Shown here piece by piece: positions 1 through 64,000 of a stretch of 64,000 nt of DNA (position 1 is its first letter; each line of letters begins with the position of its first letter). Source of the stretch: Kordiimonas sp. SCSIO 12603 (lineage in GTDB: Bacteria > Pseudomonadota > Alphaproteobacteria > Sphingomonadales > Kordiimonadaceae). A program made the position numbers and the translations under genes. The DNA lies in the NCBI RefSeq assembly GCF_024398035.1, contig NZ_CP073748.1, positions 549,501 through 613,500 on the forward strand, written 5' to 3'. The notes beneath the pieces were generated by a model. It searched no databases and was not told the origin of the DNA. It worked only from the letters and a program-made list of their open reading frames with translations.

Positions 1-1355
1 TGTGGTGCTTGCCATTTCAGAAGATTATCTCGGTCTGTAAGCGTCAGTTCTTCAAAGGCTGCAGCACCTTCCACTTCGAGGGTGGTGATCAGGCTGCCAT
101 ACGGCATATCCGGCAAGCTTACTTCAACCATTTCAAAACCCATATCTTTTATGGCTTTGAGTACGGCTTTATCGGTATCTGTAGCATTTTCAAACCAGGC
201 AGGATTATAGCCAATTCTTAGGCCTTTAGCGGCAGTCTCGGCATTATAGTTAAAGCCGTGATCAAGGGAACTTGGATCCCCGGCATCCTTACCGTTAAGG
301 GCAGCTAGTACCAGCGCTGTATCTTCTGTACTTCGGCAGATAGGCCCAAACTTATCCAAAGACCAGCAAAGCGCCATTGCGCCAGAACGCGGGATGCGGC
401 CGAAGGTTGGTCTTAGGCCGGTTACACCACAGCGTGTGGACGGAGAGACAATCGAGCCCAGCGTTTCTGTACCAATAGAGAAACCGCATAGACCAGCCCC
501 TGTGGCAGATGCCGAGCCAGCACTGGAGCCAGAAGACCCTTCTTCCAGGTTCCATGGGTTGCGGGTGAGGCCACCAAACCAGCGGTCGCCATAGGCAAGG
601 GCGCCAAGCGTTGTTTTCCCGAGGAGCACTGCACCAGCGTTTCTCAGGCGTATTACCAACTCAGCATCTTCATCAGGTACGCGGTTTTTATATGGTTCTG
701 CGCCCCATGTTGTCTTCACACCTTTGGTATCTGCGAGATCTTTAAGCGCATAAGGAATACCATGAAGCGGCCCGCGGTATTGATCTGCTGACATTTCTCT
801 GTCAGCCATCTGGGCTTCTTTACGAGCTGTATCTGCCATTACGGTTACAAAGCATTCGAGCTTAGGTGCTAGCTCATTGATACGCTTTAAGTAAATCTCT
901 GTTAGGCGTACGGAAGAAATTTTACCAGTACGTATCCATTCTGATTGCTTCCAGAGTGGAGCGAAGGCGATATCTTCATCTTTTTTTGGCAGGTTACCTG
1001 CGCTTCTATTAGCGAGCGCTATCTTATTTTCTTGTGCTGGGTAGGTTTTCCCTGGCAGGCGTGGGTCAAATGTCAGCGCCGGGGCATCTTCATTTTGCAG
1101 TGGTGCATTGGCCCGGCGTAGGCGTACACGGTCTACTACGCCTTCCAGACCATCATAAATCGTGGCGCGTTCGTCGTCAGTATATGTGAGGCCGAGTATT
1201 TTCTCTGCGTAATTGAGGTCTGCGGGCTTTTCAAGCGGTGCATTCCCTTCTTGGGCAAGCACAGCCCCAGTAGCGGCAACAGCGCCCGTTGCGGCTGCAG
1301 AACGCAGAAAAGCACGGCGATCAAGCGTTTTAGGTGTGTGTTTCTTAACTGACAT
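1..1355 (-). CDS. Tat-exported amidase (amidase signature family), 3' end outside the window
   Basis: Reading from the complement at 1355, the frame is open to the window edge, so the C-terminus is missing. The N-terminus carries a twin-arginine motif (DRRAFLR) followed by an Ala-rich hydrophobic stretch, which implies Tat export. The amidase-signature core is present: the Lys of a LKDLADTKG segment, the Gly/Ser-rich EEGSSGSSAGSAS stretch, and GTETLGSI carrying the likely nucleophile serine of the Ser-cisSer-Lys triad. A GGGAGGG-like ribosome site precedes the ATG. It diverges from the helicase gene. Family members hydrolyse amide bonds of very different substrates, so the substrate cannot be named. 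It is not GatA: there is an export signal and no gatBC nearby. Confidence 0.9.
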   Translation of the reverse strand, partial: MSVKKHTPKTLDRRAFLRSAAATGAVAATGAVLAQEGNAPLEKPADLNYAEKILGLTYTDDERATIYDGLEGVVDRVRLRRANAPLQNEDAPALTFDPRLPGKTYPAQENKIALANRSAGNLPKKDEDIAFAPLWKQSEWIRTGKISSVRLTEIYLKRINELAPKLECFVTVMADTARKEAQMADREMSADQYRGPLHGIPYALKDLADTKGVKTTWGAEPYKNRVPDEDAELVIRLRNAGAVLLGKTTLGALAYGDRWFGGLTRNPWNLEEGSSGSSAGSASATGAGLCGFSIGTETLGSIVSPSTRCGVTGLRPTFGRIPRSGAMALCWSLDKFGPICRSTEDTALVLAALNGKDAGDPSSLDHGFNYNAETAAKGLRIGYNPAWFENATDTDKAVLKAIKDMGFEMVEVSLPDMPYGSLITTLEVEGAAAFEELTLTDRDNLLKWQAP

Positions 1356-1407
1356 ATTTCCCTCCCCTGAAATAACTGACGCTATCATACATAAATAAAC
1401 CGTTATG

Positions 1408-1429
1408 AGAATCACGCTTTGGTGATTCT
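1408..1429. promoter_or_regulatory. Inverted repeat between divergent amidase and helicase genes
   Basis: AGAATCAC (1408-1415) and GTGATTCT (1422-1429) form perfect 8-bp arms around a 6-bp spacer. Each arm contains a GANTC sequence, the CcrM methylation site of Alphaproteobacteria. No T-tract follows, so an operator or leader hairpin is more likely than a terminator. Function is inferred only from position. Confidence 0.4.
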
Positions 1430-1494
1430 TGGCTTGGCAATCTATCCGTGGAACGATATCAACGACGCTTCAGTTTTCAGCCAACGAGAGTATT

Positions 1495-4341
1495 ATGGCA
1501 GGCATTATCAAAGCGGTTCTTGGGCCTACAAATACAGGGAAAACCCACTATGCGGTGGAGCGTATGCTTGCTTACTCCAGCGGTGTCATGGGATTCCCGC
1601 TGCGGCTGCTCGCGCGTGAAGTTTATGACCGTGTGGTGGCTGTTAAAGGCAAGAATCAGGTTGCGCTTCTAACCGGAGAAGAGCGAATTGTACCGGAAGG
1701 CGCTCGTTACTTTATGTGTACGGCGGAGGCAATGCCGCGTTACAGCACTGCTGATTTTGTTGCTATCGATGAGATACAAATGGCCGCTGATCCGCAGCGT
1801 GGTTATATTTTTACCGAACATCTTCTTCATTCTCGCGGCAAACATGAAACGCTGTTTTTGGGTGCTGAGACAATGCGCCATCTTATTCAGCGGCTGATCC
1901 CGGAAGCAGAAATTCTTACACGCCCGCGCTTTTCTAACTTGTCTCATATCCGACCAACAAAAATCACTCGGATGCCACGCCGCAGTGCGATTGTTGGTTT
2001 TTCCTCAAGTGACGTGTACGGCATGGCAGAGCTTATTAAGCGTCAAAAAGGGGGTGCTGCAATTGTGATGGGTGCGCTTAGCCCGCGTACCCGAAATGCG
2101 CAGGTGGAAATGTACCAATCAGGAGAAGTGGATCATTTGGTGGCAACTGACGCCATTGGTATGGGGCTGAACCTTGATGTAGGTCATGTGGCCTTCGCTG
2201 GATTACAAAAATTTGATGGCCGTACGTTTCGGGACCTGACAGCGGCAGAGGCTGGTCAGATAGCAGGTCGCGCAGGCCGTTATAAGAAGGACGGCACGTT
2301 CTCTACTCTTGGCGGTGGTGAGGGCGACGCCATGGATCCAATGATGGTTGCCCAGATCGAAGAGCATCAGTTTGAACCTGTTAAGCGAATTTTCTGGCGG
2401 AATCACAGGCTTAGCTACGCGTCGATTCCCCGGCTTTTACGCTCTCTTGATGAACCTGCGACGACAGATGGCCTTCATAGAACCCGTGAAGCTACAGATT
2501 ATCGGGCACTGAAGGTTCTTGGTGAAGATGAAGAGATTGCACAGCTCGCCAATAATCCGGAATCTGTGGAAAGGCTTTGGAATGTTTGCCAAATTCCTGA
2601 TTTCAGAAAACTGTCACAAGAAGATCATATAAGCCTGCTCAGACGAATTTATGTGGATTTAATGGGCCCGGCGGGCAGAATTCCGCATGATTGGGTCGCT
2701 AAGCAGGTTAAGCGGCTTGACAACTGCCACGGTGATATAGATACCTTGGCCGGTCGAATCGCTAGTATCCGCATCTGGACATATGTTTCTCAGCGGAAAA
2801 ACTGGCTACAGGATAGTGCCCATTGGGCACATGTAACGCGTAGTGTGGAAGATAAATTATCTGATGCGCTGCATGAAAAATTAACCCAGCGTTTTGTGGA
2901 TCGCCGTACGGCTGTCCTCATGCGCTCGCTCAGGCAAAGGGGCGAACTCAGCGTGAGCATCGATAACGATACAAATAAGGTTTCTGTCGAAGGACACGAA
3001 ATCGGTGAACTAAATGGTTTCTCTTTCCGTGTTGAACCGGGCGCAGCTCGTGACGACCAGAAGACCCTCAAAGCAGCTGCCGAGCAGGCGCTGCAGGTTG
3101 AACTGACACGCCGTGCAAAACTGTTTGCAAACATCGGTGTGAAAACACTTGAGTTCAATTTTGAGGAAGGCCTCGCATTCCCGAAGCTAATGTGGGAAGG
3201 CGCACCTGTTGCAACTGTTCATGATAGCGGCGCTCTTTTCGGCCCGCGTGTGAAGCTTGTGGCAAACACGTTGCTAACTGGTGAAAACGCTGAACTTGTT
3301 CTCTCCAAAACGCAGGAATGGCTGGATACGCGGATCGCTGAAAAGCTTGAGCCGCTTGTGAAGCTTGCACAGGAACTGAACGGTGAAGTGGAAGCGCCTG
3401 AAGATGCAGCGCCGCTTACTGGCCTTGCGCGTGGTGTGGCTTTCCGCCTTCTAGAGAATTACGGTGTAATGTCTCGTAAGAATGTGGATGGTGATCTGCG
3501 TCAGCTTGATCAGGAAGCTCGTAAAGGTCTTCGCCGTTTTGGTATTCGTATTGGTGCCTCCAGCCTTTATATGCCGCTTGTGATGAAGCCACATGCAACA
3601 GAGCTACGTCTGCTGATGTGGGCAATGGCTGGTAAAATTTCTGCACTGCCTACAATCCCGACACCGGGTATGGTTTGGGTGGAAACAGAAACAACAGCAC
3701 CGGATGAGTTCTATGAACTTGCTGGTTTCGTGCCGGTTGGCAAAAAAGCTGTTCGCATGGATATGCTTGAGCGTCTGGCTGATGCTGTACGCCCGCTTGG
3801 CCAGAATGTTGAGTGGTTTGAAGTAACACCTGAGATCATGGGTCTTGTTGGCCTGTCTGGTGAAGATTTCGCAGATGTGATGAAGGCGGCTGGCTATAAG
3901 CATGAAGTTCGCAAAATTGCACCTGAGCCGAAAGCTGAAGAACCAAAGGCGGAATCGGATGCAGAAACGCCTGTAGAAGGCGAAGAAAAGCCTGCTGAGG
4001 AAACTGCTCCTGAGGCGGTAGAGGCTCCGGCTGGAGAAGCAAAAGCTGAAACTGCTGAGGAAAACACTGAGGAAGCATCCGCTGAAGAAGAACTGGTTGA
4101 ACGCTTTTTCTTCCAGTGGGCACCGAAGCGCAAGCCGCGTGCTGGTGGTCGTCCTCAAGGCAACCGCGAAGGTGGTAAGCCTCAAGGTAAAGGCCGCGGC
4201 CCTAAGGGTAAAGGCAAGGGCGGTAAACCGTCTGGCCCACGCACTCATTCAGCACGTCCGCCAAAGCGTGAAAAGCAGGCAGACCCTGATTCGCCGTTTG
4301 CGGCACTTGCAGGCCTTAAAGACGCTCTGACTAAAAAGTAA
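1495..4341 (+). CDS. SUV3-type DEIQ-box RNA helicase with acidic/basic C-terminal tail
   Basis: 948-residue superfamily 2 helicase of the SUV3 (mitochondrial degradosome helicase) type widespread in Alphaproteobacteria. Walker A GPTNTGKT lies at residues 10-17, a DEIQ Walker B near residue 90, and the helicase C motifs ATDAIGMGLN and QIAGRAGR around residues 220-265. An in-frame ATG 66 bases upstream exists, but the ATG at 1495 follows a GAGAG element and starts directly at the conserved fold. The last ~150 residues are low complexity: a Glu/Ala/Pro-rich acidic stretch, then a Lys/Arg/Gly-rich basic tail probably binding RNA. The S4-domain gene follows 12 bases downstream, a conserved pairing. 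Likely role: RNA unwinding in RNA decay or ribosome metabolism. Confidence 0.9.
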   Translation: MAGIIKAVLGPTNTGKTHYAVERMLAYSSGVMGFPLRLLAREVYDRVVAVKGKNQVALLTGEERIVPEGARYFMCTAEAMPRYSTADFVAIDEIQMAADPQRGYIFTEHLLHSRGKHETLFLGAETMRHLIQRLIPEAEILTRPRFSNLSHIRPTKITRMPRRSAIVGFSSSDVYGMAELIKRQKGGAAIVMGALSPRTRNAQVEMYQSGEVDHLVATDAIGMGLNLDVGHVAFAGLQKFDGRTFRDLTAAEAGQIAGRAGRYKKDGTFSTLGGGEGDAMDPMMVAQIEEHQFEPVKRIFWRNHRLSYASIPRLLRSLDEPATTDGLHRTREATDYRALKVLGEDEEIAQLANNPESVERLWNVCQIPDFRKLSQEDHISLLRRIYVDLMGPAGRIPHDWVAKQVKRLDNCHGDIDTLAGRIASIRIWTYVSQRKNWLQDSAHWAHVTRSVEDKLSDALHEKLTQRFVDRRTAVLMRSLRQRGELSVSIDNDTNKVSVEGHEIGELNGFSFRVEPGAARDDQKTLKAAAEQALQVELTRRAKLFANIGVKTLEFNFEEGLAFPKLMWEGAPVATVHDSGALFGPRVKLVANTLLTGENAELVLSKTQEWLDTRIAEKLEPLVKLAQELNGEVEAPEDAAPLTGLARGVAFRLLENYGVMSRKNVDGDLRQLDQEARKGLRRFGIRIGASSLYMPLVMKPHATELRLLMWAMAGKISALPTIPTPGMVWVETETTAPDEFYELAGFVPVGKKAVRMDMLERLADAVRPLGQNVEWFEVTPEIMGLVGLSGEDFADVMKAAGYKHEVRKIAPEPKAEEPKAESDAETPVEGEEKPAEETAPEAVEAPAGEAKAETAEENTEEASAEEELVERFFFQWAPKRKPRAGGRPQGNREGGKPQGKGRGPKGKGKGGKPSGPRTHSARPPKREKQADPDSPFAALAGLKDALTKK

Positions 4342-4353
4342 GTCTGGCGCATA

Positions 4354-4746
4354 ATGAATTTTGAAGAAACGGGCGAAAAGATACGGCTTGATAAATGGCT
4401 GTGGCACGCCCGTTTTTTTAAAACCCGCACTTTGGCCGGCAAGGTTTGTAAAACCGGTAAAGTGCGCCTGAACGGTTCCCATATCTCGAAAGCCAGCGTT
4501 ACCATCAAAACTGGCGATGTGCTGACATTCCCAAAAGAGAATGAGATTAAGGTCATTAAAATGATCGCACCTGGTGTACGTCGCGGCCCTGCACCAGAAG
4601 CACAAGCGCTTTACGAAGATCTCACTCCGCCACCCATACCAAAAGAACAGCAAGCTTTTGAGCCGCAAGGCGCAACGCGGGAAGCGGGCGCTGGCCGTCC
4701 GACTAAAGCCGAACGGCGTGCTATTGATAAACTGATGGACCGTTAG
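4354..4746 (+). CDS. S4-domain RNA-binding protein (Hsp15-like)
   Basis: 130 residues. The N-terminal half matches an S4 fold: IRLDKWLWHARFFKTRTLA, then GKVRLNG and GDVLTF, the core of Hsp15/RluB-type RNA-binding modules. The C-terminal part is Pro/Glu/Arg-rich and ends in a basic segment. In the family, Hsp15 (HslR) binds stalled 50S subunits; the same role here is inferred. It sits 12 bases after the helicase and is almost certainly cotranscribed with it. Its TAG stop overlaps the TAA stop of the convergent gene (shared region 4743-4746). Confidence 0.85.
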   Translation: MNFEETGEKIRLDKWLWHARFFKTRTLAGKVCKTGKVRLNGSHISKASVTIKTGDVLTFPKENEIKVIKMIAPGVRRGPAPEAQALYEDLTPPPIPKEQQAFEPQGATREAGAGRPTKAERRAIDKLMDR

Positions 4747-5507
4747 GCCATAAAAGCTCTCGCAGCTTTTTTAATACCAGCCATAGCTTCCAGATAAGGT
4801 GCGAATCCAAAACTGATACGCTTCACTCCCAATTCTGCTAGCTCAGCTTTTGTTGGGGCACCCTCCATCATCATGATGTTTATAGGGATAGGGCTTTTTT
4901 CGCATAGCTCTTTAATCAGTGCAGGGTCATTCAGGCAGGGTGCGAAGAAACATTCAGCGCCAGCCTCCTTGTAAGCATGAGCGCGTTCAATTGCTTCCTC
5001 TAACAGGTTTTGGTGATTGTTTGGATTACTCTCCCTGAGAAATAAGTCCGTTCGGGCGTTGATGAAAAGGGGTAGGTCAAGCGTGTCAGATGTTTGTTTG
5101 ATGGCACGGATTCTGGCGGTTTGTTCTTCAGCGAGCCTTAACTTACTTTCAGATTTATCCCAGTCCTCAAAATTGATACCGATGACACCGGCTTCAAGAA
5201 GAGCTCTAGTATTTGCTGCGAGTTCTTTGTCAGATTGTGTGTAACCAGCTTCAAAATCAACGGAACATGGCAGATCACTACATGTGGCAATTTGTTGTGC
5301 TGTTCTAAGAAGGTCCGCAAAGGGCATATATTCGCCGTCTTCATATCCTTGCGCCATGGCAACTGCGGCGCTGCTTGTGGCAATAGCCTGCGTACCTGTG
5401 GCTTCAAGTGCTTTAGCACTTCCTGCATCCCATATATTATAGAGCTGAAGTGGTTGCTCTTGTTGGTGTAAGGTTTTGAAGTGATGATATTTTAAGGCAT
5501 GTGTCAT
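4743..5507 (-). CDS. Isocitrate lyase/phosphoenolpyruvate mutase superfamily enzyme
   Basis: 254 residues, the usual length of the small PEP mutase/ICL-superfamily enzymes. Seen: NIWDAGSAKALE near the N-terminus, the metal/substrate segment VDFEAGYTQS, GINFEDW and NARTDLF, all typical of the barrel. It lacks the KKCGH loop of true isocitrate lyase, so a carbon-carbon or carbon-phosphorus lyase or mutase acting on a 2-oxo acid such as oxaloacetate or a methylisocitrate-like compound is more likely. Substrate unknown. No phosphonate genes adjoin it. It runs convergently into the S4 gene with a 4-base overlap. Confidence 0.8.
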   Translation of the reverse strand: MTHALKYHHFKTLHQQEQPLQLYNIWDAGSAKALEATGTQAIATSSAAVAMAQGYEDGEYMPFADLLRTAQQIATCSDLPCSVDFEAGYTQSDKELAANTRALLEAGVIGINFEDWDKSESKLRLAEEQTARIRAIKQTSDTLDLPLFINARTDLFLRESNPNNHQNLLEEAIERAHAYKEAGAECFFAPCLNDPALIKELCEKSPIPINIMMMEGAPTKAELAELGVKRISFGFAPYLEAMAGIKKAARAFMA

Positions 5508-5822
5508 ACTTGAATTCCAGTTTGGTGGTTTAGTTGCTTTCCTTTCGTAAGTGAGTCTATCTCTGGGCGCTGGCCACTATCGGACCTCAATCTGAAGTTT
5601 CGAATATATCTGGGTTTTATGGTGTGACAGTTAAGAAAAAATGAGCCGCAAGATGCTTGCTTTTTCCCTGTTAAGTCAGCAAAAGAGCCTTAAATAAAAG
5701 GCATATGTCATATAGTTGATTGGAATATTTGACTAAAGGCATTGCTGTTTTAGCCAGTTTTAGGCATATACTGCCCTGAAACCAACCCTTGATGGTTTTA
5801 GGAATAATGAAGGAGAAACCCC
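5508..5822. other. Intergenic region upstream of fdxA
   Basis: 315 bases without a convincing gene, between the divergent starts of the PEP-mutase-like gene and fdxA. A TATACT hexamer at 5767-5772 is a plausible -10 for fdxA, with a weak TTGCTG at 5742-5747 (19-bp spacing) as -35. The fdxA ribosome site AAGGAG lies near 5809-5815. Nothing else is distinctive. Confidence 0.4.
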
Positions 5823-6158
5823 GTGACCTATATTGTCACTGAGGCCTGCATCAACTGTAAATATACTGACTGTGTAGAAGTGTGTCCTGTAGACTGTTTC
5901 TATGAGGGTGAGAACACATTGGTGATTAATCCGAACGAATGTATCGATTGTGGGGTGTGTGAGCCAGAATGCCCTGCGGAAGCTATTTTGCCTGATACAG
6001 AAGATGGTTTGGAATATTGGCTGGAAGTTAATACTAAATTCTCTGAAGAATGGCCAAATATCACCGTTAAGAAAGATCCGATGCCAGATGCTGACGATTG
6101 GGCCAAAAAAGACGGTAAAACTGAATTACTTTCAGAAAACCCTGGGGAAGGCGATTAA
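5823..6158 (+). CDS. fdxA: 7Fe-8S ferredoxin FdxA
   Basis: 111 residues with the complete FdxA pattern: [14 protein letters not shown] supplies the first set and [12 protein letters not shown] the second set of cysteines for one [3Fe-4S] and one [4Fe-4S] cluster. The extra C-terminal ~50 residues ([17 protein letters not shown]) are characteristic of the alphaproteobacterial/Azotobacter-type FdxA. The start is GTG behind a good AAGGAG. It acts as a cytoplasmic low-potential electron carrier. Upstream helicase/S4 and downstream carD form the order commonly seen in Alphaproteobacteria. A strong terminator follows. Confidence 0.95.
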
Positions 6159-6206
6159 ATCACAAAGGTTTGAGCGCGTCTGTTAACAGGCTAATATTAT
6201 TACAAA

Positions 6207-6242
6207 AAAAGCCGGAGAGTATTTCTTCGGCTTTTGTGTTTT
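6207..6242 (+). terminator. Rho-independent terminator after fdxA
   Basis: Left arm 6207-6218 (AAAAGCCGGAGA) pairs with right arm 6224-6235 (TCTTCGGCTTTT) with one G-U pair and a 5-base loop, followed by TGTGTTTTT. The A/T flanks give a classic bidirectional form. Confidence 0.85.
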
Positions 6243-6608
6243 TATGAGTAAATGCTCAAAAAACGCAGAAAAGCTGGCCTTAGGGCTACTTTTTTTATGA
6301 AATTTATGTTATAGTCATTCTCAATGACGTGAATGGTCTCTAGGCAAACCGTAACTGGCTGAGCCTTTTCACGGGTGGCTGGCACCACCACAATTTAATG
6401 AAGCTGCAAACGCATTTCTCGATAGCTCGCGATTTGAGTTTGAAGCATTTTTATGGGGAAAATCAAGTGATATTTCCTCAGGGGTTTCCGCGACCTAAAG
6501 CCAAACTGGTTGCGTGTGAAACCATTTTTCTGTTCAGACGGGTTTATAACCGATGGGGGTTATGGGGTTTGAACAGTTTGAGTATATAGAGAAGGACAAT
6601 AGACCAGA
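6243..6608. other. Long leader/intergenic region upstream of carD
   Basis: About 365 bases with no convincing gene; a 63-codon reading frame at 6398-6589 has no ribosome site or recognisable protein. GTCATT-CTC-AATGAC (6314-6328) is a perfect 6-bp-arm inverted repeat overlapping a TATAGT (-10-like) element at 6310-6315, so a repressor site on a promoter is possible. A small GGTGG/CCACC hairpin can form around 6375-6390. AAGGA at 6592-6596 serves carD. Confidence 0.4.
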
Positions 6609-7109
6609 ATGGCTAAAGCAAATAAAAATCCTTTTTCCGTTGGTGATTACATCGTTTATCCAAAACATGGCGTTGGTAAAATTACTGAGCTTGAGGCTCA
6701 GGAAATCGCTGGTATGAAGCTAGAGCTTTATGTAGTTCGCTTTGAAAAAGAACGGATGACACTTCGCGTGCCTACAAACAAGGCAGAGCAAAGCGGTATG
6801 CGCCGTTTATCTTCTGATGCTACACTGAAAGAAGCTTTCACAACCCTTAAAGGTAAGGCGCGCATCAAGCGTACAATGTGGAGCCGCCGTGCACAGGAAT
6901 ATGAAGCAAAGATCAACAGTGGTGATCTGGTTTCAATTGCCGAAGTTGTGCGTGATCTGCACCGCGGTGCTGATCAGCCTGAGCAATCTTATAGTGAGCG
7001 CCAGATTTACGAATCAGCGCTTGGCCGTTTGGCTCGTGAACTTGCTGCAGTTGAGGATATCGACGAAGAAGCAGCAATGGTGAAGCTGGAGAAAGAGCTA
7101 GCTGCTTAA
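6609..7109 (+). CDS. CarD-family RNA polymerase-interacting transcription regulator
   Basis: 166 residues. The N-terminus has the CarD/TRCF RNA-polymerase-interaction fold: FSVGDYIVYPKHGVGKI, then YVVRFEKERMTLRVPTNKAEQSGMR. The helical C-terminal half (TMWSRRAQEYEAKINSGD, IYESALGRLARELAAVE) matches the DNA-binding part. Family members stabilise open promoter complexes, notably at rRNA promoters and in stress. The long leader with a possible operator suggests it is regulated. A strong terminator follows, so it is probably monocistronic. Confidence 0.93.
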   Translation: MAKANKNPFSVGDYIVYPKHGVGKITELEAQEIAGMKLELYVVRFEKERMTLRVPTNKAEQSGMRRLSSDATLKEAFTTLKGKARIKRTMWSRRAQEYEAKINSGDLVSIAEVVRDLHRGADQPEQSYSERQIYESALGRLARELAAVEDIDEEAAMVKLEKELAA

Positions 7110-7135
7110 TCCTTGCGACTCCAATGATTTCTGCG

Positions 7136-7170
7136 AAAAACCCGCCTGATTTTTCAGGTGGGTTTTTTTA
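7136..7170 (+). terminator. Rho-independent terminator after carD
   Basis: AAAAA then CCCGCCTGA (7141-7149), loop TTTT, TCAGGTGGG (7154-7162), and a run of seven T. One C/G position pairs as G-U. Very strong. Confidence 0.92.
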
Positions 7171-7232
7171 TGCTCACAAACTTTTTTAACCTTTCCTTAA
7201 AAAAATTGCTGCAATTGCGAAAAAATCCTTCA

Positions 7233-7260
7233 TAATGCATTCCATTAATCGAATGCATTA
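7233..7260. promoter_or_regulatory. 10-bp inverted repeat upstream of the RpoH-like sigma gene
   Basis: TAATGCATTC (7233-7242) and GAATGCATTA (7251-7260) are perfect inverted arms with an 8-bp spacer. A CATAAT hexamer at 7231-7236, overlapping the left arm, could be the -10 element. A further ATGCAT core lies at about 7269-7274. This layout fits a dimeric regulator occluding the promoter of the sigma factor gene; the regulator is unknown. Confidence 0.5.
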
Positions 7261-7312
7261 AAACCAATGATGCATTGACCATAGTACTGGCACTGTCAAC
7301 TGGGAGGGTGAT

Positions 7313-8194
7313 TTGGCGCGAGGAAATTGGGCGACGACAGAAGACCGTAGGCTTATTCGTTTTGCAATGAAGGCCCCGATGCTTGAACGCGAAGAGGAGG
7401 GTGATCTTGCTCTTGCGTGGCAGCAGGAACGCGATGAATATGCGCTCAAGAAACTGACCGAAGCACACCTTAGGCTCGCGATAGCGGCTGCCAGTAAATA
7501 CCGCCACTATGGTTTGCCAGTTTCAGATCTTATCCAAGAAGGCACGGTTGGCCTGATGGAAGCAGCTTACCGGTTCGAGACATCCCGTGATGTTCGTTTC
7601 TCCACATATGCCAGCTGGTGGGTACGTGCTGCTGTGCAGGATTATGTGCTCCGCAACTGGTCGATTGTACGTACGGGCACGACATCAGCGCATAAAGCGC
7701 TCTTCTTTAACCTGAAGCGCCTTAAAGCCCGTATGGGGGTTGACCCTGACCGTCCGCTTTCTTTCATTGCCAGGACCCAAATTGCTGAAGAAATGGGTGT
7801 GCGCCTTGTGGATGTAGAAGCGATGGAAGGCCGTATGACGGCTAATGACCGTTCGCTTAATGCACCTGTTGCTGACGAATCTGCACAGGAATGGCAGGAT
7901 TTGCTCGTTTCAGAATCGCCTGCGCCAGAGCAGGAAATCATGGAAACCCATGATAGCTCGAAGAAAGCAGCACTTATTGAAAAGGCAATGGAAAACCTAA
8001 CCGAGCGTGAAACCTTCATTATCCGTGAGCGTCAGCTTAAGGAAGAGGGTGTAACTCTTGCGGTTCTTGGTGGCCAGCTTGGTATTTCGAAAGAACGGGT
8101 ACGTCAGCTTGAAGCTCAAGCGCTAGGTAAGCTGAAGCAAGCGCTTATCAATCAGGTAGGTGATCCTGTAATGGCAGGTCTCGCAGAAGGCTAA
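7313..8194 (+). CDS. RpoH-family (heat-shock type) RNA polymerase sigma factor
   Basis: 293 residues. Region 2 is intact (DLIQEGTVGLMEAAYRFE, RFSTYASWWVRAAVQDYVL), followed by the RpoH-box-like segment SAHKALFFNLKRLKARM, which separates RpoH from RpoD. Region 4 ends with GISKERVRQLEAQALGKL. The start is a TTG 5 bases after GGGAGGG. Many Alphaproteobacteria carry two RpoH paralogues, one for heat shock and one (RpoH2) for oxidative/photo-oxidative stress; this divergent copy may be the second, but that is inference. Its stop overlaps the convergent gene by 4 bases. The upstream inverted repeat suggests transcriptional control. Confidence 0.9.
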   Translation: MARGNWATTEDRRLIRFAMKAPMLEREEEGDLALAWQQERDEYALKKLTEAHLRLAIAAASKYRHYGLPVSDLIQEGTVGLMEAAYRFETSRDVRFSTYASWWVRAAVQDYVLRNWSIVRTGTTSAHKALFFNLKRLKARMGVDPDRPLSFIARTQIAEEMGVRLVDVEAMEGRMTANDRSLNAPVADESAQEWQDLLVSESPAPEQEIMETHDSSKKAALIEKAMENLTERETFIIRERQLKEEGVTLAVLGGQLGISKERVRQLEAQALGKLKQALINQVGDPVMAGLAEG

Positions 8195-8991
8195 TTCGGT
8201 AGCAGCCTTAACCGATTTGGGGATGTGAGGATGATTTTAGGGCCTCCGCCCCATTCAATAATACCTCTCACTTCAACAGATTTATGTTCCATATCAAGTG
8301 GGTTTAGACCCGCTTTTTTCATGGCTCGCGCTGTTTTCGCTGGGATTTCTATCGTGAAATCTTCCCGCCAGTTCTCCTCGAAATTCAGATAAATAGTTTG
8401 GCGCACCTTTTTTGCGGAAATCACAGTGCCGCGGACAATATGAAACCAGCCAGATTTGAGGTCGGTATCAAGTGCTGCCTTAGGGCCGTAGACACCTTTT
8501 TCCCAAATACCTTTGCCGCTTTCGCGTGCTATTTTCTCCTGAGTATAGAGAGATTTAACGGCTGGCTTTGATAGAGCGCCAGGATAGAAAAATACTGTAC
8601 CTTCGGAGAGAAGTTTCTGCTGGAGCCATGTGTTATTTTCTATGAATATATGGGCAACCTTTGTGCCCTGAAAATTCATATGCTTATTACCGCAATAAAA
8701 ATTTGCTGCCTTTCCGCTTACCATCTCATGCAGAATATCTTTGGAAATAGCAGCATACGGCCAGCTTTTATATTGGGAAGGCGCCTGCCAATATTCTGGA
8801 GCTTTGATATCAGCTAGCTGAATATCTTCACCAGAGGACAGCCTTACTTTATCACCAGAAGTGGCTTCTGCGATAACGGCATTGCCGCACTTAGATAACC
8901 CTAAAGCTGTTGCATCGAAATCAATTTCCGGCGGTGTAGAAAGCCAGAAATAAGCTAGCATAAAAAATGTATGTATAGAGCCCCCAGTCAT
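8191..8991 (-). CDS. Exported thermonuclease-like (SNase fold) protein
   Basis: 266 residues with a short hydrophobic N-terminus (IHTFFMLAYFWL) suggesting export or anchoring. The segment SGDKVRLSSGEDIQLADIKAPE matches the first strands of the staphylococcal-nuclease fold, with later KLLSEGTVFFYPGAL and ARESGKGIWE also typical. The catalytic arginines of true SNase are not clearly aligned, so nuclease activity is uncertain. A C-terminal ~80-residue region with a second small beta domain (GWFHIVRGTVISAKKVRQTIYLNF... read as two pieces) follows. It ends convergently with the sigma gene. Confidence 0.65.
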   Translation of the reverse strand: MTGGSIHTFFMLAYFWLSTPPEIDFDATALGLSKCGNAVIAEATSGDKVRLSSGEDIQLADIKAPEYWQAPSQYKSWPYAAISKDILHEMVSGKAANFYCGNKHMNFQGTKVAHIFIENNTWLQQKLLSEGTVFFYPGALSKPAVKSLYTQEKIARESGKGIWEKGVYGPKAALDTDLKSGWFHIVRGTVISAKKVRQTIYLNFEENWREDFTIEIPAKTARAMKKAGLNPLDMEHKSVEVRGIIEWGGGPKIILTSPNRLRLLPN

Positions 8992-9033
8992 AGAGCTAGT
9001 AAGCCAGAGAATAAGGAAACTGCAAAGATAAAA

Positions 9034-10572
9034 TTAAAGCCGTTTCCCTTTATTTTTCATGGGAAAACAAAGAGAAACCGTAGTGCCTTTATTTCGGGCG
9101 GAGGTTATATCCATCTCGCCATCAAGCAGCTGCATAAACCGTTTCACGAGAGGAAGACCAAGTCCTGTACCTTTTATATCTTGTTGCTGTGCGCCAGATG
9201 CCTGCCCAAAAAGAACAAGGGCTTTTTCCAGATCTTCAGGTGACATACCAATCCCGGTATCTACAACACGAATTCGGAATCTATCGTCAACAGGTTTGGC
9301 GCTTATATGAATGCTACCCTCTTTCCCTGTAAATTTAATCGCGTTCGAAAGAATATTAATGAGTATCTGCCGGAAGATACGCGCATCTGTGATGATTTTT
9401 GTGGGTGCGCAGCTGCTTGTAATGGTAATGGCTTTATCAAGGGCGGCAGGCTCCAGAAGTTTCAAGCAACTACGTATCTGTGCATCTGTTTCAATAGGTT
9501 CAGAGAGAACATCATATTTCCCCGCTTCAAGTTTGGAGATATCAAGGATATCATTGATGATAGCCAGCAGATGCTCGCCGCTTCCCTTGATAAGGCTGAG
9601 ATACTCTTTGTTTTTCTCGCCTTCTACCTTCCCAAATAATTCAAGAGATAAAAGCTCGGTAAACCCGATAATGCTATTAAGCGGTGTCCTTACTTCATGG
9701 CTCATGGAAGCAAGAAAGGCTGATTTTGATTTGTTGGCCCGTTCCAGTTCCCTGATGAGTGTAAAAGCATTTCTTGTGAAAAATATCAGTGAGATAAAAA
9801 TCACCAACCCCAGGAAAAAGATAGGTATGCCAACGGCTGCTACTATATCACTGCCCGGCTTAAATGGCTCCCAAACCAGATATGCAATTGGGCCGTTTGT
9901 GCCGACAATAGAAACACTAGGTAGAACCGTTGGTAAATCATTTTGAATACGAGGATTCTTAATGGCATTGCCAAGTTTGAGGTTTGTAATGGATTGTGCG
10001 TTCAGTTCCCTGAAAAATACCAGAATAGGCCGTGGTCCTAAAGAAGGGACGCCCTCAATGTCCATAGGGGTGTCAGAGGATATTTCATGAAACGCATACC
10101 CGAATATCCGGTTTTCCGTGATAAACATGCCAGTTCCCTGAACAGCAGCAGTGAGCGGCTGTGCCGGGCGCGGACTATTGATGGTGGCTATCAAGTTTTC
10201 CGATAAAAGTTGATCTGGGGCTGGGTAATTATTTTCGAATTCTGCATACAAAATAGTACCATCGGGCTTGATAACGGCGATACCTTCTGTCTCGTTTTTC
10301 CCGTGAATGGTGGATGCAACGGTGTGTCTTAGCCAAACTAGGTTTTCGCTAAGATAGAGGTTCTCGACAGCTTTATCCCATTTGGCGTTATCTTCTGCGA
10401 GTGCGGCTAACTGGTTATTAAATGTTTCCAATTCATGAGTAAGGATAGCGCGTTCTTCTTTGAGCGCCGTTGTGTCTTCTTTCTTTACCATGAAGGAAAC
10501 AAGGCCAGTAATCGCTGTAATACTGATGATTACAACGGCAAAAACCGGAATAAGAAGTTTCGTCAGCTTCAA
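9034..10572 (-). CDS. Membrane sensor histidine kinase with CHASE4-like sensor domain
   Basis: 512 residues. Membrane segment at about 5-28, a periplasmic domain with the CHASE4-like stretch NAKWDKAVENLYLSENLVW, a second membrane segment near 245-268, then HisKA (FLASMSHEVRTPLNSIIGF, phospho-accepting His) and HATPase (RVVDTGIGMSPEDLEKALV, GTGLGLPLVKRF). No receiver domain and no response-regulator gene next to it, so it is an orphan kinase. The kinase core resembles PleC/DivJ-type proteins of Alphaproteobacteria. The start is TTG, 9 bases after GGAG; no better ATG exists. Confidence 0.9.
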   Translation of the reverse strand: MKLTKLLIPVFAVVIISITAITGLVSFMVKKEDTTALKEERAILTHELETFNNQLAALAEDNAKWDKAVENLYLSENLVWLRHTVASTIHGKNETEGIAVIKPDGTILYAEFENNYPAPDQLLSENLIATINSPRPAQPLTAAVQGTGMFITENRIFGYAFHEISSDTPMDIEGVPSLGPRPILVFFRELNAQSITNLKLGNAIKNPRIQNDLPTVLPSVSIVGTNGPIAYLVWEPFKPGSDIVAAVGIPIFFLGLVIFISLIFFTRNAFTLIRELERANKSKSAFLASMSHEVRTPLNSIIGFTELLSLELFGKVEGEKNKEYLSLIKGSGEHLLAIINDILDISKLEAGKYDVLSEPIETDAQIRSCLKLLEPAALDKAITITSSCAPTKIITDARIFRQILINILSNAIKFTGKEGSIHISAKPVDDRFRIRVVDTGIGMSPEDLEKALVLFGQASGAQQQDIKGTGLGLPLVKRFMQLLDGEMDITSARNKGTTVSLCFPMKNKGKRL

Positions 10573-10705
10573 GAAGAAATACTCCTGCTTTCAGCCCCCC
10601 GAAATTCGCTACTATAATTACAACGGAAAATGGTTAAATTTTGGTATGTTAGGGGATACGCCCTTATGATGAGAGAAGGCCCTTGGCGTAGAAAGGACAC
10701 TTATT

Positions 10706-11146
10706 TTGCACTTTATTCCGTATCAAGCTAAGTATTTCGAAGCCTGTATGGCGCTGTTCGATGAGAACTGCCCTGCCTATTTTGCGGAAAATGAAAAAGA
10801 AGATTACGCAACATATCTGAAGGCTAATCAGGATACGTACATGGTGCTTCAAAACACAGAAGGTGCTGTGGTTGCAGCTTATGGATTAGCCTATATTGAG
10901 GAAATGAACAGGGCGCGCGTTACCTGGATTATGGTAAGCCCAACCGGGCAGAGGGCAGGTCTTGGTCGCCAGATGATGGCAGCGGTTATCGGGGGTGCGC
11001 GAGAATTGAAAGTAGATGCAATTGATATCGCCACTAGCCAGCACGCTGATCAGTTTTTTGCCAAGTTTGGTGCCATAGAAATTCGTAATATCAAAGATGG
11101 TTGGGGCAAGGGCATGCACCGTATTGATATGGAATTGAAGCTTTAG
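10706..11146 (+). CDS. GNAT-family N-acetyltransferase
   Basis: 146 residues with TTG start just after GAAAGGA. The acetyl-CoA-binding core is visible: RVTWIMVSPTGQRAGLGRQM (motif A, with Q/R-x-x-G-x-G/A), preceded by a strand/helix region and followed by a beta-4/5 pattern. Substrate cannot be predicted. It stands alone between the divergent kinase gene and tRNA-Arg. Confidence 0.8.
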   Translation: MHFIPYQAKYFEACMALFDENCPAYFAENEKEDYATYLKANQDTYMVLQNTEGAVVAAYGLAYIEEMNRARVTWIMVSPTGQRAGLGRQMMAAVIGGARELKVDAIDIATSQHADQFFAKFGAIEIRNIKDGWGKGMHRIDMELKL

Positions 11147-11175
11147 AAACACCATGTTAAGAGATCATATGTGAT

Positions 11176-11252
11176 GGCCCCATAGCTCAGCAGGATAGAG
11201 CGACAGATTCCTAATCTGTAGGCCACTGGTTCGAATCCAGTTGGGGTCACCA
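11176..11252 (+). tRNA. tRNA-Arg(CCT)
   Basis: Full cloverleaf. Acceptor GGCCCCA pairs with TGGGGTC (11242-11248, one G-U), discriminator A and encoded CCA. D-arm GCTC/GAGC, anticodon stem ACAGA/TCTGT with loop TTCCTAA giving anticodon CCT (11210-11212) that reads AGG, and T-arm ACTGG-TTCGAAT-CCAGT. The gene ends 5 bases before the stop codon of the convergent LysR gene. tRNA-Arg genes are common integration targets, but no integrase or repeated 3' end is present here. Confidence 0.96.
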
Positions 11253-11257
11253 CCACT

Positions 11258-12169
11258 TTATTCTCTTTCGGTAGTTTCCTTTAATATCCCCAGTATTTGC
11301 TGGATAACTGTCTCCTGCTTTGAAGATTTTTTATAGGAAGCATGCCATTTTATAGGGGTTCCTTTAGGGCCAATTGGTTTTAGGGTCAGCCCCAGTCTTT
11401 TTGCGTGAACCTGCGCGGGCCAGCGCGGCAAAATTGTAATGGCCCGGCCCGCCAGAATAAGTTCAAAAATAGCCTGGGTTTGGCCTGCAGAAATTACTTC
11501 CTTGGGGTAAATGCCTGCGGGTTTAAAAAGGGTTTCATATTCCCGCCCTGTCTCTGGCAGGGTATGATGGGTTGCATATACTTCTTCACGGAACATATCA
11601 GGTTGCAGAAAAGCTTCTCCGCAGCGTGGGTGATTTGGCGGAAGAACAGCAACAAGTTCATCGGTAAATAGCGGAGTGTTTTTCAGGTCTGGCTGCTCAA
11701 GCGTTCCGGCCATCAATACAAAATCTGCTACTTGATCATTCAAAAGGTTTGCTGGGTTTTCATCAATGGTGGGTGCGATTTCCACCATGCAGTCTGGCAG
11801 TTTCTTTTCGAGTGCATGAAGGAAAGAAGGGTACCAATCAAAACCCATATAGCAAGTAGCCCCCATCCTTAATACCATCCGGTGGCCCGTGGAAAGATGA
11901 TCCAGATCACGTTCCGCCGCAGTAGCTTCTTCAAGAATAATCTCGGCAGACCTAAGGAGCCGTTTACCCGCTTGTGTAAGCACAATAGAGTGGCTGTCCC
12001 GGTGGAAAATCTGTGTATTCACCCGGCGTTCTGCTTCTTTCATCCGGTGGCTGATGGCTGACTGTGTAAGCCCTAACTCCCTTGCGGTGGCAGAAACATT
12101 CCCCGTGGCATTCAGGCTTTTGATCATTGCCAGATGATGCAATCCCAGCCGGATCATGCTTTTCTCCAT
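11258..12169 (-). CDS. LysR-family transcriptional regulator, probable regulator of the kynurenine operon
   Basis: 303 residues. The N-terminal winged helix-turn-helix (residues ~8-65: NATGNVSATARELGLTQSAI) is followed by a periplasmic-binding-like effector domain with overall MetR-like features (ATCYMGFDWYPSFLHALEKK, ILAGRAITILPRWP). It is transcribed divergently from the tryptophan dioxygenase gene with about 95 bases between starts, the classic LysR arrangement, so it likely controls that operon in response to tryptophan, kynurenine or anthranilate. The effector is inferred, not shown. Confidence 0.88.
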   Translation of the reverse strand: MEKSMIRLGLHHLAMIKSLNATGNVSATARELGLTQSAISHRMKEAERRVNTQIFHRDSHSIVLTQAGKRLLRSAEIILEEATAAERDLDHLSTGHRMVLRMGATCYMGFDWYPSFLHALEKKLPDCMVEIAPTIDENPANLLNDQVADFVLMAGTLEQPDLKNTPLFTDELVAVLPPNHPRCGEAFLQPDMFREEVYATHHTLPETGREYETLFKPAGIYPKEVISAGQTQAIFELILAGRAITILPRWPAQVHAKRLGLTLKPIGPKGTPIKWHASYKKSSKQETVIQQILGILKETTERE

Positions 12170-12264
12170 TAGGTATTAAATAAATTCATTATATCATGCA
12201 TATTTATGAAATGCCTTCAAATGGTGCTTTTGCTATTTTTAGAGAAACTGCAGGAGTTAAGCGT
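12170..12264. promoter_or_regulatory. Divergent LysR / tryptophan dioxygenase control region
   Basis: AT-rich region between the two start codons. TTCAT (12185-12189) and ATGAA (12206-12210) form a loose dyad with a central ATGCAT at 12195-12200, consistent with a T-N11-A type LysR site but not decisive. AGGAG (12252-12256) is the ribosome site fixing the dioxygenase start at 12265. Confidence 0.4.
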
Positions 12265-13110
12265 ATGACAGAGACGGGTAAATCAGATCTTCGGGCTGTG
12301 GAAAGTGAAAATATTCACTGGGATCAGGATATCAGTTATGGCGGCTATTTGAATCTGGATAAGCTGCTTGATTGCCAGAACCCTCGTACTGATAGCCATG
12401 ATGAAATGTTGTTTCTGGTGATCCATCAGGCGTCTGAGCTATGGATGAAGCTCTGTATCCATGAGCTTGCGGCAGCCATGGAGCATATCAAAAATGATAA
12501 TTTGGGGGCATCGTTTAAGATGCTGGCGCGTATCTCCCGTATTCAGGGGCAACTGCGGCAAAGCTGGGATGTGCTTTCCACCATGACGCCGTCTGATTAT
12601 TCCAGTTTCAGGGATAAACTGGGCCAAAGTTCGGGCTTCCAATCTTTCCAGTACCGGGCCATCGAATTTGCGCTCGGCAATAAAAATGCCAAGCTTCTTG
12701 AAGTGCACCGCAGTAAGCCTGAGCGTTATGAGCCGTTAAAAGCAACGCTTGAAGCACCAAGCATTTATGATCTCTGTATTGAGCTGCTTTCAAAGCGCGG
12801 TTTTGATATCCCTGAAGAATGCCTGAACAGGGATTGGTCCCTGCCTTATGAGCCTTCGGATGCGGTGGAAGCCGCATGGGCAACGGTCTACCGTGAAACA
12901 GGTAAATATTGGGAATTATATGAGCTTGCGGAGAAGCTTGTGGATCTTGAGCACCAATTCCAGATGTGGCGTTTCAGCCATATGAAAACTGTGGAGCGGA
13001 TCATCGGATACCGCAAAGGCACGGGCGGCACAGGCGGTGTTTCTTTCCTTGTGAAAGCGCTTGATCTCCGCTTCTTCCCTGAGCTCTGGAATGTGCGTAC
13101 AGGCCTTTAG
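12265..13110 (+). CDS. kynA: Tryptophan 2,3-dioxygenase
   Basis: 281 residues, the normal bacterial length. It opens L-tryptophan to N-formylkynurenine using a heme iron. Seen: the active-site LVIHQASELWMK (His54 distal), WRFSHMKTVERIIG with the probable heme-ligating His, and the substrate-binding loop GTGGTGG near the C-terminus. The reading frame extends 23 codons upstream, but the ATG at 12265 follows AGGAG at proper spacing and matches family N-termini. First gene of an operon with kynB (8-base gap) and kynU. Confidence 0.96.
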   Translation: MTETGKSDLRAVESENIHWDQDISYGGYLNLDKLLDCQNPRTDSHDEMLFLVIHQASELWMKLCIHELAAAMEHIKNDNLGASFKMLARISRIQGQLRQSWDVLSTMTPSDYSSFRDKLGQSSGFQSFQYRAIEFALGNKNAKLLEVHRSKPERYEPLKATLEAPSIYDLCIELLSKRGFDIPEECLNRDWSLPYEPSDAVEAAWATVYRETGKYWELYELAEKLVDLEHQFQMWRFSHMKTVERIIGYRKGTGGTGGVSFLVKALDLRFFPELWNVRTGL

Positions 13111-13118
13111 GAAGTGGT

Positions 13119-13751
13119 ATGACTAAAACATATGATATCAGTCAAACCCTGAGTGCAGAAACGCCTATGTGGCCGGGGGACACACCCTTCGGTATTGAAG
13201 CGACATGGGAAATTGAAGATGGCTGTCCTGTGCTTGTGTCAAAGCTCACGCTTTCCACCCATTCAGGGGCTCATGCAGATGCGCCTTCCCACTATGATAA
13301 AGTTGGGAAAGATATCGCGGATGTACCGCTCGAAACTTATATGGGTGACTGTGTGCTTGTGTATGCTTTGGACGGCACGGGGGATATCACGCTTGAAGAA
13401 CTCAAGCAGCAACTGGATAAGGCTGGAACGCTTGAGCGTGTATTGATCCGAACTTTTGAAACATTCCCACACCACCGCTGGCCTGAAGGGTTCCGTGCAG
13501 TGGGTGCCGAGCTTATCCAGTATTTGGCCGAACAGGGGTGCCGTCTTATCGGTGTGGATACCCCGTCCCTTGATCCTGAAACATCAAAAGATCTGCACGC
13601 CCATATGGCGGTGAAGGAAAACGGGATGGCCATCCTTGAAGGCCTTGTTTTAGACGATGTGCCTGAGGGTGAATATGAACTTATCGCGCTGCCGCTTAAG
13701 ATAAAAGGGGCGGACGCCAGCCCTGTTCGCGCTGTTTTGAGGAGCAAATAA
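13119..13751 (+). CDS. kynB: Kynurenine formamidase KynB
   Basis: 210 residues of the cyclase/KynB metal-dependent family, which hydrolyses N-formylkynurenine to kynurenine and formate. The metal/catalytic motif HSGAHADAPSH occupies residues 48-58 (pattern HxGxHxDxPxH), and MWPGDTPF near the N-terminus is typical of KynB. It lies 8 bases after the dioxygenase, and its TAA is immediately followed by the kynU ATG, so translational coupling is likely. Confidence 0.95.
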   Translation: MTKTYDISQTLSAETPMWPGDTPFGIEATWEIEDGCPVLVSKLTLSTHSGAHADAPSHYDKVGKDIADVPLETYMGDCVLVYALDGTGDITLEELKQQLDKAGTLERVLIRTFETFPHHRWPEGFRAVGAELIQYLAEQGCRLIGVDTPSLDPETSKDLHAHMAVKENGMAILEGLVLDDVPEGEYELIALPLKIKGADASPVRAVLRSK

Positions 13752-14996
13752 ATGGCTGAAAAACTCACACTTGATGCCCTGAAGGCCATGGATGCGGCGG
13801 ATCCTCTCAAAGAATATGCAGACAGGTTCCTTATTCCTGAGGGCGTTATTTATATGAACGGTAATTCGCTTGGCCCGCTCACGAAAGATGCGAAAAAGCG
13901 GATGGCAAGTGCTGTAGAAAATGAATGGGGCAATGAGCTGATCCGCGGCTGGAACACAGCCGGATGGTACGACATGTCCCACCGTGTGGGGAATAAAATC
14001 GCCAAGTTGATCGGCGCGAGTGAAGGCGAGGTTGTTCTCGCTGACAGCACGTCTGTAAATCTTTTTAAAACCCTTGTTTCCGCATTGCACCTGAACCCCG
14101 GCCGCAGAAAAATCATCAGCGAGAAGGGTAATTTCCCGACGGACCTATACATTATTGATGGTGTGCGTCAGTTAACCGGCGAGCACTATACCGTTGAGAC
14201 CCATGAGCGTGCAGACGTTATGGATGCGATTGGTGATGATACTGCTGTGGTGCTGCTCACCCATGTGCATTATGTCTCTGGTGAGATATTTCCAATGGCT
14301 GAAATCACGGAAAAAGCCCATGCATGCGGTGCTTTGACGGTATGGGACTTGAGCCATTCGGTAGGTGCTGTGGAAACTGAACTGAATGCAACAAAAGCTG
14401 ATTTTGCGGTGGGCTGCGGCTACAAGCACTTAAATGGTGGCCCCGGTGCGCCAGCCTTTTTGTTTGCAGCCAAACGCCATCATGGGGCGATGAAAAATCC
14501 CATCAGCGGGTGGTTCAGTCACAAGGCTCCGTTTCAGTTTGTGGATGAGTTTGAGCCAACAGAAGGCATCGGCCGTATGCTTACAGGCACTACCGCCGTG
14601 CTGGGTGGTTCCGCGCTTGAGGCAGGGCTTGATCTCATGTTGGAAACTGAAAATAGCGTGCGGTTCCAGAAGCAGCAGAAGCTTAACGCTACCTTCCAAG
14701 CGCTTGTATTGCAGGAATGCGGTGGGTTGGGCCTTGAAGTGGTATCACCCCAAGATGCGTCTGACCGTGGCGCGCATATCTCTTTCAGGCACAATGATGG
14801 TTACGCCATCATGCAGAACCTGATTGATATGGGTGTGATTGGTGATTTCCGTGCGCCAGATAGGATGCGGTTTGGTTTCTCCCCGCTCTTTATGTCGTTT
14901 GAAAGCCTTTATCATGCGGTGGAAATTTTGCGGGATATTCTTAAAAGCAAATCCTATCAGCAGGAAAAATACCAGACAGTGAATAAGGTGACTTAA
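13752..14996 (+). CDS. kynU: Kynureninase
   Basis: 414 residues. This PLP enzyme cleaves kynurenine to anthranilate and alanine. Seen: YMNGNSLGPLT near residue 35, DSTSVNLFK (phosphate-binding region), VWDLSHSVGA with the PLP-ring Asp, and the Schiff-base lysine K225 in GCGYKHLNGGPGAPAF. It abuts kynB with no gap and closes the operon at a strong terminator. With the neighbouring CoA ligase and monooxygenase/reductase, its product anthranilate is probably degraded rather than released. Confidence 0.96.
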   Translation: MAEKLTLDALKAMDAADPLKEYADRFLIPEGVIYMNGNSLGPLTKDAKKRMASAVENEWGNELIRGWNTAGWYDMSHRVGNKIAKLIGASEGEVVLADSTSVNLFKTLVSALHLNPGRRKIISEKGNFPTDLYIIDGVRQLTGEHYTVETHERADVMDAIGDDTAVVLLTHVHYVSGEIFPMAEITEKAHACGALTVWDLSHSVGAVETELNATKADFAVGCGYKHLNGGPGAPAFLFAAKRHHGAMKNPISGWFSHKAPFQFVDEFEPTEGIGRMLTGTTAVLGGSALEAGLDLMLETENSVRFQKQQKLNATFQALVLQECGGLGLEVVSPQDASDRGAHISFRHNDGYAIMQNLIDMGVIGDFRAPDRMRFGFSPLFMSFESLYHAVEILRDILKSKSYQQEKYQTVNKVT

Positions 14997-15014
14997 GCTC
15001 CGCCTTATCACGTG

Positions 15015-15043
15015 AAAAAGGGCGCCGAACGCGCCCTTTTTTT
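15015..15043. terminator. Bidirectional terminator between kynU and the monooxygenase/reductase gene
   Basis: AAAAA, GGGCGC (15020-15025), loop CGAAC, GCGCCC (15031-15036), TTTTTTT. The symmetric A/T flanks serve both convergent genes. Confidence 0.92.
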
Positions 15044-17426
15044 ATGCCTGATCTTCAATGTTTTTTGCAAAGCTGTGATGCCGTTTTGGCCTTGCTTTGT
15101 GCTGCCATTCAAGTTGCTGTATGCGCGCTTTAGGCTGTACGGAATAAGCTTGCGCCTGCCCGGCTTGATACTGTTTTTCCCAGTCATCATTCTCTAGCTT
15201 TACGCCGTACCAGGCCGCCGATTGCCGTACTATGAAGGGATTCCACATAAAGGGCCTGCCCATAGCAACCAGATCGGCCCTGCGGGTGTGAAGAAGGGTG
15301 TTGATCTGCCCAGCATCCGTGATAGCGCCAACCGCCATGGTTGCCACTTTTGGTACATTGCGGATTGCCTCAGAAAAACCGGCTTGAAACATGCGGCCAT
15401 AAACAGGCTTCTGGTCTGGCACTGTTTGCCCGGCTGATACATCGATCAAATCGCAACCCGCTTCAGAAAATGCTTCTGCGATAGCGAAGGTATCGGCCTC
15501 TGAGATGCCGCCTTCTTTCCAGTCACTGGCTGATATACGTACAGACATTGGTTTTTCCTCGGGCCATACCGTGCGCATTGCTTTGAATAGTTGAAGGGGG
15601 AACCGCATCCGGTTTTCTATGTTGCCGCCATAATTGTCCGTACGGGTGTTGGTAAGCGGTGACAGGAAACTGGCGAGCAGATACCCGTGGGCACAGTGAA
15701 GCTCAAGCATATCAAACCCAGCACGGTTCGCCCGCTCTGCTGCCTGCACGAAATCAGCTGTGATGGCCGCCATGCCGGCTTCACCAAGTTCCTTGGGTGT
15801 CTGGCTGATGCCATCAAAATACGGAATAGGAGACGCGGAAACTAGCGGCCAGTTTTTGCTCTCATCTTCAATGGGGTAATCCATTTTCTCCCACCCTAAC
15901 TGGGTGGAGCCTTTCCTGCCTGAATGCCCCAGCTGCATACAGATTTTGGTGCCTGTGTTTTCGTGCACAAAATCCACAATCCGCTTCCACCCGGCTTCTT
16001 GCTCGTCTGACCACATGCCGGGGCAACCAAGGGTGATGCGGGCATCAGGCGATGGACAGGTCATTTCTGTGAACATCATACCCATGCCGCCACGCGCCGC
16101 GCCGCTGTAATGCACAAAATGCCAGTCGGTCAGATTGCCGTTTTCATCAGCGCTATATTGCGCCATGGGGGACATAACCGTGCGGTTTCTCAGTTCCATA
16201 TCCCGTAATTTGAATTTGGTGAACATGGGCGTAGGGCGACTTTCGCGGTAATCATAACCGCTTTCACGGAAATACCGCTCATACCATTCGGTGTCTGCGG
16301 CTTCGATAAAGGCCGGGTCCCGCACGATCAAATTATCATATGTTACTGATTTTGCCCGGCACATTACCACCATGGCGAACTGGTAGGGGTCCATATCCCA
16401 CGAGCGGTCCATATGCTCGAACCATGCAAGTGATACATCCGCATTATGCTGTACGATCTGGGCTGGCACTCTGCGGCTTTTATCATAAGCGGCAAAGGCT
16501 GCTTCATGCCCATCTGTCTCAAGGTGTTTGATCACTGCTTCATAAAGGCCGATGGCACAGTCCATTGCCAGCTTGGAACCGGAACCGATTGAGAAATGAG
16601 CTGATGCTTTTGCGTCTCCCAAAATCACCATTTTGCCCACAGACCAGTTGTTACAGAAAATGCGAGGGAACTGTCGCCAATGGGACCGGTTCAGTATCAG
16701 AGGGTGGCCTTGAAGTTCGTCTGCAAAAAGAGCTTCCAGTTTTTTAGCGCTGCCTTCTTCATCAAATTCCTCAAACCCGTGCGCCTGCCAGCAGGCATCA
16801 GACATTTCAAAAATCCAGGTAGAGTGCTTGTCTTCATACTGGTAGGTGTGTGCGCAAATGGCGCCGTGTTCGGTCTCTTTGAAGAAATACGTAAAATCAG
16901 AAAGCGGGCGGGTGGAGCCCATCCAGCAGAAGCGGTTGCTTTTCATGGAAACGCTGACATCAAAGCCTTCTGGTCCTTTGTGTGCTTCGCGTACGGCAGA
17001 GCCAATGCCGTCGGATACAAGAATCATATCAGAATCAGCAAACCGAGTCTCAATTGTGGCTGGATCAATGGTTTCCTCGAAATACATTTTCACACCCAGC
17101 TCGCGGCAGCGCTCTTGAAATACACTCAGGAGATGCACGCGGGATGTGCCGCAAAAGCCATTACCTTCACAGGTCATCATCTCGCCCTTGAAGGCGATAT
17201 TGATATCATCCCAATAAGCAAACTCTTCCCGCATGCGGGTGTAGGTCTCTTTGTCCCGGCTTTCATATTCATCAAGGGAAGCATCAGAGAATACAACGCC
17301 AAAACCAAAGGTATCGTCGGCGCTGTTTCGCTCATAAAGCTCAATATCCCAGTTGGGGCGTGCTTTTTTAGTGAGTAACGCGAAATAGAGCCCACCCGGC
17401 CCGCCACCGATAATGGAGATTTTCAC
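15042..17426 (-). CDS. Two-domain anthraniloyl-CoA (2-aminobenzoyl-CoA) monooxygenase/reductase
   Basis: 794 residues fusing two flavoprotein modules. Residues 1-~390 are an FAD hydroxylase of the salicylyl-CoA 5-hydroxylase type (IIGGGPGGLYFALL; VVILGDAKASAHFS-like FAD site MVILGDAKASAHFS). Residues ~400-770 form an Old Yellow Enzyme barrel (NRTVMSPMAQYSA, QLGHSGRKGS, ELHCAHGYLLASFLSPLTN, AMGRPFMWNP). This architecture is known from Azoarcus evansii 2-aminobenzoyl-CoA monooxygenase/reductase, which hydroxylates and then reduces the ring, ending aromaticity without ring cleavage by a dioxygenase. The kynurenine operon beside it and the CoA ligase support this substrate; salicylyl-CoA is the main alternative. 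Confidence 0.9.
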   Translation of the reverse strand: MKISIIGGGPGGLYFALLTKKARPNWDIELYERNSADDTFGFGVVFSDASLDEYESRDKETYTRMREEFAYWDDINIAFKGEMMTCEGNGFCGTSRVHLLSVFQERCRELGVKMYFEETIDPATIETRFADSDMILVSDGIGSAVREAHKGPEGFDVSVSMKSNRFCWMGSTRPLSDFTYFFKETEHGAICAHTYQYEDKHSTWIFEMSDACWQAHGFEEFDEEGSAKKLEALFADELQGHPLILNRSHWRQFPRIFCNNWSVGKMVILGDAKASAHFSIGSGSKLAMDCAIGLYEAVIKHLETDGHEAAFAAYDKSRRVPAQIVQHNADVSLAWFEHMDRSWDMDPYQFAMVVMCRAKSVTYDNLIVRDPAFIEAADTEWYERYFRESGYDYRESRPTPMFTKFKLRDMELRNRTVMSPMAQYSADENGNLTDWHFVHYSGAARGGMGMMFTEMTCPSPDARITLGCPGMWSDEQEAGWKRIVDFVHENTGTKICMQLGHSGRKGSTQLGWEKMDYPIEDESKNWPLVSASPIPYFDGISQTPKELGEAGMAAITADFVQAAERANRAGFDMLELHCAHGYLLASFLSPLTNTRTDNYGGNIENRMRFPLQLFKAMRTVWPEEKPMSVRISASDWKEGGISEADTFAIAEAFSEAGCDLIDVSAGQTVPDQKPVYGRMFQAGFSEAIRNVPKVATMAVGAITDAGQINTLLHTRRADLVAMGRPFMWNPFIVRQSAAWYGVKLENDDWEKQYQAGQAQAYSVQPKARIQQLEWQHKARPKRHHSFAKNIEDQA

Positions 17427-17467
17427 CGTTTATTCTCCCTGCGTCATTAAAGTGAGTACGCTTTTCC

Positions 17468-17482
17468 TACGTACAAGACGTA
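17468..17482. promoter_or_regulatory. Inverted repeat TACGT-N5-ACGTA in the divergent catabolic promoter region
   Basis: Perfect 5-bp arms with a 5-bp spacer, about 40 bases upstream of the monooxygenase/reductase start. It may be part of the control region recognised by the MarR protein encoded in the adjacent operon; this is inferred from position only. Confidence 0.35.
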
Positions 17483-17506
17483 CCGTAGATTACAGGAAAA
17501 AACAAT

Positions 17507-17520
17507 GTTTAAGCTTAAAC
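17507..17520. promoter_or_regulatory. 14-bp perfect palindrome, candidate MarR operator
   Basis: GTTTAAGCTTAAAC reads identically on both strands and lies about midway between the divergent starts of the monooxygenase/reductase and the SDR-MarR operon. Size and symmetry fit a MarR dimer site. The MarR gene is second in the operon it would control, suggesting autoregulation. Confidence 0.5.
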
Positions 17521-17626
17521 TAAAAATAAAACGTAGTGCGATTAGTGAATAAATTTATTGAATTATAAGGGTAAATTGACAGCTATTATTATTTTATATA
17601 TAAAATATATGAAAATGGAGGGGTTC

Positions 17627-18376
17627 GTGGCGCTAGATGAAAAACATGTACTGGTAACAGGTGGTGGTACAGGTATTGGTGCTGCTATTGCGCAGTCTCT
17701 CGCACATGCAGGTGCCAGCGTTACTATTGCCAGCCGTAACCTGGACCGCCTTCAAGAACTTGCCTCCACCAGCGATAATATCTCAGCCATTTCCCTTGAC
17801 GTGACAAATGCCGGTCATGTCGCTGAAGTATTCGCGGGTCTTGGTGATGTAGATATCCTGATCAATAATGCGGGTGCTGCATTAACGGCGCCTTTCCATA
17901 AAATGTCCGAAGAAATCTGGTCGCAGATGCTCGGTGTGAATCTCACTGGCACTTTCCTCTGTACACAGGCAGCACTTGCACCCATGAAAATGAAAAACTG
18001 GGGCCGAATTATAAATATTGCCAGCACGGCGGCGCACAAAGGCTATGCTTATACTTCGGCTTACTGTGCGGCCAAGCACGGTGTGGTGGGGATGACCAAG
18101 GCTTTAGCGCTTGAGCTTGCGGGCACAGGTATCACTGCCAACTGTGTGTGCCCTGGTTTTACAGATACTCAAATTGTGGCGGATGCTATTGAGAATATCA
18201 CTGCAAAAACCGGGCGCAGTGAAGAAGAAGCCCTCGGTGAACTGGTGAAAGGTAACCCGCAAAAGCGCCTTATTGAACCGGAAGAAGTCGCAAATGCGGT
18301 ACTGTGGCTTTGCCGTGATGAAAGCAGGTCTATCACCGGGCAAAGCATTAATGTTGCAGGTGGGGAAGTGATGTGA
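17627..18376 (+). CDS. Short-chain dehydrogenase/reductase of the anthraniloyl-CoA block
   Basis: 249 residues, classical SDR: TGGGTGIG cofactor motif at residues ~10-17, NNAG near 84, catalytic Ser, then YTSAYCAAKHG with the Tyr-x-x-x-Lys pair. The reading frame extends to 17558, but GTG at 17627 follows GGAGGGG and begins right before the first beta strand. Likely oxidises or reduces a hydroxyacyl-CoA/oxo-cyclohexenyl-CoA intermediate after the ring-reducing step. First gene of a seven-gene run; its stop overlaps the MarR start (TGATG). Confidence 0.88.
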   Translation: MALDEKHVLVTGGGTGIGAAIAQSLAHAGASVTIASRNLDRLQELASTSDNISAISLDVTNAGHVAEVFAGLGDVDILINNAGAALTAPFHKMSEEIWSQMLGVNLTGTFLCTQAALAPMKMKNWGRIINIASTAAHKGYAYTSAYCAAKHGVVGMTKALALELAGTGITANCVCPGFTDTQIVADAIENITAKTGRSEEEALGELVKGNPQKRLIEPEEVANAVLWLCRDESRSITGQSINVAGGEVM

Positions 18377-18861
18377 TGGAACAGCCGCGCACCCGCCGCC
18401 GGGAAAAACAGAATCTGCGTATCTGGCTGAAGATGCTATCATCCACCGGTAAGGTGGAAAAACATGTGCGTTCGCGCCTCAGGGAAGATTTTGAAACCAC
18501 GCTCCCTCGGTTTGATGTGCTGGCGGAACTTTACCGTCGCCCAAACGGTGTAACTATGGGGGAACTATCCAGCATGTTGATGGTTTCCAACGGCAACCTC
18601 ACGGGGCTCGCGAACCGGTTGCAGCAAGATGGTTTGATCCTGAAGGCACCAATGCCGACAGACAAGCGTACGCACCTTCTTTACATCACCCGTGAAGGTA
18701 AAAGCCGGTTTGAAGAAATGGCCAAGGAACATGAAACATGGGTGGGTGAGTTTTTCAAAAACTTCAAAGATGAAGAACTGGCACAGTTGCTGACCTTATT
18801 ATCCAAAATTGAGTATGCCGCCGACATGGGGGGCATCGAGGAGACAGACGATGAGCTTTGA
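18376..18861 (+). CDS. MarR-family transcriptional regulator
   Basis: 161 residues from the ATG overlapping the SDR stop. The winged helix is visible: [40 protein letters not shown] and the wing [19 protein letters not shown]. MarR proteins of aromatic acyl-CoA pathways usually repress until an aryl-CoA binds; anthraniloyl-CoA is the likely ligand here by context. The palindromes at 17468-17520 are candidate sites. Confidence 0.9.
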
Positions 18862-19666
18862 TCCGCAAACTTATAAGCCGGAACATTTTCTGTGGGAATT
18901 TGAAGATGGTATTGCGACAGTAAGGCTTGATCGCCCCGAGCGGAAAAACCCCCTAACATTCCAGTCTTATGCGGAACTAAGGGACACATTCCGCGCCCTT
19001 ACCTACGTTAAGGAAGTGAAGGTTGTGGTGTTTGCGCCGAACGGCGGTAACTTCAGTTCTGGCGGTGATGTGCATGATATTATCGGCCCGCTTGTGGGCA
19101 TGGATATGACCGAACTGATGGATTTCACCCGCATGACAGGTGATTTGGTGAAAGCGATCCGTAGTTGCCCGCAGCCGGTTATTGCGGCAGTAGACGGTAT
19201 CTCAGCGGGTGCAGGTGCTATCATTCCAATGTGTGCTGACCTCCGCGTTTCCTCAGAGGCTTCGAAAACATATTTCCTCTTTAACCGGGTTGGTCTTGCA
19301 GGCTGTGATATGGGTGCATGTGCGATCTTGCCGCGTATCATCGGGCAGGGCCGAGCGTCACAGCTTCTCTATACCGGGAAAGGCATGTCCCCTGATGAAG
19401 GCTTGGTGTGGGGGTATTTCAATGACGTGGTGGAAGCAGGCGAATTGATGGAAGCAGCTTATAAGCTGGCGCGTTCAATCGCCAGTGGCCCAACCTTTGC
19501 CAATAGTATGACCAAGAACCAGTTGAATATGGAATGGGATATGAGCCTTGATACAGCTATTGAGGCAGAAGCACAGGCGCAGGCCATTTGCATGCAAACC
19601 AAGGATTTTGAGCGCGCCTACCACGCCTTTGTTGCCAAAGAAAAACCGGTGTTTGAAGGGAACTGA
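18851..19666 (+). CDS. Enoyl-CoA hydratase/isomerase (crotonase) family protein
   Basis: 271 residues. The crotonase fold is clear: [20 protein letters not shown], the oxyanion-hole segment [13 protein letters not shown], and [20 protein letters not shown]. The ATG at 18851 is within the end of marR (11-base overlap) and has GAGGAG upstream, so the longer frame starting at 18809 is not used. It likely hydrates or opens a CoA-bound alicyclic intermediate formed from anthraniloyl-CoA. The two acidic residues of classical enoyl-CoA hydratase are not obvious, so an isomerase or ring hydrolase role is possible. Confidence 0.88.
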
Positions 19667-19668
19667 TC

Positions 19669-20850
19669 ATGGCGGATATGAGCTTTCTCAACTGGCCGTT
19701 TCTTGAAGACCACCACCGTGATTTAGCGCGTCGTTTGGATACATGGTGCCAGGAAGTATTGGTGCCATTTGTAGAAAGCCGAGATGTACATCACGACCTG
19801 GACGGCAGCTGCAAGGCGATCCTTACCCTTCTGGCGGAAGGTGGTTTCACCCGCTATGCAGTGCCGAAAGCTTATGGCGGTGTTCATGATAGCCTTGATG
19901 TACGCTCCTTATGCCTTATCCGGATGACACTTGCTTATTATTCCGGGCTTGCAGATTTTGTTTTTGCCATGCAGGGGCTGGGTTCTGGCACAATCTCTCT
20001 ATACGGTTCTGAGGAAACCAAAGCACATTATCTCACTGGTGTCGGTGAAGGCAGGCTGTGCGCAGCTTTTGCGCTTACGGAGCCGGAATCTGGTTCAGAT
20101 GTGGCGGCAACTCGTACGGCCGCGGAACTAGACGGTGATCACTATATCATTAACGGAGCAAAAACTTTTATCTCGAACGGTGGTATTGCAGACCAATATG
20201 TAGTGTTCGCGCGCACTGGCCCCGGTGAGGGGGCACGCGGTCTGACAGCTTTTGTGCTCGATGCTGATACCGAAGGGCTTGATACCAGTGAGCGTATTGA
20301 TGTGATAGCACCGCATCCGCTTGCCACCCTTAAATTCAACAATTGCCGCGTGCCAGCAAGGAACCAACTGGGCGAGTTGGGCGGTGGTTTTAAGGCAGCG
20401 ATGGCGACCCTTGATATTTTCCGTTCTACTGTGGGTGCTGCGGCCCTTGGGTTTGCGCGCCGCGCGCTTGATGAAGCTGTGACGCGGGCAGATGGCCGCG
20501 AACTGTTTGGCGCGCCGCTCCATAATCTTCAGCTGGTGCAGGCCATGATCGGTGAAAGCGCCCTTGATATTGATGCGTCAGCACTGCTGATTTTCCGCGC
20601 TGCATGGGCGAAAGACAGCGGCCAGCCAAGGGTAACTCGTGAGGCAGCTATGGCGAAATTGCACGCCACTGATCAGGCCCAGCAGGTGATTGACCGGGCG
20701 GTACAGATCTTTGGCGGCATGGGTGTGGTCTCCGGCGTGAAGGTGGAGGAACTATACCGGGAAATCCGAGCGCTCCGCATTTATGAAGGGGCATCAGAAG
20801 TGCAGAAAGTGGTGATTGCCCGCGCTCATATTGCTGAAGCGGCAGGATAG
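19669..20850 (+). CDS. Acyl-CoA dehydrogenase
   Basis: 393 residues, full-length FAD enzyme. Seen: [20 protein letters not shown] (flavin/substrate region), [20 protein letters not shown], and the C-terminal [13 protein letters not shown] with [17 protein letters not shown] carrying the usual catalytic/FAD residues. Starts 2 bases after the crotonase stop. In context it probably dehydrogenates a reduced cyclohexane/cyclohexene carboxyl-CoA intermediate. Confidence 0.92.
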
Positions 20851-20854
20851 AATT

Positions 20855-21295
20855 ATGGCTGGTCGGATATTCACACGCAAACAATTGATCCGCCACGGGC
20901 ATACAGACCCTGCGGGTATTGTCTATTACCCGCGCTATTTTGAAATGATCAATGATACCGTTGAGGATTTCTTCCGCGAAGCTATGGAGCGCCCTTTCGG
21001 GCAGATGCATACGGTTGAGAAGATCGGCGTGCCCACGGTGCAAATTGCGGTGGAGTTCCAGAAACCCAGTTACTGCGATGATATGCTTGATATGGGATTG
21101 GTGATCGAGCGGCTTGGTAAATCATCTGCGACCATCTGTGTGAAAGCGCTGTGTGGCGGTGAAGTGCGCCTGTCCGCTATCCTTACAATTGTGCAGACCA
21201 ATCTTGAGACCATGAAATCCATACCGTTCAGCGGCCCCATGCGGGTGATGCTTTCTGAGTATGTGGTGGATACCGGCCAGTCGGAGACGATATGA
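20855..21295 (+). CDS. 4-hydroxybenzoyl-CoA-type hotdog thioesterase
   Basis: 146 residues. The N-terminal RHGHTDPAGIVYYPRYFEM contains the Asp of the 4HBT-I active site. The frame starts earlier inside the dehydrogenase gene, but the ATG at 20855, four bases after that gene's stop, matches family length. It likely hydrolyses an aromatic or alicyclic acyl-CoA, either as an overflow valve releasing CoA from dead-end products or as a pathway step. Overlaps ridA by ATGA. Confidence 0.87.
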   Translation: MAGRIFTRKQLIRHGHTDPAGIVYYPRYFEMINDTVEDFFREAMERPFGQMHTVEKIGVPTVQIAVEFQKPSYCDDMLDMGLVIERLGKSSATICVKALCGGEVRLSAILTIVQTNLETMKSIPFSGPMRVMLSEYVVDTGQSETI

Positions 21296-21690
21296 TGAAA
21301 ACGCTTTTGCCAGAAGGTTGGGTGCGCCCCAAAGGTTATTCAAATGGTATCAAAGCCTCAGGTGATATGGTGTTTGTTGCAGGCGTTGTGGGCTGGGATG
21401 AGCATGAAGAATTCCAGTCTGATGATCTTGTTGAGCAGTTTCGGCAGGTGCTTCTGAACACCAAAGCCATCATGGCTGAAGGTGGCGCCGGGCCTGAACA
21501 CATGGCGCGCATGACTTGGTATATAACCGACAAACAGGAATATCTCACGCGGCTCCGTGAAGTGGGGCAGACATACCGGGATGTGATGGGGAAAAACTAT
21601 CCCGTTATGGCGTGCGTTGAGGTCTCCGGCCTTATGGAAGACCGAGCAAAGATTGAAATCGAAACCACTTGTGTAATCAGCGCCGATTAA
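21292..21690 (+). CDS. RidA-family (YjgF/YER057c) enamine/imine deaminase-like protein
   Basis: 132 residues: GYSNGIKASGDMVFVAGVVGWD, ARMTWYITDKQEYL and a C-terminal ACVEVSGLMEDRAKIEIETT with the conserved Glu; the canonical Arg of RidA (normally in a CVEVARLP-like stretch) appears as SGLMED, so it belongs to a divergent subgroup. RidA proteins hydrolyse reactive enamines/imines to ketones and ammonia. Its place in the operon suggests it removes the amino group from 2-amino-5-oxocyclohexene-carboxyl-CoA or a derivative. That assignment is inference. Confidence 0.85.
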   Translation: MMKTLLPEGWVRPKGYSNGIKASGDMVFVAGVVGWDEHEEFQSDDLVEQFRQVLLNTKAIMAEGGAGPEHMARMTWYITDKQEYLTRLREVGQTYRDVMGKNYPVMACVEVSGLMEDRAKIEIETTCVISAD

Positions 21691-21694
21691 TCGG
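21683..21694. repeat. 12-bp perfect palindrome over the ridA stop codon
   Basis: CCGATTAATCGG spans the TAA stop of ridA. It may simply be a short hairpin or an internal regulatory site before the ligase gene; no T-tract of terminator quality follows. Confidence 0.3.
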
Positions 21695-21737
21695 TTTGCT
21701 GGGTAAGTAACTGTACCGAGTAGCTTCTGAGAATTAC

Positions 21738-21752
21738 ACCGCATGATGCGGT
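21738..21752. promoter_or_regulatory. Inverted repeat directly upstream of the CoA ligase gene
   Basis: ACCGCA (21738-21743), TGA, TGCGGT (21747-21752): perfect 6-bp arms with a 3-base spacer, followed at once by the GGGGAG ribosome site. Could act as an operator or an RNA hairpin affecting translation of the ligase. Confidence 0.4.
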
Positions 21753-21766
21753 AGGGGAGTTAGCCA

Positions 21767-23386
21767 ATGTCATATACGGGACATACCGATACTTTCACGC
21801 AGGATAATCTGCCGCCTAAGGACCAGTGGCCAGATTTGGTGCTGGATGAGGCTAAATTCCAGTATCCGGAAAAACTGAATGCGGCTTATGAGCTAACGGA
21901 CCGTATGGTGGAAAAAGGTTTCGGAGACCGCATCGCCCTTATCGGGCACGGGCGCATGCGCACCTATAAAGAACTGGCGGACTGGTCGAACCGTATCGCT
22001 AATACGCTGGTGGATGATTTTGGCGTGAAACCCGGAAACCGTGTGCTTATTCGTTCGCAGAATAATCCGGCTATGGTGGCGGTGTGGCTTGCGGTTACCA
22101 AAGTGGGCGCAGTGGCAGTGAACACCATGCCGATGCTGAGGGCTGGTGAGCTTACGAAGATTGTTGAGAAAGCAGAGATTAAACTGGCGCTCTGCGAAAT
22201 GCGTATCATTGAAGAAATGAACCTCTGCCACGCAGCATCAGAAATGCTTGAAAGCGTGATCAGCTTTGACGGTATGACAGGGCACGAGGGCCAGTTGGAC
22301 CGATTAGCGCTCTGCAAGCCTGTAACATTTAATGCTGTAGAAACTGCAAGTGATGATGTAGCGCTTCTGGGCTTTACCTCAGGCACAACAGGCGCACCGA
22401 AAGCGACCATGCATTTCCACCGGGACCTGCTGATCATCGCGGACGGGTATGCGGATGAAGTGCTTCAAGTGAAGGAAAGTGATGTATTTATCGGCTCCCC
22501 GCCGCTTGCCTTCACCTTTGGGCTTGGCGGTTTGGCGGTTTTCCCGCTCCGGTTTGGGGCATCTGCGGTGCTGCTTGAAGATGCATCTCCACTCAATCTC
22601 ATCAAATATATCGAGCAGTATCAGGCTACCATCTGCTTTACGGCACCAACAGCATACCGGGTGATGCTTTCTGAGAAAGACAGTGCTTACCAGATGCGCT
22701 CATTAAGGGTTGCAGTATCAGCGGGGGAAACCCTGTCTGCGGATGTTTATAACCTGTGGCACAGCCAAATGAAGGTGCCGATCGTAGACGGTATTGGCGC
22801 CACAGAACTGCTGCATATCTTTATCTCCAACCGTATGGAGGATGCCAAGCCCGGCTGCACGGGCATGTGCGTCTCTGGTTACAGTGCAAAAATCATGGAT
22901 GAAAACTTCCTTGAAGTGCCAAATGGCACTGTAGGCAGGCTTGTAGTAAAGGGGCCAACCGGCTGCCGCTATATGGCGGATGATCGCCAGCAGAAATATG
23001 TGAAAGACGGCTGGAATATCACAGGGGATGCTTTTACCCGCAGTGATGATGGTTGTTTCACCTATGTGGCGCGGATGGATGATATGATCCAGTCAGGGGG
23101 GTATAATATCTCTGGCCCTGAGGTGGAAGAAGCGATCTTAAAGCATGAAGCGGTGGCAGAATGTGCGGTCGTGGGTGCACCGGATGAAGAACGCGGTCAG
23201 CTTGTAGAAGCACACATCGTTTTAAAGGGTGGTGTTGAGGCAAAGGATGCTCTTGTCTGCGATATCCAGACCTTCGTGAAAAACACCATCGCACCCTATA
23301 AATACCCGCGCTCGGTAAAATTCCGAGACAGTTTGCCGAAAACCCAGTCTGGCAAACTGCAGCGCTTTAAGCTGCGGGAAGAATAA
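21767..23386 (+). CDS. Benzoate/2-aminobenzoate-CoA ligase family AMP-forming enzyme
   Basis: 539 residues, adenylate-forming superfamily. P-loop GFTSGTTGAPKATMHFHRDL, SPPLAFTFGLGG, DGIGATELLHIFIS (A5-type region), GDAFTRSDDG and the C-terminal lysine in LPKTQSGKLQRFKL. The MHFHRD and AFTFGLGGL segments resemble benzoate- and 2-aminobenzoate-CoA ligases rather than acetyl-CoA synthetase. Activates anthranilate made by KynU, feeding the monooxygenase/reductase. 76 bases after ridA with its own ribosome site and inverted repeat; last gene of the block. Confidence 0.9.
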   Translation: MSYTGHTDTFTQDNLPPKDQWPDLVLDEAKFQYPEKLNAAYELTDRMVEKGFGDRIALIGHGRMRTYKELADWSNRIANTLVDDFGVKPGNRVLIRSQNNPAMVAVWLAVTKVGAVAVNTMPMLRAGELTKIVEKAEIKLALCEMRIIEEMNLCHAASEMLESVISFDGMTGHEGQLDRLALCKPVTFNAVETASDDVALLGFTSGTTGAPKATMHFHRDLLIIADGYADEVLQVKESDVFIGSPPLAFTFGLGGLAVFPLRFGASAVLLEDASPLNLIKYIEQYQATICFTAPTAYRVMLSEKDSAYQMRSLRVAVSAGETLSADVYNLWHSQMKVPIVDGIGATELLHIFISNRMEDAKPGCTGMCVSGYSAKIMDENFLEVPNGTVGRLVVKGPTGCRYMADDRQQKYVKDGWNITGDAFTRSDDGCFTYVARMDDMIQSGGYNISGPEVEEAILKHEAVAECAVVGAPDEERGQLVEAHIVLKGGVEAKDALVCDIQTFVKNTIAPYKYPRSVKFRDSLPKTQSGKLQRFKLREE

Positions 23387-23389
23387 AAA

Positions 23390-23410
23390 GTCCAGCGCAA
23401 AAGCGCTGGC
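23390..23410. terminator. Hairpin between the CoA ligase and the convergent SRPBCC gene
   Basis: CCAGCGC (23392-23398), loop AAAA, GCGCTGG (23403-23409). On the minus strand the stem is followed by ACTTTTTA, making it a fair terminator for the SRPBCC gene; on the plus strand the T-tract is poor. Confidence 0.6.
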
Positions 23411-23421
23411 TTATACAACTG

Positions 23422-23928
23422 TTATTGGGTTAGCCGTTTGATGGCTTCGGTTTTCACAAAATCAACGGCAGGTGCCAGTTTATCTAGGGCTGCGCCTTCA
23501 GTGCCGTTGGCGATTTCATCGAAGGTTACTTTAGTCCCGTCTTCTGTTGAGGTGAGGGTGATGGTCCACACCACATTCACAGCCATTTCCTGCAAGGGGC
23601 CAAAAGGCGCATTCATGCGGAGCGTGCTGCCGGGTTTTACATAAATCACCGTACCGTGGGAAACTGAGCCGCCATCCCAGTCTTCGCGCCAAAGGCCACC
23701 GGCTTGAAGATCCAGCGACAGGTTTTCTGAACGGCCAGAGTAGGTATGATCCGGGTGCCACCAGGTTTCTGGCTTAATAAGCCGTGCCCACAGGTCTTCC
23801 GCTGACATGCTGGAGGTTGCTTCTTGTTTCAGTACATAGCGATCTGATTTTGCTTCCACAATTTCAGCTGCCGCCGCCGTACTTAGGCTTGATGCCATAA
23901 GCGTGGATAGGATTAATGTTTTTTTCAT
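23422..23928 (-). CDS. Exported SRPBCC (START/AHSA1-like) domain protein
   Basis: 168 residues with a clear signal peptide (KKTLILSTLMASSLSTAAAA). The mature part has the helix-grip pattern: AEDLWARLIKPETWWHPDHT, LDLQAGGLWREDW, then WTITLTSTEDGTKVTFDEI. Such proteins bind hydrophobic small molecules; the ligand is unknown. GGGAGG precedes the ATG. It diverges from the acylase gene. Confidence 0.8.
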   Translation of the reverse strand: MKKTLILSTLMASSLSTAAAAEIVEAKSDRYVLKQEATSSMSAEDLWARLIKPETWWHPDHTYSGRSENLSLDLQAGGLWREDWDGGSVSHGTVIYVKPGSTLRMNAPFGPLQEMAVNVVWTITLTSTEDGTKVTFDEIANGTEGAALDKLAPAVDFVKTEAIKRLTQ

Positions 23929-24052
23929 CGCTGCCTCCCGTTTTATGAGGAGCTTAGCTCAAGTGATGGTGATGATCTATATTTTCCCCTTGTTTTTCTT
24001 CCTCTCTTGGCGCGCTATATCATTTGCGGGAGCATTAAAAACGGGGGCAGGT

Positions 24053-26176
24053 ATGCTGAAGAAAATCCTTGGAGCGGTTTTGATCCTATTCGTTGTGGTG
24101 TATGCGGGCTTTGCTCTTACCATGCGCAGTTCTGTTGACCCGGCTTCTTTCTCTGACCTTCACGAGAAATACGATGTCCGTATTATTCGGGATGCTTACG
24201 GCGTGCCGCATATTTATGGTGACCGGGATATAGATGTGGCCTTTGGTCTTGCGTTCGCCCATGCGGAAGATGATTTTGCCACCATGCAGGATGTGCTTCT
24301 TGCTACTCGCGGCAAGCTAGCGACCCTTAAAGGGGTGGAAGCTTCAAAAACCGATTATCTGATCCAGATGATGCGGGTTTGGGACGTTGTAAACGCAGGT
24401 TATGATACCCGCTTGAGCGCTGAGGCACGTGCGCACGCGGAAGCTTATGCGGACGGCCTTAATTATTTTGCTTCTGAAAACCGTGGGCTTATATCGCCTT
24501 ATCTTCTTCCTGTTACAGGTAAGGATGTTGTGGCAGGCTTCACCTTTAAAACCCCACTGTTTTACGGCTTTGATCAGGCAGTGGCTGCGGCGGCAGATGG
24601 CAGCTACGGCACTGGGCTTGATAAATCCTCAGCGCTTGAACCAACGGATAAGCCTCAGCCTGATATTGGCAGCCAAGGCATAGCGGTGGCGCCTTCTCGC
24701 TCAGCGGACGGGCACACGCGCTTGCTGGTGAATTCCCACCAGCCGCTCACGGGCCCTGTGGCCTGGTATGAAGCACGGGTGAAATCGAACGAAGGCTGGG
24801 ATATGGCTGGCAGTACCTTCCCCGGTTCGCCTGTTATCCTTCATGGGTACGGCCCTACGCTCGGGTGGTCAAACACGGTGAATAAGCCGGATTTGGTTGA
24901 TGTTTATAAGCTGGTGATAAACCCTGATAACCCTAATCAATACAAGCTTGATGGTGAGTGGCGTGATTTTGAAATCCGCACTGCTGAGATTGAAATTTTT
25001 TTCCTTGGCCCTATCCGCTGGACGTTTGAAGAGCCTATTTATTATTCAGAACATGGCCCCGTATTCAGGAACAAAAAAGGGGCGTTTGCGCTCCGCTGGG
25101 CGGGGATGGATGAAGTGCGTACGCTTGATATGAATATCCAGCTTAATAAAGCCCGTACGCAGGCAGATTTTGAAGCCGCCCTCGGTATGGGGGCAATGCC
25201 CAGCATCAATTATATTTATGCGGATAAGGACGGCAATATCGCCCATTATTATAACGCTATGATGCCGAAGCGTATTGAAGGTGTGGACTGGCGCGGTTTG
25301 CTGCCGGGGGACCGCTCTGATCTTATCTGGCGGGAATATCACCCGTTCAGCAAAACACCGCGCACGGTGAACCCGCCTTCAGGCTTTGTTTTCAACGCGA
25401 ATAACACACCGTTTGTTGCAAGTGTGGGCGAAGGGCAGGCGCAGCCCGGTGATTTCACGCCGAGCATGGGCATTGAAACTGGTATGACGAACCGAGCGCT
25501 GATGATCAGGGACCTGTTTGGTGCGGATGAGAGCATCACGGCTGAGGAATTCAAAACATACAAATATAACAACAGTTACCACAGGGATTCAGTGGCGGCA
25601 AAAGTGTTGGCTGAGGTGTTGGCGCTTCAACTCCTCGAAGGCAGTGAAGTAGCTGAGGCTCAGAAAATACTCGCCAAATGGGATCTTTCCACCGGGAAAG
25701 AAAACCGCCAGGCAGCTCTTGGTGTGTTAACCGCCACACCGTTTATTCTTGCGGAAATGCGCGGTGAACCAAAACCTGATGTGCGTGAAACCTTTGAAGG
25801 TGTGGTGGCTTTCATCAGTAAATTTTACGGTGTTTTGAACCCAGAGTGGGGGGAAGTGAGCAAACTGGTGCGCGGTGATTTCACATGGCCTATATCTGGC
25901 GCCCCTGATGTGCTGAGGGCCGTTTATAGTGATATCAACGCAGACACAGGAAAATTGAAAGCTACAGCGGGTGATAGTTATATCATGTTTGTTGATTGGG
26001 CGCCGGACGGCACTGTGAATTCAACCAGTATTCATAATTTTGGTAGTGCGACCCTTGATGGCAGCTCTCCTCATTATGCGGATCAGGCACCGCTGTTTAC
26101 GGCAGAGAAAGAGCGTAAGCTCCCCATGACGCTTGAAGCACTTGAGGCAGAGAAAACATCCGACCGAAGGCTTTAA
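24053..26176 (+). CDS. Penicillin acylase/acyl-homoserine lactone acylase family hydrolase
   Basis: 707 residues from the ATG before a membrane/signal segment (KKILGAVLILFVVVYAGFAL). It is made as one chain and should self-cleave before the N-terminal nucleophile: DIGSQGIAVAPSRSADG places the candidate at S207. Most relatives have Ser-Asn here, this one Ser-Gln. NSHQPLTGP, YGPTLGWSNT and the C-terminal HNFGSATLDGSSPHYADQ fit the family. The longer frame from 23903 would overlap the divergent gene and is unlikely. Likely periplasmic amide hydrolase; N-acyl homoserine lactone or another acyl amide are possible substrates. Confidence 0.88.
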   Translation: MLKKILGAVLILFVVVYAGFALTMRSSVDPASFSDLHEKYDVRIIRDAYGVPHIYGDRDIDVAFGLAFAHAEDDFATMQDVLLATRGKLATLKGVEASKTDYLIQMMRVWDVVNAGYDTRLSAEARAHAEAYADGLNYFASENRGLISPYLLPVTGKDVVAGFTFKTPLFYGFDQAVAAAADGSYGTGLDKSSALEPTDKPQPDIGSQGIAVAPSRSADGHTRLLVNSHQPLTGPVAWYEARVKSNEGWDMAGSTFPGSPVILHGYGPTLGWSNTVNKPDLVDVYKLVINPDNPNQYKLDGEWRDFEIRTAEIEIFFLGPIRWTFEEPIYYSEHGPVFRNKKGAFALRWAGMDEVRTLDMNIQLNKARTQADFEAALGMGAMPSINYIYADKDGNIAHYYNAMMPKRIEGVDWRGLLPGDRSDLIWREYHPFSKTPRTVNPPSGFVFNANNTPFVASVGEGQAQPGDFTPSMGIETGMTNRALMIRDLFGADESITAEEFKTYKYNNSYHRDSVAAKVLAEVLALQLLEGSEVAEAQKILAKWDLSTGKENRQAALGVLTATPFILAEMRGEPKPDVRETFEGVVAFISKFYGVLNPEWGEVSKLVRGDFTWPISGAPDVLRAVYSDINADTGKLKATAGDSYIMFVDWAPDGTVNSTSIHNFGSATLDGSSPHYADQAPLFTAEKERKLPMTLEALEAEKTSDRRL

Positions 26177-26238
26177 GAAGCTTGTGGAATAAGGGGCAGC
26201 AGCTTATACCCGCTCACAAATAGTAAAAGGATTACCTG

Positions 26239-26574
26239 ATGAGCGATCTACCGCCGTGCCCGAAATGCGCAAGCCCATATGCCTATGAAGATGGTGCCCT
26301 TCTGGTGTGCCCTGAATGCGCCCACGAATGGAACCCGAATGCGGCTGAAGCAGCAGATGAGGATGTGGTGCGTGATGCGGTTGGCAACATCCTTCAGGAT
26401 GGTGACGCGGTAACAGTGATCAAGGACTTGAAAGTCAAAGGCTCGTCCTCCGTTGTGAAAGTGGGCACCAAGGTGAAAAGCATCCGCCTTGTGGATGGTG
26501 ATCATGATATTGACTGCAAGATAGACGGCATTGGCTCCATGGGTCTCAAATCCCAGTTTGTAAAGAAGATTTAA
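26239..26574 (+). CDS. yjdM: YjdM (PhnA-type) zinc-ribbon protein
   Basis: 111 residues: an N-terminal zinc ribbon with two CxxC pairs ([21 protein letters not shown]) and the C-terminal domain [20 protein letters not shown]...[10 protein letters not shown] of the YjdM family (older name PhnA). Despite the historical 'alkylphosphonate' label, its function is not known and no phosphonate genes adjoin it. AAGGA precedes the ATG by 7 bases. Confidence 0.93.
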
Positions 26575-26645
26575 GCTGCACAGTTTTGTGATTACCCTCC
26601 CGAAACGACACGCATTAGGGTGCCAAGTGGGGAGGACATCACATT

Positions 26646-26945
26646 ATGATTTCACGGGTATTTAAAGCTAAAATAGCAGACGGTAGATATAGCGATTTTC
26701 AGATTAATTTCCGGAAAATCGCGCTGCCGCTGATCAAATCACACGACGGGTTATTATCACTTTCAGCAGGGCGCCTGCCTGATGATGCTGACCATGATTT
26801 TATGCTGGTTACCAATTGGGAAAGCCTTGAACATGTAAAAGCGTTTGCGGGCGATGACTGGCAGGAACCACTTATCCCATCAGGTATGGATACTTTTATG
26901 GAAGAAGTATGGCTCGATCATTATGATCTGTTTGAGCACGCTTAA
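26646..26945 (+). CDS. Small antibiotic-biosynthesis-monooxygenase (ABM) fold protein
   Basis: 99 residues. A ferredoxin-like dimeric alpha-beta barrel is suggested by ISRVFKAKIADGRYSDFQ, SHDGLLSLSAGRLPDDADHDFMLVTNW and SLEHVKAFAGDDW, typical of ABM domains (cofactor-free monooxygenases or heme-degrading relatives). Substrate unknown. GGGGAGG ribosome site 10 bases upstream. Its TAA overlaps the stop of the convergent kinase gene. Confidence 0.75.
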   Translation: MISRVFKAKIADGRYSDFQINFRKIALPLIKSHDGLLSLSAGRLPDDADHDFMLVTNWESLEHVKAFAGDDWQEPLIPSGMDTFMEEVWLDHYDLFEHA

Positions 26946-28678
26946 TTTCCGCAGGTTTTCTGTTTGGCCGCAACGATCTGAGGCACGTGGATAACCACCT
27001 GCGTGCCTTTGCCCACATCGCTTTCAATCTCTAGCCCGCCGCCATTTTTCTCCATAAGTGCTTTCGCGAGCGGTAACCCAAGCCCAACACCGCCGGCTGA
27101 TGAAATATAGCCATCATTAAACTGCTTGAAGGGTACGAAAATCTCTTCCAGATGTTTTTCCGAAATCCCGGGCCCGTGATCAGTGATCAATAATTTTACA
27201 GCATCATCTGTCTCTGCCGCTGAAATAGTAATGGTATCACCTTCAGAGGTGTATTTAGCGGCGTTTGTAAGGATGTTTAGTGTTACCTGTTTCAGGTGGC
27301 GCGGATCAGCATAAATGGTTGGCGTTGTCTCTGGAATTTCAGAACTGTAGGTGAGGGATTTTTCTGCCGTGATCGGCCGCAGGATATGTACGCATTCCTC
27401 AATAATTTCCTTAATTTCCACTGGTTGCGGTGTGCGGGACATATCATCAGCTTCAATCTTTGAAATCTTGAGGATATCATTCACCATATCCAGAAGGAAC
27501 TGGCCGGATGCTTTGATATCATGGATATATTCTTCGTATTTCGCGTTATTGAGCGGGCCCATAATACCTTCTTCCATAATGGAAGAAAACCCGATGATGG
27601 CATTTAGCGGCGTTCTAAGTTCATGGCTCATATTGTTGAGGAAATCGAGTTTGGCCTGGTTGGCAACTTCGGCCACTTTTTTAGCTTCCTCAAGCTCATA
27701 CAGCATACGGTGATGTTCTATGGCGATCCTCAGGTTAAAGGTGGTTGCCTGAATATTTTCAATCTGCTGCTCGGAAGGTGTTTTAGGTTCAGGGAAATAA
27801 GCCGCGAAAACCCCCATCACTTCACCTTTGGAAGACAGAATAGGGAAAGACCAGCAAGCGTGAAGCCCGGCCTCTTGCGTAAGCTCTCTGAAGGGTTCCC
27901 AGTTAGGGTGGGTGTTGAGGTTTTCTATAATCACCATCTCACCGCTATAGGCCGCCGCACCGCAAGACCCCACATCGGGGCCAATTTCCACCCCGTCGAT
28001 TGCATCCATATAAAACTGCGGCAGGCTGGGTCCTGCGCCGGTGCGCAGATACCGCCCATCTTCAAGCAGCAGCACAGAACAGCGCATGCCTTTATCAATG
28101 GCAGTTGCTTCCTGTGCGCGGGTCAGGAGTGTGAGGATTTCTTCAAGGGTCGCATCCCCCGCCACTTTCACAGCAAGCGAAAGAATGCGTTCGAAATTCT
28201 CGATAAGCTGCAGGTCTTTTGAAATCAGGTCGCGGAATTGCTCCATCAGATCAACGAGCGTGCTGTCATACTCGGTGCCTTTGGTATCAATCACGCAGAT
28301 GGTGCCGAAAAGCGTGTTATCAGGCCAGTAAATCGGAAGCCCGAGATAGGAAACCACAGGCCCATCTGCCACTGGTGGGATATGTTTCCATTCTTCAATG
28401 CAGGGAGCATTTTCCACATAAAGCCCTTCACCGGTTTCCATAATGCGCCGGCAAAAGCTTTCAATTTCAAGGGACCAACTATCCCCTACTTTCAGGAAAT
28501 TATCCTCGTTATCGCTTACGACAACGGTTTTAAATTCCCCTTCATGAAGCTGAACAATCGTACCGCAGGAAGCCCCATACAGGCGCGAAAGAATATTGGC
28601 AGTTTGTTTCCATTTCCCGATATCAATCACCGGGTGGGGATCAGCGCCCAGATGTTTGCTATAAATGCCGTCCTGCAT
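26942..28678 (-). CDS. Soluble GAF-GAF sensor histidine kinase
   Basis: 578 residues with no membrane segment. Two GAF-type modules: the first around 25-180 (SRLYGASCGTIVQLHEG, VVSYLGLPIYWPDN), the second around 185-330 (VGSCGAAAYSGEMVIIENL, HACWSFPILSSKGEVMGVFA). Then HisKA (FLNNMSHELRTPLNAIIGF) and HATPase (GVGLGLPLAKALMEKNGG). No receiver and no adjacent response regulator. The ATG at 28678 follows GAGGGAG, preferred over the longer frame from 28750. Probably senses a cytoplasmic ligand, redox state or light via bound chromophore; the first GAF has a Cys in a SCGAA context in module 2 but chromophore binding is not evident. Confidence 0.9.
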   Translation of the reverse strand: MQDGIYSKHLGADPHPVIDIGKWKQTANILSRLYGASCGTIVQLHEGEFKTVVVSDNEDNFLKVGDSWSLEIESFCRRIMETGEGLYVENAPCIEEWKHIPPVADGPVVSYLGLPIYWPDNTLFGTICVIDTKGTEYDSTLVDLMEQFRDLISKDLQLIENFERILSLAVKVAGDATLEEILTLLTRAQEATAIDKGMRCSVLLLEDGRYLRTGAGPSLPQFYMDAIDGVEIGPDVGSCGAAAYSGEMVIIENLNTHPNWEPFRELTQEAGLHACWSFPILSSKGEVMGVFAAYFPEPKTPSEQQIENIQATTFNLRIAIEHHRMLYELEEAKKVAEVANQAKLDFLNNMSHELRTPLNAIIGFSSIMEEGIMGPLNNAKYEEYIHDIKASGQFLLDMVNDILKISKIEADDMSRTPQPVEIKEIIEECVHILRPITAEKSLTYSSEIPETTPTIYADPRHLKQVTLNILTNAAKYTSEGDTITISAAETDDAVKLLITDHGPGISEKHLEEIFVPFKQFNDGYISSAGGVGLGLPLAKALMEKNGGGLEIESDVGKGTQVVIHVPQIVAAKQKTCGN

Positions 28679-28877
28679 CGTGTGGCTCCCTCGTAGAATA
28701 CACCCCACTCCCCCAATACAGATAGAAAAATTCTCCCTGAACAAGATCACACTATAGCTGATTCGTTATCCAATTCCTAAAATTGTATCTAATTTCTTGA
28801 AAATCGCATGTTTTTTACTTGTCCTATTAAGGCAGGCAGTTAACGTACTGAGGCGATTTAAGGTGATGAGGGATAGT

Positions 28878-30167
28878 ATGTTCAATAAAATTCTTGTTCT
28901 ACTTACGGCTGTTCTATGTGTGGTAACGGCTGCAAAAGCAGATGATAAAACCGAAGCTGCCATTTTGAAGGCGGTGGAAACAGGCATGCCGCAGGCCCTC
29001 AGTACCCTAGAAAAAGCGGTGAACATCAACAGTGGCACCATGAATTTCGCTGGCGTGCGTGCGGTGGGTGATGTCTTCATAAAAGAGCTTGATGAACTGG
29101 GCTTCAAAACTGAATGGGCACCGGGTGAAAGCTTCAACCGTGCGGGCCATCTTGTGGCTTCACGCGGCACGAAGGGGCCAAAAATTCTTATGATCGGGCA
29201 TCTGGATACTGTGTTCGCGAAAGGCGATGCTTTTCAGAAATTTGAACCGCTCTTAGGCGGCAAAATAAAAGGCCCCGGCATCACGGATATGAAAGGCGGG
29301 GATGTTATCATCATCGCTGCCATGCGTGCGCTTAAGGCCGCAGGTGTGCTGGATGATGTCAGCATCCGCATTGTGATGACAGGGGATGAAGAAGCAAGTG
29401 GCCGCCCGCTTACCGCATCTAAGAAAGCGTTGGTGGATGCTGCCATTTGGGCAGATATCGCGCTCGGTTTCGAAGATGGGGACGGCAATGTTAAAACCGC
29501 TGTTGTGGCGCGCCGGGGCAGTGTGAACTGGTCCTTAGACGTTACAGGCCGTGCGGCCCACAGCTCTCAGATTTTCACTGATGAAGTAGGCTACGGCGCT
29601 GTGTTTGAAGCTGCCCGTATCCTGAACGGTTTCCGGGAAAAGCTTTCAACTGTTGAAAACCTCACCTTCAATCCGGGCCGTATTGTGGGCGGCACACGCA
29701 CTACAGAAGATGCAGCTACGGCTACAGGCACGGCCTTTGGTAAAAACAATGTGGTGGCAAAAACGCTCAGGGTTACAGGCGGCATTCGTGCCCTATCGCC
29801 AGAGCAGCTGGAAGCCGCGAAAGCTGAAATGCATAAAATCGCCAGTGAAAATCTGGCGCATACCAGTGCCAAGCTGGTGTTCGGGGATGGCTATCCGCCA
29901 ATGGCCCCAACGGAGGGCAACTATAAGCTCCTGTCGCTCTATAGCAAAGTAAGTGAGGATTTAGGCTACGGTGAAGTCATCGCCGTAAACCCGCGCCGGG
30001 CGGGTGCTGCTGATATCTCCTTCGCGGCTGATCATGTGGAAATGGCGCTTGATGGCCTCGGCCTTATGGGCATGGGCGGCCACACCAAAGATGAAACCGC
30101 GGATATGGAAAGCTTCAAGCGCAACACAGAAAAAGCCGCGCTGCTGATTTATAGATTGTCGCAGTAG
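28878..30167 (+). CDS. Exported M20-family metallopeptidase (carboxypeptidase G2-like)
   Basis: 429 residues. Signal peptide FNKILVLLTAVLCVVTAAKA, then the dizinc M20 pattern: IGHLDTVF (metal His/Asp), GPGITDMKGGD (bridging Asp), TGDEEASG (catalytic Glu pair) and a C-terminal GHTKDETAD with the last metal His. VTGRAAHSSQIF marks the dimerisation domain. Closest in type to glutamate carboxypeptidase/CPG2 that release C-terminal amino acids. ATG at 28878 is behind GAGGGA; the frame upstream has no better start. Confidence 0.92.
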   Translation: MFNKILVLLTAVLCVVTAAKADDKTEAAILKAVETGMPQALSTLEKAVNINSGTMNFAGVRAVGDVFIKELDELGFKTEWAPGESFNRAGHLVASRGTKGPKILMIGHLDTVFAKGDAFQKFEPLLGGKIKGPGITDMKGGDVIIIAAMRALKAAGVLDDVSIRIVMTGDEEASGRPLTASKKALVDAAIWADIALGFEDGDGNVKTAVVARRGSVNWSLDVTGRAAHSSQIFTDEVGYGAVFEAARILNGFREKLSTVENLTFNPGRIVGGTRTTEDAATATGTAFGKNNVVAKTLRVTGGIRALSPEQLEAAKAEMHKIASENLAHTSAKLVFGDGYPPMAPTEGNYKLLSLYSKVSEDLGYGEVIAVNPRRAGAADISFAADHVEMALDGLGLMGMGGHTKDETADMESFKRNTEKAALLIYRLSQ

Positions 30168-30189
30168 ATTGAGTTTGATGGGGGACGTT

Positions 30190-31218
30190 ATGCCGATTTA
30201 TGATATTTCGAATGGCGCGTTAGCAAGAATACAAGCTACGGAATTTATTACTGAGGGTCTAAAAGAGCGTCAGGATATCCAGCGTCTGGTAAAACAGGAT
30301 ATCAGCGTATTATGTGAGGACACTTTATTAATTGCAGAGGAATTTGGCGATTTTGAGGAATCTCGAAGACGTATAGACCTTCTAGCAATTGATAAAGATG
30401 GGAACCTAGTGGTCATTGAGCTTAAGCGAACAGATGATGGCGGTCATATGGAATTGCAGGCTATCAGGTATGCCTCAATGGTTGCTAATATGACTTGGTC
30501 ACAAGCTGTTAAAGCTTACGAGAAATTCCTGACCCAAAATGAACAGGATGTTGAGGTTTCTTCCGCTGAGAAAATGATGTTGGATTTTTTGGGCTGGGAA
30601 GAGGGGGATGTTGATGATTTTGGCCAAAAGGTGAAAATTGTTTTGGCGTCTGCCAATTTTTCTAAAGAACTTACGACTAGCGTACTGTGGTTGAACGATT
30701 TTGATGTTGATATCACTTGTTTACGAATGACACCTTATAAATTGGAGAATAAAATTCTCTTAAATATTGAGCAGGTTATTCCAGTTGTAGAGGCTCAGGA
30801 TTACCAAACAGGTGTGAGAGAGAAAAAGCGTGAACAACGTCAAGCTAGATCTGAAGGGAAAGATCGCTCCCTGATTGAGATGTCTTGGGATGGTGAAGTG
30901 TATGAAACACCATTTAAGAAGGCTGAGATTGGATATCTAACTATTCAACTGTTACATTCTAAACAACAAATAACAGCAGAAAACTTTCAGCGACTTAGAA
31001 CTAATAAATCATGTAGTTTTGAATTATTGAAGCAGGTGAATGATGTAACCAATACTGAGCGAAAGTATAGGAAATACCGCATTGATCGTGCCCCAGAGCT
31101 TGTGTTCCAAGATCAGGAATATTATGTCGCGAGGAATTGGGGGATTGCTAATATAGATAAATTTATAGCAGAAATGAAAAGCATGTTCCCCTCCATTGAT
31201 TATAGGATAGTTGGTTAG
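30190..31218 (+). CDS. NucS-like PD-(D/E)XK endonuclease-fold protein
   Basis: 342 residues. The nuclease core is at residues ~55-100: RIDLLAIDKDGNLVVIELKR gives D63 and the E77-x-K79 pair, then QAIRYASMVANM, as in the C-terminal domain of NucS/EndoMS. Unlike NucS, here the nuclease core is N-terminal and a further ~200 residues with no recognised domain follow (a Lys/Arg-rich linker near residue 210, then YLTIQLLHSKQQITAENFQ). ATG at 30190 has GGGGGA upstream. The gene is visibly AT-richer than neighbours, suggesting acquisition. Function (repair, defence or other) unknown. Confidence 0.75.
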   Translation: MPIYDISNGALARIQATEFITEGLKERQDIQRLVKQDISVLCEDTLLIAEEFGDFEESRRRIDLLAIDKDGNLVVIELKRTDDGGHMELQAIRYASMVANMTWSQAVKAYEKFLTQNEQDVEVSSAEKMMLDFLGWEEGDVDDFGQKVKIVLASANFSKELTTSVLWLNDFDVDITCLRMTPYKLENKILLNIEQVIPVVEAQDYQTGVREKKREQRQARSEGKDRSLIEMSWDGEVYETPFKKAEIGYLTIQLLHSKQQITAENFQRLRTNKSCSFELLKQVNDVTNTERKYRKYRIDRAPELVFQDQEYYVARNWGIANIDKFIAEMKSMFPSIDYRIVG

Positions 31219-31271
31219 TTAAATACAGCGCATGGTGTTTTTTGCAGTTTCCTATTTAGAAGTGAGAAATT

Positions 31272-32873
31272 TCAGCTTTCAGCCTTCTGAGCAACAACAT
31301 GGCCTGCGAAGCCTGCGCCGGCTTCTGTGTAGATATTAAATACCGTATCTGCGCCTGCTTGTTTGAGGGCTGTTGCCTCATCGGAAAATTTGGCGGTGGC
31401 TGCTACGCGGCCTTCAAAAGACACTTGCTTAAGCTGCTCCAGCACAGCCAGATTGGTGGTGAACTTGGGCATGGCGAGCATCACCAGTTCAAGGGAATGG
31501 TCTGCCTGAATACGGTCCCAGAAATCAGCATCACTTGAATCGCCGTGCAGCACGTTGCGCCCGGCCTTTCTGTGATTTTTGGCCGTTACCGGATCAATAT
31601 CAATACCGATAACCGTATCACCATACTTGTCCCGCATGGTGTTATAAGCCCCGGTGCCAACCCCGCCCATGCCGATTACGGCAATGGTGGCGCCCTTGGT
31701 ATCCAGCGGCTGATCATCCGCAATAAGTTCATCCTTCTGAAGTGATTTCCAGAAGCTCTGTTTTTGCCTGTATATTCTGCGGGAGATGGTGGTGAGCGCC
31801 GCAGCGATAGCGAACGAAAGCGAAAGCGCTGTAGCAATGGCAATAAGCCACTGGCTATCAAGCCAGCCGTTCCCAACACCGATGGCCGCCACGATAAGGC
31901 CAAATTCACTGAAGTTAGTGAGATTTACAGATGCCAGCAGCGACGTGCGCGCCCGCAAGCGGAAGCGGGTTAAAAGCGCGAAGAACAGTGCAGATTTGAA
32001 GAAAACAAGCGGTGCCAGCAGCACACCAGCAGTTACCGCAACCAACGTTGGTTGCCCCGAAAGGCCCACGGCGAGGAAAAAACCAAGCAGGAACAGGTCC
32101 TTAAAACCAAGCATGGTTTTAGCCATTTCATCTGCTTTAGGGTGGGAGGCAATAAGAAGCCCGAGCGCCAGCGCCCCTAGGTCACCCTTCATGCCGACCA
32201 GCTCAAACAGTTCCGCACCGCCCATGGCGAGCATAAAACCGTAGAGCACCAACAGCTCACCGTGCCCTACATACTGCAATAGGCGGTGCAGCACAAAGCG
32301 CAGCGGGATAAGAAGAACAATGAGCGCCGCCCAAACGGAAGGCCATTTGCCGGTGGAAATAGCGAGAAACGCAACGGCGGCGATATCCTGCATAATCAGG
32401 ATACCAACGGCGATCTGGCCGTGAAGGGAGGCAACCTCACCTCTTTCCTCAAGAACTTTCACCACAAACACAGTGCTGGAGAAACTGAGCGCAAAAGCGA
32501 TCAGCAGCGCGTGTGAGAGGCTGAGATCAGACAGGAACGGCACGCCTGCGAGCGCTAAGGCGTATATGCTGAAGCCGAAGACAACAACAACGATGGCGGT
32601 ATGAAGGCTTGTTACCGCCCACACCTGCGGCCTTGCAAGAACCCGTAAATTTAGTTTGAGCCCCACAGTGAACAGTAAGAGTGTAATGCCCAGATCAGCC
32701 AGCTTTTCAAGCATTTCACCGCTGGCGATACCGTATATATTCAGAAGGAAGCCTGTTGCCAGATAGCCAACCAGTGGCGGCAGGCCCACTGAGCGGGACA
32801 ATAAGCCAAGGATGAAAGCAAGGGAAATCCAGGCAACATCACCCAGCGCAATTGCGACCCACTGGAAATCCAT
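31272..32873 (-). CDS. CPA2-family cation:proton antiporter with TrkA-N (RCK) domain
   Basis: 533 residues. Residues 1-~380 form a 12-13 helix Na+/H+ exchanger-type membrane domain (LGLLSRSVGLPPLVGYLATGF, LLLFTVGLKLNL, FALSFSSTVFVVKVLEERGE). Residues ~400-530 are a nucleotide-binding RCK domain (IAVIGMGGVGTGAYNT, GIDIDP). This is the KefB/YbaL-like layout for K+ or Na+ efflux gated by nucleotide or glutathione adducts. GGAGGA ribosome site. Monocistronic. Confidence 0.92.
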   Translation of the reverse strand: MDFQWVAIALGDVAWISLAFILGLLSRSVGLPPLVGYLATGFLLNIYGIASGEMLEKLADLGITLLLFTVGLKLNLRVLARPQVWAVTSLHTAIVVVVFGFSIYALALAGVPFLSDLSLSHALLIAFALSFSSTVFVVKVLEERGEVASLHGQIAVGILIMQDIAAVAFLAISTGKWPSVWAALIVLLIPLRFVLHRLLQYVGHGELLVLYGFMLAMGGAELFELVGMKGDLGALALGLLIASHPKADEMAKTMLGFKDLFLLGFFLAVGLSGQPTLVAVTAGVLLAPLVFFKSALFFALLTRFRLRARTSLLASVNLTNFSEFGLIVAAIGVGNGWLDSQWLIAIATALSLSFAIAAALTTISRRIYRQKQSFWKSLQKDELIADDQPLDTKGATIAVIGMGGVGTGAYNTMRDKYGDTVIGIDIDPVTAKNHRKAGRNVLHGDSSDADFWDRIQADHSLELVMLAMPKFTTNLAVLEQLKQVSFEGRVAATAKFSDEATALKQAGADTVFNIYTEAGAGFAGHVVAQKAES

Positions 32874-33041
32874 CCTATCCTCCGGCTGTTTGGTGTGGTT
32901 TCACCATGTTGATAAGCCGTTATTATTAAATAAAAAAGTATGTTTTCACAAGTGTTTAGGCAGCTTCATATACAGGTGCTAAGGGCGTGTTCGCCATTCT
33001 GTGAATAGACAGAAAGCCTCCGCCTCCGCTATAAAGGGGCC

Positions 33042-33386
33042 ATGAACCGGATATTTCATATAACGCTTCTGTTTGCGGTGATGCTCTTTACCTGCCCGTG
33101 CGATATGCTTATGGGCGGTGCGAATGCGTCTATGCCTGCGGCGCAGAGCGAGATGGCGGATTGCCATGATGAAATGGTTCAAAAAAGTGTGGATGAATGC
33201 TGTGAACTTGAAGCCAAACTTGATGGTTCCAAGGTTAAAGCCGCAGATAAATTCACCCAGCAAACGGCGGAAATTATCATTCCGCGCCCGCTGCGTACGC
33301 GTCCGCAACAGCCGCGCGCACCAGATGCAGATGGTTTGCCGCCCACCCTTAACCCCTATGATCTGGGGGATCGCCTGCTGACCTAG
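33042..33386 (+). CDS. Small exported Met/Cys/His-containing protein heading a copper-type cassette
   Basis: 114 residues, not recognised as a known family. Signal peptide NRIFHITLLFAVMLFTCPCD; the mature N-terminus has clustered metal-type residues (SMPAAQSEMADCHDEMVQ, ECCELE), and the C-terminus is Arg/Pro-rich. It is followed 52 bases later by the TolC-like lipoprotein and multicopper oxidase genes, so a periplasmic copper-binding role is plausible by context. Confidence 0.6.
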   Translation: MNRIFHITLLFAVMLFTCPCDMLMGGANASMPAAQSEMADCHDEMVQKSVDECCELEAKLDGSKVKAADKFTQQTAEIIIPRPLRTRPQQPRAPDADGLPPTLNPYDLGDRLLT

Positions 33387-33438
33387 GACCAACAACTTTC
33401 ATACCAGTTGTTTGTTTAATGGTTACAGGACTAATCAA

Positions 33439-34809
33439 GTGATAAAAATGATGAAATCTGCCAGTGTGGCAGTGGCCCTTTTGGGGCTTGGCGCCTGCGC
33501 AACATATACGCAGGACAGTGGCCTCGGCGGGGTGAATGATGATCTCCGTGCCCGCACAGGAGAAGTAATTGCGCGCTCGGAACTCGCACAGCCCGCGCTT
33601 CCGTTTGAAGGGGAAATTACCGCCACAGATGTGGTGAAATCCGCACTTCAGTATAATGCAGAATTGCAGGCAAGCCTTGAAGAACTGAACATGGCATCCG
33701 CCGCAGAGGTGCAGGCCGGACTGCTGATCAACCCCACCTTCGAGGGGGAGTTTGTTTTTGGGGATGAAACGGCGCTTGATTTCGATCTCGCTTTTAACAT
33801 TACCCAGCTTTTAACCCGTGGTCGCCGTATTAAGGTGGCGAAAGCGGAACTTGAAGAAGCAAAGCTTAAAACCACAGAAGCGATAGTACGCACGGTAGCG
33901 GAGGCAAAACGCGCTGCGCTTATGCTCTGGCAGGCAGAGCGTGCGCTTGAACTGATGCAGGAAATGCATACGGTGCGGAAAGCGGGTGCAGAAATTGGCA
34001 CTGAGCTCAAGCGCGTGAAAAACATCACTGATGGCCAGTATGCGAAACTGAAACGTCAGGCCGTTGAGGCATCGCTGGCTGCCGCGTCTGCTGAGCTCAT
34101 GGTCTACGGCGCGCGGGAGCGGCTTTCCACCATCGCTGGTCGTCCGTTAAGCCCGGTAGCATCTGTAGGCACAGACGGTTTGCCGCCAGCCAGTGAGGGC
34201 ATGGAAATGGGCACATTTTTGGGCGCAGTGATTGAGAAAAACCTCATTTTAGAAGCAAAAAGGGCACAACTTCGGGCACAGGCTGCACGCCTTGGCCTCG
34301 CAAAAGTGGATGTGTGGTTCGAGCATCTTGAAGCGGCTGCCGTGCTGGAGCGGGAAGAAGGCGAGGTGAAAGAAGGCTTCGCAATTGGCCTGCCTGTACC
34401 GATTTTTGACTGGGGGCAGGTGCGTACGGGTAAAGCAAAAGCCGCGCTTAAAGCCATGGAATATCAGTATAAAGCGATGCTGCTTGAGCTTTCTAACAAG
34501 GCGGATGCCCAGCACCGTTACACCCGAATGCTCAAGATGGCAGACGCGGAATTTGGCAGCGGTATGCGGCAGGAAGCGGAAGAAGAATTTTCTTTCCGAG
34601 AGCAGCAGATGGCGGCGATGCAGATTGGCCCCCTAATGCTTCTGGACGCAAAAATACAGCAACTGATGACAGAATATAACGCTTTGAACTTAAAGGGAAA
34701 ATATCTGGATGCTGAAATTATCTCTGGCGCGCTCCTTAGCGGTGTAAGCCTTGAGATGGGTGCAGTGAATATGCCAGGCATGGCAGCCGCGGAAGAGGGA
34801 GGCCACTAA
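33439..34809 (+). CDS. TolC/CusC-like outer membrane lipoprotein
   Basis: 456 residues. A lipobox GLGAC near residue 21 after a short hydrophobic stretch predicts lipid anchoring, as in CusC. The rest shows the repeated long helices of outer membrane efflux proteins (SALQYNAELQASLEELNMAS, LTRGRRIKVAKAELEEAKLK, PVPIFDWGQVRTGKAKAALK). GTG at 33439 has ACAGGA 8 bases upstream; the longer frame from 33412 lacks one. No RND pump or membrane-fusion gene follows, only the multicopper oxidase, with start and stop overlapping by one base. Confidence 0.85.
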   Translation: MIKMMKSASVAVALLGLGACATYTQDSGLGGVNDDLRARTGEVIARSELAQPALPFEGEITATDVVKSALQYNAELQASLEELNMASAAEVQAGLLINPTFEGEFVFGDETALDFDLAFNITQLLTRGRRIKVAKAELEEAKLKTTEAIVRTVAEAKRAALMLWQAERALELMQEMHTVRKAGAEIGTELKRVKNITDGQYAKLKRQAVEASLAAASAELMVYGARERLSTIAGRPLSPVASVGTDGLPPASEGMEMGTFLGAVIEKNLILEAKRAQLRAQAARLGLAKVDVWFEHLEAAAVLEREEGEVKEGFAIGLPVPIFDWGQVRTGKAKAALKAMEYQYKAMLLELSNKADAQHRYTRMLKMADAEFGSGMRQEAEEEFSFREQQMAAMQIGPLMLLDAKIQQLMTEYNALNLKGKYLDAEIISGALLSGVSLEMGAVNMPGMAAAEEGGH

Positions 34810-36113
34810 TGACATTTTCAAGAAGAGATACGCTTAAATTAGGCGGTGCGCTTTCGCTCGCGGGCCTCGCAGCTGGTGCTTCTCGTGCTTCGCAAACCGT
34901 TGACCCGAAGGCTTCTCAGGCGCCTGGTAAACCCAATGTGGACTACCGCCCGGTGATTACTCCAAATGGTTCCACGCTCCCTTATAAACTGCGGGACGGG
35001 GTGAAGGTTTTCCATATGATCGCGGAAGAGGTAGCCCATGAGTTCACACCCGGCCTGGAGGCAAACTGCTGGGGTTATAACGGGCAAGTCCACGGCCCAA
35101 CCATTGAAGCGGTGGAAGGGGATACGGTTCGTATTTACGTAACCAACAAACTGCCGGCGGCCACTACTGTGCATTGGCACGGCTTGATTATCCCAAGCGG
35201 GATGGACGGCGTGGGCGGCCTTAACCAGCACCCGATTGAGCCCGGTGAGACATATGTTTATGAATTCAAGCTCATCCAGCACGGCACTTTTATGTATCAT
35301 AGCCACCATGATGAAATGACCCAGATGGCTATGGGCATGATGGGTATGATTGTCATCCATCCGCGCAAACCTACGGGTCCGCTGCCGGACCGGGATTTTG
35401 TGATGATGCTTTCCGAGTGGTCTATTGAACCGGGCACAAATCGGCCAGACCCAAACGCTATGGCGGATTTCAATGTGCTTACCTTCAATGCCCGCTGTTT
35501 TCCCGGTACGGATGCGCTTGTTGCCAAGCAGGGTGAACGGGTGAGGATCAGGTATGGTAACCTTTCTGCGATGGATCATCACCCGGTCCACCTGCATGGT
35601 TATGCTTTCAAGGTAACGGAAACAGATGGCGGACCGATCCCGAAGGAAGCCCAGTGGCCGGAAACCACTGTTCTTGTGCCAACAGGAGCTACGCGCACCG
35701 TTGAATTTATCGCAGATAACCCTGGGGACTGGGCGATGCACTGCCATATGACTCACCATGTAATGAACCAGATGGGTCATGATCTAGATCTGGTGATTGG
35801 TGCTGATGGGGATAAGCTTGAGGAAGCACTGAATTCTGCCTTGCCGGGCACTATGATGATGGGATCAGACGGGATGGGAGACCACGGCAAGCATGTGGAA
35901 ATGGGCCATATGAATATTCCTGAAAATAGTATCCCTATGGTCGGGGCAAATGGCCCAATGGGTTACATTACCATGGGCGGTATGTTCACCATTTTGAAGG
36001 TGCGGCCGGATATTACATCCTATGATGATCCGGGATGGTATGAAGAAAAACCTGAGCAGCAAGCGCGGTTAGCAACCGATGAGGAACTAACCGCTGACGG
36101 CATTGCGCTTTAG
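34809..36113 (+). CDS. Tat-exported multicopper oxidase (copper-tolerance type)
   Basis: 434 residues with a twin-arginine signal (SRRDTLKLGG...). All copper motifs are present: TVHWHGLIIP, YHSHHDEMTQ, HHPVHLHGYAF and HCHMTHHVMNQMGH, giving the type 1 and trinuclear sites. Met/His-rich stretch near the C-terminus (GTMMMGSDGMGDHGKHVEMG) fits cuprous-oxidase activity detoxifying Cu(I). Shorter than CopA/CueO, closer to the compact three-domain form. Translationally coupled to the TolC-like gene (TAATG). Confidence 0.92.
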   Translation: MTFSRRDTLKLGGALSLAGLAAGASRASQTVDPKASQAPGKPNVDYRPVITPNGSTLPYKLRDGVKVFHMIAEEVAHEFTPGLEANCWGYNGQVHGPTIEAVEGDTVRIYVTNKLPAATTVHWHGLIIPSGMDGVGGLNQHPIEPGETYVYEFKLIQHGTFMYHSHHDEMTQMAMGMMGMIVIHPRKPTGPLPDRDFVMMLSEWSIEPGTNRPDPNAMADFNVLTFNARCFPGTDALVAKQGERVRIRYGNLSAMDHHPVHLHGYAFKVTETDGGPIPKEAQWPETTVLVPTGATRTVEFIADNPGDWAMHCHMTHHVMNQMGHDLDLVIGADGDKLEEALNSALPGTMMMGSDGMGDHGKHVEMGHMNIPENSIPMVGANGPMGYITMGGMFTILKVRPDITSYDDPGWYEEKPEQQARLATDEELTADGIAL

Positions 36114-36115
36114 GC

Positions 36116-36979
36116 TTATTTGAAATCAGGTTCGGCGTCCCAGTCAAACCCGGCTGGGGCGCCGTTTGATATCTGGTCCGCGAAATCAGGTCCGCGTTTT
36201 TCAAGGAAGGATTGAACACCTTCTTTGCCGTCATGTTTGCTGGTGTGATACATGGTCCGGCTTTCTGCGGCATGGGCCACCATCGGGTGATCTGCACCCA
36301 TCATACGCCATAAAAGCTGGCGGTTCAGCGCTACAGACATTGGGCTGGTATTCTTGGTAAAACTGCGAGCAATTTCAATAGCACGGGCAAGTAGTTGGTC
36401 CGGTTCCACAATCTCACTGATCAGTCCGCCTTCAAGGGCTTCTTCCGCCCCGAAAACTTTACCCGTATAAGACCATTCAATGGCTTTCTGCATACCCACA
36501 AGGCGCGGCAGGAACCAGCTGGCACAGCTTTCAAGGGTGATACCGCGCTGGGAGAAAACAAACCCAAACTTAGCGTAGGTGGATGCAATCCTCACATCCA
36601 TTGGCAGCTGCAGTGTTGTGCCGACACCAACGGACGCACCGTTGATGGCGGCGATCAACGGCTTTTTCATTCGGTACATACGCAGTACCATCACACCGCC
36701 GCTATCACGGTTTTTAATCATATCAGGGGAACTTGCGTCCACGCTTTCATCAAGGCCGAAAACATTACCGTCGGTGGATAGATCCATCCCGGCGCAGAAG
36801 GCTCTGCCATTCCCGGTGAAAATAACAGCGCGGATATTATCATCAGCATCAGCTGCATCGAGGGCATTGATGACTTCCTCGCCCATTTCAACAGTGAAAG
36901 CGTTCATGTTATCGGGCCGGTTCAGCCGGATGATCATGATGTTTTCGTCTGTTGTTATATCAAGCGTATTATAAGCCAC
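36116..36979 (-). CDS. Enoyl-CoA hydratase/isomerase family protein
   Basis: 287 residues. Crotonase fold: IIRLNRPDNMNAFTVEMGEE, the oxyanion segment GRAFCAGMDLS, and INGASVGVGTTLQLPMDVRIA. The GTG at 36979 follows GGAGGGA at normal spacing; an ATG four codons upstream would bury this site. Probably a long-chain or general enoyl-CoA hydratase; not adjacent to the anthraniloyl-CoA genes. Ends two bases from the multicopper oxidase stop. Confidence 0.85.
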   Translation of the reverse strand: MAYNTLDITTDENIMIIRLNRPDNMNAFTVEMGEEVINALDAADADDNIRAVIFTGNGRAFCAGMDLSTDGNVFGLDESVDASSPDMIKNRDSGGVMVLRMYRMKKPLIAAINGASVGVGTTLQLPMDVRIASTYAKFGFVFSQRGITLESCASWFLPRLVGMQKAIEWSYTGKVFGAEEALEGGLISEIVEPDQLLARAIEIARSFTKNTSPMSVALNRQLLWRMMGADHPMVAHAAESRTMYHTSKHDGKEGVQSFLEKRGPDFADQISNGAPAGFDWDAEPDFK

Positions 36980-37098
36980 TGTTCCCTCCATCTGCTTTTA
37001 TGCCTTTAAGCCCTAAGATAGAGCGGTCGCTAAATATGGAAAATATTTGATTTATCAAACCAGCCAGTCCACAATTAGGTTTCTTGAGGGAGAGATAA

Positions 37099-37623
37099 AT
37101 GCGTAACTGGTTTTATGAGCAGATGGCTATGTATTCTGCTTATCACAGGGATTACAGAAACCAACTGACCCACCATCTTGGTGTGCCGATGATTGTGTTT
37201 TCCATTATGGTGCTGTTGTCACCGATTGAGCTGATGCAGTTTGAATCCGGTCCGCTTAATCTGGCGACGGTTTTGATGGCTGGGCTTTTGCTGTTTTATA
37301 TTTTATCAGCGCCACTTGTGGGGACGATCGCAACCTTTATTTATGGCGGGTTACTGTATTTTGCGAACATCGTTGGCCAGACCAATATGGAAATTGTGCT
37401 GAAAATCTTTGGCGTATTTTTTGTGGGCGGTTGGGCTATCCAGTTTACCGGGCATATTTATGAAGGCCGGAAACCAGCACTTTTCGATAATATTCTCCAG
37501 ATATTTATGGCCCCATCTTTCCTGATTGCAGAAGTGCTATTCCTTCTGAAGCTGGAAAAAGGTTTGAAGGCGGAAATTGAAGAGCGGATGCCTGCTTATC
37601 TTCCTGAAGCCAAAGAGGAATAG
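37099..37623 (+). CDS. Mpo1-like (DUF962) membrane protein
   Basis: 174 residues, four to five membrane segments. The family signatures are YSAYHRDYRNQLTHHLGVP at the N-terminus and QFTGHIYEGRKPALFDN in the second half, with conserved histidines. Yeast Mpo1 is an Fe(II)-dependent dioxygenase in alpha-oxidation of 2-hydroxy fatty acids; bacterial relatives are uncharacterised, so the same reaction is only possible. One base separates it from the convergent cardiolipin synthase stop. Confidence 0.85.
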   Translation: MRNWFYEQMAMYSAYHRDYRNQLTHHLGVPMIVFSIMVLLSPIELMQFESGPLNLATVLMAGLLLFYILSAPLVGTIATFIYGGLLYFANIVGQTNMEIVLKIFGVFFVGGWAIQFTGHIYEGRKPALFDNILQIFMAPSFLIAEVLFLLKLEKGLKAEIEERMPAYLPEAKEE

Positions 37624-37624
37624 C

Positions 37625-39082
37625 TTATAGATAAGGGCTTGCGAGCCAGAGAATTCGGCCCAGGATACGCTTGTATCTTGGGCGTTTGTTTAAGGCTTCC
37701 AAGTTCATCAGTTTCGCTGACGTGAAGCGTTCTGAAACCCAGCTGCGAAGCTGTGAATTAAAGGCTTCATCATAAATTTCCACGTTGAATTCAAAATTCA
37801 GTTTCAGAGACCGCGCATCCCAGTTTGAAGACCCGAACAGCGACCAGCGCTTATCCACAACCATTAACTTCGAATGATCAAATGGTGGTTTGGACATATA
37901 AAGGTTACATCCAGCCTGCACCAGTTGTCGTACGCCAGACATAGCTGCCATACCGAACATGGGAAGATTACTTTTCTCTGGCACGAGAATGTCAACCTGA
38001 ACTCCGCGCAGTGATGCTTGTTTCAGAGCTTCAATGAGTGCCTGTTCCGGCAGAAAATAGGGCGTGATAATTTGCACATGTTTACGCGCCGAAGCCAGTG
38101 CGCTTTCAATTATCATCGCTGTTTTTTGGCGGCGTTCATCCGGGCCATCAGCGATGGCTCGTGCCGGATTTCCGCCTTCAATTGGTGTGATTGGAGGCAG
38201 CCATTTTTCCTCTGGTAATTCTTCGCCGCTTGAGAAAGCCCAGTCATCTGCGAAGGCATCCATCATCTGGGTGACAATGGGGCCTTCAAGCGCGAAATGT
38301 GTATCGCGCACGCGCGGTGTACCGTCACTACGTTCAAGGTGATGCTTCCTGATATTCATACCACCCGCAAAACCTAGTTTTCCGTCAATGATCAGCAGTT
38401 TCCGGTGAGTGCGCAGGTTAAAGAAAGCAAGCCGCCAGGAAAAACGTGCCGGATTAAAGGAAGTAACCGGAACATTGAGCCGCCTGAGCAGGTTTGAAAC
38501 CGGTTTGAAGCCGTAAAGATTGCCAACAGCATCCACTAGCACTCGTACTTCCACGCCTCTATCTTTTGCGCGGGCAAGAGCCGCTACAAAACGCCTACCT
38601 GCCTGATCTGCCTGAAAAATATAGGTGGTGAGCGCAACTGTATGTTCAGCACCATCAATCGCTTTTATCATCGCGTCATAAGCTTGGCGGCCACCTTCAA
38701 GCGGGGTGATTTTGTTGCCGAGCGCCAGTTGCTGCGCGCTCACACGACCAGAAAGCCTGTCATGCGCGCGCCAGCGGTTCGGTGCATCTGGCATACCGTC
38801 GATAATCTGAGGGCCACCCGGATCAACAAGTTCACCTGAACGGGGGCGCAGGCCGCGTTTTTCCCGAGATAACCTAGCTCTACGCTGGATGCGGTTGATG
38901 CCGAAAAGAAGATACATCAAAAGCCCGAAGATAGGAGCAAGCCAAACAAGGCCTAGCCACGATACCGCTGACCTTACTTCCTCTTTGGTGCGCATAATCT
39001 GGATGCTGGCAAGAATTTGCGCAATAAGCACAACTGCCGCTATCAGCACCCCGTCAGGCCATATCCATGCCTCTAAATTCAT
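37625..39082 (-). CDS. cls: Cardiolipin synthase (phospholipase D family)
   Basis: 485 residues. Two N-terminal membrane segments (ILASIQ..., SWLGLVWLAPIFGLLMYLLF), then two HKD motifs: THRKLLIIDGKLGFAGGMN and DHSKLMVVDKRWSLFGSSNWD. This is the bacterial ClsA layout, joining two phosphatidylglycerols to cardiolipin in the inner membrane. GGGAG precedes the ATG. Confidence 0.92.
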   Translation of the reverse strand: MNLEAWIWPDGVLIAAVVLIAQILASIQIMRTKEEVRSAVSWLGLVWLAPIFGLLMYLLFGINRIQRRARLSREKRGLRPRSGELVDPGGPQIIDGMPDAPNRWRAHDRLSGRVSAQQLALGNKITPLEGGRQAYDAMIKAIDGAEHTVALTTYIFQADQAGRRFVAALARAKDRGVEVRVLVDAVGNLYGFKPVSNLLRRLNVPVTSFNPARFSWRLAFFNLRTHRKLLIIDGKLGFAGGMNIRKHHLERSDGTPRVRDTHFALEGPIVTQMMDAFADDWAFSSGEELPEEKWLPPITPIEGGNPARAIADGPDERRQKTAMIIESALASARKHVQIITPYFLPEQALIEALKQASLRGVQVDILVPEKSNLPMFGMAAMSGVRQLVQAGCNLYMSKPPFDHSKLMVVDKRWSLFGSSNWDARSLKLNFEFNVEIYDEAFNSQLRSWVSERFTSAKLMNLEALNKRPRYKRILGRILWLASPYL

Positions 39083-39214
39083 AAAGCTCCCGTCACCAGA
39101 TAAGCTTATTATATAGTGGGTTTACCCGCGGCCGAAAAGAGGCTGTATGATCTTCATTTAACCCGCGACAATAATGCGCTTGTTCCCTAGCCCGCTATTC
39201 TGTAGCGTGCAGCC

Positions 39215-39898
39215 ATGAGCAGAGTGCAGAATAATAGTGATGAAACACATGTTTACCGTGGGGATAACTTATCCTGCTGGCGGGGTGGACGTATGGTGTT
39301 TGAAGGCCTTTCTTTTGAAGTAAAGGCTGGTGAATATTTGCATCTGAAAGGCGCGAACGGTAGCGGAAAATCCACGCTCATTCGGTTGCTTGCTGGCTTG
39401 CTTGAAACTCGTACAGGTTCGGCCAGTTTTGCCGGTGATCCTATGCTGGGTTCTGATGTGGCGGCTTCTGCGCATGTAATTTATTCTGGCCACCAGCATG
39501 CTCTTAAACCGGTTCTTACGCTGAGAGAAAATTCCGAAAATTACGTGAAGTTGATGACAGGCGGTTCGCTTGCTTACGAAACACTGGAAGCTGCTGTAGA
39601 TAGGTTTGATCTTTATGATCTGATTGATACGCCTGTCCGGTATTTTTCCAGCGGTCAAACGCATCGATGTTCGCTTCTGCGGTTTTGTTTGCTTGACCGC
39701 CCTATCTGGTTGATGGACGAACCAACCGTGGGGTTGGATGCAGAAAACAGAGGAAGGCTTGAAGCTGTTATGCAGGACCATTTGAACAGTGGTGGTATTA
39801 TTCTCGCAGCTTCTCATGATCCTCTGAATTTGGACGGTAAAACCCTGATGATGGCGGATTTTGAAGCTAAGGCATCCGGGCAGGAATATTGGTTATGA
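39215..39898 (+). CDS. ccmA: Cytochrome c maturation ABC transporter ATPase CcmA
   Basis: 227 residues. Walker A GANGSGKST, signature YFSSGQTHRCSL and Walker B WLMDEPTVGLD. Together with CcmB and CcmC it drives release of holo-CcmE in heme handling. First gene of an ordered ccmABCDEFGHI run; overlaps ccmB by ATGA. Confidence 0.95.
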   Translation: MSRVQNNSDETHVYRGDNLSCWRGGRMVFEGLSFEVKAGEYLHLKGANGSGKSTLIRLLAGLLETRTGSASFAGDPMLGSDVAASAHVIYSGHQHALKPVLTLRENSENYVKLMTGGSLAYETLEAAVDRFDLYDLIDTPVRYFSSGQTHRCSLLRFCLLDRPIWLMDEPTVGLDAENRGRLEAVMQDHLNSGGIILAASHDPLNLDGKTLMMADFEAKASGQEYWL

Positions 39899-40581
39899 CG
39901 GCAGCAGTTAAAAGCACAGGTGTTTTCTGGGCTGTTGTACGCCGGGATATTAAGCTTGCATGGTCGCAAGGCGGTACTGGCACCATGGCGCTTTCCTTTT
40001 TCCTGATTGCTGTGAGCTTGTTCCCGTTTGGTGTGGGGCCGGAACCACAAATGCTGGCACGGATAGCGGCCGGAGTGATTTGGGTGGTGGCACTGCTTGC
40101 CTGTCTGCTTAGCCTCGATCGACTGTTTCAGGCAGATTTTGAAGATGGCAGCCTTGATGATCTCGCTTTATCCCCGATTGGTATGATGGGTATTGCCGCC
40201 GCTAAAACACTGGCGCACTGGATATCAACTGTGCTGCCGCTTGTAGTGATGGCACCGCTTCTGGCTATGTTGATGCAGTTACCGAATGAAGGCTATTTGC
40301 TTTTGGTTATTTCGCTCCTTATCGGCACGCCAGCACTTAGTTTGTTCGGGGCTATTGGTGCGGCACTTACGGTTTCCGTCAGGCGTGGTGGGGTTTTGAT
40401 GTCACTTCTTGTTTTGCCACTTTATATTCCGACGTTGATTTTTGGGGTAGGTGCCGTTGATGCGGTAATATTAAGTGCAGATCCAACACCGCATCTGGCA
40501 CTCCTCGGAGCAGTAACACTTGTGGGAATTGTTGTATCCCCATTTGCAACAGCAGCAGCACTTAGGTTATCACTGGAGTAA
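39895..40581 (+). CDS. ccmB: Heme exporter/cytochrome c maturation membrane protein CcmB
   Basis: 228 residues, six membrane segments. Seen: VVRRDIKLAWSQGGTGTMAL, DFEDGSLDDLALSP and TPALSLFGAIGAALTVSVRRGGVL, all CcmB hallmarks. The ATG at 39895 overlaps the ccmA TGA. Partner of CcmA in the inner membrane complex. Confidence 0.95.
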   Translation: MTAAVKSTGVFWAVVRRDIKLAWSQGGTGTMALSFFLIAVSLFPFGVGPEPQMLARIAAGVIWVVALLACLLSLDRLFQADFEDGSLDDLALSPIGMMGIAAAKTLAHWISTVLPLVVMAPLLAMLMQLPNEGYLLLVISLLIGTPALSLFGAIGAALTVSVRRGGVLMSLLVLPLYIPTLIFGVGAVDAVILSADPTPHLALLGAVTLVGIVVSPFATAAALRLSLE

Positions 40582-40649
40582 GGAAATACAGAACGCTGAG
40601 ACACCAAGTCGCACTTGCTGAAACCAGCGTTTCTCTTTAGGTAAGGGCC

Positions 40650-41387
40650 ATGCATAGATTCGCAAATCCAGCACAGTTTAACCGCCTGGCAGATAAGATT
40701 TTGCCGTGGGCGATTGCTATCACCGTTATCACGCTGGTGGTTGGGCTTTATTATGCGCTGTTCGCAAGCCCGGAAGATTACCAGCAGGGCTCCAGTGTGC
40801 GTATGATGTATGTACATGTGCCAGCGGCCTGGATGGCTATGTTCGTATACGGTGTTCTAGCGGTTTCCGGTTTTGTAGCCCTTGTTTGGAAACACCCGCT
40901 CGCATTGATTTCTGGCAAAGCTGCTGCGCCAATAGGGGCGGTGTTTACGCTTCTCGCGCTTATCACAGGCTCTCTTTGGGGTAAGCCTATGTGGGGCACA
41001 TATTGGGAATGGGATGGCCGCATGACAAGTGTGCTTGTGCTATTCTTTTTCTATCTCGGTTATATGGCGCTTTGGCAGGGTATTGAAGATGAAGACAAGG
41101 CCGGGAAGGCTACGTCAATTCTCGCGCTTGTAGGTGTTGTGAACTTGCCGATTATCAAGTTTTCTGTGGAGTGGTGGAACACCCTTCACCAGCCAGCAAG
41201 TGTGATGCGCCTTGATGGGCCAACCATCCACACAGATATGCTTATTCCGCTTCTAACCCTTGCGGTAGCTTACAAAGCTTATTTTGTAGTGGTATTCCTG
41301 TGGCGCATGAAACTGGAAATTAACGAGCGGAAAATCTCCGCACTAGCGCAAGCTGCAAACGTGAAAGTACATCATTATGGCGGGTGA
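40650..41387 (+). CDS. ccmC: Heme transporter subunit CcmC
   Basis: 245 residues with six membrane helices and the tryptophan-rich heme motif WGKPMWGTYWEWDGRMTS, flanked by histidines (VHVPAAWMA; HQPASVM) expected to ligate heme. It loads heme onto CcmE. A 68-base gap separates it from ccmB; it overlaps ccmD. Confidence 0.95.
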   Translation: MHRFANPAQFNRLADKILPWAIAITVITLVVGLYYALFASPEDYQQGSSVRMMYVHVPAAWMAMFVYGVLAVSGFVALVWKHPLALISGKAAAPIGAVFTLLALITGSLWGKPMWGTYWEWDGRMTSVLVLFFFYLGYMALWQGIEDEDKAGKATSILALVGVVNLPIIKFSVEWWNTLHQPASVMRLDGPTIHTDMLIPLLTLAVAYKAYFVVVFLWRMKLEINERKISALAQAANVKVHHYGG

Positions 41388-41523
41388 TTACTCATTTTAT
41401 ATTGCGGTAACATACGGTATTTCAGCTGTTGCTCTCTTGCTTTTGGCAGGGTTGAGTTACCGCCGTATGAAAGCATCCAACGCGAAAGTGGCTGAGCTTA
41501 GAAGCCGCAGAAGGAAACGGTAA
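41377..41523 (+). CDS. ccmD: Heme exporter protein CcmD (48 residues)
   Basis: Small frame of 48 codons beginning inside the end of ccmC and ending one base before ccmE. It has one membrane helix (VTYGISAVALLLLAGLSY) and a strongly basic tail (RSRRRKR), the normal CcmD form. CcmD holds CcmE to the CcmABC complex. Identified by position and topology since the sequence is poorly conserved. Confidence 0.88.
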   Translation: MAGDYSFYIAVTYGISAVALLLLAGLSYRRMKASNAKVAELRSRRRKR

Positions 41524-41524
41524 C

Positions 41525-41992
41525 GTGTCAAAGGGCCTTAAATCTCGTAAAAAACAGCGGCTGATTGTGCTTTCAACCGCTGTTGCGGCGCTTGTGGGTG
41601 CTGTGCTTCTGGTGCTTTTTGCCCTTGGCGGCGATAGCCTTAGCCTGTTTTTGCAGCCTTCCAGTGTTCTAGAGAAGAAAATTCAGGCAGGACAGCGTTT
41701 CCGTCTTGGTGGTTTGGTACAGGATGGAAGCTTCAAAAAGCTTGAAGATGGCCTGACTTATAAATTCGTAGTGACAGACTGTGCGGCGGATATCCCTGTT
41801 CAGTTTAAGGGTCTGTTGCCTGATCTATTCCGTGAAGGACAAGGTGTTGTAACCGAAGGTGCCTTGGATGCGACCGGGATCTTCATGGCAGATACCGTGC
41901 TAGCAAAGCATGACGAAAATTACACACCCAAAGGTACGATGCCAAAGAATGTAGAAGCGTGTGAGCACCCTGAAAAAGCTGCGGGGTATTAA
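41525..41992 (+). CDS. ccmE: Periplasmic heme chaperone CcmE
   Basis: 155 residues. One N-terminal membrane anchor (RLIVLSTAVAALVGAVLLVL) then a beta barrel. The covalent heme-binding histidine is H129 in the conserved KHDENYTPK, with Tyr133 following. GTG start one base after the ccmD stop. Confidence 0.95.
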   Translation: MSKGLKSRKKQRLIVLSTAVAALVGAVLLVLFALGGDSLSLFLQPSSVLEKKIQAGQRFRLGGLVQDGSFKKLEDGLTYKFVVTDCAADIPVQFKGLLPDLFREGQGVVTEGALDATGIFMADTVLAKHDENYTPKGTMPKNVEACEHPEKAAGY

Positions 41993-41995
41993 ACT

Positions 41996-43972
41996 GTGAT
42001 CCCTGAAATTGGACATTTTGCACTTGCTGTTGCCTTGATGCTTGCCCTTGTAGGGGCGATAGTACCGCATGTAGGTATCGCGCGCGGCGATGCTCGCCTT
42101 ATGGGGTTGGCGGACCGGGTGATTTATGGCCAGTTTCTAATGGCGCTCATCGCTTTTGGTGCGCTTACATATGCTTATGTGATCTCTGACTTCTCTGTTT
42201 TGAATGTGGCAGCGAACTCACATACGGCTAAACCCATGCTTTATAAAATTTCCGGCGTCTGGGGTAACCACGAAGGTAGCCTTATGCTGTGGGTATTAAC
42301 GCTCACACTGTTTGCCTCCGCAGTTGCATGGCGGGGTAAAGAGCTGCCACTAAGGTTTCGTTCACGTGTGCTCGCGGTACAGAGTGCGCTTATCGTTGGG
42401 TTCCTTATCTTCATTCTCTTTACAAGCAACCCGTTCTTGCGGCTTGATCCAGTACCTGTTGAAGGTAACGGTCTTAACCCGCTACTCCAAGATCCGGGCC
42501 TCGCATTTCATCCGCCTATGCTTTATCTGGGCTATGTGGGCTTGAGCATTGCTTTTTCCTTTGCGGTGGCTGCACTGATTGAAGGGGAAGTAACACCCCT
42601 TTGGGCACGTTGGGTAAGGCCCTGGACACTATCTGCATGGATGCTGCTGACGGGCGGTCTCGTCCTTGGTAGTTGGTGGGCTTACTATGAACTTGGCTGG
42701 GGCGGTTGGTGGTTCTGGGACCCGGTTGAAAATGCTGCTTTCATGCCGTGGCTTATTGCATCAGCGCTTCTGCATTCATCAATTGTGGTGGAAAAACGGG
42801 ATGCGCTGAAAAGCTGGACAATCCTTCTCGCGATCATCGCGTTTTCTTTCAGCCTTTTTGGTACCTTTATGGTGCGCTCTGGTGTGATCACCAGTGTTCA
42901 TTCATTCGCCAATGATCCAGAACGTGGGCTTTATATACTCGGGTTTTTAGCAGTTGTTGTGGGTGGTTCCCTTAGCCTTTATGCATGGCGTGCGCCGAAG
43001 CTGTCTCCAAGCGGTTTGTTTGGGATGGTAAGCCGTGAAAGCGCGCTTGTGCTGAATAATATTCTCCTCAGCACCTTCGCAGCTGTTGTGCTTGTGGGTA
43101 CGCTTTATCCCATGATGCTCGAGGCCACTGGTGGTGCACAGATCACAGTAGGGCCGCCTTTCTTTGAATTTGCCGCTATCGTTCTTATGTCACCGCTGAT
43201 CGTGGCACTAGGGTTTGGGCCGCTTCTCGCATGGAAGCGCGGACGGATTGGCCGCGCAGGGCAGATGTTGATTCCAGCCCTTATAGTGGCACTTGTAGCC
43301 TTTTTGGCTGTTGCTTGGGACAGCGCAGGCGGATTGCTGATGACAGGCTTTGGCCTTGGTCTGGCTCTTTGGTTGATTGTGTCCGTATTTCTTGAGCTCT
43401 TTGAACGCCTGCAGCTGTTTAAAAAGCCTGAGAAAGTTTTATCCCGCATGAAGGCGTTGCCGCGTGCCACATGGGGCATGAGCTTTGCCCACCTTGGTAT
43501 TGGCGTGATCCTGCTTGGTATTACTGTTAGTGAAGCGTGGACCACAGAAAAACTTTTGATCATGGCACCGGGTGAGCAGGCTGAAGTCGCCGGGTTTAGT
43601 TTCCGCCTTCATGGTGTAGAACCTGTTGCTGGTCCTAATTATACCGCTATCCGTGGGCATTTCACTGTCGCTGAAGATGGACAGGTATTTAACCAGCTTT
43701 TCCCTGAAGACCGTGTTTACACTGACCAGGTGATGAATACGACAGAGGCTGCAATCGCCCCTATCTGGACTGGTGATTTATATGCCGTAATTGGTGAAAG
43801 TGCGGGTGAAGGTAAATGGTCTGTACGGCTGTATTTCAAACCGTTTATCTCTTTCCTTTGGCTTGGTGCCACTTTCATGATTGTGGGTGGTGTTTTCTCG
43901 TTGACGGACAGGCGTAAGCGCATTGGTGCACCCAAAGGTAAGCGTAGTAAATCTGCAGCAGGAGCAGCATAA
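41996..43972 (+). CDS. ccmF: Cytochrome c heme lyase subunit CcmF
   Basis: 658 residues, about 15 membrane helices. Tryptophan-rich heme motif GWGGWWFWDPVENAAFMPW, upstream GVWGNHEGSLMLWV and HPPMLYLGYVG histidines, matching CcmF. Starts at GTG four bases after ccmE and shares one base with ccmG. Catalyses heme attachment to apocytochrome c together with CcmH. Confidence 0.95.
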   Translation: MIPEIGHFALAVALMLALVGAIVPHVGIARGDARLMGLADRVIYGQFLMALIAFGALTYAYVISDFSVLNVAANSHTAKPMLYKISGVWGNHEGSLMLWVLTLTLFASAVAWRGKELPLRFRSRVLAVQSALIVGFLIFILFTSNPFLRLDPVPVEGNGLNPLLQDPGLAFHPPMLYLGYVGLSIAFSFAVAALIEGEVTPLWARWVRPWTLSAWMLLTGGLVLGSWWAYYELGWGGWWFWDPVENAAFMPWLIASALLHSSIVVEKRDALKSWTILLAIIAFSFSLFGTFMVRSGVITSVHSFANDPERGLYILGFLAVVVGGSLSLYAWRAPKLSPSGLFGMVSRESALVLNNILLSTFAAVVLVGTLYPMMLEATGGAQITVGPPFFEFAAIVLMSPLIVALGFGPLLAWKRGRIGRAGQMLIPALIVALVAFLAVAWDSAGGLLMTGFGLGLALWLIVSVFLELFERLQLFKKPEKVLSRMKALPRATWGMSFAHLGIGVILLGITVSEAWTTEKLLIMAPGEQAEVAGFSFRLHGVEPVAGPNYTAIRGHFTVAEDGQVFNQLFPEDRVYTDQVMNTTEAAIAPIWTGDLYAVIGESAGEGKWSVRLYFKPFISFLWLGATFMIVGGVFSLTDRRKRIGAPKGKRSKSAAGAA

Positions 43973-44508
43973 TGAACGGCTTTGGTAGATTTATCCCGCT
44001 TCTTATTGTTGTGGTGCTTGTTGGTGTTTTTCTCTCAGCGATGATGAGTGACAGAAACCCCAAAGAAATTAAAAGTGTGATGATCGGCAAACCTGTACCG
44101 ACATTTGAAATCCCAAATCTGTTTGATGACCAGCCTGCACTTACTGATGCGCGTCTTCGTTCAGGTAAGCCTGTGATTGTGAATTTCTTTGCAAGTTGGT
44201 GCCTGCCGTGCCGTGCGGAACATGAAAATCTGGTAACGCTTGCAAGCGGATACACCGTTGATGTGATCGGCATTGCTTATAAAGATGATCCAGAAGCTTC
44301 CCGTGATTTCCTAGATGAACTTGGCAACCCTTATGCGGCTGCTGGTGTAGACCGTGATGGTCGTTTAGCCATCGATTGGGGTGTTTCTGGCGTACCTGAA
44401 ACCTTCTTTATTGATGGCGAAGGTGTGATCCGTTACCGCCACTGGGGGCCAATCGTGGGTGATAGTTTACGTGTTCAACTGCTGCCTCAATTAGAGGAGC
44501 TTCAGTGA
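43972..44508 (+). CDS. ccmG: Thiol:disulfide oxidoreductase CcmG/DsbE
   Basis: 178 residues. Membrane anchor at ~6-24, thioredoxin fold with active-site CLPC (C77, C80) in NFFASWCLPCRAEHENL, and the GVSGVPETFFIDGEG cis-Pro loop typical of DsbE. Reduces apocytochrome cysteines before heme ligation. Confidence 0.95.
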   Translation: MNGFGRFIPLLIVVVLVGVFLSAMMSDRNPKEIKSVMIGKPVPTFEIPNLFDDQPALTDARLRSGKPVIVNFFASWCLPCRAEHENLVTLASGYTVDVIGIAYKDDPEASRDFLDELGNPYAAAGVDRDGRLAIDWGVSGVPETFFIDGEGVIRYRHWGPIVGDSLRVQLLPQLEELQ

Positions 44509-44969
44509 TGCTGCGTTGGTTTGGTTCCATATTGGTTGCTGTAACTCTATCGATCACTGCGTTTGCGGTGGCTGTGGATGATAAGCCACTTAAAGACCCT
44601 GTGAAGGAAGCAATGGCTCGGGCGCTGATGAAAGAAATCCGCTGCCTGGTGTGCCAGAACCAGTCTATTGAAGATTCAAACGCTGACCTTGCCCGTGATC
44701 TGAGACAGATTGTGCGTGAACGTATATCGCTTGGCGATAGCCCCGATAATGTGCGGGCTTACCTAGTTGACCGTTATGGTGATTGGGTCCTTTTAGAGCC
44801 GCCCGTGAATACATCCACATATCTATTGTGGGGGTCGCCGTTTTTGCTTCTTCTGCTCGTGGCATATGGTGTTATGCGGTCAAGGCGTGAGCAAGCCGGG
44901 CCAGCTCCGCTCTCATCGGAAGAACAGGAAAAGCTGAATGCTATTCTCCGTGAAGGAGATGGTAAATGA
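44508..44969 (+). CDS. ccmH: Cytochrome c maturation protein CcmH (Ccl2-type)
   Basis: 153 residues from the ATG overlapping the ccmG stop (GTG three bases upstream is also possible). Signal peptide, then the redox motif RCLVCQNQSIEDSNADLA (C46, C49), and a C-terminal membrane helix (LLWGSPFLLLLLVAYGVM). Short form, with the TPR part encoded separately as ccmI. Confidence 0.94.
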   Translation: MLRWFGSILVAVTLSITAFAVAVDDKPLKDPVKEAMARALMKEIRCLVCQNQSIEDSNADLARDLRQIVRERISLGDSPDNVRAYLVDRYGDWVLLEPPVNTSTYLLWGSPFLLLLLVAYGVMRSRREQAGPAPLSSEEQEKLNAILREGDGK

Positions 44970-46057
44970 TTTGGTTGTTCTGCGCTGCCATCGCGCTGGT
45001 TGCTGTTTTGCTTATCACGGTAAAATCTGGTGCAGCAGATAGGGATGCTGATCCGCTTTCTCACTATAAAGAGCAGCTTGAAGAAATTACGGCTGATGTA
45101 GAACGTGGTATTCTTGATGAAGAATCTGCGGCTTCTGCAAAGCTTGAAATTGAACGCCGTATTTTGAAAACGGTTCGGAAAGCTGAAAGCAAAACGCTCC
45201 TCTCAGGGTCTGTATCAACAGTTCTGCCAATTGCCGGTGCTGTTGTTATTGGTGCGTGGCTTGTTTACAGCCAACTGGGCAGTCCGAACGCACAATCAAA
45301 GCCTGGTGTTTTTGTTACGATGCAAAATGCTGAAGTAACAGAAGGTGGTCCAACCTTCCGGGAAGCGCTTGATAAAATACAGCTGCATCTTGATGCGAAC
45401 CCCGATGATATTGAAGGCTGGTCTGTGATGGCGAAAACAGCCCGGTCCGTTGGGGATTATAGCCGCACGATCAATGCCTATAAAAATATTGTACGCCTTC
45501 AGCCAGAAGATAGTCGTTATCAGGTGGAGATGCTCGAAAGCTATATCGCGATGGCGCAGGGCAAAATAACACCGGCCGCTAAAATGGTGTTACAGGGCCT
45601 ATTGCGTGCAGAACCTAATCACCCGGCTGCTCATTATTATTTAGGGCTTACCCGTTTGCAGGCAGGGGACGAAGAAGGCGCGAAAGCTGTTTGGCTTGCT
45701 CTTGCAGAATCGTCAGCCGCTGACGCACCTTGGATGCCCACAGTAAACAAGCATTTGCAAGATATGGGAGTACGTCCTCCAAAATTATCACAGGACCAGA
45801 TTGATAATGTGAATGCGATGACTGCTGAGGATCGGCAGGAATTTATCCGCTCCATGATGGCGCGTCTTGAGGCAAAACTGGAAGAAAATCCTACTGATTC
45901 GCAAGGTTGGATGATGCTTGCGCGATCTCAAGTATCACAAGGTGATAAAAAATCCGCGATTTCTACGTTAAATCGGGCCTTAGAGGCGGTTAATGATGCA
46001 GATAAGCCTAAAATTCAGGCGTTTCTTGACAATTTGCTCAACAGCAACGATTTTTAA
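44966..46057 (+). CDS. ccmI: c-type cytochrome biogenesis protein CcmI
   Basis: 363 residues. Two N-terminal membrane helices (WLFCAAIALVAVLLITV; TVLPIAGAVVIGAWLVY) with the CcmI-type HYKEQLEEITADVERGILDEE loop between them, then periplasmic TPR repeats (WSVMAKTARSVGDYSRTINAY; WMMLARSQVSQGDKKSAIST). Binds apocytochrome c. ATGA overlap with ccmH; last gene of the operon. Confidence 0.92.
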   Translation: MIWLFCAAIALVAVLLITVKSGAADRDADPLSHYKEQLEEITADVERGILDEESAASAKLEIERRILKTVRKAESKTLLSGSVSTVLPIAGAVVIGAWLVYSQLGSPNAQSKPGVFVTMQNAEVTEGGPTFREALDKIQLHLDANPDDIEGWSVMAKTARSVGDYSRTINAYKNIVRLQPEDSRYQVEMLESYIAMAQGKITPAAKMVLQGLLRAEPNHPAAHYYLGLTRLQAGDEEGAKAVWLALAESSAADAPWMPTVNKHLQDMGVRPPKLSQDQIDNVNAMTAEDRQEFIRSMMARLEAKLEENPTDSQGWMMLARSQVSQGDKKSAISTLNRALEAVNDADKPKIQAFLDNLLNSNDF

Positions 46058-46190
46058 ACTATAGCCGCATAGAGATAGAACTGTGAGGTTGCTCAGGTAG
46101 AATTTTCTGAGCTTTCGGGGCCCGAAGAAGTCGTTAGCCCGCGGTATAGCTATGAAATAGCTCCATAAATTATGACTAGGCCGTTTTACC

Positions 46191-46553
46191 ATGGTCGATA
46201 TTAATTCAACGAATGCCGGCTTGCAGGGGCAGTTGCAGGCACAGCTTCAATCAAATCGCGTTAACGCCAGGCCGAATCCGGCCAATGTCAACCAAGGAAC
46301 ACCGCAGCAGGAAATTGCGAGTGAACCAAATGCCCGTGTTAACGAAAATATTCCCGCATCACGCCGCCTTCCAGTAAGGCAAAGTGAGCGTGCAGGTCAG
46401 CTTTCAACACCTCAAGAACTTGAGGCAGCACAACAACGTGTTGCGGAGGAAACTGGCGTACCTCTTCGGGAAGCGCCTGTTGGCAGATTATCTGTTCAAC
46501 AGGAACAAGAGCGCAATCAGCCGCTCGGGCAAATTATTGATATTCGCGTTTAG
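46191..46553 (+). CDS. Hypothetical Gln/Asn/Pro-rich small protein
   Basis: 120 residues, not recognised. Composition is Gln/Asn/Arg/Pro-rich and disordered-looking, with no signal or membrane segment; it ends in the short hydrophobic stretch QPLGQIIDIRV. There is no clear ribosome site, but the frame is well separated from neighbours. An AGCTAT-GAA-ATAGCT repeat lies just upstream (46148-46162). Coding status is moderately likely. Confidence 0.5.
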   Translation: MVDINSTNAGLQGQLQAQLQSNRVNARPNPANVNQGTPQQEIASEPNARVNENIPASRRLPVRQSERAGQLSTPQELEAAQQRVAEETGVPLREAPVGRLSVQQEQERNQPLGQIIDIRV

Positions 46554-46570
46554 ACGCAAAATTATATACC

Positions 46571-46608
46571 CATGACATTTGTCATGCATGAGATGTGACA
46601 TGCATGAC
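46571..46608. promoter_or_regulatory. Overlapping inverted repeats upstream of the ABC transporter/two-component operon
   Basis: CATGACA (46571-46577)-TT-TGTCATG (46580-46586) overlaps GTCATGCATG (46581-46590)-N8-CATGCATGAC (46599-46608). Both are perfect, giving repeated CATGAC/GTCATG half-sites. This is a strong operator candidate, probably for the NarL-type response regulator encoded at the end of the operon. Confidence 0.65.
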
Positions 46609-46665
46609 TGTTTTCTGCTGTGCGGCTTCCTTACCTTTAAAGGGTAATCAATGGAGGCCGTGGTC

Positions 46666-47589
46666 ATGACAGCGACTTTAGAGCAAACGATATCCTATAA
46701 AAACCTCACTAAAACATATGGTGATAAGAGAGCCGTTGATGGGCTTGATGTTTCCTTTCAGAAAGGCGAACTAACGGCCCTTCTTGGTGAAAATGGTGCC
46801 GGGAAAACTACCTCAATTTCATTAGCGCTTGGGCTTGTAGAACCCACAGAAGGTAATGTTACTATCCTTGGTCACAAAGCTGGGTCTATTGAAGCGCGCC
46901 GTGCAGTGGGGGCGATGCTTCAGTCAGCGGAACTACCGAACCTTTTAACAGCTGAAGAACACATCAAACTTTTCAGCAGTTATTACCCAAACCCTGTGCC
47001 AATCGAAGAATTGGTGGAAATGCTTCAGTTAACACCGTTTCTCAAACAGCGGTATGGGGGCTTATCTGGAGGACAAAAGCGTAGGGTACAGCTTGCACTA
47101 GCTCTGTGCGGGAATGCTGATTTTGTCATTCTTGATGAACCAACTGTTGGCCTTGATATTGAGACTCGACATACACTTTGGCAGGCGGTACGTGCTTGTG
47201 TTGCACGCGGACAGGGTGTCATCCTCACAACACACTATCTAGAGGAAGCAGATGCTCTTGCGGATAGAATTGTGGTGATGGCTGACGGGCAACTGGTGGC
47301 TGACGGTACACCGGCAGAAATTAAAGCATTATCGGCTGAAAAAGTAATCGAACTTCAAACCAACGCCAGTGCTGATCTGATCAAAACTTTGCCAGGGGTG
47401 CATTCGGTGGTGGAAACCGGGCAAACAATCAAAATCTCTGTCCGTGAGGCAGAGCCGTGTCTGGCGTATCTCTTTAAAGAAGGTTTTGAGGTGAAGGACC
47501 TGAAGGTTTCGCAGGTAGGCCTTGAGAGCGCATTCCTTGATATCACAAATAAAAATAAACAATCTGGCAGTATAGGAGAAGCAGCATGA
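46666..47589 (+). CDS. ABC transporter ATP-binding protein (drug/lipid-type exporter)
   Basis: 307 residues. Walker A GENGAGKTT, Q-loop QSAELPN, signature YGGLSGGQKRRVQLALAL, Walker B FVILDEPTVGLD, and a C-terminal ~80-residue extension typical of DrrA/CcmA-like ATPases. ATG at 46666 lies 9 bases after GGAGG. Overlaps the permease by ATGA. The organisation with a downstream DesK/DesR-like pair resembles Bacillus LnrLMN/LnrJK and YvfRSTU systems that sense and export membrane-active compounds. Confidence 0.9.
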   Translation: MTATLEQTISYKNLTKTYGDKRAVDGLDVSFQKGELTALLGENGAGKTTSISLALGLVEPTEGNVTILGHKAGSIEARRAVGAMLQSAELPNLLTAEEHIKLFSSYYPNPVPIEELVEMLQLTPFLKQRYGGLSGGQKRRVQLALALCGNADFVILDEPTVGLDIETRHTLWQAVRACVARGQGVILTTHYLEEADALADRIVVMADGQLVADGTPAEIKALSAEKVIELQTNASADLIKTLPGVHSVVETGQTIKISVREAEPCLAYLFKEGFEVKDLKVSQVGLESAFLDITNKNKQSGSIGEAA

Positions 47590-48359
47590 GCACAGCGGCG
47601 ATGAAAGTTTCGAACCTGACTATTCTTGCAGGTGAATATAAAACAGAGTTTCTAAAAGCATTTAGAATGCCTCAGTTCTCATTGCCCACGCTGATGTTCC
47701 CCATGCTGTTTTATTTTGTGTTTGGATCACTGATTGGTACGCCGTCACCTGAGCGCGCGGCATACCTTTTGGCGACCTACGGTGTTTTTGGTTCAATGAC
47801 AGCGAGCCTGTTTGCCTTTGGTGCAGCGATTGCCAATGAGCGAGATGAAGGCTGGCTTGAGATCAAACGTGCGGCGCCGCTGCCGACGAGGGTGTTTTTC
47901 ACTGCAAAGCTTTTGATGACCATAAGCTTCAGTATGATGGTGACTGGTGGCTTGTTTATCATTGCCATAACGGTTGGGGGTGTAAGTCTTGAACCTGTTC
48001 AGTGGTTAAGCCTGATTGGTCTTAATATCCTGACAACAATCCCATTTGCTTTTATGGGGCTTGCTATTGGCTTGCGAGGTAAGACCCAGGCGGCGGCTGG
48101 TATTACCAACCTGGTGTTCTTTCTGATGTCTATCTTCGGTGGTTTGTGGGTGCCGCTACCAGTGTTCCCAGCAATTTTCTCTAAGATTGCGATTGCGCTG
48201 CCCAGCTATCATTTAGGCGCTTTGGCACTGGAAATTGTTGGTGTGGAAAGCCAGCTGAATGTGATTGCTCATGTTGGTATTATCCTATCTTTTGGTATTC
48301 TCTTTGGTGCATTTGCCTTTAGCGCGTGGCGGTATATGGATAGCGACCGCAAAGGATAA
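47586..48359 (+). CDS. ABC-2 type transporter permease
   Basis: 257 residues, six membrane helices. Begins with a cytoplasmic segment then AFRMPQFSLPTLMFPMLFYFVFG; ANERDEGWLEIKRAAPLP and GLWVPLPVFPAIFSKIA are typical of ABC-2 permeases. Forms the exporter with the preceding ATPase; substrate unknown. Confidence 0.9.
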   Translation: MSTAAMKVSNLTILAGEYKTEFLKAFRMPQFSLPTLMFPMLFYFVFGSLIGTPSPERAAYLLATYGVFGSMTASLFAFGAAIANERDEGWLEIKRAAPLPTRVFFTAKLLMTISFSMMVTGGLFIIAITVGGVSLEPVQWLSLIGLNILTTIPFAFMGLAIGLRGKTQAAAGITNLVFFLMSIFGGLWVPLPVFPAIFSKIAIALPSYHLGALALEIVGVESQLNVIAHVGIILSFGILFGAFAFSAWRYMDSDRKG

Positions 48360-48363
48360 GTAT

Positions 48364-48397
48364 TTTGGCAGTGACACAGCAGAGTGTTGCTGCCAAA
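48364..48397 (+). promoter_or_regulatory. Stable intercistronic hairpin between permease and kinase genes
   Basis: TTTGGCAGTGACAC (48364-48377) pairs over all 14 positions (two G-U) with GTGTTGCTGCCAAA (48384-48397) around a 6-base loop. No T-tract follows, so it is more likely an RNA processing/stability or partial attenuation element that sets the transporter to regulator expression ratio. Confidence 0.6.
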
Positions 48398-48425
48398 CTA
48401 TTGGGAACATTAGGGATATATTATT

Positions 48426-49511
48426 GTGGCAAATTGCGCTGATACAGAAAAGAAGAGCTGGTTTGATAGCCCATATCCGTGGCTGGGGTATCTCTTCATC
48501 TATTTCTTTCCATGGGTATTCAGGGCGCCGACCTCAACCGAGCTTATATATACGGCGTTTCTTATCCCCGCGTTTCTGGTGATTTATCTTGTAGGTACAA
48601 GAAAAAAAGGTGCGGATGTTCTGCCCTTTATTGCGTCTCTTATTATCCTTACGGTTATTGGTTCTCCCGTTATGTTGACTTCTAATGTGTTTGCTGTCTA
48701 TGCCGCTGCGATGGCGGGTTATATTGAAGATAGGCGGCTCGCTATCTGGACATTAGTAGTTATTGTGGTGATCACCGCGGGATACGGTATGTTTATGGGA
48801 TATGGTATCCCTTTTATTGGCCCTGCGGTTTTCTTTATGTCGATGACAGGTGGAGCCTGTATTGCAGGCACACAGTTCCGCGCGAAAAATGAGGCTTTAA
48901 AAGCTAGCCAGGAGGAAGTACGGGCCATGGCCGTGCAGGTGGAACGAGAACGCATAGCCCGCGATATGCATGATGTGCTTGGGCACACACTCTCGCTTAT
49001 TTCTGTTAAGTCTGAGCTCGCGGGCAAGCTTGTTGACCATGATCCTGTTCGCGCAAAATCAGAAATTGAAGATATCCATAGCACAGCAAGGAAAGCTCTC
49101 GCAGATGTTAGGGCGACCATTACCGGGATGAAAAGCCATACGCTTGTGTCAGAAATTGCGGCCGCCCGGCAGGCTTTGAGTGCTGCTGATATCAGCCTGA
49201 ATTTTGTGAATGAACAGATTGAACTACCAAGTTCGCTGGAGAATGCAGTTGCTATGGTTATCCGCGAAGCGGTGACTAATATCGTGCGTCATGCTGGTGC
49301 TGAAAGATGTACGGTTAAGATTACCGGGCAGGGTGATGACCTTCTTTTGAGCATAGAAGATGATGGTTGCGGCCAGATTAAGAAAGAAGGAAATGGGCTT
49401 AAAGGTATGCGTGAGCGGATTGAGGCACTTGGCGGTTATTTGAATATTATGTCGGAAGAAGGAACCCGGATTGAAGCGGCTATACCGCTTGCTGAGGTAA
49501 ACGCGTCATGA
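48426..49511 (+). CDS. DesK-like sensor histidine kinase
   Basis: 361 residues. Five or so membrane helices in residues 1-140, then HisKA_3 (RERIARDMHDVLGHTLSLIS, with the phospho-accepting His of DMHDVLGH) and a compact HATPase (AVTNIVRHAGAERC, NGLKGMRERIEALGG). This is the DesK/NarX-type that senses membrane state or membrane-active compounds. GTG start after a weak GGGA. Overlaps the regulator gene by ATGA. Confidence 0.92.
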   Translation: MANCADTEKKSWFDSPYPWLGYLFIYFFPWVFRAPTSTELIYTAFLIPAFLVIYLVGTRKKGADVLPFIASLIILTVIGSPVMLTSNVFAVYAAAMAGYIEDRRLAIWTLVVIVVITAGYGMFMGYGIPFIGPAVFFMSMTGGACIAGTQFRAKNEALKASQEEVRAMAVQVERERIARDMHDVLGHTLSLISVKSELAGKLVDHDPVRAKSEIEDIHSTARKALADVRATITGMKSHTLVSEIAAARQALSAADISLNFVNEQIELPSSLENAVAMVIREAVTNIVRHAGAERCTVKITGQGDDLLLSIEDDGCGQIKKEGNGLKGMRERIEALGGYLNIMSEEGTRIEAAIPLAEVNAS

Positions 49512-50110
49512 TCCGTATCGTTATTGCAGAAGATCAGGATTTGATCCTTGGTGCACTCGCAGCACTTTTGTCTCTTGAGCATGATTTTGAAATTGTCGGG
49601 CAAGCAAAAGACGGCAATGAAGCTATTGAAATGCTCCTTGAGCATAAGCCGGATATTCTGATTTCTGATATTGAAATGCCTGGGAAAACCGGCCTTGATC
49701 TCGCGGCAGAAATTAAAGAGCGGGGTATGAATATTGGTGTGCTTATTGTAACCACCTTTGGGCGTGCGGGGTATATGCGCCGCGCTATGGATTTGGGTGT
49801 GAAAGGGTATCTTCTTAAAGATGCACCATCCGCTAAGCTTGCGGACGCTGTTCGTAAAATCAACATGGGCGGCAAGGTTATTTCACCTGAATTGATGGAT
49901 ACTATTTGGGGGACACCGAATCCGCTTACGACCCGGGAAAGCCATGCGTTAAAGCTTGCGGAAGATGGAAAGTCCAGCAAGGAAATCGCTCGCATACTGG
50001 ATATCGCACCGGGTACCGTGCGGAATTATCTCTCTACAGCGACACAGAAACTGGAAGCATCAAACCGGATTGAAGCAGCGCGGATAGCACGTGCTAATGG
50101 CTGGCTTTAA
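49508..50110 (+). CDS. NarL/DesR-type response regulator
   Basis: 200 residues. Receiver domain with the phospho-acceptor Asp in DILISDIEMPGKTGLD and the Lys of KGYLLKDAPS; C-terminal LuxR helix-turn-helix TTRESHALKLAEDGKSSKEI...GTVRNYLSTATQKL. Pairs with the kinase upstream. Likely target: the inverted-repeat cluster at 46571-46608. Confidence 0.93.
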   Translation: MIRIVIAEDQDLILGALAALLSLEHDFEIVGQAKDGNEAIEMLLEHKPDILISDIEMPGKTGLDLAAEIKERGMNIGVLIVTTFGRAGYMRRAMDLGVKGYLLKDAPSAKLADAVRKINMGGKVISPELMDTIWGTPNPLTTRESHALKLAEDGKSSKEIARILDIAPGTVRNYLSTATQKLEASNRIEAARIARANGWL

Positions 50111-50153
50111 GTTTCTGCTGGACGAAGGGCAATACTAGCCCCAAGTTATAGGC

Positions 50154-50693
50154 ATGACAGACCCACACAATAAAATGGATACCTTTCACAGAACCATCCC
50201 TGATGGGGATGATCATGAGCGCATGGTTTGCAAGGATTGTGGTTTTATCGCTTATGAAAACCCGAAGATTATTGCGGGGGCCGTGGTAACGTTTGAGGAT
50301 AAATTCCTTTTGTGTAAACGGGCTATCTACCCGCAAAAAGGTAAGTGGACCATCCCCGCCGGGTTCCTTGAAATGGGTGAGCGGCCAATAGACGGCGCTG
50401 CTCGTGAAGCTTGGGAAGAAGCACGGGCCAAGATAGTGCCGCAAGATTTGCTGGCCGTTTATACCGTTACCCGTATCAGCCAGGTACATATGATGTACCG
50501 GGCAGCCCTACCTTCGCCAGAGTTTGAGCCGGGAATCGAAAGCGAAGAGGTAGGGCTGTTCACATGGGATGAAATCCCGTGGGAGGAACTGGCATTCCCG
50601 AGTGTACACTGGGTTTTGAAACATTTCCGTGAAGTGCAGGGGCAAGAAAACTTTGCACCATTTACTAACCCTGAAGGTTGGGAAAAAGCTTAA
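50154..50693 (+). CDS. NUDIX hydrolase
   Basis: 179 residues. Nudix box GFLEMGERPIDGAAREAWEEARAKI (G-x5-E-x7-REUxEExGU, with AKI in place of the usual GU) read in two parts. A short N-terminal CxxC (MVCKDCGF) hints at the half zinc ribbon found in NudC-like relatives. Likely hydrolyses ADP-ribose, NADH or a related dinucleotide. Ends in a 4-base overlap with the convergent gene. Confidence 0.88.
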   Translation: MTDPHNKMDTFHRTIPDGDDHERMVCKDCGFIAYENPKIIAGAVVTFEDKFLLCKRAIYPQKGKWTIPAGFLEMGERPIDGAAREAWEEARAKIVPQDLLAVYTVTRISQVHMMYRAALPSPEFEPGIESEEVGLFTWDEIPWEELAFPSVHWVLKHFREVQGQENFAPFTNPEGWEKA

Positions 50694-51661
50694 GTACTTC
50701 GGAACTTCTGTCTGATAACATTCCAGAATGACTGTTTTGGCTGAGGGCGTGCGGTGACAGTATGGGGAGTTAGAAAGTATAACGCCTCTTGCTCATTTTC
50801 TACCAAATTGAAGTTTTTCCAGTGAGAGATAATACGCTGCTTAAGTGCATCATTGGCTATGGCAACAACCTCTTTATGAACACCTAAGGCATAGACCGAG
50901 CTGTACTTAATATAAGTGTCGCTATTCTCTATATTTTCTGGATTTTTAAGATAGTCAGCAAAATAGGTCCGAACAATGGGACCAGAATTTGCGTAGAATT
51001 GCTTAATGCCACCGTAGCAAGCTAGTAAATAGCCAAAGTACAGGAAAAATTCGGTGAATTTTTTCTCCATGAATACAGTGTGAAAACTTCTATTTTCTTG
51101 TGTTTCTATATGAGTGATCAAATCTTTGACTATTTGGGTTTTTGCGAGAAATGGCGTGATAGTTGGTAGGCTTTTTTCAACAGATAAAGGGCCCTTCCCA
51201 CCAAAGTAGGTATAGGCAGCCTTTAAGTTTTCATCGAAATCGGCGTGATAATAATTGAGCGGCAAGAGCATACGGCCATCATTGGTGTACAGCCGTTGGA
51301 AACCTGATGGTCTGATAAAATGGTTTTTGCAGTCCAGTATCAGATAATGTTTTGTTTCTATTAGGTTTGAGGCCAGCAGTTTTACCGATTGCTGGCTCCA
51401 CCAATCAGGAGATTTGATAGAATGACCAAGCAGGGTTGTATATGTTGTTAGACGAACTTTGGACTTAAACGGGCCGTATTCCGGCAGGATGTATTTGTTG
51501 AAATAGGCTGTAAATGCATGTTCGTTGTTATCGTGCAGGATAACATGAATAGTACCAATAATGCTTGGGTCTAGGTATTTTGCAAAGGACCTGGCCTGTA
51601 ATTGAAGCAGGCGTAATTCTCCGCAGAAAGCAACGACAACTATATCAGTTTTTTGATCCAT
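50690..51661 (-). CDS. DUF6492-like glycosyltransferase-type protein
   Basis: 323 residues. N-terminus TDIVVVAFCGELRLLQLQAR and the LILDCKNHFIRP stretch look like the first half of a GT-A fold (DxK/D-type) as in DUF6492 proteins; no classical DxD is clear. Contains many aromatic residues and is AT-richer than surrounding genes, like cell-surface glycan genes acquired by transfer. Function uncertain. Confidence 0.6.
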   Translation of the reverse strand: MDQKTDIVVVAFCGELRLLQLQARSFAKYLDPSIIGTIHVILHDNNEHAFTAYFNKYILPEYGPFKSKVRLTTYTTLLGHSIKSPDWWSQQSVKLLASNLIETKHYLILDCKNHFIRPSGFQRLYTNDGRMLLPLNYYHADFDENLKAAYTYFGGKGPLSVEKSLPTITPFLAKTQIVKDLITHIETQENRSFHTVFMEKKFTEFFLYFGYLLACYGGIKQFYANSGPIVRTYFADYLKNPENIENSDTYIKYSSVYALGVHKEVVAIANDALKQRIISHWKNFNLVENEQEALYFLTPHTVTARPQPKQSFWNVIRQKFRST

Positions 51662-51834
51662 CCATGCCCCGTTCAGTGGATATGGTTCAACACTTAGTCT
51701 TAGATAAAGTTCTCTTCATAGAAGAACTTTATTTGATAATACGGGTAAATGGGGCATTGGTAAGGTATAGAGTGTTTTAAATATACCTGCTGCTTATTGT
51801 TTGGGATAATTAGGAGAGTAAGAAAGTAAAATGA

Positions 51835-51869
51835 AGCTGCCCCCAAGCAATAATTGCTCAGAGGCAGCT
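51835..51869. terminator. Hairpin downstream of the cytochrome P460 gene
   Basis: AGCTGCC (51835-51841) pairs with GGCAGCT (51863-51869), enclosing a smaller AGCAA/TTGCT stem. On the minus strand it is followed by a T-rich CATTTTACTTTC, fitting a terminator for the cytochrome gene. Moderate support. Confidence 0.55.
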
Positions 51870-51903
51870 CGGGGGGATTTCTTAGCTATAGCTTCAAGGT
51901 CGA

Positions 51904-52530
51904 TTATTTCTTTAAAACTGGGTAAGCGTCTGTATAGATAAAATCAGTTTTCCGTGCAGGTTCGTGGCAAGCCATACAGTCTTCCTGGTAATTTGTGGAT
52001 TGGGTTTTTTCTGTGTTATCAGCGCCAAAGAACGCCCAGCCCCAGCCTTCACCCCATAATGGGTTTTCAGTGAAGCGGCCTTTTCCGTCTTTAATCATCA
52101 CAAAATAACCGGCTAATTTATCAGCGCGTGTTGCTTCACCTGTTGTCAGGAATTCTGTGTGTCCACTGAACAATTCTTTTACAATGACGGTACCATCCGG
52201 GAACTCACCAGTTTTCCTGTATGCATCAACAGCTTCACGAGTTGAGTAAACGATATGTAGCCCAACTTCACCGCCTGTATCAGCGTCTCCCGCTACCGAC
52301 CAGCTGCCGAGCATCACATAATCCGTACGGAAGTTCTTAGGAACCCGGATATCACCCTTGGCAGAGATAAGCTTTTCGTATGTTGCTTCGCCTATATAAG
52401 CTTCAGAATTATCTCCATGTCCCACATAGGCGGCAGCACCTGCTGTGACCGCGCATAAGCTTAGTCCTGTAAGAACGAAAGCTTTCATATTGAACCATGT
52501 TTTTACAGGTTTTTTCTCAAGGTTTGTCAT
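51904..52530 (-). CDS. Exported cytochrome P460-family c-type heme protein
   Basis: 208 residues. Signal/anchor segment KAFVLTGLSLCAVTAGAAA preceded by a short cytoplasmic stretch; heme motif CMACH in YQEDCMACHEPARKTDF near the C-terminus; GWGWAFF and VMLGSWSV resemble P460 proteins. Cytochrome P460 oxidises hydroxylamine, but many homologues have other or unknown roles. Depends on the Ccm system encoded at 39-46 kb. ATG at 52530 has AAAGG upstream. Diverges from a TetR gene. Confidence 0.82.
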   Translation of the reverse strand: MTNLEKKPVKTWFNMKAFVLTGLSLCAVTAGAAAYVGHGDNSEAYIGEATYEKLISAKGDIRVPKNFRTDYVMLGSWSVAGDADTGGEVGLHIVYSTREAVDAYRKTGEFPDGTVIVKELFSGHTEFLTTGEATRADKLAGYFVMIKDGKGRFTENPLWGEGWGWAFFGADNTEKTQSTNYQEDCMACHEPARKTDFIYTDAYPVLKK

Positions 52531-52677
52531 TCTAGGTACCTTTCGGTGCTGCAAGGGCTTTTGTGCAGCAGACTTTAAGTTTTACATCGGTTTAATAGCG
52601 GAAAGATGGCTACGCGTGCGAACCTTTCCAACTGTGGTTATTTCCTGCTTCAAGAGGCACTATATATATTTTGGTAC

Positions 52678-52685
52678 GAACGTTC
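52678..52685. promoter_or_regulatory. 8-bp palindrome in the P460/TetR divergent region
   Basis: GAACGTTC (52678-52685) lies right after TATATATATTTTGG (52660-52674), a promoter-like AT tract. Reasonable as part of a TetR operator controlling the divergent pair; short, so tentative. Confidence 0.3.
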
Positions 52686-52766
52686 AAGAATTATCAAGGT
52701 TGCACTTCGGAAGGTAAAATCTGATAGTAGCGGCTTCTTCATCAATAAACTGAATGTGCGGTAAGA

Positions 52767-53345
52767 ATGGGCAGACCACTGGCGTTTAATAAAGAAGATA
52801 TTCTTTCAAAAGCTATGTATGTGTTTTGGGAGAATGGTTATGACGGCACGTCTACAGATGACTTGGAGAACGCGACGGGTATTAAACGTGGTAGTCTCTA
52901 TAACACGTTTGAGAATAAACACCGCCTATATATGGCTGTTCTACAGCACTATTCAGAAGTACATATGGGTGAAGCTATAGCGGCTGTTACAAAGCACACC
53001 TCTTTCTCTGAAAGTCTTGGTGCACTTCTTGATTATGTGACCGCAGAAAAAAATTTCACGGCTGCGTACCGCGGGTGTTTGTTATGTGATGCCGCTATCG
53101 AGCATGCTTCAAGGGATGAGGAAGTTGCTGAGTTTGTGAGAAATTCTTTCGGGAATCTTGGTAACGCTGTTGCCGATGTTTTACGGGCTTCCGTAAGCGA
53201 CATATCTGCCGAACACGCCAGAGAGGAAGCAGATAGAATAGTGGCTATCTATATGGGGCTGAGAACCTACATTAAAATTGGTCATTCAAGAGAAACGGTT
53301 CTGAGCATTGCGAAACGTGAGCTCAAGCACATAGCTAAAAACTAG
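52767..53345 (+). CDS. TetR-family transcriptional regulator
   Basis: 192 residues. N-terminal helix-turn-helix (ILSKAMYVFWENGYDGTSTDDL, GIKRGSLYNTFENKHRLY) is of the AcrR/ComR-like type; the C-terminal ligand domain contains GCLLCDAAIE with two cysteines. Probably represses the divergent cytochrome P460 gene and itself. Confidence 0.9.
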   Translation: MGRPLAFNKEDILSKAMYVFWENGYDGTSTDDLENATGIKRGSLYNTFENKHRLYMAVLQHYSEVHMGEAIAAVTKHTSFSESLGALLDYVTAEKNFTAAYRGCLLCDAAIEHASRDEEVAEFVRNSFGNLGNAVADVLRASVSDISAEHAREEADRIVAIYMGLRTYIKIGHSRETVLSIAKRELKHIAKN

Positions 53346-53366
53346 ATAGGCTGGATTTAGGCCTAT
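53346..53366. terminator. Weak hairpin between convergent TetR and yciB genes
   Basis: ATAGGC (53346-53351) and GCCTAT (53361-53366) with a 9-base loop, in the 17-base gap and end of yciB. Poor T-tracts on both sides. Confidence 0.35.
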
Positions 53367-54010
53367 TCTTCATCCTGCGGCAGATATTTCACAAGGAACA
53401 GGCTCTGGCCAATAATAAAGATGAAGAGCGCGCCGGTAAGGCCAAATGTTTTGAAATTCACCCAGGTATCATTGTCGAAATTTCGCCAGATCAATTCGTT
53501 AGCCACAATTAAACTGATGAAAAACAGAATATAGGCCTTTGTAAGTTTGCGCCATACATGATCTTCCAGCTCAAAGGCCATCTGCATCACAGCTTTCAGG
53601 TAAAGCTTATCTCGCCATAGGCCAAACAGTAAGATTATGGAGAATACGCCATAAATCAGGCTGGGTTTCATTTTTACGAAGATTTCATTCTGTAGATAGA
53701 GGGTCAGCCCACCCATCACCATAACAATCACGAAGGTGAACTTTTGCATGGCGCTGATATGGCCCATTTTAAAGTAGCCAAACAGCATGGCCGCCGTCAT
53801 GGAGAGCATGAAAACGGCTGTAGCAACGAACAGTGAATTCGTGTCGCTCGGTTCAATATCAAAACTAAAACCCGCGAGCAGATCTATGATATTTTTACCA
53901 TATTTGTAGCTGATGAAGAACACCATCAAGGGCCCGAACTCCACCAGAAGCTTGACCCAGGAGCTTTGTTTTGCTTCTGATGTTTCTGTTGTTGCTGTGT
54001 TATCGGACAT
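53363..54010 (-). CDS. yciB: YciB (intracellular septation protein A) family membrane protein
   Basis: 215 residues, five to six membrane helices: LLVEFGPLMVFFISYKYG, AVFMLSMTAAMLFGYFKMG, GLTLYLQNEIFVKMKPSLIY and NELIWRNFDNDTWVNFKTFG are family hallmarks. Links cell division and envelope synthesis machineries in E. coli; exact activity unknown. ATG at 54010 gives normal spacing to GAGG. Confidence 0.93.
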   Translation of the reverse strand: MSDNTATTETSEAKQSSWVKLLVEFGPLMVFFISYKYGKNIIDLLAGFSFDIEPSDTNSLFVATAVFMLSMTAAMLFGYFKMGHISAMQKFTFVIVMVMGGLTLYLQNEIFVKMKPSLIYGVFSIILLFGLWRDKLYLKAVMQMAFELEDHVWRKLTKAYILFFISLIVANELIWRNFDNDTWVNFKTFGLTGALFIFIIGQSLFLVKYLPQDEE

Positions 54011-54087
54011 ATGAGTCATCAACCTCGTAAAAATACTATATGAGCAAGCTCTAGCACGGCACTTATTGGGATTACAGGCATAAATTT

Positions 54088-55374
54088 ATGAAACAGCTCT
54101 TTAAAGACCGCAATTTCATGACCTTCTGGTTCGGGGAATTTATCTCCGTGGTGGGGGATCATATCAGCGTGCTTGCTTTCCCGATGTTGGTGCTTGCTAT
54201 GACAGATAGCCCAGCGCTTGTAGGCGCTGTACTTGCCGTACAGGGGCTTCCGCGTGCGATTCTGTTATTGTTTGGTGGCGCGGTGGTGGACCGCTACAGC
54301 CCACGTGCTGTGATGCTGGTAACCAATGTTTTGCGCTTTATCTTCATCATGTTCCTGGCATGGCTGATTTATGCTGATCTGGCATCTATTGAGCTGGTAT
54401 TTGCTGTAGCACTTGCCTTTGGTATTGCTGATGCCTTCTTTTATCCAGCGACCACGTCTATCCTGCCGAGCCTTGTTAAGCCTGATGAACTTCAGGGGGG
54501 TAATGCACTGGTGCAGATGGGTATGTATCTGGCCGTGGTGTTCGGGCCTGTGATCGGCGGTATCATTATCGCTGGTGAAATTAATACCATGAGCCATTCC
54601 GGCGACGGTTTTGTTGCAGGATATGATGATAACCGGATGGGTTTTGCTCGTGCCTTCTTTATAGATGGTCTTACATTTGCTGTTTCTTTCTGCACGCTTC
54701 TTTTTGTGAAAACACGCAAGAAGGATGAAGCGGATGGTGAAGAAAAAACATCCATGCTGCAGGAAGTGAAAGAAGCGCTCGTTTGGGTATGGAACCAACC
54801 AGCTGTGCGGCTTGGTTTTATCGGCATTGCTGTGTTGCAGTTCTTCTTTCAGGCACCGATATTTGTTGGACTTCCGGCGCTTGCCAAGGAACGTTTTGTG
54901 GAATGGAGCTATGTTTATGGGCTTCAGATCGCGGCCTACGGCGGCGGGGCTTTCATTGGGTCTATGGTTGGCGGAATGATGAGGGGTCCAAAGCCTGAGA
55001 ATTTGCTGCGTGCTATGTTCCTTATCTTCATTATGTCAGGCTCAACGCTTGCGCTTGTGGTGCTTTATGAACCTTATCAGTGGGCCATGTTTGTATTTTT
55101 CCTTGCGGGCGCTGGCGACAGTTGGGTGTGGGTGCATTTCACCACATGGCTCCAGAAACGTACACCAGAGAAACTGCTGGGCCGGGTGATGAGTATCTTT
55201 ATGTTTATGGCGGTGGGGCTGTTGCCGATTGCAAATATGGTGATGGGCCTAGCTTTTGAGTGGAATCTTGAAGCATCCCTGATTATAGCTTCTGCCATCA
55301 TTGTTTTAACGTGCCTTGTTGCTGCGCTTCACCCGGATGCGCGCAAAGGAGCGCTTACAGGGAAAGAAGCATAA
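54088..55374 (+). CDS. MFS transporter (EntS-like MFS_3 type)
   Basis: 428 residues, 12 membrane helices. Seen: FWFGEFISVVGDHISVLAFP, GGAVVDRYSPRAVMLVTNVL (the D-R motif of the loop 2-3), SILPSLVKPDELQGGNAL and the central charged loop KTRKKDEADGEEKT. The MFS_3 group exports siderophores or drugs, or is of unknown role. The methyltransferase gene starts two bases after its stop. Confidence 0.88.
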   Translation: MKQLFKDRNFMTFWFGEFISVVGDHISVLAFPMLVLAMTDSPALVGAVLAVQGLPRAILLLFGGAVVDRYSPRAVMLVTNVLRFIFIMFLAWLIYADLASIELVFAVALAFGIADAFFYPATTSILPSLVKPDELQGGNALVQMGMYLAVVFGPVIGGIIIAGEINTMSHSGDGFVAGYDDNRMGFARAFFIDGLTFAVSFCTLLFVKTRKKDEADGEEKTSMLQEVKEALVWVWNQPAVRLGFIGIAVLQFFFQAPIFVGLPALAKERFVEWSYVYGLQIAAYGGGAFIGSMVGGMMRGPKPENLLRAMFLIFIMSGSTLALVVLYEPYQWAMFVFFLAGAGDSWVWVHFTTWLQKRTPEKLLGRVMSIFMFMAVGLLPIANMVMGLAFEWNLEASLIIASAIIVLTCLVAALHPDARKGALTGKEA

Positions 55375-55375
55375 T

Positions 55376-55942
55376 ATGCGTGGTTATTTTGGGATCGGGA
55401 TCGATAATGCATCAAAGCGCGGCAATATGGGGAACCTTATCCGCACGGCGCATGCTTTTGGCGCGTCTTTCGCGTTTGCTGTGAACCCAAAAATCGTGGC
55501 TCATACTGGTGAGTATGTAACCAAGGATTATGTAGATACCAGTAAAACTGCGAACAATATTCCATTCTTCAATTACGAATCTGTGGCTGAGGTAGAAATC
55601 CCGCAAGGCTGCCAGCTTGTAGGTGTTGAAATTGATGACGATGCCGTTGATTTGCCGAGCTTTAAGCACCCTACTCAGGCGGTTTATGTGCTTGGTGGTG
55701 AACGCTCTTCCCTTAGTGAAGAAATGAAGGCGCGCTGCAACAGCTTGATCAAAATCCCGACAAAATTCTCACTTAATGTTGCTACTGCTGGTGCAATCGT
55801 TATGTATGATAGGCATAGAGTTCTTGGCGGCTACCCTGATAGACCACTTATGACAGGGCGAAAGCCGGAACCAAAGCCAGAGCATGTGCATGGCGGCGTA
55901 CGGTCCAGACGGGCAGAGCGCAAGTTAAAGCAAGACGTATAG
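55376..55942 (+). CDS. SpoU/TrmH-family RNA methyltransferase
   Basis: 188 residues. SPOUT knot motifs: KRGNMGNLIRTAHAFGASF (motif 1), YVLGGERSSLSEEMKARC (motif 2) and KIPTKFSLNVATAGAIVMYD (motif 3, with Asn of the ribose 2'-O methylase). Basic C-terminus. Probably methylates a tRNA or rRNA ribose; which position is unknown. The longer frame from 55316 lies within the MFS gene. Confidence 0.88.
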   Translation: MRGYFGIGIDNASKRGNMGNLIRTAHAFGASFAFAVNPKIVAHTGEYVTKDYVDTSKTANNIPFFNYESVAEVEIPQGCQLVGVEIDDDAVDLPSFKHPTQAVYVLGGERSSLSEEMKARCNSLIKIPTKFSLNVATAGAIVMYDRHRVLGGYPDRPLMTGRKPEPKPEHVHGGVRSRRAERKLKQDV

Positions 55943-55968
55943 TTGTTAAAAATATATAGGTTGGATTG

Positions 55969-56490
55969 ATGAAATTTGGGGCTTTAATCAGCAGCGCACT
56001 TATCGCTGCCTTTGCATTTTCAACACCATCATTTTCGCAAGATAGCCGCAGGCACCTTGGTTCTTTCAGGGATTGGGAAGCCTTTGTATACGGCACTGGC
56101 GCCAAGCGCACTTGCCATATGATAAGCACACCTAAATCGTCTCGTGCCAGTAAAAAGAATGTTCGCCGCGGCGATGTTTATGTAATGGTTTCGCACCGCC
56201 CGGAATACGGTGTGAAGGATGAAGTAAACTTGGTGTTTGGTTATCCTGTACGTCAGGGTAGCGATGCTTCATTCAGTGTTGATGGTCGTCGCGGACTTAG
56301 CTTCTTTACCGAAGGTAACAGTGCATGGGCCTATGATCCGAAGGACGACAGAGGTGCTGTGGCTTCCATGAAACGCGGGAACCGCTTAGTGGTGAAAGCA
56401 ACCAGCCAACGCGGCACAAACACCACGGATAATTATAGCCTTTCCGGGTTTACCGCCGCTTATAATGCAATCACACAGGCTTGCCGCTAA
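55969..56490 (+). CDS. IalB-family exported protein
   Basis: 173 residues. Signal peptide KFGALISSALIAAFAFSTPSFS; the mature domain starts GSFRDWEAFVY and has TCHM, MVSHRP, EVNLVFGYP and a final ACR, the pattern of the invasion-associated locus B family in Alphaproteobacteria. Two cysteines probably form a disulfide. General envelope function; not evidence of virulence. Confidence 0.88.
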   Translation: MKFGALISSALIAAFAFSTPSFSQDSRRHLGSFRDWEAFVYGTGAKRTCHMISTPKSSRASKKNVRRGDVYVMVSHRPEYGVKDEVNLVFGYPVRQGSDASFSVDGRRGLSFFTEGNSAWAYDPKDDRGAVASMKRGNRLVVKATSQRGTNTTDNYSLSGFTAAYNAITQACR

Positions 56491-57305
56491 GCAGTTGCGG
56501 ATAAAGCAGATTTATAGCGGCGACTGGCGCGTAGCTGGTGGCCGCTTTTTAGTTTGAGTGCTATATCACCACCGGCAATAGGGCTGGTTTCTGATATAGC
56601 CTGTCTGTTCACAATGTATGATCTGTGAATACGAACTGCATCACAGCCAGCCTTTTGTAGCTCTTCTTCCAGTTCCTTGAGTGTTGCCCTGACCAGTTGT
56701 TGGCTATGGGATGTTTCCAGTTCAGCATAATTCCCTGCACTTTTAGCGAACAGAAATTCTTGCGGCTTTAGGTGTACCGTTGTACTGCCGCATTTAAGAG
56801 TGATGCTGGGCGCTTCTTTTTTCTCTGCTGACTGTCTGAAAAAACTATAGACCAGATAGAACATGGAGAAAGTGACAGCGTCTTTGCGGAACTCGTAGAA
56901 GCTATCTCTCATCACATCACCGAAAAATTGATAGTTCGACTCGAAAAGAATCAACCAGAAAATCTTCCGCAGCCCAACCATCATACTTACATGCAAAAAA
57001 GAAAAGGTGATTGCCATGCCCAGATAGATGGACGCGGACCTTAGAAATTGATCACGATTGAAAGGGTAAAGCTGAAAAGCTCTAACAGCAAAAACAGATA
57101 GAATAATCGAAACCATCCCGCTTGATGCTTCGCCGATAAGATGCTTACCCCAATGGGTTCCTGTGCCACTGCGTTCAGTTTCTGTGATTAAAGATCCCGT
57201 ATTCATCCAGATGAAAACCGAGATAATAGCTGCGATTACGGCGAGCGCTTGCCAGTCACGCTGCAATTGCTCTTTAAAACTCGGATTGTTTTCTCTCTGT
57301 TCCAT
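56487..57305 (-). CDS. Membrane-bound LytTR-type transcriptional regulator
   Basis: 272 residues. Four membrane helices in the first ~150 residues (LAVIAAIISVFIWMNTGS, GMVSIILSVFAVRAFQ, and two more) and a C-terminal LytTR domain from ~170: EFLFAKSAGNYAELETSHSQ, RIHRSYIVNRQAI, LKSGHQLRASRRYKS. DNA-binding proteins of this kind recognise direct repeats about two helical turns apart. Divergent from the acyltransferase gene, with three repeats between them. Confidence 0.92.
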   Translation of the reverse strand: MEQRENNPSFKEQLQRDWQALAVIAAIISVFIWMNTGSLITETERSGTGTHWGKHLIGEASSGMVSIILSVFAVRAFQLYPFNRDQFLRSASIYLGMAITFSFLHVSMMVGLRKIFWLILFESNYQFFGDVMRDSFYEFRKDAVTFSMFYLVYSFFRQSAEKKEAPSITLKCGSTTVHLKPQEFLFAKSAGNYAELETSHSQQLVRATLKELEEELQKAGCDAVRIHRSYIVNRQAISETSPIAGGDIALKLKSGHQLRASRRYKSALSATA

Positions 57306-57359
57306 GGGGGCATGTTATGTGAATCGGATGCAGCCTGCAACTCTATGTAAAACAATGCC

Positions 57360-57427
57360 TTTACCGCTTATCCCAAGGGTAAAACCTTTTATCCCAACCG
57401 ATTTTATCTGTTTTACCGTTTATCCCA
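57360..57427. repeat. Three 16-bp direct repeats, candidate LytTR operator
   Basis: TTTACCGCTTATCCCA (57360-57375), AAAACCTTTTATCCCA (57381-57396) and TTTACCGTTTATCCCA (57412-57427). The first and third differ at one base; all share TTATCCCA. Start-to-start spacings of 21 and 31 bp are close to two and three helical turns, as expected for LytTR binding. Located 55-122 bases from the LytTR gene start and upstream of the acyltransferase. Confidence 0.7.
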
Positions 57428-57527
57428 CGGGCCATGTTCCTGATGTCACCGAAGCTGAAGTATTTAGGGGGGCGGTTCATACATTCCTCATGTTTTTGTT
57501 CACTGCATATGAGGATAGATACGAAAA

Positions 57528-58688
57528 ATGAACACGAGACGATATGATCTTGATTGGGTGCGGGTAATCGCATTCGGCCTCCTGATATTTTATCATATAG
57601 GCATGTATTATGTAACGTGGGGCTGGCACGTAAAAAGCCCTTACGCTGGTGAGTTTTCTGAGCCAGCCATGCGGCTTTTGAACCCATGGCGGCTTTCTTT
57701 GTTGTTCTTTATTTCAGGAATCGCGATTCGCTATTACTACGACAAACAAGCAACCCTTTGGAAGGCGGGCTTCGTCCGGTTTGCTAAGCTCTTTATCCCG
57801 CTTTTCTTCGGTATGCATGTGATCGTGGCACCGCAATCTTACTATGAGCTTCTGGCGTCAGGGGAAATACAGCCCGGGTTTTGGGATTTCTATATCACCT
57901 ACCTGATTGGTACTGATGATTTCAGCGTGCATATTCCCACATGGAACCATCTTTGGTATGTGGCTTACTTACTGATTTATTGCGCACTGGCAGGGGTGTT
58001 ATTCCGGCCTATAACGTGGCTTTCAAGACAGTTGGAAAAGCCGTGGTTTGCAAGCTGGTTTGGCGGTGGTCGTATATTCATTCTCCCGGCTCTTATTTTT
58101 GTGTTCTACCGTTTCACGGTGGATATGTATTTCCCGGAAAAACATAATCTGTTTGGGGATTGGGGCGCACATGCGCGGTACGGCACTTATTTCCTGATTG
58201 GTATTCTCTTCGCGAAAAATGAGCAATTCTGGGCACTCTTGAAAACCGGATGGAGAAAGGCAGCGATCGCCGTTGTTGTTTTAGGAGCTGTACTTACTCT
58301 GACATGGAATAACTGGAGCTTTATTGAAACACAGGAAATCCCGCTTCAGTTCGCACGAATCGGCCGTGTGGTATATGCTTGGGCGGTGATTATGGTGATC
58401 TTTGGTGCTGCCCAGGATTATCTCAATAAACCAAGCAGCGCGCTTTCTTATTTCACCAAAGCGGTGTTCCCCTATTATATCCTCCACCAAACGATCATTG
58501 TAGTGGCAGGTGTGTGGCTTTCCGGCTTTGCCCTTGGTGCAACAATGGAATTTCTGTCACTTCTTGTGATTACAAGTGGCGGATGCGTGCTTCTGTATGA
58601 ATTAATCATCAGACCGCTTGGGTGGCTGCATCCTCTCTTTGGAGTGTTTGGGAAAGCACCTACATTCAAAGGTGATAAGGCTAAATAG
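57528..58688 (+). CDS. Acyltransferase 3 family membrane protein
   Basis: 386 residues, about ten membrane helices. N-terminal RRYDLDWVRVIAFGLLIFYH carries the His-containing start of the family, and RLSLLFFISGIAIRYYYD follows. Family members transfer acyl (acetyl, succinyl) groups to glycans, peptidoglycan, glucans (OpgC) or lipids. Substrate unknown. Divergent from the LytTR regulator, probably its target. Confidence 0.88.
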   Translation: MNTRRYDLDWVRVIAFGLLIFYHIGMYYVTWGWHVKSPYAGEFSEPAMRLLNPWRLSLLFFISGIAIRYYYDKQATLWKAGFVRFAKLFIPLFFGMHVIVAPQSYYELLASGEIQPGFWDFYITYLIGTDDFSVHIPTWNHLWYVAYLLIYCALAGVLFRPITWLSRQLEKPWFASWFGGGRIFILPALIFVFYRFTVDMYFPEKHNLFGDWGAHARYGTYFLIGILFAKNEQFWALLKTGWRKAAIAVVVLGAVLTLTWNNWSFIETQEIPLQFARIGRVVYAWAVIMVIFGAAQDYLNKPSSALSYFTKAVFPYYILHQTIIVVAGVWLSGFALGATMEFLSLLVITSGGCVLLYELIIRPLGWLHPLFGVFGKAPTFKGDKAK

Positions 58689-58742
58689 GCTTTTTCCTTT
58701 ACTTTTAGAGCGCCAAAGCATAGGAAGGCGCCGAAATTAACC

Positions 58743-58807
58743 GCTTGTGGGTGAAACGCCCGCAAGCCCGAAGCGACCTGGAGCAGCTATCCCTTGAACA
58801 GGGCTGC
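58743..58807 (+). promoter_or_regulatory. Structured 5' leader of rlmN
   Basis: Two hairpins lie before the ribosome site: GCTTGTGGG (58743-58751) with CCCGCAAGC (58759-58767), and a stacked pair GCAG/CTGC (58783-58786, 58804-58807) with CCCT/AGGG (58791-58794, 58800-58803). GCAGGGA follows at 58813-58819. May affect translation; no known riboswitch class recognised. Confidence 0.4.
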
Positions 58808-58826
58808 AAAAGGCAGGGAAAACAAA

Positions 58827-60050
58827 ATGCAAGTTACACCAAACGGCCATGAGCCGATTGTTCAGCCGCGCATTGGCGCAGATTTCACAGACGGAAAAAT
58901 CAACCTCTTGGGTCTGAGCCGTGATGAGCTTAAGGATGCTCTTCGTGATTTTGGCGTGCCGGAAAAGCAGCTCCGTATGCGTACCACCCAGCTTTGGCAC
59001 TGGGTTTATCACCGCGGCGCAACTGATTTTGATGTGATGACCACTATCTCAAAAGATATGCGTGCTCTTCTGAAAACTGGGTTTGTGATTGAGCGTCCTG
59101 AAATTGTAGAAGCGCAATATTCGAATGACGGTACACGCAAGTATCTTATCCGTTTTGCAGACGGCAATGAGGCCGAAGCGGTTTACATTCCAGAAGAAGG
59201 CCGCGGTACACTTTGTGTTTCTTCACAGGTTGGTTGTACGCTGAACTGTAAATTCTGTCATACAGGCACTATGCGCCTTGTGCGGAACCTGACAGCAGGC
59301 GAAATCGTGGCGCAGATGATGATTGCCCGTGATGATCTCGGTGAATGGGAAAACCCAACTGAAGGCCGCATGGTTACAAATATTGTAATGATGGGTATGG
59401 GTGAGCCGCTTTATAACTTCGACAATGTGAAGAAGTCGCTTGAAATCATTATGGATGAAGAGGGTATCCAGCTTTCTCGTCGTCGTATTACGCTTTCTAC
59501 ATCAGGTGTTGTGCCGCATATGGAACGCTGCGGTGAAGAAATTGGTGTAAACTTGGCTGTGTCTCTGCATGCTGTTCGTGATGACGTGCGCACAGATATT
59601 ATGCCGATTAACAAAAAGTATAATCTGGATGCTGTGCTTTCAGCATGTGCCAACTATCCGGGTGCCCATAACGCGCGCCGTATCACGTTTGAATATGCAA
59701 TGCTTAAAGGCGTGAACGACAGCGATGAAGATGCACGTGAACTTGTGCGACTGATGCGGAAATATAAGCTACCAGCAAAAGTAAATCTCATCCCGTTCAA
59801 CCCATGGCCGGGTACAGAGTATGAATGTAGTGACTGGAAACAGATTGAGCGTTTTTCAAACATCGTGTTTGAAAGCGGTATTTCTGCGCCAATCCGCACA
59901 CCACGCGGCCGGGATATTATGGCAGCTTGTGGTCAGCTTAAATCAGCATCTGAAAAGAAATCAAAAGCTGAAATGCTCCGCGAACAGGCTGCCGCCAATG
60001 AGGCAACGAAGCCACAGAGCGCAGCTCATTCATCTACAGGGTTAACTTAA
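58827..60050 (+). CDS. rlmN: 23S rRNA/tRNA adenine-C2 methyltransferase RlmN
   Basis: 407 residues. Radical SAM cluster CTLNCKFC (C137, C141, C144), preceding [11 protein letters not shown], and the later [10 protein letters not shown] and CGQL region with the methyl-carrying Cys are all RlmN features. Methylates A2503 of 23S rRNA and A37 of some tRNAs. The ATG at 58827 is behind GCAGGGA; an in-frame TTG upstream is rejected. C-terminal ~35-residue extension is low complexity. Confidence 0.96.
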
Positions 60051-60088
60051 CCCTCCTTTGTTGAGTGACAAAACTTTAAGAACTGAAT

Positions 60089-60130
60089 AGCCTGATCACA
60101 GAATTATCTGCGGTCAGGCTTTCTGTTTTG
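60089..60130 (+). terminator. Terminator after rlmN
   Basis: AGCCTGATCACAGA (60089-60102), loop ATTA, TCTGCGGTCAGGCT (60107-60120), then TTCTGTTTTG. Fourteen pairs with wobble. Confidence 0.8.
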
Positions 60131-60165
60131 AGTGCCATGCCGTCCGCACCTATGGGGAGGTGTTT

Positions 60166-61608
60166 GTGTTTTCTGTTTTGTTGAGACATGTATCTGTTGC
60201 TGCCTTGTTGCTTGCAAGTACTGCGGTGCTTGCTGAGGACAAAGAAAAAGACCTTGTTGATTTGCCCGAAAGTTTGGCAGTCAAAGTCGCGCATTTGCCT
60301 GTAGAACATGTAGAATTTCTCCGCAGCACTAAAGCACTTGGGTTTGCGGGCCGGCACGATATCCTTTTTACCCGTCTTGAAAAGAAGGATGCTGAAGCTA
60401 TCGCGGCTTATGTAGCTGCGATGGTAAAAGTGCATGAACTCTCAAAGTTTAATCCAGAAACAGATAGCGCGACAGTACCGCTTGATCCAACATATAGTGG
60501 TTTCAACAGCTGGAAAGTACGCAAACCTGCTGCGTTAAGAGGAGCCCGAGAGCCCGGACCAATTGATCTCAGCCGCTATATGTATTCTGGTCCTAAATCA
60601 GGTATTCCAACTTTCTTTAACCTGCCAGTTGCTATCACACCGCAAGATTTGGTGGCAGGCGATGTAGAGGTCGCTATTATGGGGGCTCCGCTTGATATGG
60701 GATCTGGTATCAGGGGCGCTGCGTATGGCCCAAGGGCCGTGCGAACTGGCGCTATTTACAAGGGTAATGGCCCGGATGTGCCTGAACATATGCACACGAT
60801 GGTTTCTCCTTTTAACGAACTTACTGTTGTAGATTACGGCGATATCGCCGTTGATGGTTTGAGCACAGAACGCAGCGTTGGCCATATTCGCGAAATGGTG
60901 CGGGAGGTGGCGGCCGCTGGCACAATTCCAATCATCGTAGGTGGCGACCATTCTTTAATGTACCCAGATGTAGCTGGTGTGGTGGATGTATACGGTGCTG
61001 GTAAAGTAGGTGTGGTGCATTTTGATGCACACTTTGATGCCCAGCCAACAGGTTCACACCTTCTTAGCCACGGCCAACCGGTACACCGTCTTTTCAGTGA
61101 AGAAATTGTGCCTGGTGAAAATTTCATTCAGGTGGGTTTACGTGGTTATTGGCCCGGCAAAGAAGGGTTTGAATGGATGCGTGAACACGGCCTTCGGTAT
61201 CACACCATGGCAGAAGTAGAAGAAAAAGGCTGGAAAGCCGTGATGGATAGAGTGCTTGAAGAAGCGCTTGAAGGCCCTGAGTATATCTTTATTTCTTTTG
61301 ATGTAGATGTTCTTGATCCAGCCTATATGCCGGGTACTGGTACGCCAGAACCGGGCGGTCTTACCACCCGGGAAGCTTTTCCGATTGTTCGTAGGTTATG
61401 CGCCGAAAAACAGGTTGTTGGTTTCGAGCTTGTAGAGGTAAACCCAGTTGCAGACCCGGGCTATACCACGGCGCAAAATTCTGACCGTATTCTGCGAGAA
61501 TGTCTTACAGGTATTGCGATGCGGAAGCGGGGGTTGACAGACAAGCATTATCTTAGCCCGCTTACCGTTGACCACGGACAAAAACCGAAATCGGCTGCTC
61601 AGGATTGA
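60166..61608 (+). CDS. Exported agmatinase/arginase-family (ureohydrolase) protein
   Basis: 480 residues. Signal peptide RHVSVAALLLASTAVLA, then a ~120-residue Lys/Glu-rich N-terminal extension, then the ureohydrolase fold: IIVGGDHSLMYP, VVHFDAHFDAQPTGS, FISFDVDVLDPAYMPGTGTPEPGG and FELVEVNP. All Mn-binding residues (GGDHS, DAHFD, SFDVD) are present. Ureohydrolases of this size are usually cytoplasmic, so export is unusual. GTG at 60166 lies 5 bases after GGGGAGG; GTG at 60160 overlaps it. Substrate (agmatine, guanidino acid or other guanidine) unknown. Overlaps the convergent MerR gene by 10 bases. Confidence 0.87.
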   Translation: MFSVLLRHVSVAALLLASTAVLAEDKEKDLVDLPESLAVKVAHLPVEHVEFLRSTKALGFAGRHDILFTRLEKKDAEAIAAYVAAMVKVHELSKFNPETDSATVPLDPTYSGFNSWKVRKPAALRGAREPGPIDLSRYMYSGPKSGIPTFFNLPVAITPQDLVAGDVEVAIMGAPLDMGSGIRGAAYGPRAVRTGAIYKGNGPDVPEHMHTMVSPFNELTVVDYGDIAVDGLSTERSVGHIREMVREVAAAGTIPIIVGGDHSLMYPDVAGVVDVYGAGKVGVVHFDAHFDAQPTGSHLLSHGQPVHRLFSEEIVPGENFIQVGLRGYWPGKEGFEWMREHGLRYHTMAEVEEKGWKAVMDRVLEEALEGPEYIFISFDVDVLDPAYMPGTGTPEPGGLTTREAFPIVRRLCAEKQVVGFELVEVNPVADPGYTTAQNSDRILRECLTGIAMRKRGLTDKHYLSPLTVDHGQKPKSAAQD

Positions 61609-62348
61609 GCAGCCTTTTCAGCCGCTTTTACAAACGCCCATACTTCGTTTGAAAATGGTTTTTCAGGGCCATCCTTGGGCCAATCGTCCATATTGTCATA
61701 CATCTGGGCTGCTTTTCCCATCAGGCTTGGGTCCACGTCATAAATCGCCTGTGTCATGGCATTCCATTCTTTGACAATGGCCTGTGCTTCTAGGCTTGCA
61801 GGGTCGGTGCCTACAAGTTTTTCTGTACGAGCCAAAAGATCCGGCCAAGCCCGTTCGTTAGCTGTTATGACATCATCAGGGATAGCGGCTTTTGCTTTTG
61901 CCCATTTTACATTGTCTTCCGGGGAATAGAATTTATCCCACACTTTTTGCCATTTCTCTTCGCTCATCGCGTTCTCTCCAAGTTTGATCATGTTACAAAG
62001 CGTGGAAAGATCGGATGTTTCTCTGGCTTCAAGTTGTGTAAGCGTATCTTCAACCGCCTGAAGAGATAGGGTTATTTCTTTTTGTTTTTCTTCCAGAACA
62101 GTTTTTTGCATACGGAGCAAATCAGTGGCTGGAATTTCTTTCGAACGCAGCAGATCAGCGATTTGTTCAAGCGAAAAACCAGTTTGCTTTAACAGCTGAA
62201 TTTGTTGCAGTCTCAAAATATCTCTGTAACGGTACACTCGCTGTCCAGACTCGGATCGTTGAGGTGCTAAAAGCCCTTTATCTTCATAATGTCTGAGTGC
62301 CCTGACTGTTACGCCAGATTGTTTTGCCACATCTCCAATGGAAACCAT
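61599..62348 (-). CDS. MerR-family regulator with TipAS-type effector domain
   Basis: 249 residues. N-terminal MerR helix-turn-helix (SIGDVAKQSGVTVRALRHYE, RVYRYRDILRLQQIQLLKQT) and coiled-coil, then a ~120-residue TipAS-like domain (KWQKVWDKFYSPEDNVKWAK, WNAMTQAIYDVDPSL). TipA-type regulators bind peptide antibiotics; other ligands possible. AAAGGA ribosome site before ATG. Confidence 0.9.
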   Translation of the reverse strand: MVSIGDVAKQSGVTVRALRHYEDKGLLAPQRSESGQRVYRYRDILRLQQIQLLKQTGFSLEQIADLLRSKEIPATDLLRMQKTVLEEKQKEITLSLQAVEDTLTQLEARETSDLSTLCNMIKLGENAMSEEKWQKVWDKFYSPEDNVKWAKAKAAIPDDVITANERAWPDLLARTEKLVGTDPASLEAQAIVKEWNAMTQAIYDVDPSLMGKAAQMYDNMDDWPKDGPEKPFSNEVWAFVKAAEKAAQS

Positions 62349-62415
62349 AGATCATCCTTTCTTTCCACTGTTCTGGTGGTTAATTGCTGACGCTGCGTGA
62401 GGGGCAAGAGGTTTT

Positions 62416-63573
62416 TTATGCCCAACCAATTTTTTTATATTGGTTACATAAAGTGTGATCTTTGCGGAAACTGTTTGGCCTTCTGGTTCTAAAAGTTTTC
62501 CAGCCAGAATTAAATTCGGGAAAATGTCTGTATTCGACAAGGTTACTTAGATTGACATCATTCTTCATGCCGGGAATTCTGTGTATATGCCATAGATGAG
62601 CATCCTTACACATGGAAGGTTTTAGCGCCCACTTTTTTGTCGGGAGTTTATGAATTTGTGAATAAAAATAATTGGAGTAATGTCGATTTTCTTCGGGGAT
62701 TGAGAAATCTGTACCGCCTTCTTTTATTGTCCATACACCTGTAAACTCTAGATACTTCTGAGAAGTTTGATCGAGTAAATCCGGTATAGCTATATTGTCT
62801 TCACATACTATCAATTCATCAACATCTGCGTTGATAACAGTGTTCGCTTTTTCCAAATAACGCCAGCGTGCGTGTTGTAATGCATTGATTTGACAAAAGG
62901 CTAATCGGCCAGTCCAATTATCTGCCAACCTCGGTCCGTAGGGAAAAAACCAATCAATAACTCTTACTGTCTGCAGGCCTTTAATATCAGACAAAATGCT
63001 TAGTATATCTTCGCCGGAATAATTGGGGGCGTTATTGTTGTATAATATCAGGGCATTAACCTTGTGCGATTTTACATAAAACTCTACCCAGTTCTTGATC
63101 CATTGTAGGTTATCAAATTTTATCATGGTTAGGAGTACGTTTTTGTTTTTAAACGCATCATGTTCATTGGCATTCGGTTTAATCAGAAATTTGGAACCAG
63201 ACTTTAACTGGAAGATATAGGCATCTTGTTTGTTGATTGGTTTGAAAGAAATCAGGCTGCATTTTTTTTGGTGAGTCTGTTTTTCGAATTGAATTATTTG
63301 TCTTGTTGATGGGCAAATTAGTGAGGTTTCCGTAATTTCATTTTCCAGATTCATGAAATTGGGACCATGGAGAAGAATTTGGTCTTGTCTTGTATAATAC
63401 CCATCATAAAACAGGGTATGAGAATCAAAGTTCTTTTTGAAGTTCCCATCTACGTAGGATTCGGGAATGGGTGCATGCCGCAGTGGTTCGGATATGCCGT
63501 CAAGCATACATGATTGCAACGATGAAGCACCTATGTGCTGAAAATCTCGGCGCCTACGAATAAAGTTGAGCAT
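62416..63573 (-). CDS. Glycosyltransferase family 92-like protein
   Basis: 385 residues. LLTMIKFDNLQWIKNWVEFYV, ALILYNNNAPN and the DxD-containing INADVDELIVCED, followed by WHIHRIPG, give a GT92/GT-A-type protein (DUF23-like). Several hundred residues of N-terminal region have no recognised domain. AT-rich and isolated, like other surface-glycan genes. ATG at 63573; an earlier TTG is possible. Confidence 0.72.
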   Translation of the reverse strand: MLNFIRRRRDFQHIGASSLQSCMLDGISEPLRHAPIPESYVDGNFKKNFDSHTLFYDGYYTRQDQILLHGPNFMNLENEITETSLICPSTRQIIQFEKQTHQKKCSLISFKPINKQDAYIFQLKSGSKFLIKPNANEHDAFKNKNVLLTMIKFDNLQWIKNWVEFYVKSHKVNALILYNNNAPNYSGEDILSILSDIKGLQTVRVIDWFFPYGPRLADNWTGRLAFCQINALQHARWRYLEKANTVINADVDELIVCEDNIAIPDLLDQTSQKYLEFTGVWTIKEGGTDFSIPEENRHYSNYFYSQIHKLPTKKWALKPSMCKDAHLWHIHRIPGMKNDVNLSNLVEYRHFPEFNSGWKTFRTRRPNSFRKDHTLCNQYKKIGWA

Positions 63574-63728
63574 TTTCTTATACAAAATAATTGCTTAGAT
63601 GATGAAAAGTTAGGGTGAGTGGAATTTTTTCGCAATTAGTATTTCATGTAACATAAAGCGGAAGATGCTCATTTTGAACAGAAGTGATAAAAAACTAAAG
63701 CTAATTGAAACTTTATAAAAGCTCTTGT

Positions 63729-63756
63729 TTGACGCGAGCGATCCTGTGCCTATACT
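63729..63756 (+). promoter_or_regulatory. Sigma-70 promoter for argG
   Basis: TTGACG (63729-63734), 16-bp spacer, TATACT (63751-63756), about 47 bases before the argG start. Good match to the consensus. Confidence 0.7.
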
Positions 63757-63802
63757 CCGCGCATTCATTGACATTATGTCATCATTTCTTGGAGTTAATT
63801 AA

Positions 63803-64000
63803 ATGTCGGAGCAAATCAAAAAAGTTGTGCTCGCCTACTCAGGCGGTTTGGACACAAGCATCATCCTTAAATGGCTACAGGTAACATACGGCTGTGAAGT
63901 TGTTACGTTTACCGCTGATTTAGGCCAGGGTGAAGAGCTTGAGCCTGCACGACGAAAAGCGGAAATGCTCGGCATCAAAGATATCTTCATTGAAGACCTG
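63803..64000 (+). CDS. argG: Argininosuccinate synthase, 5' part
   Basis: First 66 codons before the window ends. Start ATG with GGAG 8 bases upstream. [16 protein letters not shown] is the PP-loop ATPase signature, followed by [20 protein letters not shown] as in ArgG. Joins citrulline and aspartate in arginine synthesis. Own promoter. Confidence 0.96.

Follow-up and report, generated by a model that had tools for sequence, protein, structure and literature searches.

Twelve adjoining genes of Kordiimonas sp. SCSIO 12603 very probably encode the breakdown of tryptophan through anthraniloyl-CoA, a reading to which we assign a probability of about 0.85. Judged from the sequence, the block as a whole is also likely to be a catabolic module for tryptophan, with a step scheme that would run through Rid, crotonase, acyl-CoA dehydrogenase (ACAD) and SDR proteins. 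The block occupies positions 11258-23386 of the window (the whole stretch of 64,000 nt that was analysed), where the ORF list and profile searches give twelve open frames, all with family matches far above chance. In order, the features are:

11258..12169, minus strand: LysR-type regulator, divergent from kynA (PF03466, PF00126)
12265..13110, plus strand: kynA, tryptophan 2,3-dioxygenase (TIGR03036, 402.2 bits, cut-off 390.7); open from 12196
13119..13751, plus strand: kynB, arylformamidase (TIGR03035, 268.4 bits, cut-off 223.05)
13752..14996, plus strand: kynU, kynureninase (TIGR01814, 267.2 bits, cut-off 246.4)
15042..17426, minus strand: abmA-like fused flavin monooxygenase/OYE reductase, 2-aminobenzoyl-CoA monooxygenase/reductase type (PF01494 + PF00724, 794 aa, GTG start)
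17427..17614, no strand: promoter region between the divergent abmA and SDR genes; it holds two perfect palindromes, of 14 bp (17507-17520) and 18 bp (17590-17607)
17615..18376, plus strand: SDR dehydrogenase, FabG/3-hydroxybutyrate dehydrogenase-like (PF13561, PF00106); open from 17558
18373..18861, plus strand: MarR regulator (PF01047)
18851..19666, plus strand: crotonase-fold enzyme PRK08258 (NF006107, 455.3 bits, cut-off 330)
19669..20850, plus strand: acyl-CoA dehydrogenase (PF00441, PF02770, PF02771)
20855..21295, plus strand: 4HBT/hotdog thioesterase (PF13279); open from 20816
21292..21690, plus strand: Rid-family protein, Arg-less subtype (PF01042; Met106 in place of the catalytic Arg)
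21767..23386, plus strand: aryl-CoA ligase (PF00501, AMP-binding)

The open frames and family profiles bear out all twelve genes named in a preliminary description of this DNA. For kynA, the SDR, the crotonase and the thioesterase we preferred starts at 12265, 17615, 18851 and 20855 over the first start codons, and these are likely the true ones. By strand there are four transcription units: lysR (−), kynABU (+), abmA (−), which is convergent with kynU, and SDR-marR-crotonase-ACAD-thioesterase-Rid-ligase (+). The kyn and abm genes, said earlier to be joined in one unit, are thus adjacent but not a single unit. Nor is their joining special to this window, since 13 of the 71 abm loci, other lineages among them, have kynA/kynU within the stretch fetched. 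By its gene content the abm half is an ordinary 2-aminobenzoyl-CoA (abm) cluster: the monooxygenase and OYE reductase are fused in one 794-aa frame, and the aryl-CoA ligase, crotonase, ACAD, SDR, MarR and Rid genes all adjoin.

KynA, KynB and KynU, the kynurenine pathway to anthranilate, all score above their equivalog cut-offs, and from the established functions of these families they would together convert L-tryptophan to anthranilate and alanine. The ligase would then, again by family function, form anthraniloyl-CoA. It falls just below the NCBIfam cut-off for benzoate-CoA ligase (371.3 vs 375.25), its nearest solved structure is the anthranilate-CoA ligase 4wv3 (6.5e-83), and it shares 52% identity with the ligase on the Arthrobacter sp. 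Rue61a plasmid; it is probably an anthranilate-CoA ligase. The AbmA-like fusion, 44% identical to its Rue61a plasmid homologue, would by the established function of its family hydroxylate and reduce anthraniloyl-CoA to 2-amino-5-oxocyclohex-1-ene-1-carbonyl-CoA. It scores 970.7 bits against a cut-off of 1078 for NF006101, which NCBI calls ‘bifunctional salicylyl-CoA 5-hydroxylase/oxidoreductase’, the name given to the AbmA family.

The earlier statement that there is no classical ring-cleaving dioxygenase is true for the block. Across the Kordiimonas genome we found no TIGR03228 match at 1e-100 for the alpha subunit of an antA-type anthranilate 1,2-dioxygenase, no PF06052 match at 1e-10 for 3-hydroxyanthranilate dioxygenase (3-HAO, the kynurenine route to NAD), and no TIGR02272 match at 1e-3 for gentisate dioxygenase. 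Elsewhere the genome encodes one unrelated-looking Rieske alpha-type protein and a single protein of the intradiol type, whose N-terminus is twin-arginine-like.

Co-occurrence was counted in 289 alphaproteobacterial genomes, which are mutually related: abmA is present in 56 and kynA in 45, and 34 have both, against 8.7 expected. Among the 39 genomes with kynA and kynU, 30 carry abmA (expected 7.6), and a single one has an antA-type anthranilate-dioxygenase-like gene, which scores below the model cut-off. Eleven of the 39 have abmA together with 3-HAO, two have 3-HAO without abmA, and seven have none of abmA, 3-HAO and antA-like genes. This suggests that kynA and kynU are usually paired with abmA in the sampled Alphaproteobacteria and not with an antA-type dioxygenase; at the pathway level, the kynurenine route there seems to have the abm pathway as its chief partner. 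In at least 6 of the 34 genomes with both kynA and abmA, this window included, kynA lies within 10 kb of abmA; fragmented assemblies, of which there are many, may hide further cases.

The NCBI family name could also mean that the abm half serves mainly salicylyl-CoA or another 2-substituted benzoyl-CoA, the proximity of the kyn genes being incidental, and the separate units and regulators of the two halves, like the presence of kyn genes in only 13/71 loci, fit that picture. We consider it improbable, given the genome-wide coupling of abmA to kynA, the coupling of abmA to a Rid-type protein from a family that includes deaminases (48/56 abmA+ vs 5/233 abmA− genomes), the lack of a gentisate dioxygenase match in the genome under the threshold given above, and a ligase whose best solved relative acts on anthranilate. 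A tryptophan route through anthraniloyl-CoA to an alicyclic CoA thioester, as first proposed, agrees with the gene content, the conservation of the cluster and the co-occurrence across genomes; the proposal that the SDR, crotonase and dehydrogenase act in later steps is compatible with the same data.

In the comparison of gene order that had been suggested, plasmid 1 of Paracoccus denitrificans PD1222 (locus L075) has the identical order SDR-MarR-crotonase-ACAD-thioesterase-Rid-ligase, with 63% identity to the Kordiimonas protein for the ligase, 53% for Rid and 46% for AbmA. Unlike in Kordiimonas, abmA shares the strand of these genes and precedes them; ABC transporter genes flank the cluster on both sides, and the 26-kb stretch has no annotated kyn gene. 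On the Ruegeria pomeroyi DSS-3 megaplasmid (L074), kynA is divergent from abmA, which is followed by SDR, MarR, crotonase, ACAD, ligase and Rid; an alpha/beta hydrolase stands where Kordiimonas has KynB, a cupin gene replaces the thioesterase, and the stretch has no annotated kynU. The abm cluster of Azoarcus evansii, described by Schuhle and colleagues in 2001, reportedly includes genes for a MarR-like regulator and for a ‘translation inhibitor’ (Rid). As summarised in the review PMC4539516, its aerobic 2-aminobenzoyl-CoA pathway likewise uses a ligase and a fused monooxygenase/reductase, followed by beta-oxidation. The likeness is one of pathway description, and the adjoining kyn genes set Kordiimonas apart. 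Abm and kyn genes have also been reported for C. metallidurans, yet without growth on anthranilate.

Plasmid pAL1 of Arthrobacter sp. Rue61a (L073) has a ligase demonstrated to form anthraniloyl-CoA, according to sections of PMC3534580; we matched it to the plasmid gene by its place directly before the abmA gene. A Met-type Rid is nearby, as in Kordiimonas, whereas the regulators are of the PaaX type, FAH-family and cupin genes are present, and the anthranilate comes from quinaldine, not tryptophan. The same sections report that cells on anthranilate contained anthraniloyl-CoA and a C7H8O4 acyl-CoA, possibly cyclohexanedione-carboxyl-CoA according to the authors, as well as a hydroxyanthraniloyl-CoA-like ester, C7H7NO3. 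By our calculation C7H8O4 is the formula expected after hydrolytic deamination. However, the samples were quenched in formic acid and the product of AbmA is not stable at pH values under 5 (PMC3534580, same sections), so that the C7H8O4 ester may be an acid artefact.

The first later step would be a deamination, and here the comparisons make Rid, which the preliminary description listed without a role, a leading later-step candidate. The conserved catalytic arginine of the RidA/Rid1-3 imine hydrolases is absent from the block's Rid, and Met holds that position in 46/46 scoreable Rid-like frames from loci L002-L075. According to PMC4433059, this Arg forms a hydrogen bond with the carboxylate of the ligand in TdcF, and RidA requires it to hydrolyse imines; the authors regard Arg-less Rid proteins as most likely not imine hydrolases. 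Because the ring enamine CoA-thioester has no free carboxylate, the Arg would be dispensable, and we infer a dedicated role in which Rid may hydrolyse the enamine to 2,5-dioxocyclohexane-1-carbonyl-CoA and ammonia. The acid extraction described in PMC3534580 led us to lower the odds of this deaminase role from even to slightly below even.

Alternatively, Rid may control damage from a reactive enamine or imine released by kynureninase or AbmA, with spontaneous deamination and no main step for the protein. Kynureninase is a PLP enzyme, and in two genomes (L112, L113) the Rid gene lies beside kynA/kynU with abmA elsewhere. RidA is described as pre-empting enamine/imine damage around PLP enzymes (extracts of PMC4433059), and the AbmA product as acid-unstable (extracts of PMC3534580). 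Nevertheless, the Arg required for known RidA activity is Met in every scoreable frame, and the Rid subtype follows abmA (48/56) more closely than kynA (31/45), which leaves damage control a real but lesser possibility. The eight abmA+ genomes that lack the subtype include fragmented or partial ones; the five abmA− genomes that have it carry Met in three cases and Ile in two, and in G196, counted as abmA+ on a partial hit, the residue is Thr. Within families, 16/20 contrasts are concordant, none reversed and four tied, the abmA− genome of each pair being our pick from the listed rows.

Following deamination by Rid, the crotonase might open the beta-keto-thioester ring to 4-oxopimeloyl-CoA, by analogy with BadI (2-ketocyclohexanecarboxyl-CoA hydrolase) of another pathway; this assignment is rather doubtful. 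PRK08258 is present in 46/56 abmA+ genomes and 0/24 chosen abmA− genomes, the ten abmA+ genomes without it including fragmented or partial ones. The Asp of its GCDMGA motif is found in 57/58 aligned rows of the cluster family, with a gap in one, and aligns with an Asp of PaaG (4fzw) in a comparison set that held no two-Glu hydratase. ACAD and the SDR, which scores 233.3 bits on TIGR01963, under the cut-off of 307, may act in steps of the beta-oxidation type that lead towards acetyl-CoA and a C5 acid. Where present, the thioesterase might release CoA from stalled esters; the sequence of these remaining later steps is guesswork. Of the 71 loci fetched, 47 have flanks of at least 9 kb each; among these, presence at the identity thresholds applied was 42 for crotonase, 38 for ligase, 36 each for SDR and MarR, 35 each for ACAD and Rid, and 14 for the thioesterase, which is an optional cluster member.

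Very improbably, the ring could instead be re-aromatised, by ACAD to gentisyl-CoA or via 5-hydroxyanthraniloyl-CoA, for the thioesterase to free the acid and a cupin dioxygenase to cleave it. The small cupin gene of the R. pomeroyi cluster, the cupin, FAH-family hydrolase and thioesterase of the Rue61a plasmid and the C7H7NO3 ester noted above would suit such a route, but none of the twelve block genes is a cupin, the TIGR02272 search of the Kordiimonas genome was negative, and few loci have the thioesterase.

Control of the two halves may also be divided, LysR acting on the kyn half and MarR on the abm half; from its position LysR is the probable kyn regulator. The two palindromes between abmA and the SDR gene are candidate MarR operators: in 5000 first-order Markov shuffles, an 18-bp palindrome appeared in 0.6% and a 14-bp one in 5.0%.

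The tryptophan route via anthraniloyl-CoA monooxygenase/reductase was omitted from the pathway tool GapMind because knowledge was lacking, as stated in PMC9007349. The pathway itself is already known, and it is the steps after dearomatisation of anthraniloyl-CoA that are unsettled; our comparisons narrow the recurrent gene set for them to Rid, crotonase, SDR and ACAD. We tentatively propose, at somewhat less than even odds, that the abmA-linked, Met-bearing Rid proteins are a distinct catabolic subfamily of CoA-thioester enamine deaminases, in which a substrate devoid of a free carboxylate would account for the replacement of the carboxylate-binding Arg. This gives an orphan kind of Rid protein a testable candidate role at the level of a single residue and, if true, the abmA-linked Rid would fill the first gap after dearomatisation in tryptophan and anthranilate breakdown.

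All the genes that the preliminary description had named at 11258-23386 were found, each with a profile match. KynA, KynB and KynU all exceed the curated equivalog cut-offs, while the AbmA-like fusion of flavin monooxygenase and OYE reductase reaches 970.7 bits against NF006101, short of the 1078-bit cut-off. The ligase lies 4 bits under the cut-off of the benzoate-CoA ligase family, and its closest solved structure is the anthranilate-CoA ligase 4wv3; the alternative of a salicylate route is put low. For kynA, SDR, crotonase and thioesterase, the true start probably lies downstream of the first start codon. The block and its surroundings are laid out as follows.

11176-11252: tRNA-Arg(CCT), ending 5 bases ahead of the lysR end of the block
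11258-23386: the block, in four units by strand: lysR (-); kynABU (+); abmA (-); SDR-marR-crotonase-acyl-CoA dehydrogenase (ACAD)-thioesterase-Rid-ligase (+)
17507-17520: perfect palindrome of 14 bp between abmA and SDR, in their divergent promoter region
17590-17607: perfect palindrome of 18 bp in the same region
21292-21690 (+): Rid-family protein
23422-23928: SRPBCC-like protein, 3' of the block, divergent from the penicillin-amidase family protein
23903-26176: penicillin-amidase family protein of 757 aa, 3' of the block

The strands thus split what had been described as one unit into four, which rules out reading the block as one operon. As candidate MarR operators the palindromes are only suggestive. 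The AbmA-like protein is 98% identical to its homologue in Kordiimonas laminariae, where all twelve block genes are also present in the fetched stretch, which makes the source organism a probable close relative of that species. The tRNA-Arg(CCT) is present in K. laminariae too and absent in K. sediminis. tRNA genes are a common kind of integration site. A mobile-island origin was nevertheless rejected: the tRNA abuts the block, but a search of the window gave no further copy of the tRNA 3' end, and no integrase was among the scanned proteins, a subset of the window ORFs.

The first two pathway steps are described for Azoarcus evansii in a review (PMC4539516), genes of the 2-aminobenzoyl-CoA (abm) cluster are listed for Cupriavidus genomes in PMC8879955 and PMC2842291, and PMC9007349 names a tryptophan route via anthraniloyl-CoA monooxygenase/reductase but omits it for lack of knowledge. 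On the strength of these papers, the window cluster belongs to a known type. Only one paper was found that mentions both '2-aminobenzoyl-CoA' and 'kynurenine', and the genes it lists for Cupriavidus metallidurans include both abm and kyn; no description of adjacent kyn-abm clusters was found among the literature matches listed, mostly without subscription journals.

Scanning genome contigs for abmA gave 71 loci, two of which match the reductase half only; their record titles place them in Alpha- and Gammaproteobacteria, a Burkholderiaceae MAG, Streptomyces, Rubrobacter, Armatimonadetes and Eisenbacteria. Of these loci, 47 extend for 9 kb or more to either side, and in them the recurrent neighbours are crotonase (42), ligase (38), SDR and MarR (36 each), ACAD and Rid (35 each) and thioesterase (14), scored by identity thresholds against the window proteins so that divergent homologues count as absent. 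On plasmid 1 of Paracoccus denitrificans PD1222 the SDR-to-ligase order is the same as in the window. One form of the kyn-abm joining is seen in Ruegeria pomeroyi DSS-3, where kynA and an alpha/beta hydrolase run divergently to abmA. Judged by gene content and order, the lower block of the window is a typical abm cluster that happens to adjoin kyn genes. On the plasmid of Arthrobacter sp. Rue61a, a FAH-family hydrolase and a small cupin lie next to Rid, thioesterase and ligase (L073, 3481-7988), which points to a different lower pathway in some Actinomycetota.

Of the 71 loci, 13 have kyn genes in the stretch fetched, including Kordiimonas, Roseobacteraceae, Bradyrhizobium and Eisenbacteria, a count in which loci cut short may conceal further kyn genes and the 'kynB' matches of L007, L015 and L051 (27-28% identity) are probably other cyclases. 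On a quick AbmA tree of 67 rows (the window and 66 of the 71 loci, the five with matches <2150 bp left out), the kyn label needs 10 changes, and starred branches force 9 of these; shuffled labels need 13.0 on average, with 9 of 500 shuffles going as low. On this tree the joining of kyn and abm was thus gained or lost many times.

Across 289 alphaproteobacterial genomes, abmA is present in 56 and kynA in 45, with both in 34 against 8.7 expected; without three genomes matched over the OYE half only, the overlap is 33 of 53. This co-occurrence rules out a chance neighbourhood of kyn and abm, though the genomes are mutually related and the p-values ignore descent. Pairing abmA-positive with abmA-negative genomes in 20 families gave 7 concordant, 0 reversed and 13 tied contrasts for kynA, where the negative members came from listed rows, several listed for holding kynA, a bias against concordance. 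Among the 39 genomes with kynA and kynU, abmA occurs in 30, 3-hydroxyanthranilate dioxygenase in 13 and an anthranilate-dioxygenase-like gene in one, scored under its model's cut-off; abmA and 3-hydroxyanthranilate dioxygenase occur together in 11 of the 39, while 7 lack all three genes. In the window's own genome (3.85 Mb, a single contig) a profile search gave no match to antA, 3-hydroxyanthranilate dioxygenase or gentisate dioxygenase, and a gentisate route is likewise put low. Its sole intradiol-type dioxygenase match (L077, 4491-5153) has a twin-arginine-like N-terminus.

The Rid protein of the block has Met106 in place of the catalytic arginine. According to PMC4433059, RidA requires this carboxylate-binding arginine for imine hydrolysis, and Rid4-7, which lack it, were of unknown function in 2015. 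At this position all 46 Rid-like frames from L002-L075 that could be scored have Met (one further frame is truncated), including that of the Rue61a plasmid. Of the three other paralogues in the window's genome, two were aligned, with Arg in L078 and Trp in L080. A profile built from 18 cluster Rid proteins and run on the 289 genomes gave 53 above 150 bits, a cut read off by eye, with the next lower match at 126 bits. These 53 comprise 48 of the 56 abmA-positive and 5 of the 233 abmA-negative genomes, and within families 16 contrasts are concordant, 0 reversed and 4 tied. In 42 Rid stretches read (four genes fetched twice) Arg occurs in none, and the residue is Met except for Thr in G196, counted abmA-positive on a partial match, and Ile in two abmA-negative genomes. 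The five alphaproteobacterial genomes that carry the subtype with no abmA match (L116-L120) have Met in three cases and Ile in two, and no abm cluster was seen around their Rid genes in the 15-16 kb fetched. In G154 Rid lies together with the SDR-to-ligase genes, kynA and kynU, with abmA 1.8 Mb off; in G196 it is next to kynA and kynU, the partial abmA match being on a different contig.

We propose that the Rid protein would hydrolyse the enamine of the AbmA product, which would explain Met in place of Arg, because a thioester leaves no carboxylate for Arg to bind. The computed acid formula of the product is C7H8O4, and in PMC3534580 a matching CoA ester appears only in anthranilate-grown Arthrobacter sp. 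Rue61a. This match is weak support: formic acid was used to quench those extracts, and below pH 5 the AbmA product is unstable, which makes an artefact a possible source of the ester. The acid extraction led us to lower the odds of the Rid step, now at roughly 45%, to lower slightly those of a distinct Rid subfamily as well, and to raise those of the Rid protein acting in damage control and not as a main-step enzyme, a role that is possible but leans towards doubtful.

After enamine hydrolysis by Rid, the crotonase might open the ring of the beta-keto thioester in the manner of BadI, itself a crotonase, a role that by this analogy is plausible. BadI is named in PMC12521323. The crotonase keeps one PaaG-aligned Asp, and its family, PRK08258, occurs in 46 of the 56 abmA-positive genomes versus 0 of 24 abmA-negative ones, the latter hand-chosen and not random. 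The rest of the chain would fall to the ACAD, the SDR and a thiolase encoded elsewhere.

That the Arg-less Rid proteins form a distinct catabolic subfamily, deaminases for enamine CoA thioesters, is a tentative proposal, distinctly possible if short of probable. What we would take forward is this subtype of Rid protein, with the residue at the arginine position and the coupling to abmA.
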